Shown here piece by piece: positions 1-64,000 of a DNA stretch of 64,000 bases. The notes below the pieces were generated by a model. The model saw nothing but the letters and a program-made list of their open reading frames with translations. It was not told the DNA's origin and did not search any database. The stretch is from Comamonas granuli NBRC 101663 (GTDB lineage: Bacteria > Pseudomonadota > Gammaproteobacteria > Burkholderiales > Burkholderiaceae_C): NCBI RefSeq assembly GCF_000739995.1, contig NZ_BBJX01000005.1:62001-126000 (forward strand), given 5' to 3'. Numbering within the stretch: the first letter of the stretch is position 1; every line of letters starts with the position of its first letter. The translations under genes were made by a program, and so were the position numbers.

Positions 1-1727
1 AGGGGTTCAAGCGCGATGCCGTCGATCAGGTCCACGGGGTCGAGCACGTTGCCTTCGCTCTTGCTCATCTTCTTGCCCTGCGCGTCCAGCACCAGGCCGT
101 GGATGTACACATGCTTGAACGGCACGCGGCCCGTGAAGTGCGTGGTCATCATGATCATCCGGGCGACCCAGAAGAAGATGATGTCGTAGCCCGTCACCAG
201 CACGCTGCTGGGCAGGTAGAGGTTGTAGTCGTCGGTGGCCGCGTCGCCCTGCTCGGGCCAGCCCATGGTGGAAAACGGCACGAGGGCGCTGGAGTACCAG
301 GTGTCGAGCACGTCCTCGTCGCGCGTGAGCGTTTTGCCCGGCGCCTGGGCCTGTGCCTCGGCCTCGTTGCGCGCCACGTAGACTTGGCCGTCCTCGTCGT
401 ACCAGGCCGGAATCTGGTGGCCCCACCAGAGCTGGCGCGAGATGCACCAGTCCTGGATGTTGTTCATCCACTGGTTGTAGGTGTTCACCCAGTTCTCGGG
501 CACGAAGCTCACCTGGCCGCTGGCCACGGCGGCTATGGCCTTCTGCGCGATGGATTTGCCCGTGGCATCGCCGGCGCCCACCTTGTTCATGGCCACGAAC
601 CACTGGTCCGTCAGCATGGGCTCGATCACCTGGCCGGTGCGCGTGCAGATGGGCACCATGAGCTTGTGCTTCTTGGTCTCGACCAGCAGGCCCAGGGCTT
701 CGAGGTCGGCCACCACGGCCTTGCGGGCGGCGAAGCGGTCCATGCCGCGGTATTTTTCCGGCGCGTTGTCGTTCACCGTGGCCTGCAGCGTGAGCACGCA
801 GATCATGGGCAACTGGTGGCGCTGGCCCACGGCATAGTCGTTCTGGTCGTGCGCGGGCGTGACCTTGACCACGCCGGTGCCGAATTCCTTGTCCACATAG
901 GCGTCGGCAATCACCGGGATCTCGCGGTCGCACAGCGGCAGCCTGACCTTCTGGCCGATCAGGTGCTGGTAGCGCTCATCCTCGGGGTGCACCATCACGG
1001 CCACGTCGCCCAGCATGGTCTCGGGGCGCGTGGTGGCCACCACGAGCTGGCCACTTCCATCAGCCAGCGGGTAGGCGATGTGCCACAGCGAGCCGTCCTT
1101 CTCCTCGTTCTCGACTTCCAGGTCGGACACGGCGGACTGCAGCTTGGGGTCCCAGTTCACCAGGCGCTTGCCGCGGTAGATCAGGCCCTGCTGGTACAGG
1201 CGCACGAAGGTCTCGGTCACCACCTGGGAGAGCTTGTCGTCCATGGTGAAGTACTCGCGGCTCCAGTCCACGCTGTCGCCCATGCGGCGCATCTGCGTGG
1301 TGATGGTGTTGCCCGACTTTTCCTTCCACTCCCACACCTTGGCGACGAAATTCTTGCGTCCCAGGTCATGGCGGCTCACGCCCTGCTCCTGCAACTGGCG
1401 CTCCACCACGATCTGCGTGGCGATGCCTGCGTGGTCGGTGCCCGGCACCCAGGCCGTGTTGCAGCCCTTCATGCGGTGGTAGCGCGTGAGGCTGTCCATG
1501 ATGGTCTGGTTGAACGCATGGCCCATGTGCAGCGTGCCCGTCACGTTGGGCGGCGGCAACTGGATGCAGAACGCGGGCTGGCTGGCATCGGGCTGGCCGC
1601 TGCCGCGCACGCCGGCGGTGCCGTAGCCGCGCCGCTCCCACTCGGGGCCCCAGTGGGCCTCCAGCTGCGCGGGCTCGAAGGACTTGGACAGGGATTGCAG
1701 GCCGGGTTGCTGGACGGAATCGGTCAT
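1..1727 (-). CDS. valS: Valyl-tRNA synthetase, 5' part (runs off the window)
   Basis: Charges tRNA-Val in the cytoplasm (class I aminoacyl-tRNA synthetase). The frame is open from ATG 1727 to the window edge and gives about 575 of the usual roughly 950 residues. The class I HIGH motif appears as HMGH at residues 67-70 after PPPNVTG, and KMSKS is at residues 553-557 (positions 57-71), both typical of ValRS. The editing-domain segment with [10 protein letters not shown] and [12 protein letters not shown] lies between them. The anticodon-binding domain is outside the window. A weak promoter with a TAAAAT -10 (1809-1814, minus strand) lies about 80 bases upstream of the ATG. No T-box or valine-rich leader is visible. 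Truncation is due only to the window edge. Confidence 0.97.
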
Positions 1728-1978
1728 GGGTGCGCTGGTGGGTCAAGAGCAACAGCATCTCTCGGGACGCTGTTGGGCCACTGGGCGTGGCGGGATAGGG
1801 AGCCTGCGATTTTAAGCGAAGGCCCCGGTGGCCAATGTGCCGCGAGCAGCGCGTGGAAGCGGCGCCGGGCTGCCTGGTGCGTCGTGCTCAGGAGGCCGCA
1901 GCGCCGGGCCCGGCGGGGCGGCGGTCAGCGAGGCGCTATCTCGTGCACAGCGCCATGGCATGCGGGTCCGCCGCTGCG

Positions 1979-2010
1979 CAAAAAAACCCGCCGTCCCGGA
2001 GGGCGGCGGG
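1979..2010 (-). terminator. Intrinsic terminator after the YceI/b561 genes
   Basis: On the minus strand a 7-bp GC stem (CCCGCCG/CGGCGGG, 1987-2010) is followed by seven Ts. It lies just past the stop codon of the first YceI gene and separates that transcription unit from valS. Confidence 0.85.
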
Positions 2011-2033
2011 TTGCCGTGCGGTGCGGCCGGTGC

Positions 2034-2609
2034 TTACTGCTTGACGGCCTCGATCTGGGCGATCAGGCGCACGTTCTTGGCAAATCCCCAGTCGATGCCG
2101 TAATTCATGCCCCACTGCGTGCGGTCGATGGTGGCCTCGAAGTCGCCGCCGCAGACCTCGCGCTTGAGCATGGGGCTTTGGTAGCAGTTGAACTGGTTGG
2201 CCTTGAAGGTCACGGGCGCGGTCTTGCCCAGCAGCGTGAGCTGGCCCGTCACTTCCGTCACCTTGTCGCCGTTGAACACGAACTTGTCGGACACGAAGCT
2301 GATCTTCGGGTGCTGGGCGGCGTTGAACAGGTCGGCGCTCTGCAGGTGCTTGTCGAAGGACGGCGTGCCGGTGTTGATCGACGTGGCATCGAAACTGATC
2401 TCCACCTTGCCGGCCTTGCCTGCGCGGTCGAACTGCACGCTGCCTTCCTTCTTGTCGAAGCGGCCGCGGTTCACGGCGGCGCCGAAGTGGTTGATCTCGA
2501 AGGTGACGAAGGTGTGCGTCGGGTCGATGGCGTAGGCGGCCGTCTCGGCGTGGGCGATGCTGCTGCCCAGGGTGGCGGCTGCGGCCAGGGCGAGGAGGGA
2601 AATGCGCAT
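2034..2609 (-). CDS. YceI-family periplasmic lipid-binding protein
   Basis: 191-residue secreted protein of the YceI family, a lipocalin-like beta-barrel that binds isoprenoid or other amphiphilic ligands in the periplasm. The N-terminus is a Sec signal peptide (hydrophobic core, AHA cleavage site about residue 21). The mature part shows the family pattern: YAIDPTHTFVTFEI, then a repeated strand pattern with SADLFNAAQHPKISF and VTGQLTLLGKTAPV, and a C-terminal WGMNYGIDWGFAKNV block. ATG 2609 was chosen over an upstream in-frame start because AGGAGA sits 6 bases upstream and the signal peptide begins there. It lies downstream of a YceI paralogue and a cytochrome b561 gene on the same strand, a common pairing. 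The ligand cannot be told from the sequence. Confidence 0.93.
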   Translation of the reverse strand: MRISLLALAAAATLGSSIAHAETAAYAIDPTHTFVTFEINHFGAAVNRGRFDKKEGSVQFDRAGKAGKVEISFDATSINTGTPSFDKHLQSADLFNAAQHPKISFVSDKFVFNGDKVTEVTGQLTLLGKTAPVTFKANQFNCYQSPMLKREVCGGDFEATIDRTQWGMNYGIDWGFAKNVRLIAQIEAVKQ

Positions 2610-2667
2610 GGGAAGTCTCCTGAAGAAAAAGAACAAAGGGAACAGGGGGAAAAAGGTCGGGGGCCGG

Positions 2668-3243
2668 TCAGAGCTTGCCCACGCCCGTGAGCACGAGCGA
2701 GAACTTCACCTGCACCTCGTCGGCCACCATGGAGGTGTCGGCCCATTCGCCGTCGCCGATCTTGAAGGCCAGGCGCTTGAGCGGCAGGCTGCCCGTGGCG
2801 GTCGTGGTGCTGCCCGACTGGGCGAGCTGCACGGGGACGTTCACGTCCACCGCCGTGCCCTTGATGGTGAGCTTGCCCGCCACATCGAACTTGCCACCGC
2901 CCAGCGCCTTGATGCTGGAGGACTCGAAGGTGGCTTGCGGGAACTGGACCACGTTGAACCAGACCGGCTTGGGCAGCTCGGCGTCGGTCTCGCGCGCGCC
3001 CATGGTGGCGCTGCCGGTGTCCACCGTGAAGCGGATGCGGCTGCTGGCCAGCTTGGCGGGGTCGAAGGCGACCTGGGCGTCGAACTTCTTGAACTGGCCC
3101 TGCAGGGGCACGCCCATTTGCTTGGCCGTGAAGCTGACGCTGCTTTGCGCTGCGACGAGCTGCTGCTGGGCCAGGGCGGGCAGGCAGGCGCCGAACGCGG
3201 CGGCAGCCGCCAGGGTGGGGAGGAAGGTGCGCAATGGAAGCAT
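2668..3243 (-). CDS. Second YceI-family periplasmic protein
   Basis: 191 residues, paralogue of the neighbouring downstream gene but clearly diverged. A Sec signal peptide ends near LPALAQ (about residue 22). The body carries the YceI strand pattern, with SVSFTAKQMG, PVWFNVVQFPQATF and GKLTIKGTAVDVNVPV. The start ATG 3243 is 28 bases past the stop of the cytochrome b561 gene. It has no strong Shine-Dalgarno sequence, so translation may depend on coupling to the upstream gene. In bacteria, YceI and cytochrome b561 genes are often adjacent or fused, which suggests a shared role with membrane quinones; that is inference. Confidence 0.9.
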   Translation of the reverse strand: MLPLRTFLPTLAAAAAFGACLPALAQQQLVAAQSSVSFTAKQMGVPLQGQFKKFDAQVAFDPAKLASSRIRFTVDTGSATMGARETDAELPKPVWFNVVQFPQATFESSSIKALGGGKFDVAGKLTIKGTAVDVNVPVQLAQSGSTTTATGSLPLKRLAFKIGDGEWADTSMVADEVQVKFSLVLTGVGKL

Positions 3244-3271
3244 GGCGGTGGTCAGGAGCAGGCAAGGAAAA

Positions 3272-3826
3272 TCAACGGCCGGGCAGCATGCGGGCCAGCA
3301 GGCCGTCGCGGTCCACCCAGTGGTGCTTGAGCGCGGCGGCGACATGCGCCAGCACCAGCAGCGCCAGCGACATGGCCAGCACGCGGTGGCCGATCTGGAG
3401 GGCGTCGGCCAGCGTCTTGCTCACGGGCACGAAGTCGGGCAGGGCGATGCGGCCGAACCACACGACGGGAAAGCCCGCGGCCGAGCTGTAGGCCCAGCCC
3501 GCCAGCGGCACGGCAAAGAACAGCAGGTACATGAGCACATGCGTGCCCTGGTGGGCCTGGCGCTGCCAGCCCGGCATGGCCTGCAGCACGCTGGCCGGCA
3601 GCGGGGGCGCAGGGCGCGCCAGGCGCCACAGCAGGCGCACGAGCGAGAGCGCCAGCACGGTGATGCCCGCCCATTTGTGCCAGTTGTAGAGCTTGAGGCG
3701 CTGGGGCGATACCGGCAGGTCCACCATGTAGACGCCGACGCCAAACATGGCGATCAGCATCAGCGCCAGCAGCCAGTGCAGGGCGATGGCAAGACCATCG
3801 TAGCGAGCGGAAGGTGTCGGGGCCAT
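3272..3826 (-). CDS. Cytochrome b561 family membrane protein
   Basis: 184-residue integral membrane protein of the prokaryotic CybB (cytochrome b561) family, a di-haem four-helix protein that oxidises quinol. Four hydrophobic segments are visible. Histidines sit where haem ligands are expected: ALHWLLA in helix 1, NWHKWAG before helix 2, GTHVLMY in helix 3, and GHRVLAM with AHVAAALKHH in helix 4. ATG 3826 is preferred to an in-frame start at 3910 because family members begin just before the first helix and a GGAGGAG-like stretch lies upstream. It is first in a three-gene unit with two YceI genes. Confidence 0.9.
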   Translation of the reverse strand: MAPTPSARYDGLAIALHWLLALMLIAMFGVGVYMVDLPVSPQRLKLYNWHKWAGITVLALSLVRLLWRLARPAPPLPASVLQAMPGWQRQAHQGTHVLMYLLFFAVPLAGWAYSSAAGFPVVWFGRIALPDFVPVSKTLADALQIGHRVLAMSLALLVLAHVAAALKHHWVDRDGLLARMLPGR

Positions 3827-3915
3827 GGTGCAGTCCGGTGGAGGAGAAAACCCGCATTGCGGTGCGGGAACCAGGCCAGTGTAGAGGTCTGACCCTTCAC
3901 GAAGTTTCAAGCGAA

Positions 3916-3932
3916 TTGACGTTGATCGTCAA
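3916..3932. promoter_or_regulatory. Inverted repeat upstream of the b561-yceI unit
   Basis: TTGACG-N5-CGTCAA dyad about 90 bases upstream of the cytochrome b561 start, in an AT-rich patch unlike the surroundings. It may be an operator or part of a promoter. No matching -10 box was clear. Confidence 0.3.
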
Positions 3933-4008
3933 AAAAGTTGAATTCATGGGCTCCGCCCGCCGCAGCCCGGCGCGGCCGGAGGCGCTGACGCGGCCGGATG
4001 CGGGGGGC

Positions 4009-5283
4009 TCAGCGCGCCAGCGCCGCCTGCTTCCAGGCGTGGGCGGCGGCGGCCGCGTCGTTGCGCTGCTCGGCCAGCTCGGCCAGCGTGCGCCAGGCCC
4101 GGCGCTGCAGACCGGCGTCGTGCAGTTGCGGCGCCGCCTGGGTCAGCAACTGCTGGGCCTTGCCCCAGAGCTGGCGCTGCACGCAGGCCATGCCGGCCAG
4201 GTACTGCAGGTGCGCGTCGCGCGGGTTGGCCTGCTGGGCGGCTTCGATGCGTGCGAGCCAGGCGGCGTCCAGGCCGGCCAGCGCCGACTCCAGCGCCGCG
4301 ATCAGGCGCTGCCCCTGCGGCTGCGCGAGCGCGCCGGGCAGCTCCACCGCCTGCTGCCATACCGGCAGCAGCCATTGGCGCACCTGCGCGCCGTCGCCGC
4401 CCAGCAGCGCCAGGCGCTGCGCCGCGTGGACGGCGATGTCGGGCATGGCGCGGTCCTGCGCGTCCAGCGCGAGCCAGGCGGCCTGCAGTTGGGCCGGGTC
4501 GTGCGCCTGGTTGAGCAGCTCGATCGCCAGGCCGCGCACCAGGCTGCGCGCGGCGTCGCTGGAGAAGGCGCGGTGCTTGCCGAGCAGGCGCGCCGTGTCC
4601 AGTGCCTCGCGCGTGCGCCCGGCCAGGCGGCTGGCCTTGAGGCGGATGCGCAGCGCCAGGGTGCGCCGTGCCGCGCCCTGGGGCAACTCGGCCAGGCGCT
4701 CGAGCGCGCCCTCGGCGTCGCGGTCGTCCAGGCTCCAGCGCGCGGCGCGCAGTTGCGCACCCTCCAGCAGCTCCTGGGTTCCGTGGCGGCGCGCGCGCGC
4801 CTGGCCCAGCGCCTGCTCCAGGTAGGCGTCGCGCAGCTTGCCGTCCTGCAGGGCGTGTGAGGTCTCGGCCGCCACCATGTGCGCCAGGGCGCGCAACTGG
4901 GGCCCGTAGGGCGGCGCCTTGCCTTCGGCGTGCAGGCCCTGTTCTTGCTCCAGCGCGGCAAGCGCGGCCTTGCGTGCGCGCAGAAAGCGCCCGCCCAGCA
5001 TTTGCACGAAGGCGTCGAGCAGGGCGGCGTGCATGGCGCGCTCACGCTGCTGCAGGCGCCAGCGGCGCGCCTGGCGCGGCAGTTCGAGCAGCGCGCCCAG
5101 GGCGCGCAGGGCCGCGTGCAGGGTGACGAAGCCCAGGGCCAGCAGCACGAGCACCAGGTTGAGCGAGAGGTCCACGCGCCAGGGCGGCCAGAACAGCGTC
5201 ACCGTGCCCTGGTTGTTGCCGGCGAACAGGGCCACGGCCACGGCCGTCGCGAACAGTGCCAGGAGCCAGAGGGTTGCGCGCAT
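4009..5283 (-). CDS. hemY: HemY-like TPR membrane protein
   Basis: 424-residue inner-membrane protein of the proteobacterial HemY family, encoded at the end of the haem cluster (this is not protoporphyrinogen oxidase HemY of Gram-positives). Two N-terminal hydrophobic segments (about residues 3-20 and 39-60) flank the short GNNQGTVTLFWPPW periplasmic loop typical of the HemY_N domain. The rest is alpha-helical, Ala/Leu-rich and TPR-like. It lies 24 bases after hemX on the same strand. Its exact role in tetrapyrrole metabolism is unsettled; proposals include organising haem enzymes at the membrane. Confidence 0.92.
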   Translation of the reverse strand: MRATLWLLALFATAVAVALFAGNNQGTVTLFWPPWRVDLSLNLVLVLLALGFVTLHAALRALGALLELPRQARRWRLQQRERAMHAALLDAFVQMLGGRFLRARKAALAALEQEQGLHAEGKAPPYGPQLRALAHMVAAETSHALQDGKLRDAYLEQALGQARARRHGTQELLEGAQLRAARWSLDDRDAEGALERLAELPQGAARRTLALRIRLKASRLAGRTREALDTARLLGKHRAFSSDAARSLVRGLAIELLNQAHDPAQLQAAWLALDAQDRAMPDIAVHAAQRLALLGGDGAQVRQWLLPVWQQAVELPGALAQPQGQRLIAALESALAGLDAAWLARIEAAQQANPRDAHLQYLAGMACVQRQLWGKAQQLLTQAAPQLHDAGLQRRAWRTLAELAEQRNDAAAAAHAWKQAALAR

Positions 5284-5307
5284 CGGGGTCGCTTTCCGGG
5301 AGGGCGC

Positions 5308-6390
5308 TCAGCGCCCGGCGGCGGCCGTGGCCAGCGCCGCGAGGGTCTCGTCGGGCCGCGGCAGCTCGGCCACCTTCATGGAGGCCTGCACCTGCTGCAG
5401 CGCCGTCGCGGCGGCCTGGGTGCGGCGCGCGGCGGGGTCGAAATAGCGGTTGAGCGCGTTGGTGGCGGCCTGCAGGTCGGCGCGTGCCGAGTCGAACTGC
5501 CGCGCCAGGATGCCCATGCGCGCATTGAGCAGCTTGAGCTTGAGGTTTTCGCGCAGGAAGAAGGCCTGCTCCGGCGCCAGCAGCACGGCTTCGGGCCGTT
5601 CGATGCGGCTCACGCGCACCAGGCCGCGGGCCTCGTCGAGCACCACGTCCAGGGCGCGCTGCAGCCAGGCCAGCCAGACGCTGTCCTGCGCGGCGCTGGT
5701 GCTGGCGGCCGGGGCCTGGCCCGACAGGCGCCGCACGGCGCTGGCCTGGGCCACGGCGTTGAGCAGGGGCAGCTCGTCGGTCTGGCGCACGAGGTCGTCG
5801 AGCCGGGCGAGCAGGCCCGCGGTGTCGGTGACGCTGGCGCCGCCCACGCGCTCGAGGTCGTGCGCGATGGCGCGCTGCACTGGCGCCAGGCGCGGCTGGG
5901 CGGCGCGCTCGATGCGCTGCTGCGCGCTCTTGAGCGCGGCCACCAGCGGCTCCAGGCTGCCGGTGAGCTGGGCCTGCTGCTGGGCCAGGCGCAGGCCCGA
6001 TTCGATGTCCACCACGAGGTTTTCGTCGCGCGAGCGCGAGAGGCTTTGCATCAGCTCCTCGAGCTGCGCGCGCTGCAGGGCGACTTCGTTGACACGCGCC
6101 TCCTGCACGGCCAGCCGGGCCGCGGCCTCGGTGACCTGCTCCTGCGCCTGCCGCGCGAGGGTGCGTGCCTCTATGGCCTGGGTGCCGGCGTCCTGGCTCT
6201 GGCGCGCGAGCTGCTCCTGGATATGGCCCAGCTTTTGCCACAGCAGCACGCTGCTGGCCAGGCCCGCGGCGGCGGCGGTGGCGGTCACGGCCAGCAGCAG
6301 GCGCCCGGCGCCTGCGGCGGGCGCAGCCGCGGGTGGCGCCGCGGTGGCAGCGGCGGCGTCTGCGGGCGCGGACTCGGGGACGGAACTCAT
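5308..6390 (-). CDS. hemX: HemX-like membrane protein
   Basis: 360-residue protein of the proteobacterial HemX family, often annotated as uroporphyrin-III C-methyltransferase although the methylase motifs are absent here. An Ala/Pro-rich cytoplasmic N-terminus is followed by one membrane helix (about residues 30-50) and a long coiled-coil/helical domain rich in Gln, Glu and Ala with repeated LARQ/QAQ stretches. Its ATG overlaps the hemD stop by four bases (ATGA, 6387-6390), indicating translational coupling. A longer frame runs upstream into hemD but is antiparallel noise of the overlapping gene, so ATG 6390 is the start. Confidence 0.9.
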   Translation of the reverse strand: MSSVPESAPADAAAATAAPPAAAPAAGAGRLLLAVTATAAAAGLASSVLLWQKLGHIQEQLARQSQDAGTQAIEARTLARQAQEQVTEAAARLAVQEARVNEVALQRAQLEELMQSLSRSRDENLVVDIESGLRLAQQQAQLTGSLEPLVAALKSAQQRIERAAQPRLAPVQRAIAHDLERVGGASVTDTAGLLARLDDLVRQTDELPLLNAVAQASAVRRLSGQAPAASTSAAQDSVWLAWLQRALDVVLDEARGLVRVSRIERPEAVLLAPEQAFFLRENLKLKLLNARMGILARQFDSARADLQAATNALNRYFDPAARRTQAAATALQQVQASMKVAELPRPDETLAALATAAAGR

Positions 6391-7184
6391 GGCAGGGATT
6401 CTATCGACGCCAGCACATCGCGCAGGGCCGGGCGGCATTCGTGCACGCTGCCAAACCCCGCGGCCCGGGCCGCCTGGGCGATGCGCGGGTGCGTGGCCAG
6501 CGCGCGCGCGCCGTGCCAGTCCTGGCCGGGCAGGGCGGCGCGCAGGTGGTCCACGGCCTGGGAGCTGCTCAGCAGCCAGAGCGCGCCGTTGTCCGCGGCC
6601 TCCTGGGCCTGGCGGCGCTGCGCCGCGTCCCACTGGGGCGCGGAGCGCGTGTAGGCGACGGTGAAGTCCACCTCCCCGCCGGTGGCCCGGATCTGCCGGG
6701 CCAGCCAGTCGCGCCCCGTGCCTTCTTCTGCGGCGCCCGCCTCGGTGCCGCGCACGATGAGCACGCGCGTGCCCGGCCCCACCTGCCCGGCCACCTGGGG
6801 CCACAGGGCTTCGGAGTCGAATTGCGTGGCGTCGGCGGCCGGGGTGTCGATGCGCGCGCCGTCCACCCCCAGGGCGCGCAGGGCCCGGGCGGTGCCGGGG
6901 CCGGGCGACCATACTCTTGATTTGATAGCGTCTTGCGCTTTCCGGGAAAGGGCTAGAGCCGTTTTTTCATCAAAAAAATGCTGGGCGGCATTGCTGCTCA
7001 CGACCATGACGGCGCCGTAGGCGCCTTGCTGCACGCGCGCGCGCGCCTGCGCCAGCGCAGCAGGGTCGGCGGGCGGGCCGATGGCGATCAGCGGCAGCGC
7101 GCAGGCGTCGATGCCGTGCGCGCGCAATTGCTCCGCCCACTGCAGCGCCTCGCGCTCGGGCCGGGTGACGATGACGCGGGCCAT
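6387..7184 (-). CDS. hemD: Uroporphyrinogen-III synthase
   Basis: Cyclises hydroxymethylbilane to uroporphyrinogen III, the branch-point tetrapyrrole. 265 residues, the usual size. It starts VIVTRPE, characteristic of the family, and has SSNAAQHFF and a [10 protein letters not shown] motif in the first domain, with VLIVRG and [11 protein letters not shown] in the second. The sequence is poorly conserved in this family, and the call is supported by the position between hemC and hemX. Part of the gene (6911-6969) matches the interspersed hairpin repeat of this genome and encodes the loop just before [10 protein letters not shown]. The frame is kept. Confidence 0.93.
6911..6969. repeat. Interspersed hairpin repeat, copy A (inside hemD)
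   Basis: Plus-oriented copy: a GATAGC block, TTGCGCTT, a partly degenerate second arm AAAGGGCTAGAGCC, then a T6 run. It sits in frame within hemD, in a variable loop between two conserved segments. Confidence 0.65.
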
Positions 7185-7196
7185 GCGGCGCGGGGC

Positions 7197-8123
7197 TCAG
7201 CCGGTGGCGCCGCCGGCGCGCAGCTGCTGCGCGGCCTGCCGGCCCAGGGCGTCGGCCTGCTCCAGCGTGCTGCAGGGGCCCTGGGCGCTGGTGCGCACCA
7301 GGCCGACGCGGCCCTCGGGGTCGCCCCAGGCGGCGGCGATGTGCAACTGGCCGCCTTCGAGGCGCGCGTGCGCGGCCAGCGGCATGGAGCAACTGCCGCC
7401 CATGCTGCGGCTGACGGCGCGCTCGGCGGTCACGGTGATCCAGGTGGGCAGGTGGGCCAGCGGTGCCAGGGCGTCCACCAGGTCCTGGCGGTCGGCGCGC
7501 ACCTCGATGCCCAGGGCGCCCTGGCCGGCGGCGGGCAGCATCTCGGTGGTGGAGAACTCGGCGCGGATGCGCGCGCCCAGGCCCAAGCGCTTCAAGCCCG
7601 CGGCCGCCAGCACAATGGCGTCGTACTGGCCTTCGTCGAGCTTGCGCAGGCGCGTGTCGAGGTTGCCGCGCAGCGGCTCGATCTTCAGGTCGGGGCGCAG
7701 CGCGTGCAGCAGCACCTGGCGGCGCAGGCTGGACGTGCCGACCACGGCGCCCTGGGGCAGGGCGTCCAGGCTGGCGTAGCGTGGCGAGACGAAGGCGTCG
7801 CGCGGGTCTTCGCGCTCCATCACGCAGGCCAGGGTGAAGCCCTCCGGCAGCTCCATGGGCACGTCCTTGAGCGAGTGCACGGCGATGTGCGCGCGCCCGT
7901 CGTGCAGGGCGGTTTCCAGCTCCTTGACGAACAGGCCCTTGCCGCCGACCTTGCTCAGGGAGCGGTCCAGGATCTGGTCGCCAAGCGTGGTCATGCCCAG
8001 CAGCGCCACGCTGTGCCCGCGCGCGCGCAGCAGGGCCTGCACATGTTCGGCCTGCCACAGGGCCAGGCGGCTCTCGCGGGTGGCAATCACGATGGGAAGC
8101 GGGGAGGGGCTGGGAGTCGTCAT
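7197..8123 (-). CDS. hemC: Hydroxymethylbilane synthase (porphobilinogen deaminase)
   Basis: Polymerises four porphobilinogen units into hydroxymethylbilane using a covalent dipyrromethane cofactor. 308 residues, standard length. Visible motifs: [13 protein letters not shown] near the N-terminus, [47 protein letters not shown], and the cofactor-binding cysteine in GGSCSMP (Cys245). First gene of the minus-strand hemC-hemD-hemX-hemY run; the gap to hemD is 12 bases. It is transcribed divergently from ppc across a 99-bp region with a symmetric -10-like element. Confidence 0.98.
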
Positions 8124-8153
8124 GCGGGTGCGCCAGGAGAAAAGCAGCCCGGG

Positions 8154-8163
8154 ATGCTAGCAT
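8154..8163. promoter_or_regulatory. Symmetric -10 element between hemC and ppc
   Basis: The self-complementary decamer ATGCTAGCAT can be read on either strand as an extended -10 (TGC-TAGCAT). It is the only promoter-like sequence in the 99-bp gap between hemC (minus) and ppc (plus). No good -35 is visible on either side. Confidence 0.4.
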
Positions 8164-8222
8164 GCTGCGCCGCAACAGATGCGCCCGGCGTCTGCTCTGC
8201 GCCATCCCAGGAGACCATCGCA

Positions 8223-11039
8223 GTGACCGCGAAGAAGAACGACAAGGATTTGCCGCTGATCCAGGACATCCGCCTGCTCGGGCGCATTCTGGGCGACGTG
8301 ATCCGTGAGCAGGAGGGAGACGCCGCGTTTGCGCTCATCGAGCAGATCCGCCAGTTGTCCGTGGCGTTCCGGCGCGACGCGGACCACGAGGCCGACAAGG
8401 CGCTCAAGAAATTGCTCAAGGGCCTGAGCGCGGACCAGACCGTGAGCGTGATCCGCGCCTTCACCTACTTCAGCCACCTGGCCAACCTGGCCGAGGACAG
8501 GCACCACATCCGCCGCCGCACCATCCGCGAGCGCGCCGGCGACACGCAGGAGGGCAGCATCGACGTGGCGCTTGCACGCCTGCGCTGGGCGGGTATCGCG
8601 CCCGATGCCATCGTGCAGACGCTGGCGCACAGCTACCTCTCGCCCGTGCTCACCGCCCACCCCACCGAGGTGCAGCGCAAGAGCATCCTGGACGCCGAGC
8701 GCGACATCGCCCAACTGCTGGCCGCGCGCGACGACATCGCCGAGCGCGCCCAGCTCTACAAGGCCGGGCGCGACGCGCTCACCCCGCGCGCGCTGGCCGC
8801 CAACGAGGCGCAACTGCGCGCGCGCGTGGCGCAGTTGTGGCAGACGCGCCTGCTGCGCTACAGCAAGCTCACGGTGGCCGACGAGATCGAGAACGCGCTG
8901 TCCTACTACGAGGCCACGTTCCTGCGCGAGATCCCGCGCATCTACGCCGACCTGGAGAACGCCCTGGGCCAGACGCGCGTGCACAGCTTTCTGCGCATGG
9001 GCCAATGGATAGGCGGCGACCGCGACGGCAACCCCAACGTCACCGCCGAGACCCTGGTGCAGGCCCTGCGCCGCCAGAGCGAGGTGGCGCTGCGCCACTA
9101 CCTGACCGAGGTGCACCTGCTGGGCAGCGAGCTGTCGCTGTCGGCACGCCTGGTCGGCGTCACGCCGGCCATGCAGGCCCTGGCGGACAGCTCGCCCGAC
9201 ACCAGCGAGCACCGCCGCGACGAGCCCTACCGCCGCGCGCTCACCGGCATCTATGCGCGCCTGGCGGCCACGCTCGCGCAGCTCAGCGGCGGCGTGGCGG
9301 CGCGCCACGCCGTGGCGCCGCAAAACCCCTATGCGGACGCTGCCGGCTTCCTGGCCGAGCTGCGCACCATCGAGGAGTCGCTGCAGGCGCACCACGGCGC
9401 GCCGCTGGCCAGCGAGCGCCTGCAGCCCCTGATCCGCGCCGTGGAGGTGTTCGGCTTTCACCTGGCCACGGTGGACCTGCGCCAGAGCTCGGACCAGCAC
9501 GAGCGCGTCGTCGCCGAGCTGCTCGCCGCAGCGCGCATCGAGCCGGACTACGCCGCCCTGGACGAAGCCGCGCGCCGCACGGTGCTGCTGCGCCTGCTGC
9601 GCGATGCGCGGCCGCTGCGCGTGGTGGGGGCGCAGTATTCGGAGCACACGCGCGCCGAAATCGCCATCTTCGAGACCGCGCTGCGCATGCGCCAGGCCTA
9701 CGGCGCAGCCGCCATCCGCCACTACATCATCAGCCACACCGAAACGGTGAGCGACCTGCTGGAAGTGCTGCTGCTGCAAAAGGAAGTGGGCCTGCTGCGC
9801 GGCACGCTGGACGAGCCCGCCGCCAGCCCGCCCGGCGCCGCGCCCGGGGCCGTGGCCGACCTCATCGTGGTGCCGCTGTTCGAGACCATCGAGGACCTGC
9901 GCAACGCCGCGGACATCATGCGCGCCTTCTACCAGGTGCCCGGCGTGGCGGCCATGGTGCAGCGCAGCGGGGCCGAGCAGGACATCATGCTGGGCTACAG
10001 CGACAGCAACAAGGACGGCGGCATCTTCACCAGCAACTGGGAGCTGTACCGCGCCGAGATCGCCCTGGTGGACTTGTTCGACGAGTTGCCCGGCATCCGC
10101 CTGCGCATGTTCCACGGCCGCGGCGGCACCGTGGGGCGCGGCGGCGGCCCGAGCTACCAGGCCATCCTGGCGCAGCCGCCGGGCACGGTGCGCGGGCAGA
10201 TCCGCCTGACCGAGCAGGGCGAGGTCATCGCCTCCAAGTACGCCAACCCCGAGATCGGCCGGCGCAACCTCGAAACCCTGGTCGCCGCCACGCTGGAGGC
10301 CACGCTGCTGCAGCCGACCAAGCCGGCGACCAAGGCCTTTCACGAGGCGGCCGAGCAGCTCTCGCGCGCCAGCATGCAGGCCTACCGCGCGCTGGTGTAC
10401 GAGACGCCGGGCTTTGCCGACTATTTCTTCAGCGCCACGCCCATCCGCGAGATCGCCGAGCTCAACATCGGCTCGCGCCCGGCCTCGCGCAAGCCCAGCC
10501 AGAAGATCGAGGACCTGCGCGCCATCCCCTGGGGCTTCAGCTGGGGCCAGTGCCGCCTCACGCTGCCGGGCTGGTACGGCTTCGGCACGGCGGTGCAGGC
10601 CTTTCTGCACGAGAGCGGCCGGCCGCCGGCAGCGCAACTGGCGCTGCTGCGCAAGATGGTGCGGCAATGGCCGTTCTTCAGCGCGCTGCTGTCCAACATG
10701 GACATGGTGCTCGCCAAGAGCGACCTGGCCCTGGCCTCGCGCTACAGCGAACTGGTGCAGGACGCGCGCCTGCGCAAGAAGGTCTTTACCGCCATCGAGC
10801 AGGAGTGGCAGCGCACGGCCGACGCGCTGGCGCGCATCACCGGCGAGAAGGAGCGCCTGGCGAGCAACACCGCGCTGGCGCGCTCCATCAAGCATCGTTT
10901 CCCGTACATCGACCCGCTGCACCACCTGCAGGTCGAACTGGTGCGCCGCTGGCGCGCCGGGCAGGGCGACGAGCGCGTGCAGACGGGTATCCACATCTCC
11001 ATCAACGGGATTGCCGCGGGGCTTCGCAATACGGGGTGA
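8223..11039 (+). CDS. ppc: Phosphoenolpyruvate carboxylase
   Basis: Carboxylates PEP to oxaloacetate, the anaplerotic feed to the TCA cycle. 938 residues from GTG 8223, which has CCAGGAG at 8208-8214, about eight bases upstream. The frame is open much further upstream (from 6978), but that part is antisense to hemC/hemD and is not part of the protein. The catalytic His is in [12 protein letters not shown] (His146), substrate loops are [11 protein letters not shown] and [11 protein letters not shown], and the [14 protein letters not shown] loop is at about residue 630. The C-terminus ends in the typical [11 protein letters not shown]. Confidence 0.98.
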
Positions 11040-11102
11040 TTGGCGCGGAAATCCGGCGCTGTTGCGCCGATCGCCGCGGCTGGCGCGCCGTACCATGGGC
11101 GC

Positions 11103-11831
11103 ATGCCATTCCTGACCCAAGACCGTCCCACCCGCCGTGCCGCGCCGTGGGCGCTGCTGCTGGCGGCGGCCGTGCTGGCCGCAGGCTGCGGCACGCTCGA
11201 CGTGCCGCGCGCCGACAACTACCCGGCCACGGGGCAGCCGAAGGCTCGTGCCGTGCACCACTGGGATGTGCTGGCCGGCGACGTGGCCGCGCGCGTGGCC
11301 CAGAAGATCGCCGGCTGGCCTGAAGGCGAGCACCCCATCCATGTGCGCGTGGCGGAATCGTCCGCCTTCGAGCAGGGCTTTGGCAAGCTGCTGGCCGTGC
11401 AACTGCTCGAGCGCGGGGTCGCCCTGTCCCAGGAGCCGGCGGCCGTGGAACTGCTGGTGCAGACCCAGGTCGTGCAGCACCAGGCGGGTGTGCGCAACGG
11501 CCTGGCCATGCCCTGGACGCGCCTGGCGGCCGGCGTGGCCGTGGTGCGCGACTGGCATCGCTACGCGCAGTCGGCGGCCTCGGGGGTGGCCAGCGGCCTG
11601 GCCCTGGGCATGGCCGTGGACATGGCCGAGCAGCACACCCAGGGTGCGGCCGCGGGCGGCCCTACGCGCACCGAGGTGCTCGTCACCACCCTGTTGCAGG
11701 CCGGGGGACGCTACCTTGCGGGCTCGGCCGATGTGTACTACATCGAACCCGAGGACGCCGTGCTCTATCTGCCGCCGCCGCCCGCGGTGCCGCTGGCGCC
11801 CGTCAAGAGCTGGAAGGTCGTGACGCCATGA
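11103..11831 (+). CDS. Putative outer-membrane lipoprotein, function unknown
   Basis: 242 residues with a lipoprotein signal peptide (Arg-rich start, hydrophobic core, lipobox LAAGC about residue 28). I do not recognise the mature domain. It contains a glycine/alanine-rich hydrophobic stretch (about residues 150-180) that could be a membrane-interacting hairpin, and a Pro-rich tail. ATG 11103 was chosen because the signal peptide begins there; an earlier in-frame start would place 21 extra residues before it. It overlaps the next lipoprotein gene by four bases (ATGA), so the two are co-translated. The partner resembles FlgO and flhDC lies next door, so a flagellar or envelope role is possible. 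Confidence 0.8.
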   Translation: MPFLTQDRPTRRAAPWALLLAAAVLAAGCGTLDVPRADNYPATGQPKARAVHHWDVLAGDVAARVAQKIAGWPEGEHPIHVRVAESSAFEQGFGKLLAVQLLERGVALSQEPAAVELLVQTQVVQHQAGVRNGLAMPWTRLAAGVAVVRDWHRYAQSAASGVASGLALGMAVDMAEQHTQGAAAGGPTRTEVLVTTLLQAGGRYLAGSADVYYIEPEDAVLYLPPPPAVPLAPVKSWKVVTP

Positions 11832-12367
11832 CGCGCCGCCTGCTGCTGTGCATGCACCTGGCGCTGGCGCTCGGCCTGCCGGGCTGCGCGGGCTATTACT
11901 ACGGTGAGCGGGGCGGGGCGGTGGTGCGCACCGACGTGCTCCAGGCCAATTACCAGGCGGTGGACCGGCTGCTGGAGACGGCGCCGCTCGATCCGCGGCG
12001 CAGCGTGCTGGTGGCGACGCTGGTCAACGTGGACCGGCTGCAGGAGTCCTCGCGCCTGGGCCGCATCTTCTCCGAGCAGATTGCCGGGCGCCTGGTGCAG
12101 CGCGGCGTGCCCGTGGCGGAGTTGCGCCTGCGCGAGCAACTGGTGCTGCACCCGGGCCAGGGCGAGCTGCTGCTCTCGCGCGAGCTGCGCGAGGTCAGCC
12201 AGGCGCACGATGCGCAGGCCGTGGTGGTGGGCACCTACGCGGTGTCCGGCGCCATGGTGTATGTGAGCCTCAAGCTCGTGCATCCGCAGGGCAACCAGGT
12301 GGTGGCCGCCAGCGACTACGCGCTGGCGCTGGACGAGAATCTGCGCGGGCTGCTGCAGGGGCGCTGA
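11828..12367 (+). CDS. FlgO-like outer-membrane lipoprotein
   Basis: 179 residues. A lipoprotein signal peptide with lipobox LPGC (about residues 17-20) is followed by a domain resembling FlgO (outer-membrane protein needed for flagellar stability in Vibrio): repeated use of RRSVLVATLVNVDRL, GRIFSEQIAGRLVQRG, and a C-terminal VVVGTYAVSGAMVYVSLKLVH. That pattern of an assigned-name, Ser-Arg-Leu and beta-rich VVGTY segment is typical of FlgO-domain proteins. Start overlaps the preceding lipoprotein stop. The operon ends at an interspersed repeat that forms a terminator. Assignment is by pattern, not by alignment. Confidence 0.75.
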   Translation: MTRRLLLCMHLALALGLPGCAGYYYGERGGAVVRTDVLQANYQAVDRLLETAPLDPRRSVLVATLVNVDRLQESSRLGRIFSEQIAGRLVQRGVPVAELRLREQLVLHPGQGELLLSRELREVSQAHDAQAVVVGTYAVSGAMVYVSLKLVHPQGNQVVAASDYALALDENLRGLLQGR

Positions 12368-12372
12368 TTGTG

Positions 12373-12427
12373 CTCCTGAAAATATAGCTGCTCGCGCTTG
12401 CTCCACAAGCGCTGCAAGCCTTTTTTA
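12373..12427 (+). repeat. Interspersed hairpin repeat, copy B (terminator)
   Basis: Well preserved copy: ATATAGCTGCTC, then a perfect 7-bp stem GCGCTTG/CAAGCGC (12394-12412, loop CTCCA), TGCAAGCC and T6 (12421-12426). Placed between the convergent lipoprotein operon and flhC, it has the form of an intrinsic terminator for the plus-strand operon. Confidence 0.85.
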
Positions 12428-12430
12428 CTC

Positions 12431-13018
12431 TCAGTGCAGCATCAGTGCGCCGGCGTTCTTGCTCTTGCCTGCGCGGGCCGGCGGGTTGCACAGGCCGCAG
12501 GTGTAGTGGCGGTTTTCGTACAGCTCGGTCACGAACATGCCGCCGCACTGCGCGCACTTGGTGCGCTGGAGCATGCCGGCGTCCACGAACTTCACCAGGC
12601 GCCAGGCGCGCGTGAACGAGAGCAGCGGCTCCACCTGGGCCGTGGCGATCTGCTCGGTGTAGAGGCGGTAGGCCTTGGTGAGCTGGTCCACCGGGTCCAG
12701 GGCGATGCCCTTGGCCAGGTACTCGTAGATGTTGAGGAACAGCGAGCTGTGGATGTTTTCCTGCCAGGTGAGGAACCAGTCGGTCGAGAACGGCAACTGC
12801 CCCTTGGAAGGCGACTTGCCCGCGATCTCCTTGTACAGGCGGATCAGGCGCTCGTAGGACAGCGTGGTTTCCGATTCGAGCACCTGCATGCGCGCACCCA
12901 TCTGGATCAGCATGGCCGCGCGCTCGATCTGGCGCGACTCGTTGAGCACGCTCTTGACCGGTGCGCTGGTCTTGGCGGTCTTTTTGGCGGCGGGGCGGGT
13001 AGGGGTCTCGGTCGTCAT
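12431..13018 (-). CDS. flhC: Flagellar master regulator subunit FlhC
   Basis: With FlhD forms the FlhD4C2 activator of class II flagellar promoters. 195 residues, typical, with an Ala/Lys/Thr-rich N-terminal extension before the conserved ESRQIERAAMLIQMGARMQVLESET helix region (quoted in part). The zinc-binding cysteines are present as CAQC and CGLC near the C-terminus. The gene starts 34 bases after flhD. Its stop codon is four bases from the T-run of the opposing terminator repeat. In many Comamonadaceae flhDC is followed by motAB; here the next genes are convergent lipoproteins instead. Confidence 0.96.
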   Translation of the reverse strand: MTTETPTRPAAKKTAKTSAPVKSVLNESRQIERAAMLIQMGARMQVLESETTLSYERLIRLYKEIAGKSPSKGQLPFSTDWFLTWQENIHSSLFLNIYEYLAKGIALDPVDQLTKAYRLYTEQIATAQVEPLLSFTRAWRLVKFVDAGMLQRTKCAQCGGMFVTELYENRHYTCGLCNPPARAGKSKNAGALMLH

Positions 13019-13052
13019 GGCAGAACTCCGTGGAGAAGGGCGGGGCGTGTGC

Positions 13053-13379
13053 TCAGAGCACTTCGGAGGCGCGGCTGGCCATCAGGATGTTGGCGTGCAG
13101 CGTGTTCGTCGCCTCGTTGCCCACCTTGCTGGGCGCGTGGTTGGTGAGCAGGCCCCAGACGAGGTTGTCGTCCACGCGGAAGCTGCAAAGAAGCGTGTTT
13201 CTGGCCGCCAGTTTCATCAGTTGCGCGGCCGACAGCGATGCCAGAATATCGGCAGCCTCTTCGTTCAGGCCCAGGCGGAAAACGGCTTCGGCCTTGTCCT
13301 GGCGGATCAGGGTCTGGGCCAGCATCAGATAGGTGAGGTTGGCTTCGCGGATTTCGGCAAGCAGTTGTTCGTTCGTCAT
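13053..13379 (-). CDS. flhD: Flagellar master regulator subunit FlhD
   Basis: 108-residue partner of FlhC; gives the complex its dimeric helical core. Starts MTNEQLLAEIREANLTYLML with the typical AQTLIRQDKAEAVFRLG segment, and ends after NTLHANILMA. ATG 13379 has AAGGAAG eight bases upstream, so the longer frame (from 13472) is not used. The 176-bp upstream region is AT-rich compared with its neighbours (around 13440-13485), consistent with a complex regulatory region; I could not place a certain -10/-35. Confidence 0.95.
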   Translation of the reverse strand: MTNEQLLAEIREANLTYLMLAQTLIRQDKAEAVFRLGLNEEAADILASLSAAQLMKLAARNTLLCSFRVDDNLVWGLLTNHAPSKVGNEATNTLHANILMASRASEVL

Positions 13380-13555
13380 GGGGCACTTCCTTTTCCATCC
13401 CCGGATCGCCTGGTCTGCCTCATGCAGCGTTTCGCGATCCGTTGAAATGGATTGTGAATTTGGCCCAATCAAAAATTAAGTCAGCCGATGGCGGTGCGTG
13501 TTGTCCGGTACAGCCGCAGGCCTTGTAGGAATTTGCCTGACAAGCGCTGTCGGCG

Positions 13556-14416
13556 TCAGCCGCGCGCGACGGGGCGCGCCGGGTCGCTGCACCACTCGCT
13601 CCAGCTGCCGGCATAGAGCGCCGCGCGCCCCAGTCCCGCGTATTCCATGGCCAGCAGATTGGGGTTGGCCGTCACCCCGCTGCCGCAGTGGTGCACCACG
13701 CTGGCCGGGTCGCGCCCGTCCAGCAGCGCGAGGAATTCGGCACGCAGCACCGCAGGCGCCTTGAAGCGGCCATCCGGGCCGAAGTTGTCGGTGAACGGCC
13801 GGTTCAGGGCCCCCGGGATATGCCCGGCCACCGGGTCCAGGGGTTCGACCTCGCCCCGAAAGCGCGGTGCGGCGCGCGCGTCGACGATGGTCTGCTGCGC
13901 CGAACCCAGGTGCTGCAGCACCTGGGCGCTGTCCGCCAGCGTGCGCAGCGCCGGGCCGGGGGTGAAGTCGCCCGGTGGCCGCGGCGCGCTCGCCCCCTCT
14001 TCGAGTGCTCCGCCGGCCTGTGTCCAGGCCTGCAGGCCGCCGTCGAGCACGGCCACGGCCTCGTGGCCCAGCCATTGCAGCATCCACCACAGGCGGGCGC
14101 AGAAGGCGCTGCCATTGCGGTCATACACCACGGCCTGCATGCCATGGGCAAAGCCCTGGCTCGCCAGCCACGCGGCAAAGGCTGCGCGCGTGGGCAGAGG
14201 GTGGCGCCCGCCCGAGGCGCGTGCCGCGCCGGGCCGGGCCGAGAGCGCCTGGTCCAGGTGCGCGTACACCGCGCCCGGGATATGGCCCTGCAGGTACTGC
14301 GCCGCACCGGCGCCGGGATCGGCCAGGTCGAAGCTGCAGTCGAAGACCATGCAGGGGGTGCCGCGCTGGCGCAGGGCCAGCAGCTCGGGGGCGGAGATCA
14401 GGAGCGTGTGCGTCAT
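13556..14416 (-). CDS. sseA: 3-mercaptopyruvate/thiosulfate sulfurtransferase
   Basis: Transfers sulfane sulfur from 3-mercaptopyruvate or thiosulfate to acceptors. 286 residues with two tandem rhodanese domains. The first is non-catalytic (VYDRNGSAFCARLWWML, then VLDGGLQAW). The second carries the active-site loop HHCGSGVTA, whose CGSGVTA form is typical of SseA-type mercaptopyruvate enzymes. ATG 14416 was chosen because homologues start just before LLISAPEL. It is downstream of the EamA transporter gene on the same strand, 43 bases apart. Confidence 0.93.
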   Translation of the reverse strand: MTHTLLISAPELLALRQRGTPCMVFDCSFDLADPGAGAAQYLQGHIPGAVYAHLDQALSARPGAARASGGRHPLPTRAAFAAWLASQGFAHGMQAVVYDRNGSAFCARLWWMLQWLGHEAVAVLDGGLQAWTQAGGALEEGASAPRPPGDFTPGPALRTLADSAQVLQHLGSAQQTIVDARAAPRFRGEVEPLDPVAGHIPGALNRPFTDNFGPDGRFKAPAVLRAEFLALLDGRDPASVVHHCGSGVTANPNLLAMEYAGLGRAALYAGSWSEWCSDPARPVARG

Positions 14417-14459
14417 GGCTGGAAGGGTGCGGTCGGACGCCGGCAGGGCGGCGCGGGGT

Positions 14460-15365
14460 TCACAGTGCGGCACGCGCATCGCGCGCGCGCAGCACAGTGG
14501 CGAGGATACCGCTGCCCACGATCAGGGCCATGCCGGCCCAGCCCAGCAGGTCCACGCGCTCGTCGAACAGCAGCACGCTGTAAAAGCCCGCGAACACGAT
14601 GCCCGAATACTGCAGGCTCGCCACCACCAGGGTGCTGCGCGCCGAGCGCGCGCTGCCGTAGGCGTACGTCATGCACAACTGCCCCAGGGCGGCCAGAACG
14701 CCGATGGGCAGCAGCCACAGCGCGGGCCAGCCGGGCCAGGGCGAGTGGCCCACGGCCAGCGTGGCCGCGCCGCCTGCCAGGGCCGAGCCCAGGGCGAAAT
14801 AGAACACGGTGCGCGACTCGGGTTCACCCAGGCGCGCCAGCCGGCCCACCTGCAGGTAGGCGAGCGCCGCCATCAGGCCCGAGAGCAGGCCCAGCGCGCT
14901 GCCCAGCGTCTGCTGCGGCGTCTGGGCGATGCTTGGGCGCAGCATCAGCACCACACCGGCAAACCCGGCCAGTACGGCGAGCAGCAGCGGGGCGCTGAGC
15001 GTGGCGTGCGCCGCACCGCGCCGCCGGTGCCAGGCCCACAGGCTGGCGCCGACGATGAAGGCGGCGATCCAGATGCTGCTCATGTAGTTGAGCGTGAGGG
15101 CCGTGGCCAGCGGCAGGTGGGCGATGGCGTAGAACCAGGCACCCAGCGAGACCACGCCGACCAGGCTGCGCCAGGCGTGCTGGGCCGGGTGGCGCGTGGC
15201 CAGCGTCACCCCTTGCGAGCGCGCGAGCAGCCAGAGCATGAGCATGCCGACGAGGCCGCGCCAGAACACCAGCTCCGCCGGGTTGAACCACGCTGAGCCG
15301 AGCTTGACGCACACCCCCATGCTCGCAAACAGGAACGCGGCGAGCACCATCCAAAGGGCATGCAT
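14460..15365 (-). CDS. EamA-family (DMT) transporter
   Basis: 301-residue inner-membrane protein of the drug/metabolite transporter superfamily. About ten hydrophobic helices in two EamA halves are visible. The first half contains FWRGLVGMLML and LNYMSSIW; the second contains LGQLCMTYAYGSA and ASLQYSGIVFAGFYSVLLFDE, the characteristic signature before the last helices. ATG 15365 begins directly at the first helix. Substrate unknown; relatives export amino acids or metabolites, and some are S-adenosylmethionine importers. Confidence 0.92.
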   Translation of the reverse strand: MHALWMVLAAFLFASMGVCVKLGSAWFNPAELVFWRGLVGMLMLWLLARSQGVTLATRHPAQHAWRSLVGVVSLGAWFYAIAHLPLATALTLNYMSSIWIAAFIVGASLWAWHRRRGAAHATLSAPLLLAVLAGFAGVVLMLRPSIAQTPQQTLGSALGLLSGLMAALAYLQVGRLARLGEPESRTVFYFALGSALAGGAATLAVGHSPWPGWPALWLLPIGVLAALGQLCMTYAYGSARSARSTLVVASLQYSGIVFAGFYSVLLFDERVDLLGWAGMALIVGSGILATVLRARDARAAL

Positions 15366-15473
15366 GGGAGAGCTGGGTATTAGAGTGAAAACGGCACGCA
15401 GCGCCCGTGCGGCGGGCGCCACGTGCTATTGCAATGGTAGCAAGAACCGGTCGGGTCTGCCGCTGTGCGCCGC

Positions 15474-16613
15474 TCAGCGCGCCGGCACGGCGTCGCCCAT
15501 GCGGCGGCGGTACCACTCGTGGAAGTGCTGCATGCCGTCTTCCATGGGGCTTTGGTAGGGGCCCACTTCGTTGTCGCCGCGCTCGTGCAGCGCCTTGCGG
15601 CCCGCATCCATGCGCTCGCCGATCTCATCGTCCTCGATGCAGGTTTCCATGTAGGCCGCCTGCTGGGCCTCGACGAACTCGCGCTCGAAGGCCTGGATTT
15701 CCTCGGGGTAGTAGAACTCCACGAGGTTGAGCGTCTTCGACGGGCTCAGGGGGTGCAGCGTGGAGACGGTGAGCACATGCGGATACCACTCCACCATGAT
15801 GTGCGGGTAGTAGGTCAGCCAGATCGCGCCGCGCTCGGGCAGCTTGCCATCGCGGTAGCGCAGCAGCACCTCGTGCCACTGGCGGTAGACCTCCGAGCCC
15901 GGCTTGCCGAAGGTGGGCGCCACGCCCACGGTCTGCACCGAGAACTCCTCGCGGAACTCCCAGCGCAGATCGTCGCAGGTGACGAAGTTGCCCAGGCCCG
16001 GGTGGAAGGGCCCGACGTGGTAGTCCTCCAGGTAGACCTCGATGAAGGTCTTCCAGTTGTAGTTGCACTCGTGCAGCTCCACGCGGTCGAAGGCGTAGCC
16101 CTCGAAGGAGAGCTCGGCGCGCACGCCCATGCCGGCGAGGTCGGCCTCGATGTCGCGACCGTTGTCCTCGAACAGCATGCCGTTCCACTCACGCAGCGGG
16201 TAGTTGCGCAGATTCAGGCAGGGGTCCTGCGGGAAATGCGGCGCGCCCAGCAGCTCGCCGCTGGGGCTGTAGGTCCAGCGGTGCACGGGGCAGACGATGT
16301 TGCCGCCCGCGCTGCCTTTCTGGCTGTCGTGCAGCGAGCCGCGCCCCTGCAGCATGACGGCCTGGCGGTGGCGGCAGACGTTGGAGACCAGCTCCACCTG
16401 GCCCTGGGCATTGCGCACCAGCGCGCGTCCGCCCAGTTCCTGGGGTAGCACCTGGTAGTCGCCGGGCCCGGGCACGCTCAGGCCGTGGCCCACGTAGCGC
16501 GGGCCGCGTTGGAACAGCACTTCCATCTCGCGCTGGAACAGCGCCTGGTCGAAATAACTGGAGACGGGAAGTTGGCTTGCGGCCTGCTGCAGTCGAAGAC
16601 TTAAATCAGACAT
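15474..16613 (-). CDS. Rieske non-haem iron oxygenase, alpha subunit type
   Basis: 379-residue aromatic ring-hydroxylating dioxygenase family protein. The Rieske [2Fe-2S] centre is Cys80-X-His82 and Cys108-X2-His111 (NVCRH, CPVH). The mononuclear iron site is visible as NWKTFIEVYLEDYHVGPFH (quoted 19 residues): bridging Glu196, His199 and His204. The third ligand should lie near residue 330. The single-component layout resembles choline/carnitine monooxygenase-like enzymes. No reductase or ferredoxin gene is adjacent. The 5' region has two hairpins, one followed by a U-rich tract. Substrate cannot be predicted. Confidence 0.9.
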   Translation of the reverse strand: MSDLSLRLQQAASQLPVSSYFDQALFQREMEVLFQRGPRYVGHGLSVPGPGDYQVLPQELGGRALVRNAQGQVELVSNVCRHRQAVMLQGRGSLHDSQKGSAGGNIVCPVHRWTYSPSGELLGAPHFPQDPCLNLRNYPLREWNGMLFEDNGRDIEADLAGMGVRAELSFEGYAFDRVELHECNYNWKTFIEVYLEDYHVGPFHPGLGNFVTCDDLRWEFREEFSVQTVGVAPTFGKPGSEVYRQWHEVLLRYRDGKLPERGAIWLTYYPHIMVEWYPHVLTVSTLHPLSPSKTLNLVEFYYPEEIQAFEREFVEAQQAAYMETCIEDDEIGERMDAGRKALHERGDNEVGPYQSPMEDGMQHFHEWYRRRMGDAVPAR

Positions 16614-16649
16614 GGCATACCTGACCTAAAGACCCCCCACAGGGAGAAA

Positions 16650-16728
16650 CGGGACCAGGGTGGTGAATGCGTCCCGGGGAAGAAAAATAAACCGGCATGG
16701 CAGCCGGTTTGCAGTGAATGGGATTATA
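16650..16728 (-). promoter_or_regulatory. Structured leader and -10 of the Rieske gene
   Basis: Minus-strand TATAAT at 16723-16728, then an 8-bp hairpin AAACCGGC/GCCGGTTT (16689-16710) followed by a TTTATTTTTC tract, then a second hairpin CGGGAC/GTCCCG (16650-16676). All lie between the probable promoter and the start codon at 16613. The first resembles an intrinsic terminator but is very close to the likely transcription start. Confidence 0.4.
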
Positions 16729-16822
16729 GGACGTGGGGTTATTTGCGTCCCCCCATTCCCGCAGCCGCACTGCGTGTATTCGCCGGGCCCGCGGGCCGCC
16801 CGGCCGGGGCGGTGTATCGGCC

Positions 16823-16828
16823 TAAAAT
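16823..16828 (+). promoter_or_regulatory. Probable -10 of xseB-ispA
   Basis: TAAAAT 36 bases upstream of the xseB start. The -35 region is GC-rich and not clear. Confidence 0.35.
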
Positions 16829-16863
16829 CGAGCGTTTCAGCTATTGCAGGCACCACTCCATCC

Positions 16864-17091
16864 ATGCCCAAACCCAAAACCGCCGAGCCGGCCAGCTACG
16901 AGGCTGCGCTGGAAGAACTGGAGCAATTGGTCGGCCGCATCGAAACGGGGCAGATGCCCCTGGACCAGTTGCTCGCAGGCTACCAGCGCGGTGCCGTCTT
17001 GCTGGCCTTTTGCCGCGAGCGGCTGCAGGCCGTGCAGGAGCAGGTCCGCGTGCTTGATGAAGGCGGGCTGCAGCCATGGACGCAGGAATGA
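16864..17091 (+). CDS. xseB: Exodeoxyribonuclease VII small subunit
   Basis: 75-residue small subunit of ExoVII, which degrades single-stranded DNA with XseA. Contains the family core: [20 protein letters not shown], then [22 protein letters not shown]. Next to ispA and dxs, as in many proteobacteria (xseB-ispA-dxs). It overlaps the start region of ispA. Confidence 0.96.
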
Positions 17092-18014
17092 CGGCCGCCG
17101 CAGCCTGGAGCCTGCAGGCCTGGAGCGGGGCGCAGTTGCAGCGCGTCGAGCAGGCCCTGGACGCCTGGGTGGGCGTGGACGCCCCCGCGGATCTGGGCGA
17201 AGCCATGCGCTATGCCGTGCAGGGCGGCGGCAAGCGCCTGCGCCCGCTGCTGGTGCTGGCGGCGCGGCAGGCCGTGCGCGCCGCCGACGCCGCGCACGAG
17301 GCGGCCGCGCTTGACGAGGCGGCGCTGCGCGCGGCCTGCGCGGTGGAGCTGATCCACGCCTATTCGCTGGTGCACGACGACATGCCCTGCATGGACAACG
17401 ACGTGCTGCGTCGCGGCAAGCCCACGGTGCACGTGCAGTTCGGCCAGGCCCAGGCGCTGCTCGCGGGCGATGCCCTGCAGGCCCTGGCGTTTGAACTGCT
17501 CACGCCCGAGGACGCGGCCGTGCCCGCCGCCGTGCAGGCGCGCCTGTGCCGCCTGCTGGCGCGTGCGGCCGGTGCCACGGGCATGGCGGGCGGCCAGGCG
17601 ATCGACCTGGCCAGCGTGGGCGTGGTGCTCGACGAAGCCCGGCTGCGCCACATGCACCGCCTCAAGACCGGCGCCCTGCTGCAGGCCAGCGTCATGATGG
17701 GCGCGGCCTGCGGCCACGCCGATGCGCGCGCGCAGCAGGCCCTGGCGGCCTATGGCGCAGCCCTGGGCCTGGCCTTCCAGGTGGTGGACGACATCCTCGA
17801 CGTGACCCAGGATTCGGCCACCCTGGGCAAGACGGCCGGCAAGGATGCCGCGCAGGACAAGCCGACCTATGTGTCGCTGATGGGGCTGGCATCCGCCCAG
17901 GCCCATGCGCGCGATCTGCTGGGCGAGGCCCATGCCGCGCTCGCTGCCAGCGGCCTGGACGATACGCAGGCGCTGGCGGCGCTGGCCGATACGGTGGTGC
18001 ACCGTTCCCATTGA
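17076..18014 (+). CDS. ispA: Farnesyl diphosphate synthase
   Basis: Condenses IPP with DMAPP and GPP to make farnesyl diphosphate, precursor of undecaprenyl-PP and quinone side chains. Both aspartate-rich motifs are present: [12 protein letters not shown] (first) and [13 protein letters not shown] (second), plus [11 protein letters not shown] near the N-terminus and YVSLMG near the end. 312 residues from ATG 17076; an alternative ATG at 17088 overlaps the xseB stop as ATGA and would shorten the protein by four residues. It is coupled to xseB and followed after 66 bases by dxs. Confidence 0.97.
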
Positions 18015-18021
18015 GGGTTTA

Positions 18022-18080
18022 CGCAAAAATCACGTTCTGCGCTTGACTGGCAAGCGCGGTAAGCTGCAAAAAATATAGCA
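18022..18080. repeat. Interspersed hairpin repeat, copy C (abuts dxs start)
   Basis: Minus-oriented copy: reads TGCTATATTTTTTGCAGC on the minus strand, followed by the perfect hairpin GCGCTTG/CAAGCGC (18039-18057, loop of 5). It fills most of the ispA-dxs gap and ends directly at the dxs ATG. Confidence 0.75.
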
Positions 18081-19964
18081 ATGTCCACCCCCCAATACCC
18101 CCTGCTCTCGCGCGTGAACGACCCGGCCGACCTGCGCAAGCTCGCGCGCCCGGAGCTCAAGGCGCTGGCGGCTGAGCTGCGCGCCTACGTGCTCGAGAGC
18201 GTCTCCCAGACGGGCGGGCACCTGAGCTCCAACCTGGGCACGGTGGAGCTGACCGTGGCGCTGCACCATGTCTTCAACACGCCCTACGACCGGCTGGTCT
18301 GGGACGTGGGCCACCAGACCTATCCGCACAAGATCCTCACCGGGCGGCGCGAGCGCATGCACACCCTGCGCCAGTTCGGCGGCATCTCGGGCTTTCCGCG
18401 GCGCGACGAGAGCCCCTACGACACCTTCGGCACGGCGCACTCGAGCACCAGCATCTCCGCGGCGCTGGGCATGGCCCTGGCGGCCAAGCGCAAGGGCGAG
18501 CAGCGCCACGCCGTGGCCGTGATCGGCGACGGCGCCATGACGGCGGGCATGGCCTTCGAGGCCTTGAACAACGCGGGCGTGGCCGACTGCAACCTGCTCG
18601 TCATCCTCAACGACAACGACATGAGCATCAGCCCGCCCGTGGGCGCGCTCAACCGCTACCTCGCCCAGCTCATGAGCGGCCAGTTCTATGCCGCCGCCAA
18701 GAACGTGGGCAAGAGCGTGCTCAAGAACGCGCCGCCGCTGCTGGAGCTGGCCAAGCGCCTGGAGCAGCAGGCCAAGGGCATGGTGCTGCCGGCCACGCTG
18801 TTCGAGAAGTTCGGCTTCAACTACATCGGCCCCATCGACGGGCACGACCTGGACTCGCTCATCCCCACGCTGGAGAACATCAAAAGCCTGCCGGGGCCGC
18901 AGTTCCTGCACGTGGTGACCAAGAAGGGCCAGGGCTACAAGCTCGCCGAGCAGGACCCCGTGGCCTACCACGGGCCCGGCAAGTTCGACCCCAGCGTGGG
19001 CCTGATGCAGCCGGCCACCCCGCCCAAGCAGACCTTTACCCAGGTATTCGGCCAGTGGCTGTGCGACATGGCCGCGCAGGACCAGCGCCTGGTGGGCATC
19101 ACCCCGGCGATGCGCGAAGGCTCCGGCATGGTCGAATTCCACCGCCGCTTTCCCGACCGCTACTACGACGTGGGCATTGCCGAGCAGCACGCCGTCACCT
19201 TCGCCGCCGGCATGGCCTGCGAGGGTGTCAAGCCCGTGGTGGCGATCTACTCCACTTTCCTGCAGCGCGCCTACGACCAGATGATCCACGACGTGGCGCT
19301 GCAGAACCTGCCCGTGGTGTTCGCGCTCGATCGCTCAGGCCTGGTGGGGGCCGACGGCGCCACGCACGCCGGTGCCTACGACATCGCCTTCATCCGCTGC
19401 ATCCCGAACATGGCCCTGGCGTGCCCGGCCGACGAGCGCGAGTGCCGCCAGCTCCTGAGCACTGCCTACGCGCAGGACCACCCCGTGGCCGTGCGCTACC
19501 CGCGCGGCAGCGGCGTGGGCACGGCCCCGCTGCCGGGGCTGGAGGGCCTGCCCTATGGCAAGGGCGAGCTGCGGCGCACGCGCCAGGGCGGCGGCGCCGG
19601 GCCGCGCATCGCCATCCTGGCGTTCGGCACCTTGCTGTACCCGGCCCTGCAGGCGGCCGAGTCCCTGGATGCCACAGTGGCCAATATGCGCTGGGCCAAG
19701 CCGCTGGACACTGCCCTGCTGCTGGACCTGGCCGCCAGCCACGATGCCCTGGTCACGGTGGAAGAGGGCTGCACCATGGGCGGCGCGGGCAGCGCCGTGT
19801 GCGAGGCACTGAACGCCGCGGGCGTGCTCAAGCCCGTGTTGCAACTGGGCTTGCCCGATAGCTTCATCGAGCACGGCGACCAGGCGCGCCTGCTGGCCCT
19901 GCAGGGGCTGGACGCCGAAGGCATGGAGCGCGCCATCCGCCAGCGGTTTGTTGGCGAGCCGTAA
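18081..19964 (+). CDS. dxs: 1-deoxy-D-xylulose-5-phosphate synthase
   Basis: Thiamine-diphosphate enzyme condensing pyruvate and glyceraldehyde-3-phosphate, first step of the MEP isoprenoid pathway. 627 residues. Visible: [20 protein letters not shown], the ThDP motif [18 protein letters not shown]...[10 protein letters not shown] (in parts), [10 protein letters not shown], and the transketolase Pyr domain with [14 protein letters not shown] and [13 protein letters not shown]. Works with dxr at 54906. Unusually, no Shine-Dalgarno sequence precedes ATG 18081; the upstream 59 bases are the interspersed repeat. Confidence 0.97.
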
Positions 19965-19969
19965 GCCTG

Positions 19970-20121
19970 GTGGCTTAGGGTTGCCTGTGCGGGAGTACCC
20001 CCAGGCACGACACGTGTACAGGGTTGACCCGCCCAGAGTTCGCACCGGTTGTTTCTACAATGCCTCGGGCTGCGAAGTCTCCGGCCTGGCTCTTGTACCC
20101 CAAGCCAGGCCGGGTTTTTTT
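19970..20121 (+). terminator. Hairpin series ending in a strong intrinsic terminator before dctP
   Basis: Three hairpins: TAAGCC/GGCTTA right after dxs, a compound stem TGCCTG...CAGGCA (19982-20007), and an 11-bp stem CCGGCCTGGCT/AGCCAGGCCGG (20081-20113) followed by T7. The last is a textbook terminator only 20 bases before the dctP start. A possible -10 (TACAAT, 20056-20061) lies upstream of it, so it could be an attenuator for dctP as well as the dxs terminator. Confidence 0.8.
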
Positions 20122-20141
20122 CAATCAATCAGGAGACCTTC

Positions 20142-21224
20142 ATGGATCGTCGTTCCGTCATTAAAAATGCAGGTATTGCAGGCGTGCTGGCCGCAGGCGT
20201 GGCGCCCGCAGTGCATGCCCAAGCGGCAGTGCGCTGGCGTTTGGCCACCAGTTTCCCCAAATCGCTAGAAACCCTGCATGGCTGCGCCGTCAAGTTCTCC
20301 GAGACCGTGAAGGCGCTTTCGGGCGGCAAGTTCGAGGTCTCGGTGCACGCTGCGGGCGAACTGGTGCCGGCATTCGGCATCGTTGACGCGTTGGCCGACG
20401 ACTCGCTGGAAATGGGTGAAACCGCTGCCTACTACTACACCGGCAAGGATCCATCGTTCGCCTTCGGTTGCGCGATTCCCTTTGGTATGACGGCGCAGCA
20501 AAACCAGGCCTGGAAGCTGCACGGCAACGGTCACAAGCTGATGGATGAGCTGTACGGCAAGTACAACTTCTTCGGTATCAGTGCGCTCAACACCGGCACG
20601 CAAATGGGCGGCTGGTACCGCAAGGAGATGAAGACCCCAGCCGACTTCAAGGGCCTGAAAATGCGCCTGGGCGGCGGCGTGTTCGGCGAATCCATGGCCA
20701 AGCTGGGCGTGGTGGCGCAAAACATGCCCGGCGGCGATGTGTACCAGGCACTGGAAAAGGGCACGCTGGACGCAGCCGAGTTCGTGGGACCCTACGACGA
20801 TGAGAAGATGGGTTGGAACAAGGTCGCCAAGTACTACTACTTCGGTGGCTGGTGGGAAGGTGGCGCGGACTTGGAGTTCTTCATCAACAAGAAGGCATTT
20901 GCCAAGCTCTCGCCGGAAAACCAGGCCATCGTGCACGCCGCTGCGGCTGTCGCCTACAACGACGGCACTTCCAAGTACCTGGCCCTGAATCCGATCTCGC
21001 TCAAGCGCCTGGCCGCGAGCGGTACGCAGCTCAAGCGCTTCCCCAAGGCCATCGTCGAGGCGGGCTTCAAGGCCGCGCAAGAGGTGTACGCCGAGCACAG
21101 CGCCAAGGATCCGCAGTTCAAGAAAATCCTCGACGACCTGCGCACCTTCCAACGTGACCAGATTCTCTGGAACCGCTACTCGGAACTGGCATTCACCCAG
21201 GATATGGCGTCGCTGAAGATTTGA
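20142..21224 (+). CDS. dctP: TRAP transporter solute-binding protein (DctP family)
   Basis: Periplasmic ligand-binding subunit of a TRAP transporter. 360 residues. The N-terminus carries a twin-arginine-like signal (DRRSVIKNAG, then Ala-rich core, AVHAQA cleavage near residue 27), so export in folded form by Tat is likely. The mature protein shows the DctP pattern VRWRLATSFPKSLETLHG, GGKFEVSVHAAGELVP and GLKMRLGGGVFGESMAKLG with MPGGDVYQALEKGTLDAAEF. It resembles the TakP-type group that binds alpha-keto or other organic acids; the ligand is inferred. Strong RBS AGGAG. Codon GC is somewhat lower than in its neighbours. It converges on the dctM gene. Confidence 0.93.
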   Translation: MDRRSVIKNAGIAGVLAAGVAPAVHAQAAVRWRLATSFPKSLETLHGCAVKFSETVKALSGGKFEVSVHAAGELVPAFGIVDALADDSLEMGETAAYYYTGKDPSFAFGCAIPFGMTAQQNQAWKLHGNGHKLMDELYGKYNFFGISALNTGTQMGGWYRKEMKTPADFKGLKMRLGGGVFGESMAKLGVVAQNMPGGDVYQALEKGTLDAAEFVGPYDDEKMGWNKVAKYYYFGGWWEGGADLEFFINKKAFAKLSPENQAIVHAAAAVAYNDGTSKYLALNPISLKRLAASGTQLKRFPKAIVEAGFKAAQEVYAEHSAKDPQFKKILDDLRTFQRDQILWNRYSELAFTQDMASLKI

Positions 21225-21264
21225 CGCCTTGGGGGGCGCACTGCGTGTGTGCCCCGAGAAAGAC

Positions 21265-21295
21265 AAACCGCGGCTCTGAGGCCGCGGTTTTTTTT
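21265..21295 (+). terminator. Terminator of dctP
   Basis: 10-bp stem AAACCGCGGC/GCCGCGGTTT (loop TCTGAG, 21265-21290) followed by five more Ts. It separates convergent dctP and dctM; on the minus strand it has only a short T-run. Confidence 0.92.
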
Positions 21296-21328
21296 GTGCG
21301 CGCCCAGCATGGGCGCGCTTGCAGAAGG

Positions 21329-23146
21329 TCAAGGTTTGCCGGTGGCGTCCCTCAGGGCCTTCATAGGGTCTTCCTCGCCCGCCGGCGTGCTGTCCGTGTT
21401 CGTGCTGGGGGCCTCATCGGGGGTGGATGCTGCACCGTCTTGTGGAGACGGCTCCCCGAGCGCATCGTCGCTGTGGCCTGGTTCCATGTCGCCGCCCTGG
21501 TCCAACTGCTCCAGCATTTGCTCGCCAACGGCCTTCATGTCCACATTCACTTGTTTGTCCAGGTTGCTGGTGACCAGGCTGGGGAAGGCAATCAGAATGG
21601 CGACCATGGTCAGTTGCAGGATCAGGAAGGGAATCGCGCCCTTGTAGATCTGCATCGTCGTCACCGGGGCCATGGTCTTGCCCGTCACGTGGTCAACGTA
21701 GGGTTTCTCGGGCGCGACCGAGCGCAGGTAAAACAGCGCAAAGCCAAACGGCGGGTGCATGAACGAGGTTTGCATGTTTACTGCCAGCAGCACGCCGAAC
21801 CAGACGAGATCGATGCCCATCTTGTCGGCAATGGGTGCGAGCACCGGAACGACGATGAAGGACAGCTCGAAAAAGTCCAGGAAGAACGCCAGCACGAAGA
21901 TCATGACGTTCACAAAGATCAGGAAACCCAACTGACCGCCGGGCAGCTTGGAAAGCAGGTGTTCGACCCAGACCGGGCCATCCGCTGCCTGGAACACCAT
22001 GCTGAAGATGGTCGCGCCCACGAGGATGAACATCACGAAGGATGACAGCTTGGTGGTGGTGTTGAGTGCCTGCTTGAGCAATTGCAGGTTGATGCGCCCG
22101 CGCATCGCGGCCATCACCAGCGCGCCCATGGCACCCATGGCGCCACCCTCGGTCGGCGTGGCGACACCCAGGAAAATGGTGCCCAGCACGAGGAAGATCA
22201 GCAGCAGCGGGGGGATCAGCACAAACGTGACCCGCTCGGCCAGCTTGGACAGCAGGCCCAGGTTCGTGACCCGGTTGACGACGGCGATGAGCCAGGCGAG
22301 AAAGCTGCCGCCGCACATGGCGACGACGATTTTTTCATCGGTGGGCACAAATTCCACCAACTCGTTCTTCCACCAGGAATGCACGGCCTCCATGTGCTCT
22401 GCCAGGAACACGGCCACCAGCGTGGACAGGGCCACGAGCACGGCCAGCGAGGTGTAGCCCGAGTGGCCGTTGGCTTCGCGGAAGGTGCGTGCCTCTGGCG
22501 GCAGTGCAGGCACTGCCTTGGGCTTGAAAATGGCCAGAGCGACGATCCACAGGATGTAGAGCCCCATGAGGGCAAAGCCGGGGATGAACGCACCCTTGTA
22601 CATGTCGCCCACGCTCTTGCCCATTTGATCGGCGAGCACAATCAGCACCAGCGACGGTGGGATGATTTGCGCCAGCGTGCCTGAGGCGGCGATCACGCCG
22701 CTGGAGAGGCTGCGGTCATAGCCGTAGCGCAGCATGATGGGCATGGAGATCAGGCCCATGGAGATCACGGAGGCAGCGACGACGCCGGTGGTGGCGGCGA
22801 GCATGGCCCCCACCAGTACCACGGCCAGCGCCAGGCCGCCGCGCAGCGGACCGAACACCTGACCGACCGTTTCCAGCAGATCCTCGGCCATGCCGCTGCG
22901 TTCGAGGATCAACCCCATCAGCGTGAAGAAGGGCACGGCCAGCAGGGTTTCGTTGGCCATGATGCCAATCAAGCGCTGGGGCAGCCACGAGAATATCGAC
23001 GTGGTAAAGACGCCCAGTTCGATGCCCAGCAGGCCGAAGAACAAGCCCGCAGCCCCCAGACTGAAGGCCACGGGAAAGCCTAGGATCAGAAAGCAGATCA
23101 GCCCGGCGAACATCACCGGGGCAAAGTTGGCAGCAATGAATTCCAT
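21329..23146 (-). CDS. dctM: TRAP transporter large permease with extended C-terminus (DctM)
   Basis: Ion-coupled transport channel of the TRAP system. 605 residues, far above the usual 425-450. Typical DctM segments are present: FLILGFPVAFSLG, LLAVPFFTLMGLILERSGMA, ASGTLAQIIPPSLVLIVLADQ, GVATPTEGGAMGAMGALV, and FELSFIVVPVLAPIADKMGID. Two additions are visible: an extra membrane-containing insertion of about 100 residues in the middle (after AIFKPKAVPALPPEA) and an acidic, Ser/Pro/Thr-rich cytosolic tail of about 75 residues. The ATG 23146 is preferred to a TTG at 23155 and has GGAG ten bases upstream. 23 bases after dctQ. Confidence 0.92.
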   Translation of the reverse strand: MEFIAANFAPVMFAGLICFLILGFPVAFSLGAAGLFFGLLGIELGVFTTSIFSWLPQRLIGIMANETLLAVPFFTLMGLILERSGMAEDLLETVGQVFGPLRGGLALAVVLVGAMLAATTGVVAASVISMGLISMPIMLRYGYDRSLSSGVIAASGTLAQIIPPSLVLIVLADQMGKSVGDMYKGAFIPGFALMGLYILWIVALAIFKPKAVPALPPEARTFREANGHSGYTSLAVLVALSTLVAVFLAEHMEAVHSWWKNELVEFVPTDEKIVVAMCGGSFLAWLIAVVNRVTNLGLLSKLAERVTFVLIPPLLLIFLVLGTIFLGVATPTEGGAMGAMGALVMAAMRGRINLQLLKQALNTTTKLSSFVMFILVGATIFSMVFQAADGPVWVEHLLSKLPGGQLGFLIFVNVMIFVLAFFLDFFELSFIVVPVLAPIADKMGIDLVWFGVLLAVNMQTSFMHPPFGFALFYLRSVAPEKPYVDHVTGKTMAPVTTMQIYKGAIPFLILQLTMVAILIAFPSLVTSNLDKQVNVDMKAVGEQMLEQLDQGGDMEPGHSDDALGEPSPQDGAASTPDEAPSTNTDSTPAGEEDPMKALRDATGKP

Positions 23147-23169
23147 GGTGAACAAGCTCCGCGTGCGTG

Positions 23170-23769
23170 TCAGTGGGCCTGGCCGGTCGCGGCCTGCTGC
23201 TGGCGCAGCGCTTCGACGAGTTCCTCTTCGGCGCTCTTGTCATTGAGCTTCACCGTCGGATCGGGCCCCTGGCCCGTGAGAAAGGCGATGCACTTGATGA
23301 GCTCGGACCAGCCCTGCAGCATGAGCAGGGCAAAGCCTGCCGGCAGCGCCACCCAGACCGGCCAGCGGATCAGGCCTCCGGGGTTGGGTGACATTTCGCC
23401 CGAGGCGTAGCGCTCGGCCACGATGGGCCCGCACAGCCAAAGAATGACGATGCACACCGGGGTGAGAAAGAACACGATGCCCAGGATCTCGATCCAGATC
23501 TGCACTTTCTTGGGCAGGCGGCTGTTGAGCACGTCGATGCGCACATGCTCACGGTGGAGCAGCGTGTAGCCAGCGGCGATCAGGAACGACCAGGCAAACA
23601 AATACCACTGCACCTCGAGAAAGCCGTTGGAGCTGGTGTCGAACACCTTGCGCACCACCGCGTTTGCCGCGCTGATGAAGGTGGCCGCAAAAATCAGCCA
23701 GATGCAATATTTGCCCACGAAGGTATTGAGCCTGTCGATGGCACGGGACAGTGAGAGTAAAGCCTGCAT
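23170..23769 (-). CDS. dctQ: TRAP transporter small permease (DctQ)
   Basis: 199-residue small membrane subunit with four helices. Typical features: the WYLFAWSFLIAAGYTLLHREHVRIDVL segment (quoted here only in outline: EVQWYLFAWSFL and HREHVRIDVL) and an acidic/Gln-rich C-terminus. ATG 23769 has GGAGACACC directly upstream and begins the first helix region; an in-frame start at 23838 would add a Cys/His-rich stretch made of the upstream hairpin and is not used. Cotranscribed with dctM; the binding protein is encoded convergently. Confidence 0.92.
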   Translation of the reverse strand: MQALLSLSRAIDRLNTFVGKYCIWLIFAATFISAANAVVRKVFDTSSNGFLEVQWYLFAWSFLIAAGYTLLHREHVRIDVLNSRLPKKVQIWIEILGIVFFLTPVCIVILWLCGPIVAERYASGEMSPNPGGLIRWPVWVALPAGFALLMLQGWSELIKCIAFLTGQGPDPTVKLNDKSAEEELVEALRQQQAATGQAH

Positions 23770-23796
23770 GGTGTCTCCAGAAAAGCAGCCGAAGCA

Positions 23797-23843
23797 CACC
23801 ACAGCGCATGCCCGGGTGGGGCATGCGCTGTGGTGCATTTTTT
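23797..23843 (+). terminator. 17-bp perfect hairpin with T-run upstream of dctQM
   Basis: Perfect 17-bp inverted repeat (23797-23813 and 23819-23835, loop GGGTG), followed on the plus strand by CA and T6. By form it is a strong terminator for transcription antisense to dctQM. On the minus strand it lies about 30 bases upstream of the dctQ start codon and would be part of its promoter or leader. Confidence 0.7.
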
Positions 23844-24028
23844 GGACATGCGCATTCTACGGAGTCCCGTGCGCCCGCGTTGCACTAAGGCCTAATGCCT
23901 GGGGGGCGAAAATGCACGGTTGAACGGGGTTCAATTGCTCTTGTTTGCATAGCGGTGCAACAAGTTCGCGGCCCGTGCGGCTCGGTCGGTCTGCGGCGGC
24001 CTGCAGGTTCCGTGCGTGCAGGGCGAGG
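23844..24028. other. Spacer between dctQ and the thrS leader
   Basis: No gene, tRNA or recognisable RNA motif seen. It should contain the promoter of dctQM (minus) and the -35 region of the thrS leader promoter (plus). Confidence 0.5.
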
Positions 24029-24195
24029 TAGAATGGCCGGGTCATCCACACACCAGGGCGAGAAAGGCAAGATCGGTTATGACACCGCGAACTACGACCA
24101 CCCAGTCCGCCGGCCGCTGAGGCCGGGTGTTCGCGCCTGCACGAGACCGTTTTCCTCTCCCCCTCGAAAAGCGCGGACCGTGTTCCGCGCTTTTT
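24029..24195 (+). promoter_or_regulatory. thrS transcription attenuator (promoter, leader, terminator)
   Basis: A TAGAAT -10 (24029-24034) precedes a leader with a Thr-codon peptide (24079-24120). Four segments can pair alternatively: segment 1 CGCGAAC (24086-24092, within the leader frame) with segment 2 GTTCGCG (24129-24135); segment 2 GTTCGCGC (24129-24136) with segment 3 GCGCGGAC (24171-24178, one G-U); and segment 3 AAAAGCGCGGA (24167-24177) with segment 4 TCCGCGCTTTT (24184-24194), an intrinsic terminator with U5. A ribosome stalled on the Thr codons would mask segment 1 and free segment 2 to form the antiterminator. This is the classic amino-acid attenuation layout. Confidence 0.8.
24079..24120 (+). 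CDS. Threonine-codon leader peptide of thrS
   Basis: 13-codon frame MTPRTTTTQSAGR. Five of thirteen codons are Thr: ACA at codon 2, then ACT ACG ACC ACC in a row (24091-24102). AAGG lies about 12 bases upstream of the ATG. The Thr run overlaps and directly follows segment 1 of the attenuator, and the stop codon lies in the loop of a smaller CCGGCC/GGCCGG hairpin (24110-24126). It sits 135 bases before thrS. Family logic (thrL, pheM, hisL leaders) says the peptide itself has no function beyond sensing charged tRNA-Thr. Confidence 0.8.
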   Translation: MTPRTTTTQSAGR

Positions 24196-24255
24196 GCTTT
24201 ATGGCCGAGGCGCGCATTGCAGTACCTCTCCAGAATTGACAAGGATTTGCTCACC

Positions 24256-26175
24256 ATGATTCAGATTACGCTCCCCGACGGCGCGCAGCGCAGCTATCCC
24301 GGCCCGGTCACGGTGGCCGAGGTGGCCGCCTCCATCGGCTCTGGTCTGGCCAAGGCCGCGCTGGCGGGCAAGGTCGACGGCAAGGTGGTGGACACGAGCT
24401 ACCAGATCACGCAGGACAGCGCGCTGGCCATCGTGACTGCCAAGGACGCCGAGGGCCTGGAGGTCATCCGCCATTCCACGGCCCACCTGTTGGCCTATGC
24501 GGTCAAGGAGCTGTTCCCCGACGCGCAGGTCACCATCGGCCCGGTGATCGAGAACGGCTTCTACTACGACTTTGCCTACAAGCGCCCCTTCACTCCCGAA
24601 GATCTGGTGGCGATCGAGAAGCGCATGACCGAGCTCGCCGCCAAGGACGAGCCCGTGGTGCGTCGCGTGCTGCCGCGCGACGAGGCGGTGCAGTATTTCA
24701 AGAGCCTGGGTGAGCACTACAAGGCCGAAATCATCGCCAGCATCCCGAGCAACGAGGACGTGAGCCTGTACCGCGAAGGCGGCTTCGAGGACCTGTGCCG
24801 CGGCCCGCACGTGCCCAGCACGGGCAAGCTCAAGTTCTTCAAGCTCATGAAGGTGGCCGGCGCCTACTGGCGCGGCGACCACCGCAACGAGATGCTGCAG
24901 CGCGTCTACGGCACGGCCTGGGCCACGAAGGACGAACTGCAGCAGTACCTCACGATGCTGGAGGAGGCCGAGAAGCGCGACCACCGCAAACTCGGCCGCG
25001 AGCTCGACCTGTTCCACATCGACGAGCATTCGCCCGGCACCGTGTTCTGGCATCCCAAGGGCTGGACGCTGTGGCAGGAGGTGGAGCAGTACATGCGCCG
25101 CGTGTACCGCGACAACGGCTACCAGGAGGTCAAGGGCCCGCAGATCCTGGACAAGACGCTGTGGGAAAAGACGGGGCACTGGGACAAGTACCGTGACAAC
25201 ATGTTCACGACGGAGAGCGAGAAGCGCGACTACGCCTTGAAGCCCATGAACTGTCCGGGCCACATCCTGATCTTCAAGCAGGGCATCAAGAGCTACCGCG
25301 ATCTGCCGCTGCGCTACGGCGAGTTCGGCCAGTGCCACCGCAACGAGCCCACGGGCGGCCTGCACGGCATCATGCGCGTGCGCGGCTTCACGCAGGACGA
25401 CGGCCACATCTTCTGCACGGAAGACCACATCCTCTCCGAGTGCACGGCCTACACCGCCCTGCTGCAGAAGGTGTACAAGGACTTCGGCTTCACGGACATC
25501 ATCTACAAGGTGGCCACGCGCCCCGAGGCGCGCATCGGCTCGGACGAAAGCTGGGACAAGGCCGAGCAGGCGCTCATGCACAGCCTACAGGCCTCGGGCT
25601 GCGCGTTCGAGATCGCGCCCGGCGATGGCGCCTTCTACGGCCCCAAGATCGAGTACACGCTCAAGGACGCGATCGGCCGCCAGTGGCAGTGCGGCACCAT
25701 GCAGGTGGACTTCTCCATGCCCGAGCGCCTGGACGCCGAGTACGTGGGCGAGGACGGTGCGCGCCACCGGCCTGTGATGCTGCACCGCGCCATCGTCGGC
25801 AGCCTGGAGCGCTTCATCGGCATCCTGATTGAGCAGCATGCTGGCGCCTTGCCGGTGTGGCTGGCGCCGGTGCAGGTGGCGGTGCTCAATATCACCGACG
25901 CGCAGGCGGACTACTGTCGCGAAATTGCCGAAAAAATCGCCCAGGCCATGCCCCAGCATCCGCTGCGCGTGGCGCTGGATCTGCGTAACGAAAAGATAAC
26001 GTATAAAATACGCGAGCATTCCATGCAGAAACTGCCCTATATTCTCGTCGCCGGCGACAAGGAAAGGGCGTCTGGAGCCGTCGCAGTGCGTGCCCGGGGC
26101 AACAAGGACTTGGGCGTCATGCCGGTCGATGCGTTCATCGACCTGATCGTCCAGGCCGTTGCATCCAAAGCCTGA
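24256..26175 (+). CDS. thrS: Threonyl-tRNA synthetase
   Basis: Class II synthetase charging tRNA-Thr. 639 residues, standard. TGS domain ([21 protein letters not shown]) at the N-terminus, editing domain with [16 protein letters not shown] and GFYYDF, zinc ligands expected at Cys in MNCPGH and two His further on, class II motif 2 [22 protein letters not shown] region, motif 3 near the end of the catalytic core, and an anticodon-binding domain at the C-terminus. ATG 24256 starts right at the TGS domain with AAGGA ten bases upstream. First gene of thrS-infC-rpmI-rplT; upstream attenuator described separately. Confidence 0.98.
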
Positions 26176-26261
26176 TCGCGGATGTGTGCCTGCAAGCCCC
26201 GGCCTGCAGGCAGCGTGCCGTGGGTACTGCGTGTTGTCGTTTTTGACCAAGGGTGAGAGCC

Positions 26262-26855
26262 ATAGCTACTGAATTTCGTGACCGTCGTCAGCGCGAGGAG
26301 CGCAAGCACCGTCTCAATCGTGAGATTACCGCGCCCGAGGTGCGCCTGTCCGGGCCGAACAACGAACCCATCGGTGTCGTGAGCCTGATGGAGGCGCTGC
26401 GCATGGCCGGCGAGCTCGACGTCGATCTGGTCGAGATCGCTGCCACGGCCAACCCGCCCGTCTGCCGCCTGATGGACTACGGAAAGTTCAAGTACCAGGA
26501 GCAGAAGAAGGCTGCCGAGGCCAAGGCCAAGCAGACGGTCATCGAGATCAAGGAAGTCAAGTTCCGTCCCGGGACCGACGATGGCGACTACAACATCAAG
26601 TTGCGCAACATCCGGCGGTTCCTCGCCGATGGCGACAAGTGCAAGATCACCCTGCGTTTTCGCGGCCGCGAGATCACGCACCAGGACCTCGGCCTGGCGC
26701 TGCTCAACCGCCTCCGGGACGACCTGGCCGACACCATTCTGGTGGAGCAGTTTCCCAAGCTCGAAGGCCGCCAGATGATCATGATGATCGCTCCGGCGCG
26801 CAAGAAGGCCGGCAAGGCCGCCTCCGAAGCCACGGGCGCCGAGCAGGCCGGCTGA
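26262..26855 (+). CDS. infC: Translation initiation factor IF-3, probable AUA start
   Basis: IF-3 controls start-codon fidelity on the 30S subunit. 197 residues with family blocks [48 protein letters not shown]-like [19 protein letters not shown], and [14 protein letters not shown]. The first possible start by standard rules is GTG 26253, but it directly abuts the AAGGG. ATA at 26262 is spaced correctly from GGGTGAGAG (Shine-Dalgarno-like) and starts the conserved [10 protein letters not shown]-3 genes often use rare start codons (AUU in E. coli) as an autoregulatory device, so ATA is preferred. GTG 26253 would add three residues. Confidence 0.93.
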
Positions 26856-27032
26856 ACGGAAACAGCGCAAGCATCTGGCCGCCGCGGCGCATGCCGGGGC
26901 AGCCGGTGGCAGGAGTGCATGGCATTCCTGCCCGGGCAGGCGAAAGCCTGCCGTTAAAAGTGGCTCGGGGCCGACAAGTTTGCAAGCTGGTTTGCAAACG
27001 CCTCGCGAGCACAAACAAAGAGGAGCATTCCA
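26856..27032 (+). promoter_or_regulatory. Structured leader of rpmI-rplT
   Basis: Three hairpins in 177 bases: GGCAGGA/TCCTGCC (26908-26932), GGCAGGC-GAAA-GCCTGCC with a GNRA tetraloop (26935-26952), and GTTTGCAA/TTGCAAAC (26978-26999) just ahead of the rpmI ribosome-binding site AGAGGAG. In E. coli ribosomal protein L20 represses rpmI through structures in this gap; a similar role is inferred here. Confidence 0.5.
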
Positions 27033-27236
27033 ATGCCCAAAATGAAAACCAAGAGCAGCGCCAAAAAGCGCTTCCGCGTTCGTCCGGGTGGTACCGTCAA
27101 GCGCGCCCAGGCCTTCAAGCGTCACATCCTGACCAAGAAGACCACCAAGAACAAGCGCCACCTGCGCGGTGCAGTGAATGTGCATGAGACCAACATGGGT
27201 CACATCGCACAGATGCTGCCCTTTGCCGGCCTGTAA
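27033..27236 (+). CDS. rpmI: 50S ribosomal protein L35
   Basis: 67 residues, Lys/Arg-rich. Starts [20 protein letters not shown] as usual for L35 and ends [11 protein letters not shown]. Good RBS (AGAGGAG). 26 bases before rplT. Confidence 0.98.
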
Positions 27237-27262
27237 TCAACTGACGAACAAGGAGTACACAC

Positions 27263-27622
27263 ATGCCTCGCGTCAAACGTGGTGTTACGGCTCATGCCCG
27301 TCACAAGAAGGTTCTGGCTCTGGCCAAGGGTTTCCGCGGCCGCCGCGGCAATGTCTTCCGCATCGCCAAGCAGGCGGTGATGAAGGCCGGGCAGTACGCC
27401 TACCGTGACCGCCGCAACAAGAAGCGCGTGTTCCGCCGCCTCTGGATCGCCCGTATCAACGCCGGTGTGCGCGAGCTGGGCCTGACCTACAGCCAGTTCG
27501 CCAACGGCCTGAAGAAGGCTGCCATCGAGATCGACCGCAAGATGCTGGCCGACCTCGCCGTGCACGACAAGGCTGCCTTCGGCAGCATCGTGGATCAGGT
27601 CAAGGCCAAGCTGGCTGCCTGA
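27263..27622 (+). CDS. rplT: 50S ribosomal protein L20
   Basis: 119 residues. [18 protein letters not shown] at the N-terminus and [10 protein letters not shown]-like [13 protein letters not shown] near the C-terminus are diagnostic. L20 also binds mRNA to repress rpmI-rplT in enterobacteria. Followed by a partial repeat and a terminator before pheS. Confidence 0.98.
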
Positions 27623-27634
27623 GTTCCCGGCGGG

Positions 27635-27662
27635 CTACTATCTTTTTGATAGCTACCTACGC
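27635..27662. repeat. Interspersed hairpin repeat, copy D (partial)
   Basis: Only the left end of the element, CTACTATCTTTTTGATAGCT, is recognisable, followed by a short degenerate part. It lies between rplT and the terminator. Confidence 0.5.
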
Positions 27663-27668
27663 ACCAAC

Positions 27669-27713
27669 AACAAGGGCCAGGGCTTGAAAAGGCACTGGCC
27701 CTTGTTTCTTTTT
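27669..27713 (+). terminator. Terminator between rplT and pheS
   Basis: Stem of about 12 bp AACAAGGGCCAG/CTGGCCCTTGTT (27669-27706) with a 14-base loop, then a T-rich tail TTTCTTTTT. pheS starts 12 bases after it, so pheST either relies on read-through or this element acts as an attenuator. No Phe-rich leader frame is visible. Confidence 0.85.
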
Positions 27714-27724
27714 GAAGAATGCAT

Positions 27725-28777
27725 ATGAACGAGTTGGACCCGCTGGTCGAAAGTGCGCGCCAGGCCTTCGCTCACAGCGCGACGCCCGCCGACCTGGAAA
27801 ACGCCAAGGCCCAGTTCCTGGGCAAGGCCGGTCGCATCACCGAGCTCATGAAGGGCATGGCCCAGCTCTCGGTGGAGGAGAAGAAATCGCGCGGCGCGGC
27901 CATCAATCTGGCCAAGCAGGCCATCGAAGGGCTGCTGACCGAGCGGCGCCAGCAACTGGCCGATGCGCAATTGCAGGAGCAGCTCAAGGCCGAGGCGCTG
28001 GACGTGAGCCTGCCCGGGCGCCGGCGCGGGCAGGGCGGGCTGCACCCGGTCTCGCGCACGCTCGAGCGCATCCAGGGCATCTTCGGCTCCATGGGCTTCG
28101 ACGTGGCCGAGGGCCCCGAGATCGAGTCCGACTGGTTCAACTTCACCGCGCTCAATACGCCCGAGGACCATCCCGCGCGCTCCATGCATGACACCTTCTA
28201 CATCGAAGGTGGCACGCCGGACGCGCCCCACCTGCTGCGCACGCACACCAGCCCGGTGCAGGTGCGCCATGCGGTGCAGCACGTCAAGCGCCACCGCGCG
28301 CTGCTCGATGCCGGCCAGAGCATGCCCGAGATCCGCGTCATCGTGCCCGGCCGCACCTACCGCGTCGATTCGGACGCCACGCATTCGCCCATGTTCCACC
28401 AGTGCGAGGGCCTGTGGATCGGCGAGAACGTGAGCTTCAAGGACCTGAAGGTCGTCTTCACCGCCTTCTGCCGCACCTTCTTCGAGAGCGAGGACCTGGT
28501 GCTGCGCTTCCGGCCCAGCTTCTTCCCCTTCACCGAACCCAGCGCCGAGATCGACATCCAGTTCCAGGACGGGCCGCTGGCCGGGCGCTGGCTGGAGGTG
28601 GCCGGCTCTGGCCAGGTGCACCCCAACGTGGTGCGCAACATGGGCCTGGACCCCGAGCGCTACATCGGCTTTGCCTTCGGCATGGGGCTGGACCGTTTCA
28701 CCATGCTGCGCTATGGCGTGAACGATCTGCGCCTGTTCTTCGACGGCGACATCCGTTTCCTGTCGCAGTTCCAGTAA
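27725..28777 (+). CDS. pheS: Phenylalanyl-tRNA synthetase alpha subunit
   Basis: Catalytic subunit of the alpha2-beta2 PheRS. 350 residues. Class II motifs: [10 protein letters not shown] region, [29 protein letters not shown]-like motif 2 (quoted in part), [16 protein letters not shown] and [17 protein letters not shown] (motif 3). ATG 27725 was chosen over ATG 27719 because GAAGA lies six bases upstream of it and would abut the earlier one. Followed by pheT after a 136-bp repeat-rich gap. Confidence 0.97.
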
Positions 28778-28880
28778 TGCAAAAAAGTGAGCTGCCAGCG
28801 CTTGATTTCATTGATTTTCAATATGTTTTCATATTGAATCGACCACATAGCAATCGCTACCAGCTCCTGATTTCATAGCG
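28776..28880. repeat. Interspersed repeat, copy E (two facing partial copies) with AT-rich hairpin
   Basis: Between pheS and pheT. A plus-oriented fragment (GAGCTGCCAGCGCTTG, 28789-28804) and a minus-oriented fragment (CGCTACCAGCTCCTGATTTC, 28855-28874) face each other across an AT-rich hairpin TTCAATAT/ATATTGAA (28817-28838). The gap lacks other features. Confidence 0.55.
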
Positions 28881-28913
28881 TACCGAGGGCCTGACGCCTC
28901 AAAGAGTCTGACC

Positions 28914-31355
28914 ATGCAATTTCCCGAATCCTGGTTGCGCGAGTTCTGCAACCCGCCGCTGTCCACCGCCCAACTGGCCGAGACCCTGACCATGGCCGGC
29001 CTTGAAGTCGAGGAGCTGCGCCCCGTGGCGCCGCCGTTCACGCGCGTGGTCGTGGGCGAGATCAAGGACGCCCAGCAGCACCCCAACGCCGACCGCCTGC
29101 GTGTGTGCCAGGTGGACGTGGGCCAGGGCGCGCTGCTCAACATCGTCTGCGGCGCACCCAACGCCCGCGTGGGCATCCGCGTGCCCTGCGCCCTGGTGGG
29201 CGCCGAACTGCCGCCCGGCGAGGACGGCAAGCCCTTCCTGATCAAGGTCGGCAAGCTGCGCGGCGTGGAAAGCCAGGGCATGCTGTGCTCGGCGCGCGAG
29301 CTCCAGCTCTCGGAGGACCACGGTGGCCTGCTGGAGCTGCCGCTGGACGCCCCGCTGGGCCAGGACATCCGCCAGTACCTGAACCTCGACGACACCCTGT
29401 TCACGCTCAAGCTCACGCCCAATCTGGCGCATTGCCTGAGCGTCTACGGCGTGGCGCGCGAGGTCGCCGCCCTGACCGGCGCGCCGCTGAAGGCGCCCAC
29501 CTTCCCCGCGGTGGCCGTGGCGCTGGACGACACGCTGCCCGTCAAGGTCAGCGCGCCCGACCTGTGCGGGCGCTTCTCCGGCCGCATCGTGCGCAACGTC
29601 AACACCCAGGCCCAGACGCCGCAGTGGATGGTCGACCGCCTGGCGCGCTGCGGCCAGCGCAGCGTGACCGCGCTGGTGGACATCTCCAACTACGTGATGT
29701 TCGAGCTGGGTCGCCCCTCGCACATCTTCGACCTCGACAAGATCCATGGCGGCCTGGATGTGCGCTGGGGCCGTGCGGGCGAGCAGCTCAAGCTGCTCAA
29801 CGGCAACACCGTCGAAGTCGACGAGAAGGTCGGCGTGATCGCCGACGAGCAGCAGGTCGAGTCGCTTGCCGGCATCATGGGCGGCGACGCCACGGCCGTG
29901 TCCGACGACACGCGCCACATCTACGTCGAGGCCGCCTTCTGGTGGCCCAAGGCGATCGCCGGCCGCTCGCGCCGCTACAACTTCTCCACCGACGCGGGCC
30001 ACCGCTTCGAGCGCGGCGTGGACCCGCAGCTCACCGTGGAGCACATCGAGCGCATCACCCAGCTCGTGCTGGAGATCTGCGGCACGGACGCGACGCAGTG
30101 CGGCCCCATCACCGACCAGCAGGTGCGCATGCCCGAGGCGCGCCCCGTGACCCTGCGCGTGGCGCGTGCCGCCAAGGTCATCGGCATGCCCCTGACCCAG
30201 GCGCAATGCGCCGACGCCCTCACGGGCCTGGGCCTGGCGGTCACGCAGGGCGAGGGCACGGTCACCGTCACGCCGCCGTCCTACCGCTTCGACCTCGCCA
30301 TCGAGGAAGACCTGATCGAGGAAGTCGCGCGCATGGTGGGCTACAACCAGTTGCCCACCACGGCGCCGCTGGCGCCCATCACGCCCAAGCTGCGCGCCGA
30401 GAGTCGCCGCAGCCCCTTCGACGTGCGCCACCAGCTCGCCGCACAGGGCTACCAGGAAACCATCAACTTCAGCTTCGTCGAGGAGCGCTGGGAGCACGAG
30501 CTGGCGGGCAACGCCCAGCCCATTCGCCTGCTCAACCCCATTGCCAGCCAGATGAGCGTGATGCGCTCCTCGCTGCTGGGCTCGCTCCTGCAGGTGCTCA
30601 AGTTCAACCTGGACCGCCGCGCCGAGCGCGTGCGCGTGTTCGAGCTCGGTCGGGTGTTCCTGCGCGACGCCGCCGTGCCCGACTCCGACAGCACCGTGCA
30701 GGGCTACCACCAGCCCATGCGCGTGGCCGCGCTGGCCTACGGCCCGTGTGATGCCCTGCAGTGGGGCAGCAAGGAGCGCGCCGTCGACTTCTATGACGCC
30801 AAGGGCGACGTCGAGGCGCTGCTCGCGCCCGTGCAGGCGCAGTTCGAGGCCGCCGAGCACCCTGCCATGCACCCCGGGCGCTGCGCGCGCGTGCGTGTGG
30901 GCGGCCAGGTCATCGGCCATGTGGGCGAGCTGCACCCGCGCTGGTGCCAGTCCTGGGAGCTGCCGCGTCCGCCCGTGCTGTTCGAGCTCGAACTCGACGC
31001 CGTGCTCGAGCGCGCGGTGCCGCGCCTGGTCCCCGTGCCGCGCCACCAGACCGTGGAGCGCGATCTGGCCGTCGTCGTGGCCGAGAGTGTCAGCCATGCC
31101 GCTATGATGGCGGCCATCGAGGCGGCGCTGCCCGCGCAATTGCTGCGTGGCGCCGTGCTGTTCGACGTATACCGCGCGCCCCAGGGCAAGGGGGCGCAGG
31201 CGGGTACGGCGGGGCTGGAGCCGGGCGAGAAAAGCCTGGCCGTGCGCTTGACGCTGGGCGGCCATGCGACGCTCACGGACGCGCAAATCGATGCGGCCGT
31301 GCAGGCCGTGCTGGCCCAACTCCAGGCCCAGGTGGGAGCAAGGTTGCGTGCGTGA
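28914..31355 (+). CDS. pheT: Phenylalanyl-tRNA synthetase beta subunit
   Basis: 813-residue tRNA-binding and editing subunit. Starts [12 protein letters not shown]; the OB/EMAP-like tRNA-binding domain ([21 protein letters not shown]) is followed by the B3/B4 editing domain, the B5 domain (LPVPRHQ-like region later), and a C-terminal ferredoxin-fold anticodon domain with PAVERDLA-like [10 protein letters not shown]. Length is normal. The stop overlaps the ihfA start by one base (TGATG). Confidence 0.97.
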
Positions 31356-31699
31356 TGCTGGAACGGAGCGACGAGGTGATCGAGTTTGCAGTGGATAGCC
31401 TGGAGACCCCGGCCCTGACCAAGGCGCAACTGGCCGATTTGCTGTTCGAGCACATCGGCCTGAACAAGCGCGAGTCCAAGGACATGATCGATGCCTTCTT
31501 CGATCTGATTGCGCAAAGCCTGATCGAGGGCCGGGACGTCAAGCTCTCGGGCTTCGGCAACTTCCAGATCCGGACCAAGGCGCCCCGTCCCGGGCGCAAC
31601 CCGCGCACGGGCGAGGCCATTCCCATCGGCGCGCGCCGGGTCGTGACTTTCCACGCCAGCAGCAAGCTCAAAGAGCAGATCCAGGACGCGCACGGCTGA
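31355..31699 (+). CDS. ihfA: Integration host factor subunit alpha
   Basis: 114-residue DNA-bending protein (HU/IHF family), nucleoid-associated, works as heterodimer with IhfB. Family signature: [29 protein letters not shown], and [22 protein letters not shown] (quoted in part). The loop carrying the intercalating proline, NPRTGE, is intact. N-terminus extends about 10 residues beyond E. coli IhfA. Coupled to pheT, as in most proteobacteria. Confidence 0.97.
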
Positions 31700-31841
31700 G
31701 CCGGGCGCGGCGGCCGCGCCCCAGGGCCATGCTGTGGCGCAACTGCTGCAGCGTACTGGCGCTGGCGGTCCGTCTGCAGTACCCTTGGCGGTTCCCCGCT
31801 GATCATTCGTTCGCGCCCGCCTCACACCCGCACCATCGACC

Positions 31842-32264
31842 ATGGGTACCGTGCTCCCCCCCATTCCGGCCAAGCGCTACTTCACCATCGGCGAGGTGGC
31901 CGAGCTGTGTGGCGTCAAGCCCCACGTGCTGCGCTATTGGGAGCAGGAATTCACGCAACTGCGGCCCATGAAGCGGCGCGGCAACCGGCGCTACTACCAG
32001 CACCACGAGGTGCTCATGATCCGCCGCATCCGCGACCTGCTCTACGACCAGGGGTTCACCATCAGCGGTGCGCGCAACAAGCTGCAGGAGCTGGCGCACG
32101 CCACACGTGCCGTGCCGGGCGCGGCGCCGGACATGCCAGAAGGCGCGGTGCTCGAGCCTGTGGCTGAGCCCGCGGCGGCTGTGGCCGCGCTGGGCCGTGG
32201 CGACATGGATGCTGTGCGCCAGGAATTGTTGGAAATTCGTGCACTGCTTTCTTTCGAGGCCTGA
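31842..32264 (+). CDS. MerR-family transcriptional regulator
   Basis: 140 residues. N-terminal MerR winged-helix: RYFTIGEVAELCGVKPHVLRYWEQEF and RRYYQHHEVLMIRRIRDLLYDQGFTI (in parts). The C-terminal part is an Ala/Pro-rich linker and short coiled-coil with no cysteine motif, so metal sensing is unlikely. This gene commonly follows ihfA in proteobacteria and precedes tRNA-Pro; its targets are unknown. The tRNA promoter overlaps its 3' end. Confidence 0.93.
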   Translation: MGTVLPPIPAKRYFTIGEVAELCGVKPHVLRYWEQEFTQLRPMKRRGNRRYYQHHEVLMIRRIRDLLYDQGFTISGARNKLQELAHATRAVPGAAPDMPEGAVLEPVAEPAAAVAALGRGDMDAVRQELLEIRALLSFEA

Positions 32265-32273
32265 TTTTCGATA

Positions 32274-32279
32274 TATAAT
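32274..32279 (+). promoter_or_regulatory. -10 box of tRNA-Pro
   Basis: Perfect TATAAT 11 bases before the mature tRNA 5' end, just past the merR stop codon. The -35 is weak or lies in the end of merR. Confidence 0.65.
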
Positions 32280-32290
32280 TTAAGTCTTGT

Positions 32291-32367
32291 CGGCGTGTAG
32301 CGCAGCCTGGTAGCGCACTTGCATGGGGTGCAAGGGGTCGCGAGTTCGAATCCCGCCACGCCGACCA
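32291..32367 (+). tRNA. tRNA-Pro (anticodon GGG)
   Basis: 77-nt cloverleaf with encoded CCA. Acceptor CGGCGTG/CACGCCG, D-arm with GCGCAGCCTGGTAGCGC, anticodon stem CTTGC/GCAAG around loop ATGGGGT (anticodon GGG), and T-loop TTCGAAT. The T-stem GCGAG/CCCGC contains one A-C mismatch. Reads CCC and CCU proline codons. Confidence 0.97.
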
Positions 32368-32381
32368 TTTTTTACCGAGAC

Positions 32382-32418
32382 AACGGGTTACAGTAGGAAT
32401 GCTGTAACCCGTTTTCTT
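32382..32418 (+). terminator. Terminator of tRNA-Pro
   Basis: 12-bp stem AACGGGTTACAG/CTGTAACCCGTT (32382-32413, 8-base loop) followed by TT, C and TTTT. Confidence 0.88.
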
Positions 32419-32471
32419 TTGCCCTGTGCGGCCTGCTTGCCGGCGCCGGGGGAGATTGTTCGGAGTCTTTC

Positions 32472-35159
32472 ATGGACAAGCATTACCTGAACCCCTTGTT
32501 CACGCCGGAGACCGTGGTGGTATTCGCCGGCCGGCTCGACGACGAGGAGCGCCCCGCGCAGGCACAGGTCCTGTCCGAGGCCTTGCGCGCGCAGCGCTAT
32601 GCCGGGCGCATGGTGTTCCTCGACATCCATACCACGGGCACGCTGGCCGATCTGGCGCAAAGCCGCGCGGACCTGGCCATCATCGCGCTGCCGCCCGCTG
32701 AAATCGGTGCCGCCCTGGAGCTGGCCGGCCGCATGGGCTGCCACGCCGCCATGGTCATCTCCAGCGGTATCGGCGCAGAGCAGGCGGCGCAGCTGCGCAC
32801 CATTGCCGAGCGCGAGGACATGTTCCTCCTGGGCCCCAATGGCATGGGCATGCAGCGCCCGGCGCTGCAGCTCAACGCCAGCATCGCCGGGCCCCTGGCG
32901 CGGCCGGGGCCGCTGGCGCTGGTGTCGCAGTCCGGGGCGCTCACGGCGTCCATTCTGGATTGGGCGCGCAACAACGCCGTGGGTTTTTCCTCCGTGGTCT
33001 CGCTGGGCCCGCATTCCGGCCTGGACATCGCGCAGGTACTCGACTTCCTGGCCACCGACCCGCAGACGCACAGCATCGTGATGTACCTGGAAGGCATCAC
33101 GGATGCGCGCCGCTTCATGAGCGCCTTGCGCTCGGCCGCCAGTGCCAAGCCCGTGGTCGTGCTCAAGGCCGGGCGCAAGCCGGCCGGCAACGAGGCGGCG
33201 CAGACGCACAGCGCGGCCATCGTCGGCAGCGACGACGTGTTCGACTCCGCCCTGCGCCGTGCCGGCGCCGTGCGCGTGCGCTCCTTCGTGGCGCTGTTCT
33301 CGGCGGCCAAGTGCCTGGCCTCGCGCTACCGGCCCGTGGGCAAGCGCCTGGCCATCGTGACCAACGGGGGCGGGCCGGGCGTGCTGGCGGCCGACTGGGT
33401 CAACGAGATCTTTCTCGACCTGGGCCGCCTGTCGCCCGAATCCGTGGCCGCCCTCAGGCCGCAGTTGCCGGCGCTGGCCTCGCTCACGGACCTGATCGAC
33501 CTGTCCGAGGATGCCGCCCCCGAGCATTACCGCCTGGCCATCGAGGCGGCGGCGCGTGATCGGCAGATCGACGGCGTGCTGGTCATCCATTCGCCCAAGC
33601 ATGGCGTGGACCCGACGGAGGTGGCGCAGGCCGTGGTGCAGGCCAAGCGCCAGTTGCACAAGCCGCTGCTGTCGTGCTGGATGGGCGACGCCACGGTCGT
33701 GCCGGCGCGCGGCGTGCTGCTGGAGGCCTCGATTCCGAATTTCCGCACGCCCGAGGCAGCCGTGGGCGCCTTTGGCAACATCGCGTCCTTCCACCAGAAC
33801 CAGCAGTTGCTGCAGCAGACGCCGCCGCCGCTGTCGGCCCTGGCGCGGCCGGACATCGAGGGCGCGCGCCTGCTCATCGAAAGCGTGCTGGCCGAGCGGC
33901 GCAAGGTGCTCACCGAGATGGAGTCCAAGACCCTGCTGGCGGCCTTCCACATTCCGGTGACGCGCACCATCCTCGCGCGCTCGGCGCAGGAGGCGATGAT
34001 GATTGCCACGCAGATGGGCTTTCCCGTGGCGCTGAAGATCGATTCGCCCGACATCCTGCACAAGTCCGACGTGCAGGGCGTGGCCTTGAACGTGATGAAC
34101 GGTGCCGCCGCGCGCGACACCTACACCGACATGGTGCAGCGCGTGGCGCGCCTCAAGCCCGAGGCGCGCATCAACGGCGTGACGGTGCAGAACATGGCGC
34201 CCACGCGCCGCGGCCGCGAGGTCTGCGTGGGCCTGGTCACGGACGACCCGTTCGGCCCCGTGATCTCGTTCGGCGCCGGGGGCACGATGATCGAGCTCAT
34301 CAACGACCGCGCGATGGAGCTGCCGCCGCTCAACCAATTCCTCGCACGCAACCTGATCCAGCGCGCGCGTGTGGCCGAGACCCTGGGCGAGTGGCGCGGT
34401 GCGCGCGCCGTGCACCTGGAGGCGCTGGAGCAGATCCTGCTGCGCGTCTCCGAGATGGTGTGCGAGCTGCCGCAGTTGCGCGAGATGGACATCAACCCCA
34501 TCATCGTCGACGAGAACGGCGCCGTGGCGGTCGATGCGCGCATCCTCGTGGACCACGCGCCGCAACTGGCGGGCAGCGGCTCGGGCCGGTATGGGCACCT
34601 GGCCATCCTGCCGTACCCGGCGCGCTTCGAGCAGGTCTGGCCGCTGCGCGGCGGCGGCGAATACACCGTCCGCCCCGTGCGCCCGGACGATGCGCAAATG
34701 CTCCAGGACCTGGTGCAGGGCCTCTCGCCCGAGAGCCGCTACTTCCGCTTCGTCTCCACCATGGCCAAGCTGCCGCCCGCCATGCTGGCGCGCTTCACGC
34801 TCATCGACTACGACCGCGAGATGGCCCTGGTGGCGGTGGTCAAGGACCGCAAGATCCTGGATGACGGCAGCATCCAGGAGACCGAGCGCATCGTGGGCGT
34901 CTCGCGCTACGTGACCAATCCGGACCTCGTCAGTTGCGAGTTCGCCCTGGTGGTGGCCGACGACTTCGCGGGCAAGGGCATGGGCTCGCGCCTCATGCTC
35001 AGCATCATGGACGTGGCGCGCGAGAAGGGCCTCTCGACCATCGAGGGTCTGGTGCTCGCGAACAACCCGGACATGCTCAAGCTGATGCGCAACCTGGGCT
35101 TTTCCATCAAGCCCTACCCGGAGGATCCGGAGTTCAAGCTGGTGGCGCACACGCTGTGA
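32472..35159 (+). CDS. Acyl-CoA synthetase (ADP-forming) / GNAT protein acetyltransferase fusion
   Basis: 895-residue relative of E. coli PatZ (YfiQ, also called Pka) and Salmonella Pat, which acetylate lysines and inactivate acetyl-CoA synthetase. Layout: CoA-binding and ligase domains of the NDP-forming ACS family (residues about 1-460, with LVSQSGALTASILDWA and AGRKPAGNEAAQTHS), an ATP-grasp domain (about 470-700, with GFPVALKIDSPDILHKSDVQGV), and a C-terminal GNAT domain (about 730-890, with GKGMGSRLMLSIMDVAREKG and the acetyl-CoA loop). Some homologues have lost synthetase activity; that cannot be judged here. Substrates inferred from family. Confidence 0.92.
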   Translation: MDKHYLNPLFTPETVVVFAGRLDDEERPAQAQVLSEALRAQRYAGRMVFLDIHTTGTLADLAQSRADLAIIALPPAEIGAALELAGRMGCHAAMVISSGIGAEQAAQLRTIAEREDMFLLGPNGMGMQRPALQLNASIAGPLARPGPLALVSQSGALTASILDWARNNAVGFSSVVSLGPHSGLDIAQVLDFLATDPQTHSIVMYLEGITDARRFMSALRSAASAKPVVVLKAGRKPAGNEAAQTHSAAIVGSDDVFDSALRRAGAVRVRSFVALFSAAKCLASRYRPVGKRLAIVTNGGGPGVLAADWVNEIFLDLGRLSPESVAALRPQLPALASLTDLIDLSEDAAPEHYRLAIEAAARDRQIDGVLVIHSPKHGVDPTEVAQAVVQAKRQLHKPLLSCWMGDATVVPARGVLLEASIPNFRTPEAAVGAFGNIASFHQNQQLLQQTPPPLSALARPDIEGARLLIESVLAERRKVLTEMESKTLLAAFHIPVTRTILARSAQEAMMIATQMGFPVALKIDSPDILHKSDVQGVALNVMNGAAARDTYTDMVQRVARLKPEARINGVTVQNMAPTRRGREVCVGLVTDDPFGPVISFGAGGTMIELINDRAMELPPLNQFLARNLIQRARVAETLGEWRGARAVHLEALEQILLRVSEMVCELPQLREMDINPIIVDENGAVAVDARILVDHAPQLAGSGSGRYGHLAILPYPARFEQVWPLRGGGEYTVRPVRPDDAQMLQDLVQGLSPESRYFRFVSTMAKLPPAMLARFTLIDYDREMALVAVVKDRKILDDGSIQETERIVGVSRYVTNPDLVSCEFALVVADDFAGKGMGSRLMLSIMDVAREKGLSTIEGLVLANNPDMLKLMRNLGFSIKPYPEDPEFKLVAHTL

Positions 35160-35210
35160 GCGCGCCCCGGCGCCTGCCCACTGCGGGCGCCGAAGCGGTC
35201 CACCGGCAGG

Positions 35211-35693
35211 TCAGTGCTGCGGCAGCTTGATGGGCTGCCAGCCGGTGTGCTCGAAGTACTTGCCGTAGGCGTTGGCCGCCTGGGCCACCTGGACCACACC
35301 GGCGGCGCGCTTCTTCGCGCCCTGCTTGCCCTGGGCGGCCTCGATGCCGCCCATCAGGTCGGCGACGATGATGTGGAGCTGGGCATCGGCCGCGGCGTCG
35401 AGCTTGCAGTTGTCCACCATGTAGGTGACCTGGTCCGAGACCTCCTTGCCGAAGGCGTCGTAGTCGGCGGCCGTGGCCTTGCCGGAGTGGGCCGCAGGCA
35501 GGGTCTGCGACACCGCCTTGTGGATCTGGCCCATGGCCTGGCGCAGTGCCTGGTCGGTGCCCCATTTCTTGCCCGCGTTGAGTTCGAGCTTGTGCGGGGC
35601 GGCATTGCCGTGGTCATGGGCGTCGGCAGCGGCCAGTGCGGCCAGCGGGGAGGCCAGGGACAGGGCCAGCAGCAGGGCGATGGGTGATTTCAT
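35211..35693 (-). CDS. Secreted protein of unknown function (His-rich N-terminus), ECF-regulated
   Basis: 160 residues with a Sec signal peptide (LSLASPLAALAAA, cleavage near residue 23). The mature protein begins with a short His/Asp patch (HDHGNAAPHK) that could bind a metal, then forms predicted helices (GTDQALRQAMGQIHKAVSQ, DAFGKEVSDQVTYMVDN), and ends with HTGWQPIKLPQH. Four-helix-bundle metalloproteins of the cytochrome c'/b562 kind have similar periodicity but no CXXCH is present. I do not recognise the family. Its promoter matches that of the ECF sigma operon in sequence and spacing. Confidence 0.8.
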   Translation of the reverse strand: MKSPIALLLALSLASPLAALAAADAHDHGNAAPHKLELNAGKKWGTDQALRQAMGQIHKAVSQTLPAAHSGKATAADYDAFGKEVSDQVTYMVDNCKLDAAADAQLHIIVADLMGGIEAAQGKQGAKKRAAGVVQVAQAANAYGKYFEHTGWQPIKLPQH

Positions 35694-35756
35694 GAAAAGA
35701 CTCCGGTAGGGGTTGAACACGTTTGGGGCCCTCGCAGCGCGGCGGCCTTGCTGTCT

Positions 35757-35783
35757 TCAACGAACCGGGGGCGGGAATGTTCC
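35757..35783 (-). promoter_or_regulatory. ECF-type promoter of the 35211-35693 gene
   Basis: Minus strand: GGAAC (35779-35783), 16-base spacer, CGTTGA (35757-35762). Identical element spacing to the promoters at 37323-37349 and 37827-37853. Predicted start near 35750, giving a 5' leader of about 57 bases. Confidence 0.65.
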
Positions 35784-35813
35784 TTCTTTTTTTGCTCCGC
35801 GCCCGCATGCGGC

Positions 35814-36287
35814 TCAATCGCGGTGCAGCAGCTCCTCCTCCGTGGCTTCCTGCGCATAGCGGCTCAGCAGCAGGTCCATGAGGCGTTGGCGCTGCTGCGC
35901 GTCCAGCACGCTGCGCTCGGCCAGCAACTGTTCGATCACGCGCTGCTGCTGCGCCCCCTGCAGGGCGGCAATGGCGGCCTGTTCGGCATCGATGGCTGCG
36001 CGGTCGGGCTGGGCCGCGAAAATATGCCGCACCAGGGCCTCGCGGCGCTGGCGGATGTCCTGCCAGTTGGCCGTCAGGGCGTGCAGAAAGGGCGTTTCCA
36101 GCTCCTGCCAGCGGGCGCGCTGTTCGGCGCTCAGCTCCAGGTAGTCCGGCAGATGCAGGGGGGCGGGCTGCGCTGCCGGCTGCGCTGGATTGGGGGGCGC
36201 GGCGCGCCACACCAGGGCGGCGACGATGCCCAGGTTCAGCGCCAGCGAGACGGCGAGCAGGTAACGGAGCCAGGGGGTGCGGTTCAT
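35814..36287 (-). CDS. Spy/ZraP-like periplasmic stress protein
   Basis: 157 residues. An N-terminal membrane anchor or signal helix (residues about 8-28) is followed by an all-helical domain rich in Gln, Arg and Leu, with LELSAEQRARWQELETPF and LLAERSVLDAQQRQRLMDLLL. This matches the Metal_resist/LTXXQ (periplasmic heavy-metal sensor, Spy/CpxP-like) pattern. Such proteins act as chaperones or metal-binding signal modulators. It overlaps the anti-sigma gene by four bases (ATGA) and is the last gene of the sigma operon. Confidence 0.83.
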   Translation of the reverse strand: MNRTPWLRYLLAVSLALNLGIVAALVWRAAPPNPAQPAAQPAPLHLPDYLELSAEQRARWQELETPFLHALTANWQDIRQRREALVRHIFAAQPDRAAIDAEQAAIAALQGAQQQRVIEQLLAERSVLDAQQRQRLMDLLLSRYAQEATEEELLHRD

Positions 36288-36736
36288 GGCATTCCTTTCG
36301 GCAGGCGGCAAAGTTCGGCGGCGGCGCACAGGCCGCCCGGCGGTACCGGATCGAAGACCCGCACCATGGCGGCACGCGGGGCGGTGGCGGCGCTGCCGCC
36401 CGCCAGCAGCAGGCTGCCGAGCCACACGCCGGAGACCAGCGCCAGGCCAGCGGCCAGACCGGCTGGTATCCAACCGGGCCCGCCCCACAGCGCGGGCCAG
36501 GGGCGCTGGCGGCGCCGCGGCGGGCGCTGCAGGCGGCCCTCCAGGCGGGAGGCGAGGTCGAAGCCCAGCGTGGGCGAGGGCAGGGCGTGCAAATCGTGGC
36601 GCAGGGCCTGCAAGGCCGTCAGTTGCCGCTGGCAGACGGGACAGCCCTGCAGGTGCTGCTCGAAGCGGGCGTGTTCGCGCGGTGCGAGCGCCTGGTCGAT
36701 ATAGGCGGACAGTTCATCGTGGCGGGGGCAGATCAT
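36284..36736 (-). CDS. Zinc-finger anti-sigma factor
   Basis: 150 residues. N-terminal zinc-binding anti-sigma (zf-HC2/ZAS) domain with His31-region HARFEQHLQGCPVCQRQ (H-X-rich, then C-X2-C), followed by a single membrane helix (about residues 90-112, WIPAGLAAGLALVSGVWLG) and a short periplasmic part. It should sequester the ECF sigma encoded immediately upstream. GGAGGAAA ribosome-binding site seven bases before ATG 36736. 14-base gap to the sigma gene. Confidence 0.9.
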   Translation of the reverse strand: MICPRHDELSAYIDQALAPREHARFEQHLQGCPVCQRQLTALQALRHDLHALPSPTLGFDLASRLEGRLQRPPRRRQRPWPALWGGPGWIPAGLAAGLALVSGVWLGSLLLAGGSAATAPRAAMVRVFDPVPPGGLCAAAELCRLPKGMP

Positions 36737-36750
36737 GGCATTTCCTCCGG

Positions 36751-37308
36751 TCAGCGCGGCATTTTGTCCAACAGGCTGGCGCGCGCACGGGCGATGCGCG
36801 ATTTGACGGTGCCCAGGCTGATGTCCAGCACCGTGGCGATGTCCTCGTAGGACAGGTCTTCGATCTCCCGCAGCAGCAGGATTTCGCGGTGCTCGGTGGG
36901 CAGCCGGGCCAGGGCCCGCTCCAGGCCCCGCAGGCTTTGCGTGGTCTCCAGCGTTGCATCCGGGCCCGGGCCAGGGTCGGCAAGGCCGTGCTCCTGTTCC
37001 TCGTCCAGCGCCACGAACTCGACCCGCTTGCCGCGCCGCAGCCAGTCGAAGGCCTGGTTGCGTGCAATGCGGAACAGCCAGGTCGTGAACTGCGCCTCGG
37101 GCTGCCAGCGCGCCAGGGCCTGGTAGGCGCTCAGAAAGGTCTCCTGCGTCAGCTCCAGGGCATCGTCGGGGGAGCGCGTGAGCCGCAGCAGGAACCGGTA
37201 GATGCGGTCCTGGTAGCGCGTCACCAGCTCCGAGAACGCGGCCACCTCGCCCTGCCGGGCACGGGCGAGGCACTCGCTGTCATCGAGGTGGCGCAGAAGG
37301 GTTCGCAT
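36751..37308 (-). CDS. ECF sigma factor (RpoE-like)
   Basis: 185 residues with region 2 (EFSELVTRYQDRIYRFLLRL-like AFSELVTRYQDRIYRF, DALELTQETFLSAYQAL, FTTWLFRIARNQAFDWLRR) and region 4 (LPTEHREILLLREIEDLSYEDIA, GTVKSRIARARASL) intact. No long extensions. ATG 37308 fits the domain start; a TTG at 37326 would add six residues. Its own promoter is a GGAAC-N16-CGTTGA element so close to the start that the transcript would have little or no leader. Operon: sigma, anti-sigma, Spy-like. Confidence 0.95.
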   Translation of the reverse strand: MRTLLRHLDDSECLARARQGEVAAFSELVTRYQDRIYRFLLRLTRSPDDALELTQETFLSAYQALARWQPEAQFTTWLFRIARNQAFDWLRRGKRVEFVALDEEQEHGLADPGPGPDATLETTQSLRGLERALARLPTEHREILLLREIEDLSYEDIATVLDISLGTVKSRIARARASLLDKMPR

Positions 37309-37322
37309 GGCGGTTGCCCATG

Positions 37323-37349
37323 TCAACGAATGGGGCGCGCCAAAGTTCC
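37323..37349 (-). promoter_or_regulatory. ECF-type promoter of the sigma operon (autoregulation)
   Basis: Minus strand: GGAAC (37345-37349; GGAACTT as in RpoE-type -35), 16-base spacer, CGTTGA (37323-37328). Predicted transcription start falls within about 10 bases of the ATG at 37308. Confidence 0.65.
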
Positions 37350-37439
37350 ATCTTTTTGCGCGCCGCTGAACCGCAAGAATACCGATGGTCTGGCCATGTC
37401 TGCTCTCGGGGGCGGGCGCGAGGCGGCGGCGTGCGGGTT

Positions 37440-37769
37440 TCAGCCCAGGTTGCCGGTGGCAATGCTATGGGCGCGCTGGGCGGCCTCGGCCTGAACCTGC
37501 ACTGCGCTGCGGCTCACGGCAGACGTTGCGTCAAGCACGGGCCGCGCGTTGTCATTCTGGCGGTGGGGTGCGGCCAGGATGGCTTCCGCGCGCACGGCAG
37601 CGCGGTCGCGGTGCGACGCAAAGCCCGCCTCGAAGTCCAGGCCGTAGAGGTTGCCTTGGCGCGCGGCGGAGTGCGCAGGCGCATCGCCAGAGGTGTGGGG
37701 AGCAGCCGCGAACGCAGACAGCGGGGCGGCAATGGCAAGGGCGCTCAGAAGAAGACGGAAGGATGGCAT
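37440..37769 (-). CDS. Small secreted protein of unknown function, ECF-regulated
   Basis: 109 residues. Sec signal peptide (LLLSALAIAAPLSAFAAAP, cleavage near residue 22). Mature part is short, Ala/His/Arg-rich and shows the weak pattern RAAVRAEAILAAPHRQND and SAVQVQAEAAQRAHSIATGNLG, reminiscent of small Burkholderiales secreted proteins (DUF4148-like) but not certain. Promoter matches the ECF consensus with the same spacing as two neighbours. Confidence 0.75.
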   Translation of the reverse strand: MPSFRLLLSALAIAAPLSAFAAAPHTSGDAPAHSAARQGNLYGLDFEAGFASHRDRAAVRAEAILAAPHRQNDNARPVLDATSAVSRSAVQVQAEAAQRAHSIATGNLG

Positions 37770-37826
37770 GGGAGTTTCCAGAAGTTGCAGGGAGTGGGGT
37801 CCGGCATGCGCCGGGCCTTGCTTGCT

Positions 37827-37853
37827 TCAACGTGGAAAACCCTGAATTGTTCC
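37827..37853 (-). promoter_or_regulatory. ECF-type promoter of the 37440-37769 gene
   Basis: Minus strand: GGAAC (37849-37853), 16-base spacer, CGTTGA (37827-37832). Downstream bases (AGCAAGCAAGG) resemble those after the promoter at 35757 (AGACAGCAAGG). Confidence 0.65.
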
Positions 37854-37873
37854 CGCCATGCCCGCGCCCGGCC

Positions 37874-40800
37874 TCAACCAATGGTCATCAGGCTGGCATT
37901 GCCGCCGGCGGCTGCCGTGTTCACGCTCACCGAGCGCTCGTGCACCAGGCGCTCCAGGGGCACGGTGCTGTCACCCGGGCGCAAGCCGGTCACGCCCACG
38001 ATGGGGCCGGGGCGTTGCGCCACGGACTGGCACACCGCGCGCAGGGCGTCTGCGCTGCCATGGTGCAGCACGGCGTCGAACCAGACGCTGTCCTGCTGCC
38101 AATCGGCGGCCAGCGACACATGCTCCTGCAGCGCGGCGGGCAATGCGTCGCGCAGACCTGCGTGCGCTGCGCTCCACACGGCCTGGCCGCCCGCAGCGAG
38201 CACGGCGGCCAGTTGCACCAGCAGGTCGGCGTCCTGGTCGGCCAGGCACAGCACGCGGGCGCGCGCCAGCACGCGATAGGTGTTGCTCTCGCCCGTGGGC
38301 CCCGGCAGGGCCAGCGTGGTGCCGCTGGGGGTCTCGCGGCCCAGGCGCTCGCAGGCGGATGCGAGGGCGCCGTCCTGGCGCTGCAGGGCCCAGGTGTGCA
38401 GGGCCTGCAGGGCCGGTGGCTGCTCTTGCGCGGCCTGGCCGCCGGCCTGCAGGCGCTGCACCAGCGCCCCGGCGGGGTAGCGCGCGAGCAGGCGCAGCAG
38501 GTACATGGGGCCGCCCGCCTTGGGGCCGGTGCCCGAGAGGCCTTCGCCGCCAAAGGGCTGCACGCCCACCACGGCGCCCACCATGTTGCGGTTGACGTAG
38601 ATGTTGCCTGCGTGGGCCTGCTCCAGCACCTGGGCGATGGTTTCGTCGATGCGCGTGTGCAGGCCCAGGGTCAGGCCGTAGCCGGTGGCGCTGATCTGCT
38701 GCATCAGGCGCGGCAGGTCCTTGCGTGCATAGCGCACCACGTGCAGCACGGGACCAAAGACCTCGCGCTGCAGTTCGCCGAGGTGCTCGATCTCGATCAG
38801 CGTGGGCGGCACGAAGGTGCCATGCTCCGTGCCTGCCTGCGCCGGGGCCTGGTACACGCGCCGGCCCTGGGCGCGCAGGCGCTCGATGTGGCCGAGGATG
38901 CTCTTCTGGGCCTCGGCGTCGATCACCGGGCCCACGTCGGTGCGCAGCGCATCGGGCCGGCCCACGCGCAGCTCGCCCATGGCGCCCTGCAGCATGGCCA
39001 CGATGCGCTCGGCCGCCTCCTCCTGCACGCACAGCACGCGCAGGGCCGAGCAGCGCTGTCCGGCGCTGTCGAAGGCCGAGGCCACCGCGTCGCCCACCAC
39101 CTGCTCGGCCAGGGCCGAGGAGTCCACGATCATGGCGTTCTGGCCGCCGGTCTCGGCGATCAGCGTGATGGGCTGGCCGGCAGCGTCCAGCCGCCCGGCC
39201 AGCGTGCGCTGCAGAATGTGCGCAACTTCGGTGGAGCCGGTGAACACCACGCCCATGGTGCGCGCATCGGCCACCAGGCGCGCGCCCACGCTCTCGCCCT
39301 GGCCGGGCAGCAATTGCACGGCGGCGCGCGGCACACCTGCCTGCCACAGGGTGCGCACGGCCTGGGCGGCGACCAGCGGCGTCTGCTCCGCCGGCTTGGC
39401 CAGCACCACGTTGCCCGCGGCCAGGGCGGCGGCCACCTGGCCCATGAAGATGGCGAGCGGGAAGTTCCAGGGGCTGATGCAGACCACCGGCCCCAGCGGG
39501 AGGTGGGTGCTGTTGTCGAAATCGCTGCGCGCCTGGGCGGCGTAGTAGCGCAAGAAGTCCACGGCCTCGCGCACCTCGGCCACGGCGTTGGCCGCGGTCT
39601 TGCCGGCTTCGCGCATCAGCAGGCCCAGAAGCTGGGGCATCTGCGCCTCCAGCAGGTCGGCGGCGCGCAGCAGGGCCGCGGCACGCTCGGCCGGCGCCGT
39701 GGCGGCCCAGTGTGGCGCGGCCTGCGCGGCCCAGGCCAGGGCCTGGTCCACTTCTGCGGGAGTGGCTTCCTGCACCTGGCCCACCAGGTCGCGCTGGTCG
39801 GCAGGGTTGCGCACGGGCACGGTGGCGGCGGGTGGCGTGTCCTGGGCCAGCAGGGGGCCGGCGTGCCAGGGGTGGGCGGCGCTTTGCGCCAGTTGCGCGG
39901 CCAGTTCGTCCAGCACCTGCTCGCTGGCCAGGTCCAGGCCGCGCGCATTGGCGCGCTCGCTGCCATAGAGCTGCAGGGGCAGGGGGATGCGTGGGTGCGG
40001 CAGGCCGGCGCTGCCCTCGGCCTGGGCGGCCTGCAGCACGGCGGCCACGGGGTTTTGCACCAGGTCTTCCAGGGCGATGCTGGGGTCGGCGATGCGGTTG
40101 ACGAAGGAGGTGTTGGCGCCGTTCTCCAGCAGGCGGCGCACCAGGTAGGCGAGCAGGGTTTCGTGCGTGCCCACGGGGGCGTAGATGCGGCAGGGACGGC
40201 CCAGCTTGCCGGCGGCCACGGCGCCCACCACCTGTTCATACAGCGGTTCGCCCATGCCGTGCAGGCACTGGAATTCGTACTGGCCGGCGTAGTAGTTGTG
40301 GCCCGCCAGGTGGTAGATGGCGGCCAGCGTGTGCGCGTTGTGCGTGGCGAACTGGGGGTAGATGGCCTCGGGGGCGGCCAGCAGCTTGCGCGCGCAGGCG
40401 AGGTAGGACACGTCGGTGTGCACCTTGCGCGTGTACACGGGGTAGTCGGCCAGGCCATCGACCTGGGCGCGCTTGATCTCGCTGTCCCAGTACGCGCCCT
40501 TGACCAGGCGCACCATGAGGCGGCGCTGCGTGCGGCGGGCCAGGTCCACGCAGAAGTCGATCACGCAGGGGCAGCGCTTCTGGTAGGCCTGGATGACGAA
40601 GCCGATGCCGTTCCAGCCCTGCAGGCTGGGCGCGTGGCACAGGCGTTCGAGCAGGTCCAGCGAGATTTCCAGGCGCTCGGTTTCCTCGGCGTCGATGTTC
40701 AGGCCGATGTCGTACTGGCGTGCCAGTTCGGTCAGGCGCAGCACGCGCGGGTAGAGCTCGTCCATCACGCGCTCCCACTGCGCCCGGCTGTAGCGCGGGT

Positions 40801-41581
40801 GCAGGGCCGAGAGCTTGATGGAGATGCCCGGGCCTTCGTAGATGCCGCGCCCGTTCGAGGCCTGGCCGATGGCGTGGATGGCCTGCTCGTAGGACTGGTA
40901 GTAGCGCGCCGCATCCTCGCTGGTGAGGGCAGCCTCGCCCAGCATGTCGTAGGAGTAGCGAAAGCCCTCGGCCTCCATCTTGCGTGCGTTGGCCAGCGCC
41001 TCGGCGATGGTCTCGCCCGTGACGAACTGCTCGCCCATCATGCGCATGGCCATGTCCACGCCCTTGCGGATCAGCGGCTCGCCGCCCCTGCCGATGAGGC
41101 GCCCCAGCGATGCCGAGAGACTGCCCTCGCTGTGCGTGGCGGTGAGCTTGCCCGTGAGCAGCAGGCCCCAGGTGGCCGCGTTGACGAACAGCGAGGGGCT
41201 CTTGCCCAGGTGGTTCTCCCACTGGCCGTTGCTGATCTTGTCGCGGATCAGCGCGTCGCGCGTCGCCGCGTCGGGAATGCGCAGCAGCGCCTCGGCCAGG
41301 CACATCAGCGCCACGCCTTCCTGCGAGGACAGGGCGAACTCCTGCAGCAGCCCCTGCACGATGCCGGCGCGACCCGCCGAGGCCTTGCGCTGGCGCAGCG
41401 TGCCGGCGATGCGCAGGGCCAGGGCCTGGACGGCCTCGTCCTTGTCCTGCGGCAGGCGGGCCTGCTCCAGCAGCGGCGCCAGGGCCTGGGGCTCGGGGAT
41501 GCGGCAGGCGGCGGTGATGGCCGCGCGCAGCGGCGTGGCGCTGGCGGCACGGGGGGCAAAGTCGGCAAAGGGCTGTGTCAT
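37874..41581 (-). CDS. putA: Bifunctional proline dehydrogenase / L-glutamate gamma-semialdehyde dehydrogenase
   Basis: 1235-residue PutA, oxidising proline to glutamate with FAD and NAD. Proline dehydrogenase barrel (about residues 120-480; GPGISIKLSALHPRYS, AEETERLEISLDLLERL, RLVKGAYWDSEIK, YEFQCLHGMGEPLY) then the aldehyde dehydrogenase (about 570-1020; SPWNFPLAIFMGQVAAALAAGN, ETGGQNAMIVDSSAL, catalytic Cys844 in AGQRCSALR) and a C-terminal domain. The ribbon-helix-helix DNA-binding domain of trifunctional PutA is absent: the protein starts with PutA arm residues. Regulation is therefore likely by the divergent Lrp-type gene. ATG 41581 gives the natural N-terminus. Confidence 0.97.
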   Translation of the reverse strand: MTQPFADFAPRAASATPLRAAITAACRIPEPQALAPLLEQARLPQDKDEAVQALALRIAGTLRQRKASAGRAGIVQGLLQEFALSSQEGVALMCLAEALLRIPDAATRDALIRDKISNGQWENHLGKSPSLFVNAATWGLLLTGKLTATHSEGSLSASLGRLIGRGGEPLIRKGVDMAMRMMGEQFVTGETIAEALANARKMEAEGFRYSYDMLGEAALTSEDAARYYQSYEQAIHAIGQASNGRGIYEGPGISIKLSALHPRYSRAQWERVMDELYPRVLRLTELARQYDIGLNIDAEETERLEISLDLLERLCHAPSLQGWNGIGFVIQAYQKRCPCVIDFCVDLARRTQRRLMVRLVKGAYWDSEIKRAQVDGLADYPVYTRKVHTDVSYLACARKLLAAPEAIYPQFATHNAHTLAAIYHLAGHNYYAGQYEFQCLHGMGEPLYEQVVGAVAAGKLGRPCRIYAPVGTHETLLAYLVRRLLENGANTSFVNRIADPSIALEDLVQNPVAAVLQAAQAEGSAGLPHPRIPLPLQLYGSERANARGLDLASEQVLDELAAQLAQSAAHPWHAGPLLAQDTPPAATVPVRNPADQRDLVGQVQEATPAEVDQALAWAAQAAPHWAATAPAERAAALLRAADLLEAQMPQLLGLLMREAGKTAANAVAEVREAVDFLRYYAAQARSDFDNSTHLPLGPVVCISPWNFPLAIFMGQVAAALAAGNVVLAKPAEQTPLVAAQAVRTLWQAGVPRAAVQLLPGQGESVGARLVADARTMGVVFTGSTEVAHILQRTLAGRLDAAGQPITLIAETGGQNAMIVDSSALAEQVVGDAVASAFDSAGQRCSALRVLCVQEEAAERIVAMLQGAMGELRVGRPDALRTDVGPVIDAEAQKSILGHIERLRAQGRRVYQAPAQAGTEHGTFVPPTLIEIEHLGELQREVFGPVLHVVRYARKDLPRLMQQISATGYGLTLGLHTRIDETIAQVLEQAHAGNIYVNRNMVGAVVGVQPFGGEGLSGTGPKAGGPMYLLRLLARYPAGALVQRLQAGGQAAQEQPPALQALHTWALQRQDGALASACERLGRETPSGTTLALPGPTGESNTYRVLARARVLCLADQDADLLVQLAAVLAAGGQAVWSAAHAGLRDALPAALQEHVSLAADWQQDSVWFDAVLHHGSADALRAVCQSVAQRPGPIVGVTGLRPGDSTVPLERLVHERSVSVNTAAAGGNASLMTIG

Positions 41582-41648
41582 GGTGCGGCTCTCGTGGAAT
41601 GGACCTGGTACGGGCATGCGGTGGCGCGATCATGCGGTGAATTCGGAT

Positions 41649-41677
41649 GAATTAATATCCAAAAATTACACGATCAA
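41649..41677 (-). promoter_or_regulatory. putA promoter overlapping a dyad
   Basis: Minus strand: TTGATC (41672-41677), 17-base spacer, TAATTC (41649-41654). A GGAT-N8-ATCC dyad with AT-rich core (about 41645-41660) overlaps the -10 and is a candidate site for the Lrp-type regulator. Confidence 0.5.
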
Positions 41678-41695
41678 CCGAATAAATGTCTGCAT

Positions 41696-42169
41696 ATGTC
41701 AGAACAAATAAATGATCTGGATCGTATCGACCGCCGGATTCTGGAAATCCTGCAGGACGACGGCCGCATCTCCAACCTCAAGCTCGCCGACAGCGTGGCG
41801 CTCTCGCCCACGGCGGTGCTTGCGCGCGTGCAGCGCCTCACGCGCGAGGGCTACATCGTGGGCTACGAGGCGCGGCTCAATCCGCTCAAGCTCGGCGCCG
41901 GCATGCTGGTGTTCGTCGAGGTGCTGCTCGACCGCACCACGCCCAATGTGTTCGAGCAGTTCAAGGCCGCCGTGCAGGTGCGTCCGGAAATCATGGAGTG
42001 CCACATGGTGGCGGGCGGCTTCGACTACCTGCTCAAGACGCGCACGGCCGACATGAACGCCTACCGCGAGTTTGCCGGCGCCGTGCTGTGGCAGTTGCCC
42101 GGCGTGCGCGAGACGCGCACCTACGCGGTGATGGAGGAGGTCAAGCACAGCACGCGCCTGCCGCTGTGA
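41696..42169 (+). CDS. Lrp/AsnC-family regulator, probable proline-responsive PutR type
   Basis: 157 residues. N-terminal AsnC HTH ([40 protein letters not shown], in parts) and C-terminal RAM ligand-binding domain ([27 protein letters not shown]). Divergent from putA with a 114-bp AT-rich intergenic region, the arrangement of PutR in proteobacteria whose PutA lacks a DNA-binding domain. No clear Shine-Dalgarno precedes ATG 41696. Confidence 0.92.
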
Positions 42170-42219
42170 TGCCGCGGCCGCTATCATCGGGCCGTCGCAT
42201 CCAGCCAAGGAGAGAAACC

Positions 42220-42516
42220 ATGCGTGCATTTCCCGGTGTTGCCGCAGCCCTGCTGTGCGCCCTGGCGGCGCAGCAGGCTGCCGCCAGTTGCTATGTGATC
42301 TACGGGGCGGACGGCCAGGTGCTGTACCGCTCGGTCGAACCGCCGGTCGATCTCTCCCTGCCGCTGCACCAGACGCTGCCGCAGGCCGCGCCCGGCGGCA
42401 GGCTGGTGTTTACGCTGGACGACCATGGCTGCGAGGCCGAAATCAACCGCCTGGCGACCCGGCGCACCGCGCCTGCTGCGCCGCCTGCACCCGCGCAAAG
42501 CCCCGCCAAGGGCTGA
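42220..42516 (+). CDS. Small secreted hypothetical protein
   Basis: 98 residues. Sec signal peptide ([14 protein letters not shown], cleavage near residue 23), then [24 protein letters not shown] and a Pro/Ala-rich tail. Two cysteines in the mature form. AAGGAGAG ribosome-binding site. No family recognised; similar short proteins with the CYVIY-x-YR pattern appear common in Comamonadaceae, which is recollection only. Ends 26 bases before rlmD. Confidence 0.8.
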
Positions 42517-42542
42517 GGCCCGGGCCTGAGACAATCAGGGGC

Positions 42543-44012
42543 ATGAGCGAACATTCCAGCCTCCCTCCCGACCTCGACATCCCGCCCGCCAGCGCCCCGG
42601 CCCTGCCCGAGGGGCAGTTGCTCGTGCAGGCGCTCAACCTCGACGCCCAGGGCGTGGCGCGCCGCGCCGACGGCAAGGTCGTGTTCATCGACGGGGCGCT
42701 GCCCACCGAGCGCGTGAGCGTGCGCGTCGAGCGCCGCAAGAACCAGTGGGAGCAGGCCAGCCTCACCGACATCCACCACGAATCGGCCTTGCGCGTGCAC
42801 CCGCGCTGCCCGCATTTCGGCCTGCACGCGGGCGCCTGTGGCGGCTGCAAGATGCAGCACCTGGACATGGCCGGCCAGGTGGCCGTCAAGCAGCGCGTGC
42901 TCGAAGACAACCTCTGGCACCTGGGCAAGGTGCGCGCCGAGACGCTCTTGCGCCCCATCGAGGGGCCGTCCTGGGGCTACCGCTACCGTGCGCGCCTGTC
43001 GGTGCGCCATGTGCTCAAGAAGGGCGTGGTGCTGGTGGGCTTTCACGAGCGCAAGAGCCGCTACATCGGCGACATGCAGGTCTGCCCCATCCTGCCGCCG
43101 CACGTGAGCGCCCTGCTGCTGCCGCTGCGTGCGCTCATCGGCAGCCTGCAGGCGCGCGACACCTGCCCGCAGATCGAGCTGGCCTGCGGCGACAGCGTGA
43201 CCGCCCTGGTGCTGCGCCACCTCGAGCCCCTGAGCGCGCACGACCTGGCGCTGCTGCGCGCCTTTGCCGCCACGCACGGCGTGCAGTGGTGGCTGCAGCC
43301 CAAGGGGCCGGACACGGTGCGCCTGCTCGATGAAGGCGGCGCGCCGCTGGCCTACGGCCTGCCCGAGTTCGGCATCACCATGCCGTTCCGGCCCACGGAT
43401 TTCACCCAGGTCAACCCGCACATCAACCGCGTGCTGGTGGCGCGCGCGCTGCGCCTGCTGGACGTGCAGGCGCACGAGCGCGTGATCGACTGGTTCTGCG
43501 GCCTGGGCAATTTCACGCTGCCGCTGGCCACGCAGGCGCGCGCGGTGCTGGGCATCGAGGGCAGCGAGGCGCTGGTCGCGCGTTCACGCGAAAATTATGC
43601 GTTCAACAATGCCCAAAGGCCCGCGGGGCAAGCGCTGGCAGCTACTACATTCGTAGCGCGCAACCTGTTTGAGATGACGCCGGAGATGCTGCTCGCCGAT
43701 GGCGTGGCCGACAAGTGGCTGGTGGACCCGCCGCGCGAGGGCGCCTTCGCGCTTGCCAAGGCCCTGGCCGACATCGAGCAGGCCCGCCGCGGCGCCGAGG
43801 GCGCGCCGCCCCTGCCGGCCGGTGCGCAGCACTGGACGCCGCCGCGGCGCATCGTCTACGTGAGCTGCAACCCGGCCACACTGGCGCGCGACGCCGGCCT
43901 GCTGGTGCACCAGGCGGGCTACCGCTGCACGGCCGCGGGCATGGTCAACATGTTTCCGCACACCGCGCATGTGGAGAGCATGGCGGTGTTCGAGCGGAAG
44001 GCTGTGGCCTAA
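42543..44012 (+). CDS. rlmD: 23S rRNA (uracil-1939-C5)-methyltransferase
   Basis: 489 residues. TRAM domain at the N-terminus ([33 protein letters not shown], in part), 4Fe-4S cysteines [14 protein letters not shown] and a later Cys in MQVCPIL, SAM motif [14 protein letters not shown], and catalytic motifs LVDPPREG and [12 protein letters not shown]. An interspersed repeat (43608-43657) lies in frame between RENYAFNNA and [10 protein letters not shown], adding about ten residues in a variable surface loop. Start at ATG 42543. Confidence 0.95.
43608..43657. repeat. Interspersed hairpin repeat, copy F (inside rlmD)
   Basis: Minus-oriented: GCTACGAATGTAGTAGCTGC then CAGCGCTTGCC and GGGCCTTTGGG on the minus strand. 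Second stem arm degenerate. In frame in rlmD. Confidence 0.75.
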
Positions 44013-44013
44013 C

Positions 44014-44352
44014 TCAGGCGCCTTCGTCCTGGGTGCTGTCGCGCTTGTCTGCCGTGGCCGGCCGGGCCGAGGGCGTGACGGTCGAGGGCGTGCCCTCGAT
44101 CTTGTTCTCGCGCATGTACTGGTCCATGTCCTTCCAGCCCGCGAAGATGGCCGCCTTGTTGGCCTTGGGGTTGAGGGCGTAGCAGTCCTCGGGGCCGCGC
44201 AGCGCATGGCGGCAGGCGCCGCCAATGGCCTTGGCCTCCTCCTCGCGCTGCGCAATGCGCGGGTCCGGGCCCAGGCCGGGAATGGACTGGAGCTGGTCGC
44301 AGCCCGCCAGGAGCATGGCCAGGGCCAGGGCGAGGGAGAGGCGTGGTGGCAT
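44014..44352 (-). CDS. Putative lipoprotein
   Basis: 112 residues from ATG 44352. Lipobox LLAGC after a hydrophobic core (residues about 4-18). Mature part contains an acidic/Arg-rich segment and CRHALRGPEDCYAL, two cysteines that could form a disulfide, and ends in a Thr/Pro/Asp-rich tail. No domain recognised. Tail-to-tail with rlmD, one base apart. An earlier in-frame ATG at 44382 would add ten residues before the signal peptide. Confidence 0.75.
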   Translation of the reverse strand: MPPRLSLALALAMLLAGCDQLQSIPGLGPDPRIAQREEEAKAIGGACRHALRGPEDCYALNPKANKAAIFAGWKDMDQYMRENKIEGTPSTVTPSARPATADKRDSTQDEGA

Positions 44353-44429
44353 GTCGGAATGGTGTGCAGGCTTGACCTTCATTATCGGCTGCTGCGCGCG
44401 CGGATTGAGCCTGCCCGTGCCTGCCCATG

Positions 44430-44453
44430 AAAAAGGGCCCCTGGCGGGGCCCT
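44430..44453 (-). terminator. Terminator after the Bax-inhibitor-1 gene
   Basis: Minus strand: 8-bp stem AGGGCCCC/GGGGCCCT (loop GCCA, 44434-44453) followed by TTTT. Confidence 0.85.
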
Positions 44454-44478
44454 GGAGGCAGAGCGCGGGGCGCGGGCT

Positions 44479-45171
44479 TCAGTCGCTCTCGCCGCCCATG
44501 ATGCCCAGCAGCGCCAGCAGGCTCTGGAAGACGTTGAACAAGTCCAGGTACAGGGCCAGCGTGGCGCTGATGTAGTTGGTCTCGCCGCCGTCGATGATGC
44601 GCTTGAGGTCGTACAGCATGTAGGCGCTGAAGATGGCGATGGCGGCCACCGACAGCGCCACCATGCCGGCCGACGAGCCGACGAACACGTTGATGATGGC
44701 GCCCGCCATGAGCACCAGCGCGCCCACGAACAGCCACTGGCCCAGGCCCGAGAGGTCGCGCTTGATCACGCTGGCCAGGCTGGCCATGACGAAGAACACG
44801 CCGGCGGTGCCCGCGAAGGCCGTCATCACCAGGTCGGTGCCATTCTTGAAGCCCAGCACCATGGCGATCAGGCGCGAGAGCATGAGCCCCATGAAGAAGG
44901 TAAAGCCCAGCAGCACGCCCACACCCGCGGCCGAGTGCTTGGTCTTCTCGATGGCGAACATGAAGCCGAAGGCGCCGCCCAGGAAGACGACCAGCCCCAG
45001 GCCGCCGCCCAGCGCGCGCGTGATGCCCGTGGACACGCCCAGCCACGCGCCCAGCACGGTGGGCAGCAGGCTCAGCGCCAGCAGCCAGTAGGTATTGCGC
45101 AGCACCTTGTGGCGCTGCTCCTGCGCCAGGCCATAGCCGGCAGAGGGGAGGGTGGTGATACGGTCGTTCAT
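44479..45171 (-). CDS. Bax inhibitor-1 family membrane protein (YccA/YbhL type)
   Basis: 230-residue protein with seven hydrophobic helices. BI-1 family features: N-terminal RHKVLRNTYWLLALSLLPT, ILGF-like FMGLMLSRLIAM, GTAGVFFVMAS, and C-terminal SAYMLYDLKRIIDGGETNYISATLALYLDLFNVFQSLL (in part). YccA in E. coli is a substrate and modulator of FtsH; the broader family handles calcium or stress signals. AGGAGCG ribosome-binding site seven bases before ATG 45171. Confidence 0.94.
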   Translation of the reverse strand: MNDRITTLPSAGYGLAQEQRHKVLRNTYWLLALSLLPTVLGAWLGVSTGITRALGGGLGLVVFLGGAFGFMFAIEKTKHSAAGVGVLLGFTFFMGLMLSRLIAMVLGFKNGTDLVMTAFAGTAGVFFVMASLASVIKRDLSGLGQWLFVGALVLMAGAIINVFVGSSAGMVALSVAAIAIFSAYMLYDLKRIIDGGETNYISATLALYLDLFNVFQSLLALLGIMGGESD

Positions 45172-45229
45172 CGTGGCGCTCCTGTAGGGCCTGCACCATG
45201 CAGACGCAGGCATTCTAGATGGGGGTGCG

Positions 45230-45251
45230 CGCCGGCATTGCAATGCCGGCG
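45230..45251. promoter_or_regulatory. 22-bp perfect palindrome in divergent promoter region
   Basis: CGCCGGCATTG directly followed by its reverse complement. It lies between the BI-1 gene (minus) and the HbpS-like gene (plus). The minus-strand -10-like TAGAAT is a short way downstream. A dimer-binding operator is the simplest reading. Confidence 0.5.
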
Positions 45252-45368
45252 TCCAATACCCGGTTTTCGGTCAGGGATCTTTTGCCCGGCGTGCGGGTGA
45301 CGCCGGCGAGGCCGCGCGCTATCCTGCTGGCCCATCCATTCCTTGCCGGCCCACGAGGCCCATCGACC

Positions 45369-45776
45369 ATGAAGACCCACAACACCCTCGAACTCGCCGA
45401 TATCAAGAAGATTGCCGCCGCCGCCGAGGCGGAAGCCCTGAAGAACCACTGGGCCGTGACCATCGCCATCACCGACGCCGGCGGCCACCTGCTGTGGCTG
45501 CAGCGTCTCGATGGCGCCGCGCCGCTGTCGGCCCATGTCGCGCCCGCCAAGGCGCACACCGCCGCGCTGGCGCAGCGCGAGAGCAAGGTCCATGAGGACA
45601 TGATCAACGGCGGGCGCACGGCCTTTCTGAGTGCGCCGGGCGTCGCTGGCATGCTCGAAGGCGGCGTGCCCATCATGCACCAGGGCGCATGCCTGGGCGC
45701 CGTGGGCGTCAGCGGCGTCAAGGCCAGCGAGGATGCGCAGATCGCACGCGCCGGCATTGCCGCGCTGGGGCTTTGA
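45369..45776 (+). CDS. HbpS/GlcG-like protein
   Basis: 135 residues of the GlcG/HbpS family (haem-degrading or uncharacterised flavin-like fold). TIAITDAGGHLLWLQRLDGA near the N-terminus, then AHTAALAQRESKV and a C-terminal MLEGGVPIMHQGACLGAVGVSGVKASEDAQIA stretch (in part) are typical. The Thr and His residues of HbpS haem binding are not individually identifiable. Monocistronic, ending at the start of an interspersed repeat. Confidence 0.9.
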   Translation: MKTHNTLELADIKKIAAAAEAEALKNHWAVTIAITDAGGHLLWLQRLDGAAPLSAHVAPAKAHTAALAQRESKVHEDMINGGRTAFLSAPGVAGMLEGGVPIMHQGACLGAVGVSGVKASEDAQIARAGIAALGL

Positions 45777-45836
45777 TGCTATTGAAGATATAGCTGTTTG
45801 CGCTTGCTGTATCAGCCTTAGAGGCCTTTTGATCCA
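45777..45836. repeat. Interspersed hairpin repeat, copy G
   Basis: Plus-oriented: TGCTATTGAAGATATAGCTG, TTGCGCTTGC, then CCTTAGAGGCCTTTTG. The second arm is degenerate. It overlaps the last codons and stop of the NAD(P)HX gene on the minus strand, supplying SKGL-stop. Confidence 0.75.
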
Positions 45837-47332
45837 TATTCGGCCAGGCGGCCCGCAAGCAGCGGGCCCTGGCCCGGCGCCTGCTCCGCCGCCAGGCCGT
45901 GCAGAAAGGCCGCGTGCACCGCGGCCTGCTCTGGCGCCTGGCCGGCAGCCAGCTGCGCGCCCACCATGCCAGCCAGCACGTCGCCCGTGCCCGCCGTGGC
46001 CAGGCGGGCGTTGCCCGTGGGGTTGATGACGGGCGTGCCCTGCGGCGCCGCCACCACACTGCCCGAACCCTTGAGCAGCACCACGCAGCCCGTGCGCCCG
46101 GCCAGGGCCTGGGCGGCGCCCAGGCGGTCGGCCTGCACCGCGCTGCTGTCCACGCCGAGCAGGCGCGCCGCCTCCAGCGGGTGCGGCGTGAGCACGGTCG
46201 CCTGGCCGCGCGGTGCACGCTGGGCCAGCGCCTGGGCGAGTGCGGGCATGCGCGCCATGGCGTTGAGTGCGTCGGCATCGAGCACCAGGCGCGGCGCCGC
46301 CGCCAGCACGCCGGGCAGCACGCTGCGCACGGCCGCGCCGCCGCCGCAGCCGCAGACCACGGTCAGATCCGCCAGCGCCAGCGCTTCCACGCGGCGCAGC
46401 ATGAGCTCGGGCTGCTGCGGGTCGATCTCCAGGGCCGTCTGCCCCAGCAGCGCCACCAGTACGCGCCCCGCGCCCTGGTGCAGCGCCGCGCGCGCCGCGA
46501 GCAGGGCGGCGCCGGCCATGCCCAGGCCGCGTTCGGCCAGCGCCTCGCCGCCGATCACGGCCACGTCGCCATAGCTGCCCTTGTGGCTGGCGTGCGGGCG
46601 CGGCGCTGTGGCCGGCGCGCCGGCCAGCCAGGCCGTGGGGGCGGTGCTGGCGTCCTCGCTGCCCAGGCCGTGCCACCAGACGGTGCCGGCGGCATCGCGT
46701 CCGGCGCCGGTGAACAGCCCGGGCTTGAGCGTCAGCAGGCTCAGCGTATGGCGCGCCCCGGCCGGGGGGCTGCCGGGGCCGGGCGCAAAGCCCGCGGCGT
46801 ATTGCCCGGTGTCGGCCTGCAGGCCCGAGGGCAGGTCCACGCAGAGCACGGCGGCCGGGGTCTGGTGCAGCGCCTGCAGCAGCGCCCGCAGGCGCGCGGG
46901 CGGCGCGGGGCGCTGGTCCCCGGGGGCCAGGCCTATGCCCAGCAGGGCGTCTATGCACAGGTCCTGCGGCCCCAGGCCCTGCGGGGGCCCGGAGACGAAC
47001 GGTACGCCCGCCTGCTGCGCGCGCTGCCAGGAGTGGCGCGCGTCTGGTGGTGCGCTCTCGGGCGTGCCCAGCCAGGTCACGGCCACGGGCACGCCGTGGC
47101 GGTGCAGGTGTAGGGCGGCCTCCAGGCCGTCGCCGCCGTTGTTGCCCGGCCCGCAGGCGATCCACACGCGGCGCGCATGCGGCGCCAGGGCGCGCGCCAG
47201 TTGCGCCACGGCCAGCCCGGCGCGCTGCATCAGCGTGTGCGCGGGCAGGGTGGCGGCAGCGGCCTGTTCGATGCGGCGCGTGGCCGCGCTGCCGTGCAGC
47301 GGCCAGGGGCGGTCGTGGTGGATGCGGTGCAT
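45818..47332 (-). CDS. nnr: Bifunctional NAD(P)HX epimerase/dehydratase
   Basis: Repairs hydrated NAD(P)H. 504 residues with two domains: N-terminal epimerase (YjeF_N: TLMQRAGLAVAQLA, ACGPGNNGGDGLEAA, DALLGIGL) and C-terminal ADP-dependent dehydratase (carbohydrate-kinase-like: HKGSYGDVAVIGG, VLDADALNAMA, LTPHPLEAARLL, ATAGTGDVLAGMVGA). Catalytic Asp in GTGDVL is present. The gene ends inside an interspersed repeat, which contributes the last four codons and the stop. ATG 47332 chosen because homologues start shortly before the epimerase domain. Confidence 0.94.
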   Translation of the reverse strand: MHRIHHDRPWPLHGSAATRRIEQAAAATLPAHTLMQRAGLAVAQLARALAPHARRVWIACGPGNNGGDGLEAALHLHRHGVPVAVTWLGTPESAPPDARHSWQRAQQAGVPFVSGPPQGLGPQDLCIDALLGIGLAPGDQRPAPPARLRALLQALHQTPAAVLCVDLPSGLQADTGQYAAGFAPGPGSPPAGARHTLSLLTLKPGLFTGAGRDAAGTVWWHGLGSEDASTAPTAWLAGAPATAPRPHASHKGSYGDVAVIGGEALAERGLGMAGAALLAARAALHQGAGRVLVALLGQTALEIDPQQPELMLRRVEALALADLTVVCGCGGGAAVRSVLPGVLAAAPRLVLDADALNAMARMPALAQALAQRAPRGQATVLTPHPLEAARLLGVDSSAVQADRLGAAQALAGRTGCVVLLKGSGSVVAAPQGTPVINPTGNARLATAGTGDVLAGMVGAQLAAGQAPEQAAVHAAFLHGLAAEQAPGQGPLLAGRLAEYGSKGL

Positions 47333-47371
47333 GGTGCGGGTGCAGGAGCGGGGCCTGGCACCCATTGTGCG

Positions 47372-48622
47372 TCAGGCCAGGCGCGCCGGCTCCAGGGCCT
47401 GCATGGGCAGCGCGGGCGTGCGCCCGGCGATCCGGTCGGCCAGCGCGCGGGCGCTGCCGCACGCCAGGGCCCAGCCGCTGGCGCCGTGCCCCAGGTTGAG
47501 CCACAGGCCCGGCACGCCGCTGGCGCCCACGGCGGGTGGCCCGTCGGGCAGCATGGGCCGCGCGCCGCGCCACACCTGCACGCCGGCAGAGTGCGAGATG
47601 GCCCCGGGAAAGCATTCGCTGAGCACGCGCCAGAGCGTGTGCAGCGTCTGCGGGTGGGCGGCTGCGCCGCACCCGAGCTCGGCCCCGCCGGCGATGCGCA
47701 CGCGCTGGCCCAGGCGCGCGATGCTGGTGCCGCTGGCGGCGTCGCTCACCACGCCCTGCGGTCCGTGCAGCGCCTCGCGCAGCGGCGCGCTGATGGTGCA
47801 GCCCTGCAGCGCCACCAGCGGCAGGCGCAGGCCCAGGGGACGCAGCAGAGTCGCTGCCGCGGCGCCCGTGCACAGCACCACGGCGTCGAAGCGGCGCACC
47901 GCGGCCTCGCCCTGCACCTGCACGCCCGGCGGGTGGGCCTGCACCTGCGCAATGCTGGCGCCGAATTCGAACTGTGCGCCGTGGCGCTGCGCGGCCTGGC
48001 GCAGCAGCAGGGCGAACTGGCGGCAATTGCCGGTCATGCCGTCGGGCAGGTGCCAGGCCGCGGCCAGGGGCAGGTCGGGTGCCAGGCCGGGCTCGATGCG
48101 GCGTGCCGCGTCGGCGTCCACCTCGTGCACGGTGTGGCCGCTCTCGCGCAGGGCGCGCAGCAAGCGCGCCCCGGCCGCGGCGTCGCGGGCGCTGCGCAGC
48201 AGGACCAGGGCGCCCGTGCCGTGCTCGAAGGCCAGGTCCAGTTGCCGGGTGCGTTCGAGCAGGCAGGCCTGGCTGTAGCGCGCCCACTGCAGCAGCTCGG
48301 CCCAGGCGGCGGGCGCCGTGGCGGCGCGCTGGGCGGCGCGTGCGTTGCGGCGCCAGCGGCGCAACCAGGACAGCTCGTTGAGCGTGACGGCGCGGCCCAG
48401 GCGCAGCGGTGCCTGGCGGCCCCACCAGCCTGCGTTGCCCCAGGCACCGGGCAGGGCCCAGGGGTCCAGGCCCGCGGGCGCCAGCAGGCCGCCGGGGGCA
48501 AAACTGGCTTCCTCGGCGGTGGCGTTGCGCTGTTCGAAGACGGTGACGGCGTGGCCATCGGCGGCCAGCTCATAGGCGGTGGCGACGCCGGCAATGCCGG
48601 CGCCCACGATGGCAATGTTCAT
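47372..48622 (-). CDS. FAD-dependent D-amino-acid dehydrogenase-like oxidoreductase
   Basis: 416 residues of the DAO/DadA family. FAD-binding GXGXXG is VGAGIAGVATAYELA (residues 6-20), with VFEQ at the end of the Rossmann strand, SFAPGGLLAPAGLDPW for the DadA-like loop, and the C-terminal LNLGHGASGWALACGSARALAD flavin motif. A SFAPGG stretch matches DadA enzymes that oxidise D-amino acids to keto acids with quinone. Real substrate unknown. Starts 49 bases past the amidase stop, with a repeat in the gap. Confidence 0.9.
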   Translation of the reverse strand: MNIAIVGAGIAGVATAYELAADGHAVTVFEQRNATAEEASFAPGGLLAPAGLDPWALPGAWGNAGWWGRQAPLRLGRAVTLNELSWLRRWRRNARAAQRAATAPAAWAELLQWARYSQACLLERTRQLDLAFEHGTGALVLLRSARDAAAGARLLRALRESGHTVHEVDADAARRIEPGLAPDLPLAAAWHLPDGMTGNCRQFALLLRQAAQRHGAQFEFGASIAQVQAHPPGVQVQGEAAVRRFDAVVLCTGAAAATLLRPLGLRLPLVALQGCTISAPLREALHGPQGVVSDAASGTSIARLGQRVRIAGGAELGCGAAAHPQTLHTLWRVLSECFPGAISHSAGVQVWRGARPMLPDGPPAVGASGVPGLWLNLGHGASGWALACGSARALADRIAGRTPALPMQALEPARLA

Positions 48623-48631
48623 GAATACGGG

Positions 48632-48689
48632 TGATTTTGGCCTATAGCGCCCATGGGGAGAGCGCTGGCAGCTATTGTTTTTGTAGTGC
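48632..48689. repeat. Interspersed hairpin repeat, copy H
   Basis: Minus-oriented: on the minus strand CACTACAAAAACAATAGCTG, CCAGCGCTC, GGGCGCTATAGGCCAAAATC. It holds the last codons (ALQKQ) and stop of the amidase gene and the gap to the next gene. Confidence 0.8.
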
Positions 48690-50030
48690 TTGTTCGATCT
48701 GCAGGCCGATGTTGAGCACGCTGTCGTCGTGCAGCGCAGCGTGCCAGACCATCAGGCCCACGGGCAATTCGCCCTGGAGGTGGCAGGGCAGCGACAGGGC
48801 GCAGCCATCGAGCAGGTTGACGGCGCTGGTATTGCGCAGCAGCAGCGTGTTGACACGGAAGAACTCGGCGTCGCGCGCGGCATCGCGGGCAGCGTCCTGG
48901 CCGTCGGCCGGGGCCACCTGCTCCCATGCGGGGGCCAGTATGGGGACGGTGGGCGAGAGCAGGGCGTCAAAGCCCGCCAGGCAGGCCTGCATGCGCGCGA
49001 TCCAGGCCTGGCGCTCGTGCACCAGCGCCAGGTATTCCCAGGCCAGGAGCGCGGCGCCCTTCTCGATGCGGGTGCGCACGCGCGGGTCGTAGCGCGCGCC
49101 GTCCCGGGCGAGCAGGTGGCGGTGCCAGGCGTAGCTCTCGGGGGCGGAAAAGCCGTAGGCGGGCTGCTCGTGCATCGGGGGCAGGTCGATCTCGGCGATG
49201 CACGCGCCCGCGCGCGCCAGCACCTGCAGGCTGCGCTCGAAGGCGCGCGCCACCGGGGCGTCCAGCGCGTCCAGGAATACGGTGCGCGGCACGGCCAGCC
49301 GGTAGCACGAGAGCGGGGCGCTGCTGCGCGTGACGGTGCGCGCGGCGAGGATCTGGTGCACCAGCAGGGCGTCGCGCACGCTGCGCGTCATGGCGCAGGC
49401 GGTGTCCAGCGTGTGCGACAGCGGCACCGCGCCGGCCGTGGGCACCAGCCGGGCGGTGCTCTTGAAGCCGACGATGCCGTTGAGCGCCGCGGGGATGCGG
49501 ATGGAGCCGCCCGTGTCCGAGCCCAGGCCCACGAAGGCGGCGCCCGCAGCGACGGACACGGCTGCGCCCGAGGACGAGCCGCCCGGCACGCGCACCGGAC
49601 CCTGCAGCGCGCCAAAGCGCGCGTCATGCGCGGCCGGCGTGCCGTAGTGCGGGTTCACGCCCACGCCGGAGAAGGCGAACTCGGTCATGTTGGTGCGCGC
49701 GATGAAGGCCGCGCCCGCGGTGCGCAGGCGCGCCACGGCCGGGGCGTCGGCAGCGGCGGGCGGCGCATCGGCCAGCACCACGGAGCCGGCCGGCGTGGGC
49801 TGGCCGGCGATGTCGAACAAGTCCTTGACCGACACTGCCAGGCCCGCCAGCGGCAGGCGCGCGGCGGCGGGGTCGGCAGCGCGCGCGCGCGCCTCGTCGA
49901 ACAGCGTGCGGGTGAAGGCGTGCCGGCAGGCAGGTGCCTGGGCCGCGGCGATGGCGCGCTCCATCTCCAGGGGGGCGCTGGTCTGGCCTGCAAGCAGCAT
50001 GCGCCGGGTGGTGTCGAGGTCTTGGGCCAT
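48672..50030 (-). CDS. Amidase signature family hydrolase
   Basis: 452 residues. Ser-cisSer-Lys catalytic triad: Lys69 in AVSVKDLFD, Ser152-154 in PGGSSSG, and nucleophile Ser176 in GSDTGGSIRIP. The domain extends over most of the protein. Relatives include AtzF, GatA and amide hydrolases of amino-acid derivatives; specificity unknown. ATG 50030 versus GTG 50048: the former fits the family. The C-terminus comes from repeat copy H. Lies upstream of the oxidoreductase and the NAD(P)HX repair gene on the same strand. Confidence 0.92.
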   Translation of the reverse strand: MAQDLDTTRRMLLAGQTSAPLEMERAIAAAQAPACRHAFTRTLFDEARARAADPAAARLPLAGLAVSVKDLFDIAGQPTPAGSVVLADAPPAAADAPAVARLRTAGAAFIARTNMTEFAFSGVGVNPHYGTPAAHDARFGALQGPVRVPGGSSSGAAVSVAAGAAFVGLGSDTGGSIRIPAALNGIVGFKSTARLVPTAGAVPLSHTLDTACAMTRSVRDALLVHQILAARTVTRSSAPLSCYRLAVPRTVFLDALDAPVARAFERSLQVLARAGACIAEIDLPPMHEQPAYGFSAPESYAWHRHLLARDGARYDPRVRTRIEKGAALLAWEYLALVHERQAWIARMQACLAGFDALLSPTVPILAPAWEQVAPADGQDAARDAARDAEFFRVNTLLLRNTSAVNLLDGCALSLPCHLQGELPVGLMVWHAALHDDSVLNIGLQIEQALQKQ

Positions 50031-50180
50031 GCCTATGCTAGAATCCACAGGTTTTGCCGGGAGTCAATTTTCCCCCGGCGAAATAAATAGCAAACCAGTC
50101 CAAACAAGGTGTTGCGCCGTCAGCCAAGCAGCGGCGCAATGGTGGGGCTGGATTTTAGACCCAACCTTCGGAGAATTCTC
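50031..50180 (+). promoter_or_regulatory. rpsB leader with two hairpins
   Basis: -10-like TAGAAT (50039-50044). Hairpin GCCGGG/CCCGGC (about 50057-50080) and a longer TTGCGCCG/CGGCGCAA (50112-50139, 12-base loop) precede the ribosome-binding site. Ribosomal protein S2 represses its own operon in enterobacteria through its leader; same role inferred. Confidence 0.45.
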
Positions 50181-50933
50181 ATGGCAGTTACCATGCGCGA
50201 AATGCTGGAAGCCGGTGTCCATTTTGGCCACCAGACCCGCTTCTGGAACCCCAAGATGGCCCCCTACATCTTCGGCCATCGCAACAAGATCCACATCATC
50301 AACCTGGAGAAGTCGCTCCCGATGCTCCAGGGCGCTGCCAAGTTTGCCCAGCAACTGTCGGCCAACCGCGGCACCATCCTCATCGTCGGTACCAAGCGCC
50401 AGGCACGCGACATCGTCGCCGCCGAGGCGCAGCGCGCCGGTGTGCCCTTCGTCAACCAGCGCTGGCTGGGCGGCATGCTGACCAACTTCAAGACGGTCAA
50501 GAGCTCGATCAAGCGCCTCAAGGACATGAAGGCCCAGCAGGAAGCCGGCCTGGACGCCATGAGCAAGAAAGAGCAGCTCATGTTCGTGCGCGAGATCGAG
50601 AAGCTCGAAAAGGACATCGGCGGCATCCAGGACATGAACGCCCTGCCCGACGCCATCTTCGTCGTGGACGTGGGCTTCCACAAGATCGCCATTGCCGAGG
50701 CGCGCAAGCTGGGCATCCCGCTGATCGGCGTGGTGGACTCCAACCACTCGCCCGAAGGCATCGACTACGTGATCCCCGGCAACGATGACTCGGCCAAGGC
50801 GGTCGAGCTGTACGTGCGTACCATCGCCGACGCCATCGTCGAAGGCCGCAACAACGCCGTGGCCGAAGTGGTCCGCGCTGCCGCCGGCGAAGGCACCGAC
50901 GAATTCGTCGAAGTGCAAGAGTCCGCCGCCTGA
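50181..50933 (+). CDS. rpsB: 30S ribosomal protein S2
   Basis: 250 residues. [48 protein letters not shown] and [26 protein letters not shown] (in part) are diagnostic. ATG 50181 has CGGAGAAT upstream. First gene of the long essential-gene block. Confidence 0.98.
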
Positions 50934-50973
50934 CGAAGACACCAGGCCTCGCGATCCGTCGCGCAAGAAAAGC

Positions 50974-50998
50974 GGGGCTCGATCGGCCCCCTTTTTTT
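50974..50998 (+). terminator. Terminator/attenuator between rpsB and tsf
   Basis: Short stem GGGGC/GCCCC (loop TCGATCG, 50974-50990) followed by C and T7. It lies 43 bases before tsf, so it likely sets the rpsB:tsf ratio. Confidence 0.75.
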
Positions 50999-51040
50999 AT
51001 CCCGAACATCTGCAACTGAACTGAATACGGAGAAACGACA

Positions 51041-51940
51041 ATGGCTGCAATTACCGCAAGCATGGTGGCTGAACTGCGCGCCAAGACCGACGCCCCCATG
51101 ATGGAGTGCAAGAAGGCCCTGACCGAGGCCGATGGCGACATGGCCAAGGCCGAAGAGCTGCTGCGCGTCAAGCTCGGCACCAAGGCCGGCAAGGCCGCCG
51201 CCCGCGTGACGGCCGAAGGCGTGGTCGCCAGCTTCATCGACGGCACGAACGGCGCGCTGATCGAAGTCAACAGCGAGACCGACTTCGTGAGCAAGAACGA
51301 CAGCTTCATCGCCATGGCCAAGGCCGCGGCCGAACTCGTGGTCAAGCACAACCCGGCCACCATCGAGGCGCTGGGCCAGCTCCCCTACGCGCAGGACAGC
51401 TTCGGCCCCACGCTGGAAGACGTGCGCAAGGGCCTGATCGGCAAGATCGGCGAGAACATGTCGTTCCGCCGCTTCAAGCGCTTCAGCGGCGCCAACCTGG
51501 CCTCCTACCTGCACGGCACGCGCATCGGCGTGGTGGTGGAATTCGACGGCGACGCCGCTGCCGCCAAGGACGTGGCCATGCACGTGGCCGCCATGAAGCC
51601 CGTGGCCCTGACCAGCAGCGAGGTGCCCGCCGAGCTGATCGAGAAGGAGCGCTCCGTCGCCACGGCCAAGGCCGCCGAGTCGGGCAAGCCCGCCGACATC
51701 GTCGCCAAGATGGTCGAAGGCTCGGTGCAAAAATACCTCAAGGAAGTGTCGCTCGCCGACCAGGTCTTCGTGAAGGCCGCCGACGGCAAGCAGACCGTGG
51801 GCCAGATGCTCAAGGAGCGCGGCACCACCGTCAAGGCCTTCACCCTGTACGTGGTGGGCGAGGGCATCGAGAAGAAGCAGGACGACTTCGCCGCCGAAGT
51901 GGCCGCCCAGGTGGCCGCCGCCAAGGGCGCTGCCGCCTGA
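51041..51940 (+). CDS. tsf: Elongation factor Ts
   Basis: 299 residues. Guanine-nucleotide exchange factor for EF-Tu. [19 protein letters not shown]-like [46 protein letters not shown] (in part) and C-terminal [13 protein letters not shown]. Length normal. RBS CGGAGAAACG. Confidence 0.98.
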
Positions 51941-52001
51941 TCCTTCCCGCACCGCCGCCGCCGCATTTCCCCCGTCATTTGTTCACACTATGGAGCCTGC
52001 C

Positions 52002-52721
52002 ATGACCGCCACCCCAGCCTACAAGCGCATCCTGCTCAAGCTGTCGGGCGAGGCGCTCATGGGCGACGACGCCTTCGGCATCAACCGCGCCACCATCGTG
52101 CGCATGGTGCAGGAGGTCGTCGAAGTCACGCGCATGGGGGTGGAGGTGGCGGTGGTGATCGGCGGGGGCAACATCTTCCGTGGCGTGGCCGGCGGTGCCG
52201 AAGGCATGGACCGGGCCACGGCCGACTACATGGGCATGCTCGCCACCGTGATGAACGCCCTGGCCCTGGCCGATGCCATGGACAAGCAGGGGTTGACGGC
52301 GCGCGTCATGTCCGCGATCTCGATCGAACAGGTCGTCGAGCCCTATGTGCGTCCCAAGGCCCTGCAGTACCTCGAGGAGGGCAAGGTCGTGGTGTTCGCT
52401 GCGGGCACGGGCAATCCGTTCTTCACCACCGATACGGCCGCTGCGCTGCGCGGTGCCGAGATCGGCGCGGAGCTCGTGCTCAAGGCCACCAAGGTCGATG
52501 GCGTCTACACTGCCGACCCGCACAAGGACCCCACGGCCACGCGCTACGCCAAGCTCAGTTTCGACGAGGCCATGGTGCGCAACCTGGGCATCATGGATGC
52601 CACGGCCTTTGCGCTGTGCCGCGACCAGAAGCTGCCCGTGAAGGTGTTCTCGATCTTCAAACCCGGCGCGCTCAGGCGCGTGGTCATGGGCGAGGACGAG
52701 GGCACCCTGGTCTACGCCTGA
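52002..52721 (+). CDS. pyrH: Uridylate kinase
   Basis: Phosphorylates UMP to UDP. 239 residues: [64 protein letters not shown] 52002 chosen (TGGAG seven bases upstream); an ATG at 51990 adds four residues. 36 bases before frr. Confidence 0.98.
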
Positions 52722-52757
52722 CACGGTCACTGTTCCCCGTCTGCCAGAGGAGTCAAC

Positions 52758-53318
52758 ATGTCGATTGCCGACACCAAGAAGAACGCCGAAGCGAAGATGG
52801 ACCAGTCCATCGCCGCCTTCAAGAACCAGTTGGTCAAGATCCGCACTGGCCGTGCCAATGCGGCGCTGCTCGACACCGTGCAGGTGGAGTACTACGGCTC
52901 CATGGTGCCGCTGTCGCAGGTGGCCAACGTCTCCGTGCTCGATGCGCGCACGCTGAGCGTGCAGCCCTGGGAAAAGAACATGGGCGCCAAGGTCGAGAAG
53001 GCCATCCGCGAGAGCGACCTGGGCCTGAACCCCGCGAGCATGGGCGACCTCATCCGCGTGCCGCTGCCGGCCATGAGCGAGGAGCGTCGCCGCGAGATGA
53101 CCAAGATCGTGCGCAACGAGGGCGAGGCCGCCAAGGTCGCCGTGCGCAACCTGCGCCGCGACGCCAACGAGGCGGTCAAGAAGATGGTCAAGGACAAGCT
53201 CGCCTCCGAGGACGACCAGAAGCGCGCCGAGGCCGACATCCAGAAGGTCACCGACAAGCACATCGCCGAGATCGACGCCCTGGTGACCGCCAAGGAGCAG
53301 GAGATCATGGCGGTCTGA
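52758..53318 (+). CDS. frr: Ribosome recycling factor
   Basis: 186 residues, all-helical plus small beta domain. [26 protein letters not shown] (in part), ISVLDARTL-like [14 protein letters not shown], and [29 protein letters not shown] ten bases before the ATG. Confidence 0.98.
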
Positions 53319-53326
53319 AGGCCGCC

Positions 53327-54058
53327 ATGCTCCGTACCGCATCCATGGCCGCCCCTCCGGTGCCACCCCGCCATGTGGCCATCGTCATGGACGGCAATGG
53401 CCGCTGGGCGCAGCGCCGTTTCCTGCCGCGCCTGGCGGGCCACAAGCAGGGCGTGGAGTCGCTGCGCCGCTGCGTGCGCGCCTGTGCGCAGCGCGGCATC
53501 GGCGTGCTCACGGTCTTTGCCTTCTCGTCCGAGAACTGGAACCGCCCGGCCGAGGAGGTCTCGGGCCTGATGGAGCTGCTGGCCAAGGCGCTCACGCGCG
53601 AAGTGCCGCAACTGAGCCAGGAAGGCGTGCGCCTGCATTTCGTCGGCGCGCGTGCGGGCCTGTCGGACAAGGTGCGTGCGGGCCTGGAGCTGGCGCAGAG
53701 CCAGACGGCGCACAACACCCGCCTCGTGCTCAATGTGTGCTTCAACTACGGCGGGCGCTGGGACATCGCCCAGGCCGCGGCGCAGCTTGCCGCGCGCGGC
53801 GTGCCCATCACCGAGGAGAGCCTGGACCGCGCCCTGGCGCTGGCCCATGTGCCCGACCCCGATCTGCTGATCCGCACCGGTGGCGAGATGCGCCTGAGCA
53901 ACTTCCTGCTCTGGCAGGCCGCCTACGCCGAACTCTATTTCAGCGAGCGCCTGTGGCCCGACTTCGACGAGGCCGCCCTGGACGAGGCCCTCGCCGCCTA
54001 CCATGCGCGCGAGCGGCGTTTCGGCCAGACCTCGGAACAGGTACAGGCCTGCGCCTGA
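53327..54058 (+). CDS. uppS: Undecaprenyl diphosphate synthase
   Basis: cis-Prenyltransferase making undecaprenyl-PP from farnesyl-PP (IspA product) for cell-wall carriers. 243 residues: HVAIVMDGNGRWAQRR with catalytic Asp, GHKQGVESLRRCVRAC, AFSSENWNRP, DLLIRTGGEMRLSNFLLWQ, and AELYFSERLWPDF. GAAGG before ATG 53327; ATG 53345 is an alternative. Eight bases after frr and eight before cdsA. Confidence 0.97.
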   Translation: MLRTASMAAPPVPPRHVAIVMDGNGRWAQRRFLPRLAGHKQGVESLRRCVRACAQRGIGVLTVFAFSSENWNRPAEEVSGLMELLAKALTREVPQLSQEGVRLHFVGARAGLSDKVRAGLELAQSQTAHNTRLVLNVCFNYGGRWDIAQAAAQLAARGVPITEESLDRALALAHVPDPDLLIRTGGEMRLSNFLLWQAAYAELYFSERLWPDFDEAALDEALAAYHARERRFGQTSEQVQACA

Positions 54059-54066
54059 AAGCCCCC

Positions 54067-54909
54067 ATGCTCAAGCAGCGCATCCTCACTGCCCTGGTCC
54101 TGCTGGCCATTCTGCTGCCCGCCTTGTTCTACCCTGCGCCCGGCCCGTTCACGGCGGTGGTGCTGGTGCTCATGGCGGCCGCGGCCTGGGAGTGGGGCCG
54201 CTTGAACGGCTGCGGCGCGCTGGGTTCGGTGCTCGTCGGCGCCGTCTGCCTGGGCTTGTGCGCGGCCTCCTGGGCGCTGGGCCTGGCGCAGCGCCCGCTG
54301 GGCGGCCTGTGGCTGGCGGGCGGCGCCTTCTGGGTGCTGGGCAGCGCCTGGCTGCTGCATGCCGGGGTGCCGGGCTGGCCGCGCATTCCTGCGCCGCTGC
54401 GGCTCGCAGCAGGCATTGCCGCGCTGTGGCTGGCCTGGCTGGCCGTGGTGCAGGCGCGTGCACTGGGCGTCAATTTTCTGCTGTCGGTGATGTGCCTGGT
54501 CTGGATGGCCGACATCGCCGCCTACTTTGCCGGCCGGCGCTTCGGCCGCCGCAAGCTGGCGCCGGCCATCAGCCCGGGCAAGAGCTGGGAAGGCGTCTGG
54601 GGCGGTGTGGCCGGCGTGCTGCTGCTCGCCGGGGGCTGGGTGCTGGCCGATGCCCAGGGCCAGGCGCTGCAGCCGAGCTTCTACACGCGCGTGGCGGGCG
54701 GCGGCTGGGGGCTGCTGCTTGCCGTGGTGCTGGGCATGACGGCCATGAGCGTCGCGGGCGACCTGGTCGAGTCGCTCATCAAGCGCAGCGCAGGCGTCAA
54801 GGACAGCAGCCAGTTGCTGCCCGGCCACGGCGGCGTGCTCGACCGCGTCGATGCGCTGCTGCCCACCCTGCCGCTGGCCCTGATGGTCACCACGCTGCTC
54901 ACCCCATGA
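54067..54909 (+). CDS. cdsA: Phosphatidate cytidylyltransferase
   Basis: 280-residue membrane protein (about eight helices) activating phosphatidate with CTP. C-terminal signature SAGVKDSSQLLPGHGGVLDRVDALL is diagnostic; also ISPGKSWEGVWGG. Overlaps dxr by four bases (ATGA). Confidence 0.96.
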   Translation: MLKQRILTALVLLAILLPALFYPAPGPFTAVVLVLMAAAAWEWGRLNGCGALGSVLVGAVCLGLCAASWALGLAQRPLGGLWLAGGAFWVLGSAWLLHAGVPGWPRIPAPLRLAAGIAALWLAWLAVVQARALGVNFLLSVMCLVWMADIAAYFAGRRFGRRKLAPAISPGKSWEGVWGGVAGVLLLAGGWVLADAQGQALQPSFYTRVAGGGWGLLLAVVLGMTAMSVAGDLVESLIKRSAGVKDSSQLLPGHGGVLDRVDALLPTLPLALMVTTLLTP

Positions 54910-56093
54910 AACAACGCATCACGGTGCTGGGGTCCACCGGCTCCATCGGCACGAACACCCTGGACGTGGTGGCGCGCCACCCCGACCGCTTCGAGGTCTT
55001 CGCCCTGAGCGCGGCCACACAGGTCGATGCGCTGCTGGCGCAGTGTGTGCGCTTTGCGCCGCGCTACGCCGTCATGGCCAGCCCGGCCCATGCGCGCCTG
55101 CTCGCGGAACAATGCAAGCAAAATGGGCTGGCAACGCAGGTACTGCAAGCGCCAGAAGCTATTGAAACAATAGCATCCCATCCGGACACCGATACCGTTA
55201 TGGCGGCCATCGTGGGCGCGGCCGGGCTGGCTCCCTGCCTGGCGGCGGCGCGCGCGGGCAAGCGCCTGCTGCTGGCCAACAAGGAGGCGCTGGTGGTGGG
55301 CGGCGACGTCTTCCTGCAGGCCGTGCGCGCGGGCGGTGCCACGCTGCTGCCCATCGACAGCGAGCATTCGGCCATCTTCCAGTCCCTGCCCGAAGACCCG
55401 GCCACCTGGCAGCGGCGCGTGCACAAGATCATCCTCACGGCATCGGGCGGGCCGTTTCGCCAGCGCGATCCGCGCTCGCTGCGCGCGGTCACGCCGCAAG
55501 AGGCCTGCGCCCACCCCAACTGGGTCATGGGGCGCAAGATCTCGGTCGATTCGGCCACCATGATGAACAAGGCGCTGGAGGTCATCGAGGCGCGCTACCT
55601 GTTTGGCCTGGCGCCGCGCCAGCTCGACGTGGTGATCCACCCGCAGAGCATCATCCACTCCATGGTGCAGTACACCGACACCTCGGTGGTGGCGCAACTG
55701 GGCACGCCCGACATGCGCGTGCCCATCGCCTACGGCCTGGCCTGGCCCGAGCGCGTGGAGTCGGGCGCCGCGGCGCTGGACTTCCACGCCCTGGGCGCCA
55801 TGACCTTCGAGGCCATCGACAGCCATGGCCACCCCGAGCGCTTTCCCGGCCTGCGCCTGGCCTGGGAGGCGCTGGAGGCGCCCGCCGGCACCACGGCCGT
55901 GCTCAATGCGGCCAACGAGGTGGCGGTGGCGCAGTTCCTCGACGGGTGCATACGCTTCGACCAGATCCACGCGCTGAACCTGGAAACTTTGTCCCGGATC
56001 CAGGTCTCCAAGCCCGCATCGCTCGGTGACCTGCTGGCGCTGGACCAGCAGGCGCGCCGCCTCGCGCAGCAGATCGCGCAGCAACTGGCCTGA
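54906..56093 (+). CDS. dxr: 1-deoxy-D-xylulose 5-phosphate reductoisomerase
   Basis: 395 residues, NADPH and metal dependent, second MEP-pathway step. VLGSTGSIGTNTLDVVARHPDRF at the N-terminus, VGAAGLAPCLAA, LANKEALVVGGD, LPIDSEHSAIFQ, TASGGPFR and MGRKISVDSATMMNKALEVIEA (in part) with metal and substrate residues. The segment at about residues 70-90 (CKQNGLATQVLQAPEAIETI) is encoded by an interspersed repeat copy (55113-55176) in a variable region between two conserved blocks. Coupled to cdsA. Confidence 0.97.
   Translation: MKQRITVLGSTGSIGTNTLDVVARHPDRFEVFALSAATQVDALLAQCVRFAPRYAVMASPAHARLLAEQCKQNGLATQVLQAPEAIETIASHPDTDTVMAAIVGAAGLAPCLAAARAGKRLLLANKEALVVGGDVFLQAVRAGGATLLPIDSEHSAIFQSLPEDPATWQRRVHKIILTASGGPFRQRDPRSLRAVTPQEACAHPNWVMGRKISVDSATMMNKALEVIEARYLFGLAPRQLDVVIHPQSIIHSMVQYTDTSVVAQLGTPDMRVPIAYGLAWPERVESGAAALDFHALGAMTFEAIDSHGHPERFPGLRLAWEALEAPAGTTAVLNAANEVAVAQFLDGCIRFDQIHALNLETLSRIQVSKPASLGDLLALDQQARRLAQQIAQQLA
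55113..55176. repeat. Interspersed hairpin repeat, copy I (inside dxr)
   Basis: Minus-oriented: ATGCTATTGTTTCAATAGCT, CTGGCGCTTGCAG, then GCCCATTTTGCTTGC on the minus strand. In frame within dxr, encoding about 20 residues. Confidence 0.8.
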
Positions 56094-56123
56094 GCGCCGC
56101 CTTTTTCAGCCACAGGAACGCGC

Positions 56124-57485
56124 ATGCTCACTCTGGTTGCCTTTTTCGTTGCCCTGGGCGTGCTCATTGCGGTGCATGAGTACGGCCACTACCGCGTGGC
56201 CGTGGCCTGCGGCGTCAAGGTGCTGCGCTTCTCGGTGGGTTTTGGCAAACCCCTGCTGCGCTGGCAGCCGCAGGGCTCGCCCACCGAATTCGTGCTCGGG
56301 GCCTTTCCGCTGGGCGGCTACGTGCGCATGCTCGACGAGCGCGAGGCCCCGGTGCCGCCGGCAGAGCGCCACCGTGCCTTCAATACGCAGCCCCTGCGGT
56401 CGCGCGCGCTCATCGTGGCCGCTGGGCCGGTGGCCAATCTGGTGCTGGCGGTGCTGCTGTATGCGCTCGTCAACTGGCTGGGCGTGCAGGAACCCATGGC
56501 CTACCTGGCGCGGCCCGTGCCGGGCTCGGTGGCGCAGCAGGCCGGCCTGCAGGGGGGCGAACTCGTGCGCAGCGCCGCCCTGGGCAACGAAGACGAAGTG
56601 CCCGTGCGCTCCTTCGAGGAGTTGCGCTGGCTGCTGGCGCGCGGCGCGCTTGAATCGCAGGCGGTGCGCCTGACGGTCGAGCCCGCGCCGGGCGCTGCCG
56701 CGCGCAGCGTGCTGCTGCCGCTGCAGGAGGTCGATGTGCGCGACGCCGACAGCCGGCTGCTGCAGCGCATCGGCATCACCGGGCCCTGGACGCAGCCCGT
56801 GATCGGCGAACTCATGCCCGATGGCGCCGCGGCCCGCGCGGGGCTGCAGCCCGGCGACGTGGTGCTGCGCATCGGCACCGTGGAGGTGGGCGACGGCCAG
56901 CACCTGCGCGCACTGATCCGCGGCTCGGTGCAGGGCGGCCAGGCGCTGGCGCAGAGCTGGCGCATCGAGCGCGCGGGGCGCGTGCTCACGCTCGACGTGC
57001 TGCCCGAGCTGCAGCAGGACCAGGGCGAGACCGTGGGGCGCATTGGCGCCTACGTCGGCGCGCGCCCGCAGTTCGCCACCGTGCAGTACGGGCCGTGGGA
57101 GGGCCTGACCAAGGGCGCGCAGCGCACCTGGGAGGTCTCCACGCTCACGCTCACCATGATGGGGCGCATGCTCATCGGCGAGGCGTCGCTCAAGAACATC
57201 AGCGGCCCGCTCACCATTGCCGACTACGCGGGGCGCTCGGCCAGCCTGGGCCTGGTGCAATACCTGGGCTTTCTGGCGCTCATCAGCGTGAGCCTGGGGG
57301 TGCTCAACCTGCTGCCGCTGCCCGTCCTCGATGGCGGGCACCTGTTGTATTATCTTTGGGAGGGTGTGACGGGCAGGAGCATCTCGGACGCCTGGATGGA
57401 GCGCCTGCAGCGCGGTGGCGTCGCCGTGCTGCTCCTGATGATGTCCATCGCACTGTTCAACGATCTCTCCCGGCTATTTGGCTAA
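56124..57485 (+). CDS. rseP: RIP zinc metalloprotease RseP
   Basis: Site-2 intramembrane protease that cleaves anti-sigma RseA and signal-peptide remnants. 453 residues. Zinc-binding motif is HEYGH at 18-22 (HEFGH in E. coli, Tyr for Phe); third ligand in LDGGH (Asp403). Two PDZ domains between (about 115-290); four membrane helices overall. Located between dxr and bamA, as usual. Confidence 0.97.
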   Translation: MLTLVAFFVALGVLIAVHEYGHYRVAVACGVKVLRFSVGFGKPLLRWQPQGSPTEFVLGAFPLGGYVRMLDEREAPVPPAERHRAFNTQPLRSRALIVAAGPVANLVLAVLLYALVNWLGVQEPMAYLARPVPGSVAQQAGLQGGELVRSAALGNEDEVPVRSFEELRWLLARGALESQAVRLTVEPAPGAAARSVLLPLQEVDVRDADSRLLQRIGITGPWTQPVIGELMPDGAAARAGLQPGDVVLRIGTVEVGDGQHLRALIRGSVQGGQALAQSWRIERAGRVLTLDVLPELQQDQGETVGRIGAYVGARPQFATVQYGPWEGLTKGAQRTWEVSTLTLTMMGRMLIGEASLKNISGPLTIADYAGRSASLGLVQYLGFLALISVSLGVLNLLPLPVLDGGHLLYYLWEGVTGRSISDAWMERLQRGGVAVLLLMMSIALFNDLSRLFG

Positions 57486-57531
57486 CCTATCCGCTGCCCG
57501 CCGCCGTGCGGGCGCCGCACCGGTTTCATTC

Positions 57532-59829
57532 ATGAAAAAACAACTCCATCGCTTCGGTGCGCGCACCGTGACGGCCGTTGCAGCCATGGTCTTTGCCGCC
57601 CAGGCGGCCTGGGCGCTCGACCCCTTTCAGGTCCAGGACATCCGCGTGGAAGGCCTGCAGCGCGTCGAACCCGGAACGGTGTTCGCGTCCATTCCCTTGC
57701 GCGTGGGCGACGAATACAACGACGAGAAGGGTGCTGCCGCGATCCGCGCGCTGTTTGCCCTGGGCCTGTTCAAGGACGTGCGCCTGGAGGCCGTGGGCGG
57801 CGTGCTCGTGGTCGTCGTCGAGGAGCGCCCGACCATCGCCGACGTGGACTTCGCCGGTGCGCGCGAGTTCGACAAGGACGTGCTCAAGAAGGCCATGCGC
57901 GACATCGGCCTGACCGATGGCCGCCCCTACGACAAGGCGCTGACCGACCGGGCCGAGCAGGAGCTCAAGCGCCAGTACATCAACAAGAGCTTCTACGGCG
58001 CCGAGGTCGTCACCACCGTCACGCCCATCGAGCGCAACCGGGTGAACCTCACCTTCACCATCACCGAGGGCGAGACGGCGCGCATCAAGGACATCCGCAT
58101 CGTCGGCAACAAGGCTTTCAGCGAATCCACCCTCAAGGGCCTGTTCGACCAGGACACGGGCGGCTGGCTGAGCTGGTACACCAAGAGCGACCGCTATGCG
58201 CGCTCCAAGCTCAACGCCGACCTCGAAACCCTGCGCTCGTACTACCTGCAGCGCGGCTATCTGGAGTTCCGCGTCGATTCCACCCAGGTCGCCATCTCGC
58301 CGGACAAGCAGGACATCTCCATCACCGTCAACGTGACCGAGGGCGAGCGCTTCGTCGTCTCGGGCGTCAAGCTCGAAGGCAACTTCCTGGAGCGCGAGGA
58401 CGAGTTCAAGTCGCTGGTCACCATCCGCCCCGGCGAGCCGTACAACGCCGACCAGGTGGCCGAGACCACCAAGGCCTTTGCCGAGCATTTCGGCAACTTC
58501 GGCTTTGCCTTCGCGCGCATCGAGGCCGTGCCCGAGATCGACCGCGAACACAACCGCGTGGCCCTGGTGCTGCAGGCCGACCCGGTGCGCCGCGCCTATG
58601 TGCGCCGCATCCAGGTGGCGGGCAACAACCGCACGCGCGACGAAGTGATCCGGCGCGAGTTCCGCCAGTTCGAGGCCTCGTGGTACGACGGCGAGAAGAT
58701 CCGCCTCTCGCGCGACCGCGTGGACCGGCTGGGCTTCTTCACCGAGGTCAGCGTCGAGACGCAGGAAGTGCCGGGCGCGCCCGACCAGGTCGACCTGGTC
58801 GTCAACGTGGCGGAAAAGCCCACGGGCTCGCTGCAGCTCGGAGCCGGTTTCTCCAGCGCGGAGAAGCTCTCGTTCTCCTTTGCCATCAAGCAGGAGAACA
58901 TCTTCGGCTCGGGCAACTACCTCGGGGTGGACGTGAACACCAGCAAGTTCAAGCGCACGCTGGTGTTCTCCACCACCGACCCGTATTTCACGCGCGACGG
59001 CATCTCGCGCACGCTCGACGCCTACTACCGCACCGACAAGCCCTACGACGACCAGGGCGGCAACTACGAGCTCGTCACCACCGGGGCGGGCATCCGCTTC
59101 GGCGTGCCCTTCACCGAGACCGACACCGTGTTCTTCGGCGGCAACCTGGAGGCCACGCGCATCAAGTCCGGCACCAACATCCCGGCGGCCTACCTGGCCT
59201 ACGCCGACCGCTACGGCCGCAGCAATACGGGCGTGCCGCTGACCATCGGCTGGTCGCGCGACGGGCGCGACAGCGCGCTGGCGCCCAACTCCGGCGTGTA
59301 CCAGCGGCTCAACACCGACTGGTCCATCGCCGGCGATGCCCGCTACGTGCGCGCCAACTACCAGTACCAGCAGTACATACCGCTGAACAAGAAGTTCACC
59401 CTGGCCTTCAACGGCGAGCTGGGCTGGGGCAAGGGCATGAACGGGCGTCCGTTCCCCTTCTTCAAGAACTTCTACTCGGGCGGTCTGGGCTCGGTGCGCG
59501 GTTTCGACCAGGGCACGCTGGGGCCGCGCGACGTCACTGGGGCGTCACTGGGCGGCCCCAAGAAAATCACCTTCAACACGGAACTCATGGTCCCGTTCCC
59601 GGGGGCCGGCAACGACCGCACGCTGCGGCTCTTTACCTTCCTGGACGTGGGCAATGTGTATGGCGACGGCGAGAAAATCCGCATGAACGAAATGCGTGCC
59701 TCCGTCGGCCTGGGTCTGAGCTGGATCTCTCCGCTGGGGCCGCTGCGCCTGGCGTGGGCCAACCCGGTGCGCAAGTTCCCGGGCGATAGAATCCAGAAAT
59801 TGCAATTCCAGATTGGAACGTCCTTCTAA
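57532..59829 (+). CDS. bamA: Outer membrane protein assembly factor BamA
   Basis: 765-residue Omp85 protein. Signal peptide (AQAAWA-LDPF), five POTRA domains (about residues 24-420), and a C-terminal beta-barrel ending in Phe (QIGTSF). VRGF region as SGGLGSVRGFDQGTLGPRD, the Omp85 lid-lock motif. Inserts beta-barrel proteins with BamB-E. TAATG overlap with ompH. Confidence 0.98.
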   Translation: MKKQLHRFGARTVTAVAAMVFAAQAAWALDPFQVQDIRVEGLQRVEPGTVFASIPLRVGDEYNDEKGAAAIRALFALGLFKDVRLEAVGGVLVVVVEERPTIADVDFAGAREFDKDVLKKAMRDIGLTDGRPYDKALTDRAEQELKRQYINKSFYGAEVVTTVTPIERNRVNLTFTITEGETARIKDIRIVGNKAFSESTLKGLFDQDTGGWLSWYTKSDRYARSKLNADLETLRSYYLQRGYLEFRVDSTQVAISPDKQDISITVNVTEGERFVVSGVKLEGNFLEREDEFKSLVTIRPGEPYNADQVAETTKAFAEHFGNFGFAFARIEAVPEIDREHNRVALVLQADPVRRAYVRRIQVAGNNRTRDEVIRREFRQFEASWYDGEKIRLSRDRVDRLGFFTEVSVETQEVPGAPDQVDLVVNVAEKPTGSLQLGAGFSSAEKLSFSFAIKQENIFGSGNYLGVDVNTSKFKRTLVFSTTDPYFTRDGISRTLDAYYRTDKPYDDQGGNYELVTTGAGIRFGVPFTETDTVFFGGNLEATRIKSGTNIPAAYLAYADRYGRSNTGVPLTIGWSRDGRDSALAPNSGVYQRLNTDWSIAGDARYVRANYQYQQYIPLNKKFTLAFNGELGWGKGMNGRPFPFFKNFYSGGLGSVRGFDQGTLGPRDVTGASLGGPKKITFNTELMVPFPGAGNDRTLRLFTFLDVGNVYGDGEKIRMNEMRASVGLGLSWISPLGPLRLAWANPVRKFPGDRIQKLQFQIGTSF

Positions 59830-60344
59830 TGAAACACCTCTCCCGTTCACTCGCGCTGGCGCTGGTCCTTGGCGGTTTTGCCGCGGCCGTGCCGGCCTAT
59901 GCCCAGGCCTTCAAGGCGGGCTTCATCCACACCGATCGCGTGTTCCGCGAATCGAGTTCGGCCAAGACGGCGCAGTCCAAGCTGGAACAGGAATTCGCCA
60001 AGCGCGACAAGGAAATCACCGAGCAGGGCAATGCGCTCAAGGCCGCCACCGACAAGTTCGAGCGCGATGCGCCCACGCTGTCCGAGAGCCAGCGCCAGGC
60101 CCGCCAGCGCCAGCTCGTGGACCAGGACCGTGAATTCCAGCGCAAGCGCCGCGAGTTCCAGGAAGACCTCAACGCGCGCAAGAACGAAGAGCTCAACCTG
60201 CTGGGCGAGCGCATCAACAAGGTCGTCAAGCAACTGGCCGAGCAGGAAAAGTACGACATCATCGTGGACCAGGCGGTGTACATCAACCCGCAGCACGACA
60301 TCACCGACAAGGTGATCAAGGCCCTCAATGGCGCGTCCAAGTAA
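59829..60344 (+). CDS. skp: Periplasmic chaperone Skp/OmpH
   Basis: 171 residues with signal peptide (cleavage near AYAQA, residue 25). Coiled-coil Skp domain (KTAQSKLEQEFAKRDKEI, QARQRQLVDQDREFQRKRREFQ). Holds unfolded OMPs for BamA. Starts on the last base of the bamA stop. Confidence 0.95.
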   Translation: MKHLSRSLALALVLGGFAAAVPAYAQAFKAGFIHTDRVFRESSSAKTAQSKLEQEFAKRDKEITEQGNALKAATDKFERDAPTLSESQRQARQRQLVDQDREFQRKRREFQEDLNARKNEELNLLGERINKVVKQLAEQEKYDIIVDQAVYINPQHDITDKVIKALNGASK

Positions 60345-60371
60345 GCGCGCCGCATCCCTGAAGGGGTGCGT

Positions 60372-61364
60372 GTGAGCGTGCGCCTGGCCGAGCTCGTCGA
60401 GGCACTGGGCGGCACGCTCGAAGGGGATCCGGAACAGCAGATCGACCGGCTTGCGCCGCTGGAGGCCGCTGGTCCGCGGGATCTGAGTTTTCTCAGCCAC
60501 CCGCGCTACCAGCCGCAACTGGCCGCCTCCCGGGCGGCCTGCGTCATTGTGGCCCCGGCGATGCGCGCGGCTGCGGCGCAGCGCGGCGCCTGCATCGTGG
60601 CCGACGATCCCTACGTGTACTTCGCCCGTGCCACCCAATGGTGGCGGCGGCGGCATGCGCCGCCCCCGCCAGCCGGGGTGCACGCCAGTGCCGTCGTCCA
60701 TCCCGAAGCCGTGGTGGACGCGAGCGCCTGCATCGGCCCGCTGTGCGTGGTCGAGCGCGGGGCGCGCATCGGCGCGGGCACCTGGCTCAAGTCGCGCGTC
60801 ACCGTGGGCGAGGACTGCCAGATCGGCGCGCGCTGCATCGTGCATGCGGGCGCGGTCATCGGGGCCGACGGTTTCGGCTTTGCGCAGGAGAATGGCGTCT
60901 GGGTCAAGATCGAGCAGCTCGGCGCCGTGCGCATCGGTGACGACGTGGAGATCGGCGCCAACACCTGCATAGACCGCGGCGCGCTCGAGGACACCGTCAT
61001 CGAGGACGGCGTCAAGCTCGACAACCTCGTGCAGATCGGGCACAACGTGCACGTGGGGCGCCACAGCGCCATGGCCGGCTGCGTGGGCATCGCGGGCAGC
61101 GCGCACATCGGCGCGCACTGCACCGTGGGCGGGGGCGGCATCGTGCTGGGCCACCTCACGCTGGCCGACCATGTGCACGTCTCGGCCGCCACCACGGTCA
61201 CGCGCTCGATCCGCCAGCCCGGCCTGTACACGGGGATGTTTCCCATCGACGACAATGCGCGCTGGGAAAAGAACGCTGCCACACTCAAGCAGCTCCACAG
61301 CCTGCGCGAACGCATCAAGGCCCTGGAAGACCAGGTTCAGAACAACAAGACGGAACGTGCATGA
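60372..61364 (+). CDS. lpxD: UDP-3-O-(3-hydroxyacyl)glucosamine N-acyltransferase
   Basis: Third step of lipid A synthesis. 330 residues from GTG 60372 (SD GAAGGGG five bases away); GTG 60366 and GTG 60378 are alternatives. N-terminal uridine-binding domain ([27 protein letters not shown]), then left-handed beta-helix hexapeptide repeats ([20 protein letters not shown], catalytic His in QIGHNVHVG). Stop overlaps fabZ start (ATGA). Confidence 0.96.
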
Positions 61365-61801
61365 TGGACATTCACGCAATTCTCAAGCAACTGCCTCACC
61401 GCTACCCCTTCCTGCTGGTGGACAAGGTAGTGGAGCTCGAGCGCAACCAGCGCATCCAGGCGATCAAGAACGTCACGTTCAACGAGCCCTATTTCATGGG
61501 CCATTTTCCGGGCCGCCCCGTGATGCCGGGGGTGCTCATCCTCGAAGCCCTGGCGCAGGCCGCCGGCCTGCTGGCCTTCGACGCCATGGGCCAGGTGCCC
61601 GACGAGAACAACATCTACTACTTCGTCGGCATCGACGGCGCGCGCTTCAAGCGCCCCGTGGAGCCGGGCGACCAGCTCATCCTGGACATCACCATCGACC
61701 GCGTGCGCGGCGGCATCTGGAAGTTCAACGGCGTGGGCCGCGTGGGCGACGAGGTGGCGTGCGAGGCGCAGCTCATGTGCACCATGCGCCACGTGGGTTG
61801 A
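61361..61801 (+). CDS. fabZ: (3R)-hydroxyacyl-ACP dehydratase FabZ
   Basis: 146 residues, hot-dog fold. Catalytic His48 and Glu62 in [20 protein letters not shown]. Supplies fatty acids and competes with LpxA/D for hydroxyacyl-ACP. Coupled to lpxD. Confidence 0.97.
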
Positions 61802-61841
61802 GGCGCAGGGGCGGGTTCGTGACTTCGGGGCGCAGCAGACC

Positions 61842-62630
61842 GTGAGCAACATCCATCCCACCGCCGTGGTCGATGCCCGGGCCTGCATCGACGCGGGCGT
61901 GGCCATCGGGCCCTATGCCGTGATCGGGCCGCACGTGCGCATCGGCGCGGGCACCACGGTGGGCGCGCATTGCGTGATCGAGGGGCATACGACCATCGGG
62001 CGCGACAACCGCATCTTCCCCTTCGCCTCGCTCGGCGCCGCCCCGCAGGACAAGAAGTACGGCGGCGAGCCCACCGAGCTGCGCATCGGCGACCGCAACA
62101 CCATCCGCGAGTTCTGCACCTTCAACACTGGCACGGTGCAGGACAAGGGCGTGACCACGGTCGGCGACGACAACTGGATCATGGCCTACGTGCACATCGC
62201 GCACGACTGCGTGGTGGGCCACCACACCACCATGGCCAACAACGCCACGCTGGCCGGGCATGTGGAGGTGGGCGACTGGTCCACCATCGGCGGCCTGTGC
62301 GGTGTGCTGCAGCGCATGCGCATCGGCGCGCACACCATGGTGGGCTTCTCCAGCCACGTGGGCAAGGACGTACCGCCGTACATGGTGGTGGACGGCAATC
62401 CGCTGGCCGTGCGCGGCGTCAATCTCGTGGGCCTGCGCCGGCGAGATTTCTCCGACCAGCGCATCAGCGCCATCCGCGAGATGCACAAGCTCCTCTACCG
62501 CCAGGGCCTGACGCTGGAGCAGGCGCGCGCGGCCATCCAGCAATTGCCCGCCGCCTACCCCGAGGCGGCGCAGGACGTGGCCCTGATGGAAGCCTTCCTT
62601 GCCAGCTCGGCTGCGGGCATCGCCCGCTGA
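61842..62630 (+). CDS. lpxA: UDP-N-acetylglucosamine acyltransferase
   Basis: First step of lipid A synthesis. 262 residues from GTG 61842. Beta-helix with hexapeptide repeats ([27 protein letters not shown], in part), the catalytic His in [12 protein letters not shown], and C-terminal helices. 12 bases before lpxB. Confidence 0.96.
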
Positions 62631-62641
62631 AAGACACAGGC

Positions 62642-63808
62642 ATGGCGGCATCTCCTCGCGTCGCGATGGTGGCGGGCGAGACCTCGGGCGATCTGCTCGC
62701 GGGCCTGCTGCTCGATGGGCTGCAGGCCCTGTGGCCGGGCCTGGCCAGCCAGGGCATCGGCGGCCCGCAGATGCAGCAGCGCGGCTTCGAGGCCTGGTGG
62801 CCCAGCGAGCGGCTTGCGGTGCACGGCTACAGCTTCGAGCTGCTGCGCCGCCTGGCCGAGATCATCGGCATCCGCAAGCGGCTGCGCGCGCGCCTGCTGC
62901 AGGATCGGCCCGACGTCTTCATCGGCGTGGACGCGCCCGACTTCAACCTGGGCCTGGAGGCTGACCTGCGCGCCGCCGGCATCAAGACCGTGCATTTCGT
63001 CTGCCCGTCCATCTGGGCCTGGCGCGCCGAGCGCGTGGAGAAGATCCGCCGCGCCGCCGACCATGTGCTGTGCATCTTCCCGTTCGAGCCCGAGCTGCTG
63101 GCGCGCCACGGCATCGAGGCCACCTACGTGGGCCACCCGCTGGCGGCCGTGATCCCCCTGGAGCCCGACCGCCGCGCCGCCCGCGCCGCGCTAGGCCTGG
63201 ACGCGGGCGACGCCGTGCTGGCCGTGCTGCCGGGCAGCCGCTCGGCCGAGGTGCAGTACATTGCTCCCAAGTTTTTTGCCGCTGCAGCGCTCATCCAGCA
63301 AGCGCAACCAGCTATCAAAATCGTAGTGCCGGCCGTGCCTGCGCTGCGGGCGCGCGTCGAGCAGGCGGCGCAGGCCGCAGGCCTGGCGGGGCGGGTGCAG
63401 ATCGTCAGCGGCCAGTCGCACACCGTGCTGGCGGCCTGCGACGTGACGCTGATCGCCAGCGGCACGGCCACGCTGGAGGCCATGCTGTTCAAGCGGCCCA
63501 TGGTCATCGGCTACCACATGCACCCGCTGAGCTGGCGCCTCATGCGCCGCAAGCAATTGCAGCCCTGGGTGGGCCTGCCCAACATCCTGAGCGGCGCATT
63601 CGCCGTGCCCGAGCTGATCCAGGACGCCGCCACGCCGCAGGCCCTGGCCGCCGCCGTGCTCGACTGGTTCGACGCCCTGGGCCACGACCCCGCACGCATG
63701 GCCGCGCTGCACCACCGTTTCACTGCGCTGCACGAGAGCCTGCGGCGCGACACCCCGAGATTGGCCGCCGATGCGATCCAGAAAGTCCTTGCCGCACGTG
63801 CAGCCTGA
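62642..63808 (+). CDS. lpxB: Lipid-A-disaccharide synthase
   Basis: 388 residues, GT-B glycosyltransferase (GT19). [14 protein letters not shown]-like [46 protein letters not shown] (in part), LPGSRSAEV and [10 protein letters not shown]. The region 63268-63329 encoding [20 protein letters not shown] matches the interspersed repeat at nucleotide level although the protein fits the family here without an insertion. Confidence 0.95.
63268..63329. repeat. Interspersed hairpin repeat, copy J (inside lpxB)
   Basis: Minus-oriented: CACTACGATTTTGATAGCTG, TTGCGCTTGCTGG, GAGCGCTGCAGCGGC then AAAAAA on the minus strand. Matches the element closely while encoding a normal part of LpxB. Confidence 0.7.
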
Positions 63809-64000
63809 GCAGGCCGCGCTCGACTGGCATGCCCCCCAGGGCCTGGTGGCCGGCGTGGACGAGGCCGGCCGCGGCCCCCTGGCGGGCCCGGTGGTGGCGG
63901 CGGCCGTGGTGCTCGACGAGCTGCAGCCCATCGCGGGCCTGGCCGATTCCAAGAAGCTCACCGCGCTGCGGCGCGCGCGGCTGTACGACGAGATCCGCGC
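63771..64000 (+). CDS. rnhB: Ribonuclease HII, 5' part (runs off the window)
   Basis: Removes ribonucleotides from DNA. 76 codons present. [24 protein letters not shown] with the first catalytic Asp-Glu, and [19 protein letters not shown] are diagnostic. Start is uncertain: ATG 63771 overlaps lpxB by 38 bases; GTG 63798 is the main alternative. lpxB-rnhB order is common. Confidence 0.95.

Follow-up and report, generated by a model that had tools for sequence, protein, structure and literature searches.

A putative threonine leader-peptide attenuator in front of thrS in Comamonas granuli and other members of its order

The thrS locus and its leader region

The window, i.e. the whole stretch of 64,000 nucleotides of Comamonas granuli NBRC 101663 that was analysed, contains a thrS gene that heads the cluster thrS-infC-rpmI-rplT-pheS-pheT, in which rpmI was identified by eye only. 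On the 5' side of the leader region, genes are carried by the opposite strand and correspond to dctM, encoding the large subunit of a TRAP transporter, and to a smaller ORF for which no NCBIfam model reached the cut-off applied. A strong + strand hairpin followed by a T-tract (23797-23835) occurs between these opposite-strand ORFs and the leader region. The location of the features identified upstream of thrS is given in Table 1. The thrS frame is itself open further 5', up to a GTG at 24127, as an ORF of 682 amino acids that extends across the terminator; the start shared by relatives is the ATG at 24256.

Table 1. Features of the thrS leader region (window coordinates)
Feature	Position	Strand	Basis
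Possible -10 box TAGAAT of a leader promoter	24029..24034	+	Putative; TAAAAT at the matching place in many relatives
Shine-Dalgarno-like GAGAAAGG of the leader ORF	24060..24067	+	Largely kept in the 93-leader alignment
Leader ORF MTPRTTTTQSAGR, 13 codons, Thr at codons 2 and 5-8, stop TGA	24079..24120	+	Window sequence; conservation in relatives
Segment 1, CGCGAAC, codons 3-5	24086..24092	+	Complementary to segment 2 in each of the 17 distinct genus sequences; barely varies
Hairpin whose loop contains the leader stop codon, CCGGCC-GCTGA-GGCCGG	24110..24126	+	Covariation in the genus alignment
Segment 2, GTTCGCGC, partner of segment 1 or 3	24129..24136	+	Sequence; swap test; genus alignment
Segment 3, GCGCGGAC, partner in the antiterminator, also contributing to the 5' arm of the terminator	24171..24178	+	Sequence; swap and stall tests
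Intrinsic terminator, 11-bp hairpin (24167-24194) followed by a T-rich tail	24167..24200	+	Sequence; present at 233 of 235 leader loci
thrS, threonine--tRNA ligase, first gene of the cluster	24256..26175	+	TIGR00418, E 3e-215

The leader ORF reads ATG ACA CCG CGA ACT ACG ACC ACC CAG TCC GCC GGC CGC TGA. An earlier note, made from the sequence alone, had described this ORF with its Thr codons, a 7-bp pairing of segments 1 and 2 and an 8-bp pairing of segments 2 and 3, all of which proved exact to the base: segment 1 is the exact reverse complement of GTTCGCG at 24129-24135, and the eight pairs between segments 2 and 3 include one G-U. The 11-bp terminator stem was likewise found where it had been placed, with arms at 24167-24177 and 24184-24194 and a loop of 6 bases; of its five U, four lie within the stem, and the tail continues as U-GCUUU. 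A generic terminator scan of the window did not call this hairpin; a custom rule counts a 13-pair version of it at -19.6 kcal/mol. None of 200 dinucleotide shuffles folds as well as the 170-base leader (z -3.0). In the 93-leader alignment, the Shine-Dalgarno-like sequence is absent from a few leaders (e.g. L047, L086 and L118). The TAGAAT box would fit a transcription start ca. 40 bases 5' of the leader ATG; TAAAAT is found 5' of the leader in many genus loci, and a consensus scan called no promoter.

Comparison with Rfam revealed no leader family, Thr_leader included, at gathering score in the window, and none at E values of up to 1 in 23000-27500. Among 12 relatives, the sole leader-family match was to Leu_leader (22.2 bits in L148, under the 50-bit cut-off). 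A T-box riboswitch was considered and discarded, no Rfam T-box match being found in 23000-27500 or in the 12 relatives.

Further downstream in the operon, a 12-bp hairpin (AACAAGGGCCAG...CTGGCCCTTGTT) with a T-rich tail is located at 27670-27712, immediately 5' of pheS (start at 27719 or 27725), and could be a second attenuator of the operon; no Phe-rich leader was visible by eye in 27623-27718. A weak match to the Guanidine-II riboswitch at 26678-26727 (25.8 bits, cut-off 32) falls inside the infC coding region and is probably due to chance.

Conservation of the leader and of its threonine codons

Leaders were defined as ORFs starting with M-T-P-R-T before thrS, a rule that fixes five amino acids and leaves the wobble bases free. 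The gene thrS was located in 22 of 26 genomes of the genus and in 157 of 160 genomes of the family, 110 of the latter loci being read. A leader defined in this way precedes thrS in 105 of 130 genus and family loci, including 19 of the 22 genus loci, and is missing from 25. The check on close relatives proposed in the earlier note thus spoke for its reading, both the Thr codons and the pairing being kept. Among the 105 leaders, Thr is present at codons 2 and 5 in all (by the search rule), at codon 6 in 80 and at codon 7 in 49. Within the run at codons 5-8, codons 6-8 are not universal; what is shared is a core R(CGA)-T(ACN), beyond which most leaders have further Thr.

The distribution of this leader type was followed by several further searches. 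With an 18-base motif and up to 3 mismatches, the window's own genome gave a single match, as did the reversed control. From 93 leaders, a model of the first 54 positions was built on sequence alone; it matched 34 of 250 genomes of the order, and all 30 loci fetched were before thrS. In a class-wide sample the same model matched 9 of 370 genomes; three of these were the window and already known family members, and the other six matches were weak and away from thrS. The exact 16-mer TTATGACACCGCGAAC was found in 51 of 399 genomes of the order (reversed control, 0 of 399), again before thrS in 30 of 30 fetched loci. The exact start is not confined to the surroundings of Comamonadaceae, since eight of the 50 families sampled in the order have it, and some of the others have diverged leaders.

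In a named genome collection, at least 118 stretches were matched; among the matches listed, 108 of 118 lay before thrS, nine had no visible thrS and one was cut by the locus end. Titles among the matches listed include Burkholderia, Paraburkholderia, Cupriavidus, Massilia, Janthinobacterium, Herbaspirillum, Variovorax and Acidovorax. The same leader type was also seen before thrS in records titled Alphaproteobacteria or Chitinophaga (L178, L260 and L285), which are probably misnamed or mixed MAG contigs. In some loci (L190, L191, L224, L233 and similar ones), the spacer before the terminator often carries a stretch of the type AGCTAC/AGCTAT...AAATTCATAGT, perhaps a dispersed repeat of those genomes.

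From codon 6 to the stop, Thr accounts for 475 of 2104 codons (22.6%) in the frame of 235 distinct leaders, as compared with 18 of 1869 (1.0%) and 74 of 1869 (4.0%) in the other two frames, these counts being drawn from related sequences and not independent. All four Thr synonyms are used after codon 5. Since the enrichment is found in the leader frame only and draws on the four synonyms, selection appears to act on the amino acid threonine. Only two Thr are present in 24 of the 235 peptides, and in distant families having the exact start, codon 5 is often followed by other residues (MTPRTCFFLR, MTPRTWKFTEIRR).

Alternative pairing and predicted effect of a stalled ribosome

A terminator of at least -9 kcal/mol follows the leader in 233 of the 235 distinct leaders versus 18 of 705 shuffles. 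When native pairs of segments 2 and 3 were compared with swapped ones in 52 divergent representatives, the native pairs were stronger (z -3.07, reached by 10 of 5000 permutations). The result was less clear for segments 1 and 2 (z -1.81, 201 of 5000), and the control, direct pairing of segments 1 and 3, gave no co-adaptation (z -0.02). Duplex tests of single loci against shuffled segment-2 regions reached p 0.05 in 21% (1:2) and 33% (2:3) of 233 leaders, a modest enrichment. In the genus alignment, the 1:2 helix is formed in 100% of cells and provides no evidence by covariation because it barely varies; the 2:3 helix is formed in 87.6% of cells with no pair changed on both sides. The swap test indicates that, at the sequence level, segments 2 and 3 are co-adapted. 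The hairpin around the stop codon has three of its six pairs changed on both sides; three pairs were reached by 48 of 500 shuffles, and the eight changed cells by none of 500.

In the stall test, a ribosome with codon 5 (Thr) in the A site was represented by removing the RNA that it would cover, and the upstream pairing of segment 3 was predicted. For the window, the predicted antiterminator increases from 0.28 in the free RNA to 0.99 upon stalling, and the mean of the 52 representatives increases from 0.58 to 0.85, as compared with 0.70 to 0.73 for shuffled spacers (effect of 0.273 for native versus 0.029 for shuffled sequences). Among all 233 leaders, changes above 0.2 were upward in 134 and downward in 3. 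With either comparison (stalled versus free, or stalled versus a ribosome at the stop codon), a rise above 0.2 was predicted in 40 of the 52 representatives, leaving 12 with no predicted switch by either. Stalling at codon 2 gives the same mean predicted effect as at codon 5 because segment 1 lies at +8 to +14.

The predicted switch therefore runs in the direction put forward in the earlier note, in which a stall releases the 2:3 antiterminator. The conditions that the note had given for the terminator state need to be restricted: a ribosome sitting on the leader stop codon of the window leaves most of segment 2 free (predicted antiterminator, 0.78), so that it is release of the ribosome, or no translation (0.28), that would favour the terminator.

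Proposed mechanism, rival explanations and origin

An ORF with a ribosome-binding site and Thr codons, a terminator, and a conserved antiterminator that excludes it are all found before thrS. Taken with their conservation, with selection for Thr at the coding level, with co-adapted segments 2 and 3 and with the predicted switch, these parts make it likely that the region is a sensor of charged tRNA-Thr in which ribosome-mediated attenuation of transcription controls thrS, perhaps together with the genes behind it. According to this scheme, a ribosome would translate the 13-codon leader behind the advancing RNA polymerase. Under a shortage of Thr-tRNA, it would stall at Thr codon 2 or 5-8 and mask segment 1, leaving segment 2 free to pair with segment 3, which would block the terminator and allow transcription of thrS. 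When Thr-tRNA is ample, the ribosome would finish and leave, segments 1 and 2 and the two terminator arms (3:4) would pair, and transcription would end near 24195-24200. Translation of the leader, termination and the response to Thr-tRNA are thus projections from sequence.

Leader-peptide attenuators are known from amino-acid operons and from pheST, with trpL, hisL, thrL and pheM as examples. Like the thrS leader, these combine a short ORF enriched in the regulatory codon with alternative pairings (1:2, 2:3 and 3:4) and an intrinsic terminator before the target. The thrS leader differs from them by its target, by control codons that begin at codon 2, by a segment 1 lying in the initiation region (+8 to +14) and by an initiation region kept nearly base for base in eight sampled families. 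In E. coli, thrS is under an autogenous translational operator, in which ThrRS binds tRNA-like hairpins and blocks ribosome binding; the gene and the physiological aim are the same, whereas a leader ORF and an intrinsic terminator are found here instead. In Firmicutes, thrS is subject to T-box control (PMC2494555), which also senses tRNA-Thr charging to antiterminate thrS but reads the tRNA directly; according to a table in that paper, 2 of 125 proteobacterial genomes have T-boxes, in each case upstream of leuA. In bacilli, hisS/hisZ have histidine leader peptides (PMC2965389), which also represent attenuation of a gene of the aminoacyl-tRNA synthetase family and were found by genome comparison; the amino acid, the phylum and the sequence are all different from those considered here. 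By its sequence-testable features, the thrS leader would therefore qualify as a leader-peptide transcription attenuator, whose new aspects would be the target gene, its breadth and the start-proximal design. It would constitute a third solution to thrS control beside the E. coli translational operator and the Firmicutes T-box, in many families of one order. The earlier note's supposition that a Thr leader peptide at a betaproteobacterial thrS may be undescribed agrees with full-text literature searches, judged on titles and abstract starts, which returned no description of one; older papers on comparative attenuation, beyond their reach, could hold one.

Alternatively, the hairpin might have been inherited as the terminator of a tRNA gene located upstream, or might stabilise the 5' end of the mRNA, with a leader ORF that does not sense Thr-tRNA. 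This was assessed with 60 further loci of the order from 47 families, picked mainly for lacking the exact 16-mer. A hairpin with a T-tract precedes thrS in 46 of them, often with no leader, and 41 have, by pattern, a tRNA-like 3' end directly 5' of thrS; ARAGORN identified tRNA-Val(GAC) in 9 of 11 loci run, seven of which belong to the 60. In addition, the hairpin call is kept in 17 of the 25 leaderless family loci, with a different hairpin called in two of these. All this favours a tRNA terminator, yet a leader ORF that does not sense Thr-tRNA leaves unexplained the Thr enrichment in the leader frame only, the recurrence of RTTTT peptides in distant families, the co-adaptation of segments 2 and 3 and the stall-dependent switch. 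Moreover, the window has a promoter-like box rather than a tRNA before the leader, its one tRNA at the Rfam cut-off being located at 32291. As a full explanation this is considered quite unlikely. That a short ORF and a hairpin came together by chance, for which no support was found, is vanishingly improbable given a leader conserved before thrS in many genera and the terminator, Thr-frame and 16-mer results.

As a matter of ancestry, the hairpin resembles the terminator of an upstream tRNA gene and may predate the leader; the simplest history would be an order tRNA-Val, terminator, thrS, with a Thr leader ORF later inserted between tRNA and terminator. This descent would account for the hairpin calls in 17 of 25 leaderless loci, otherwise a point against attenuation. 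Within the 60 loci, leaders of the M-T-P-L-T type occur in 2, and leaders of the form M-x(1-4)-Arg(CGA)-Thr(ACN) in 13, from 12 families, against 0.9 on average and at most 3 in 50 rounds of shuffling, a contrast that is somewhat flattering as the pattern was picked after some of these loci had been viewed. Peptides with different starts have RTTTT in common (MSFRTTTTGTLNLG, MFKRTTTTRISR, MAVRTTTTHP, MQLNRTTTTS, and MFKRTTTT with the same core), several M-x-R-T leaders from other families contain little Thr (MTGRTQV, MFRTCSLALYC), and the leaders of several other families keep only CGAAC of the start region. Families with the leader, without it, and with tRNA and hairpin only form a natural series for the way in which an attenuator may arise from a terminator already in place. 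A tRNA followed by a GTGCGG/GCGCGG hairpin with a T-tract is a common arrangement (L331, L354, L356, L366 and others), several of these loci having little room for a leader. In seven leaderless loci (L004, L008, L032, L039, L044, L057 and L097), a GCGCGG/ACGCGG hairpin with a T-tract occurs 23-28 bases after a TAAAAT-like box and would therefore sit near the 5' end of the thrS mRNA.

The start region of the leader is conserved base for base beyond the needs of the peptide, the 1:2 helix or the attenuation model. The wobble bases are kept among the 105 leaders (ACA in 104, CCG in 105, CGA in 100), the four bases before the ATG are GGTT in 103 of 105, and (G/C)GTTATGACACCGCGAAC is nearly invariant in the eight sampled families. 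Of 235 leaders, 218 have G and 17 have C at base -4, giving GGU or CGU, both of which are Thr anticodons, a coincidence that might be meaningful. These features would suit a site for a trans-acting factor at the near-invariant GGTTATGACACCGCGAAC, such as ThrRS in the manner of the E. coli thrS operator, whose binding would act through the terminator. Such a site as the whole explanation is nonetheless very unlikely: no hairpin resembling the anticodon arm of tRNA-Thr was seen, by eye only, around GGTTATGACACCGCGAAC and its GGU/CGU, codons after the fifth vary in sequence yet are often Thr, and the leaders of several other families retain CGAAC alone. The terminator loops of leaderless loci vary. 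A combination with the attenuator can also be envisaged, in which (G/C)GTTATGACACCGCGAAC would be read by ThrRS or by the initiating ribosome as a second signal beside Thr-tRNA charging, in a device built by adding a Thr leader to a tRNA-Val terminator; this dual sensor is regarded as rather doubtful. In the predicted folds of the representatives, the GG before the start codon is mostly paired, and the stretch from -4 to +7 finds most of its partners at the stop codon or past it, which may partly account for the conservation of the start region.
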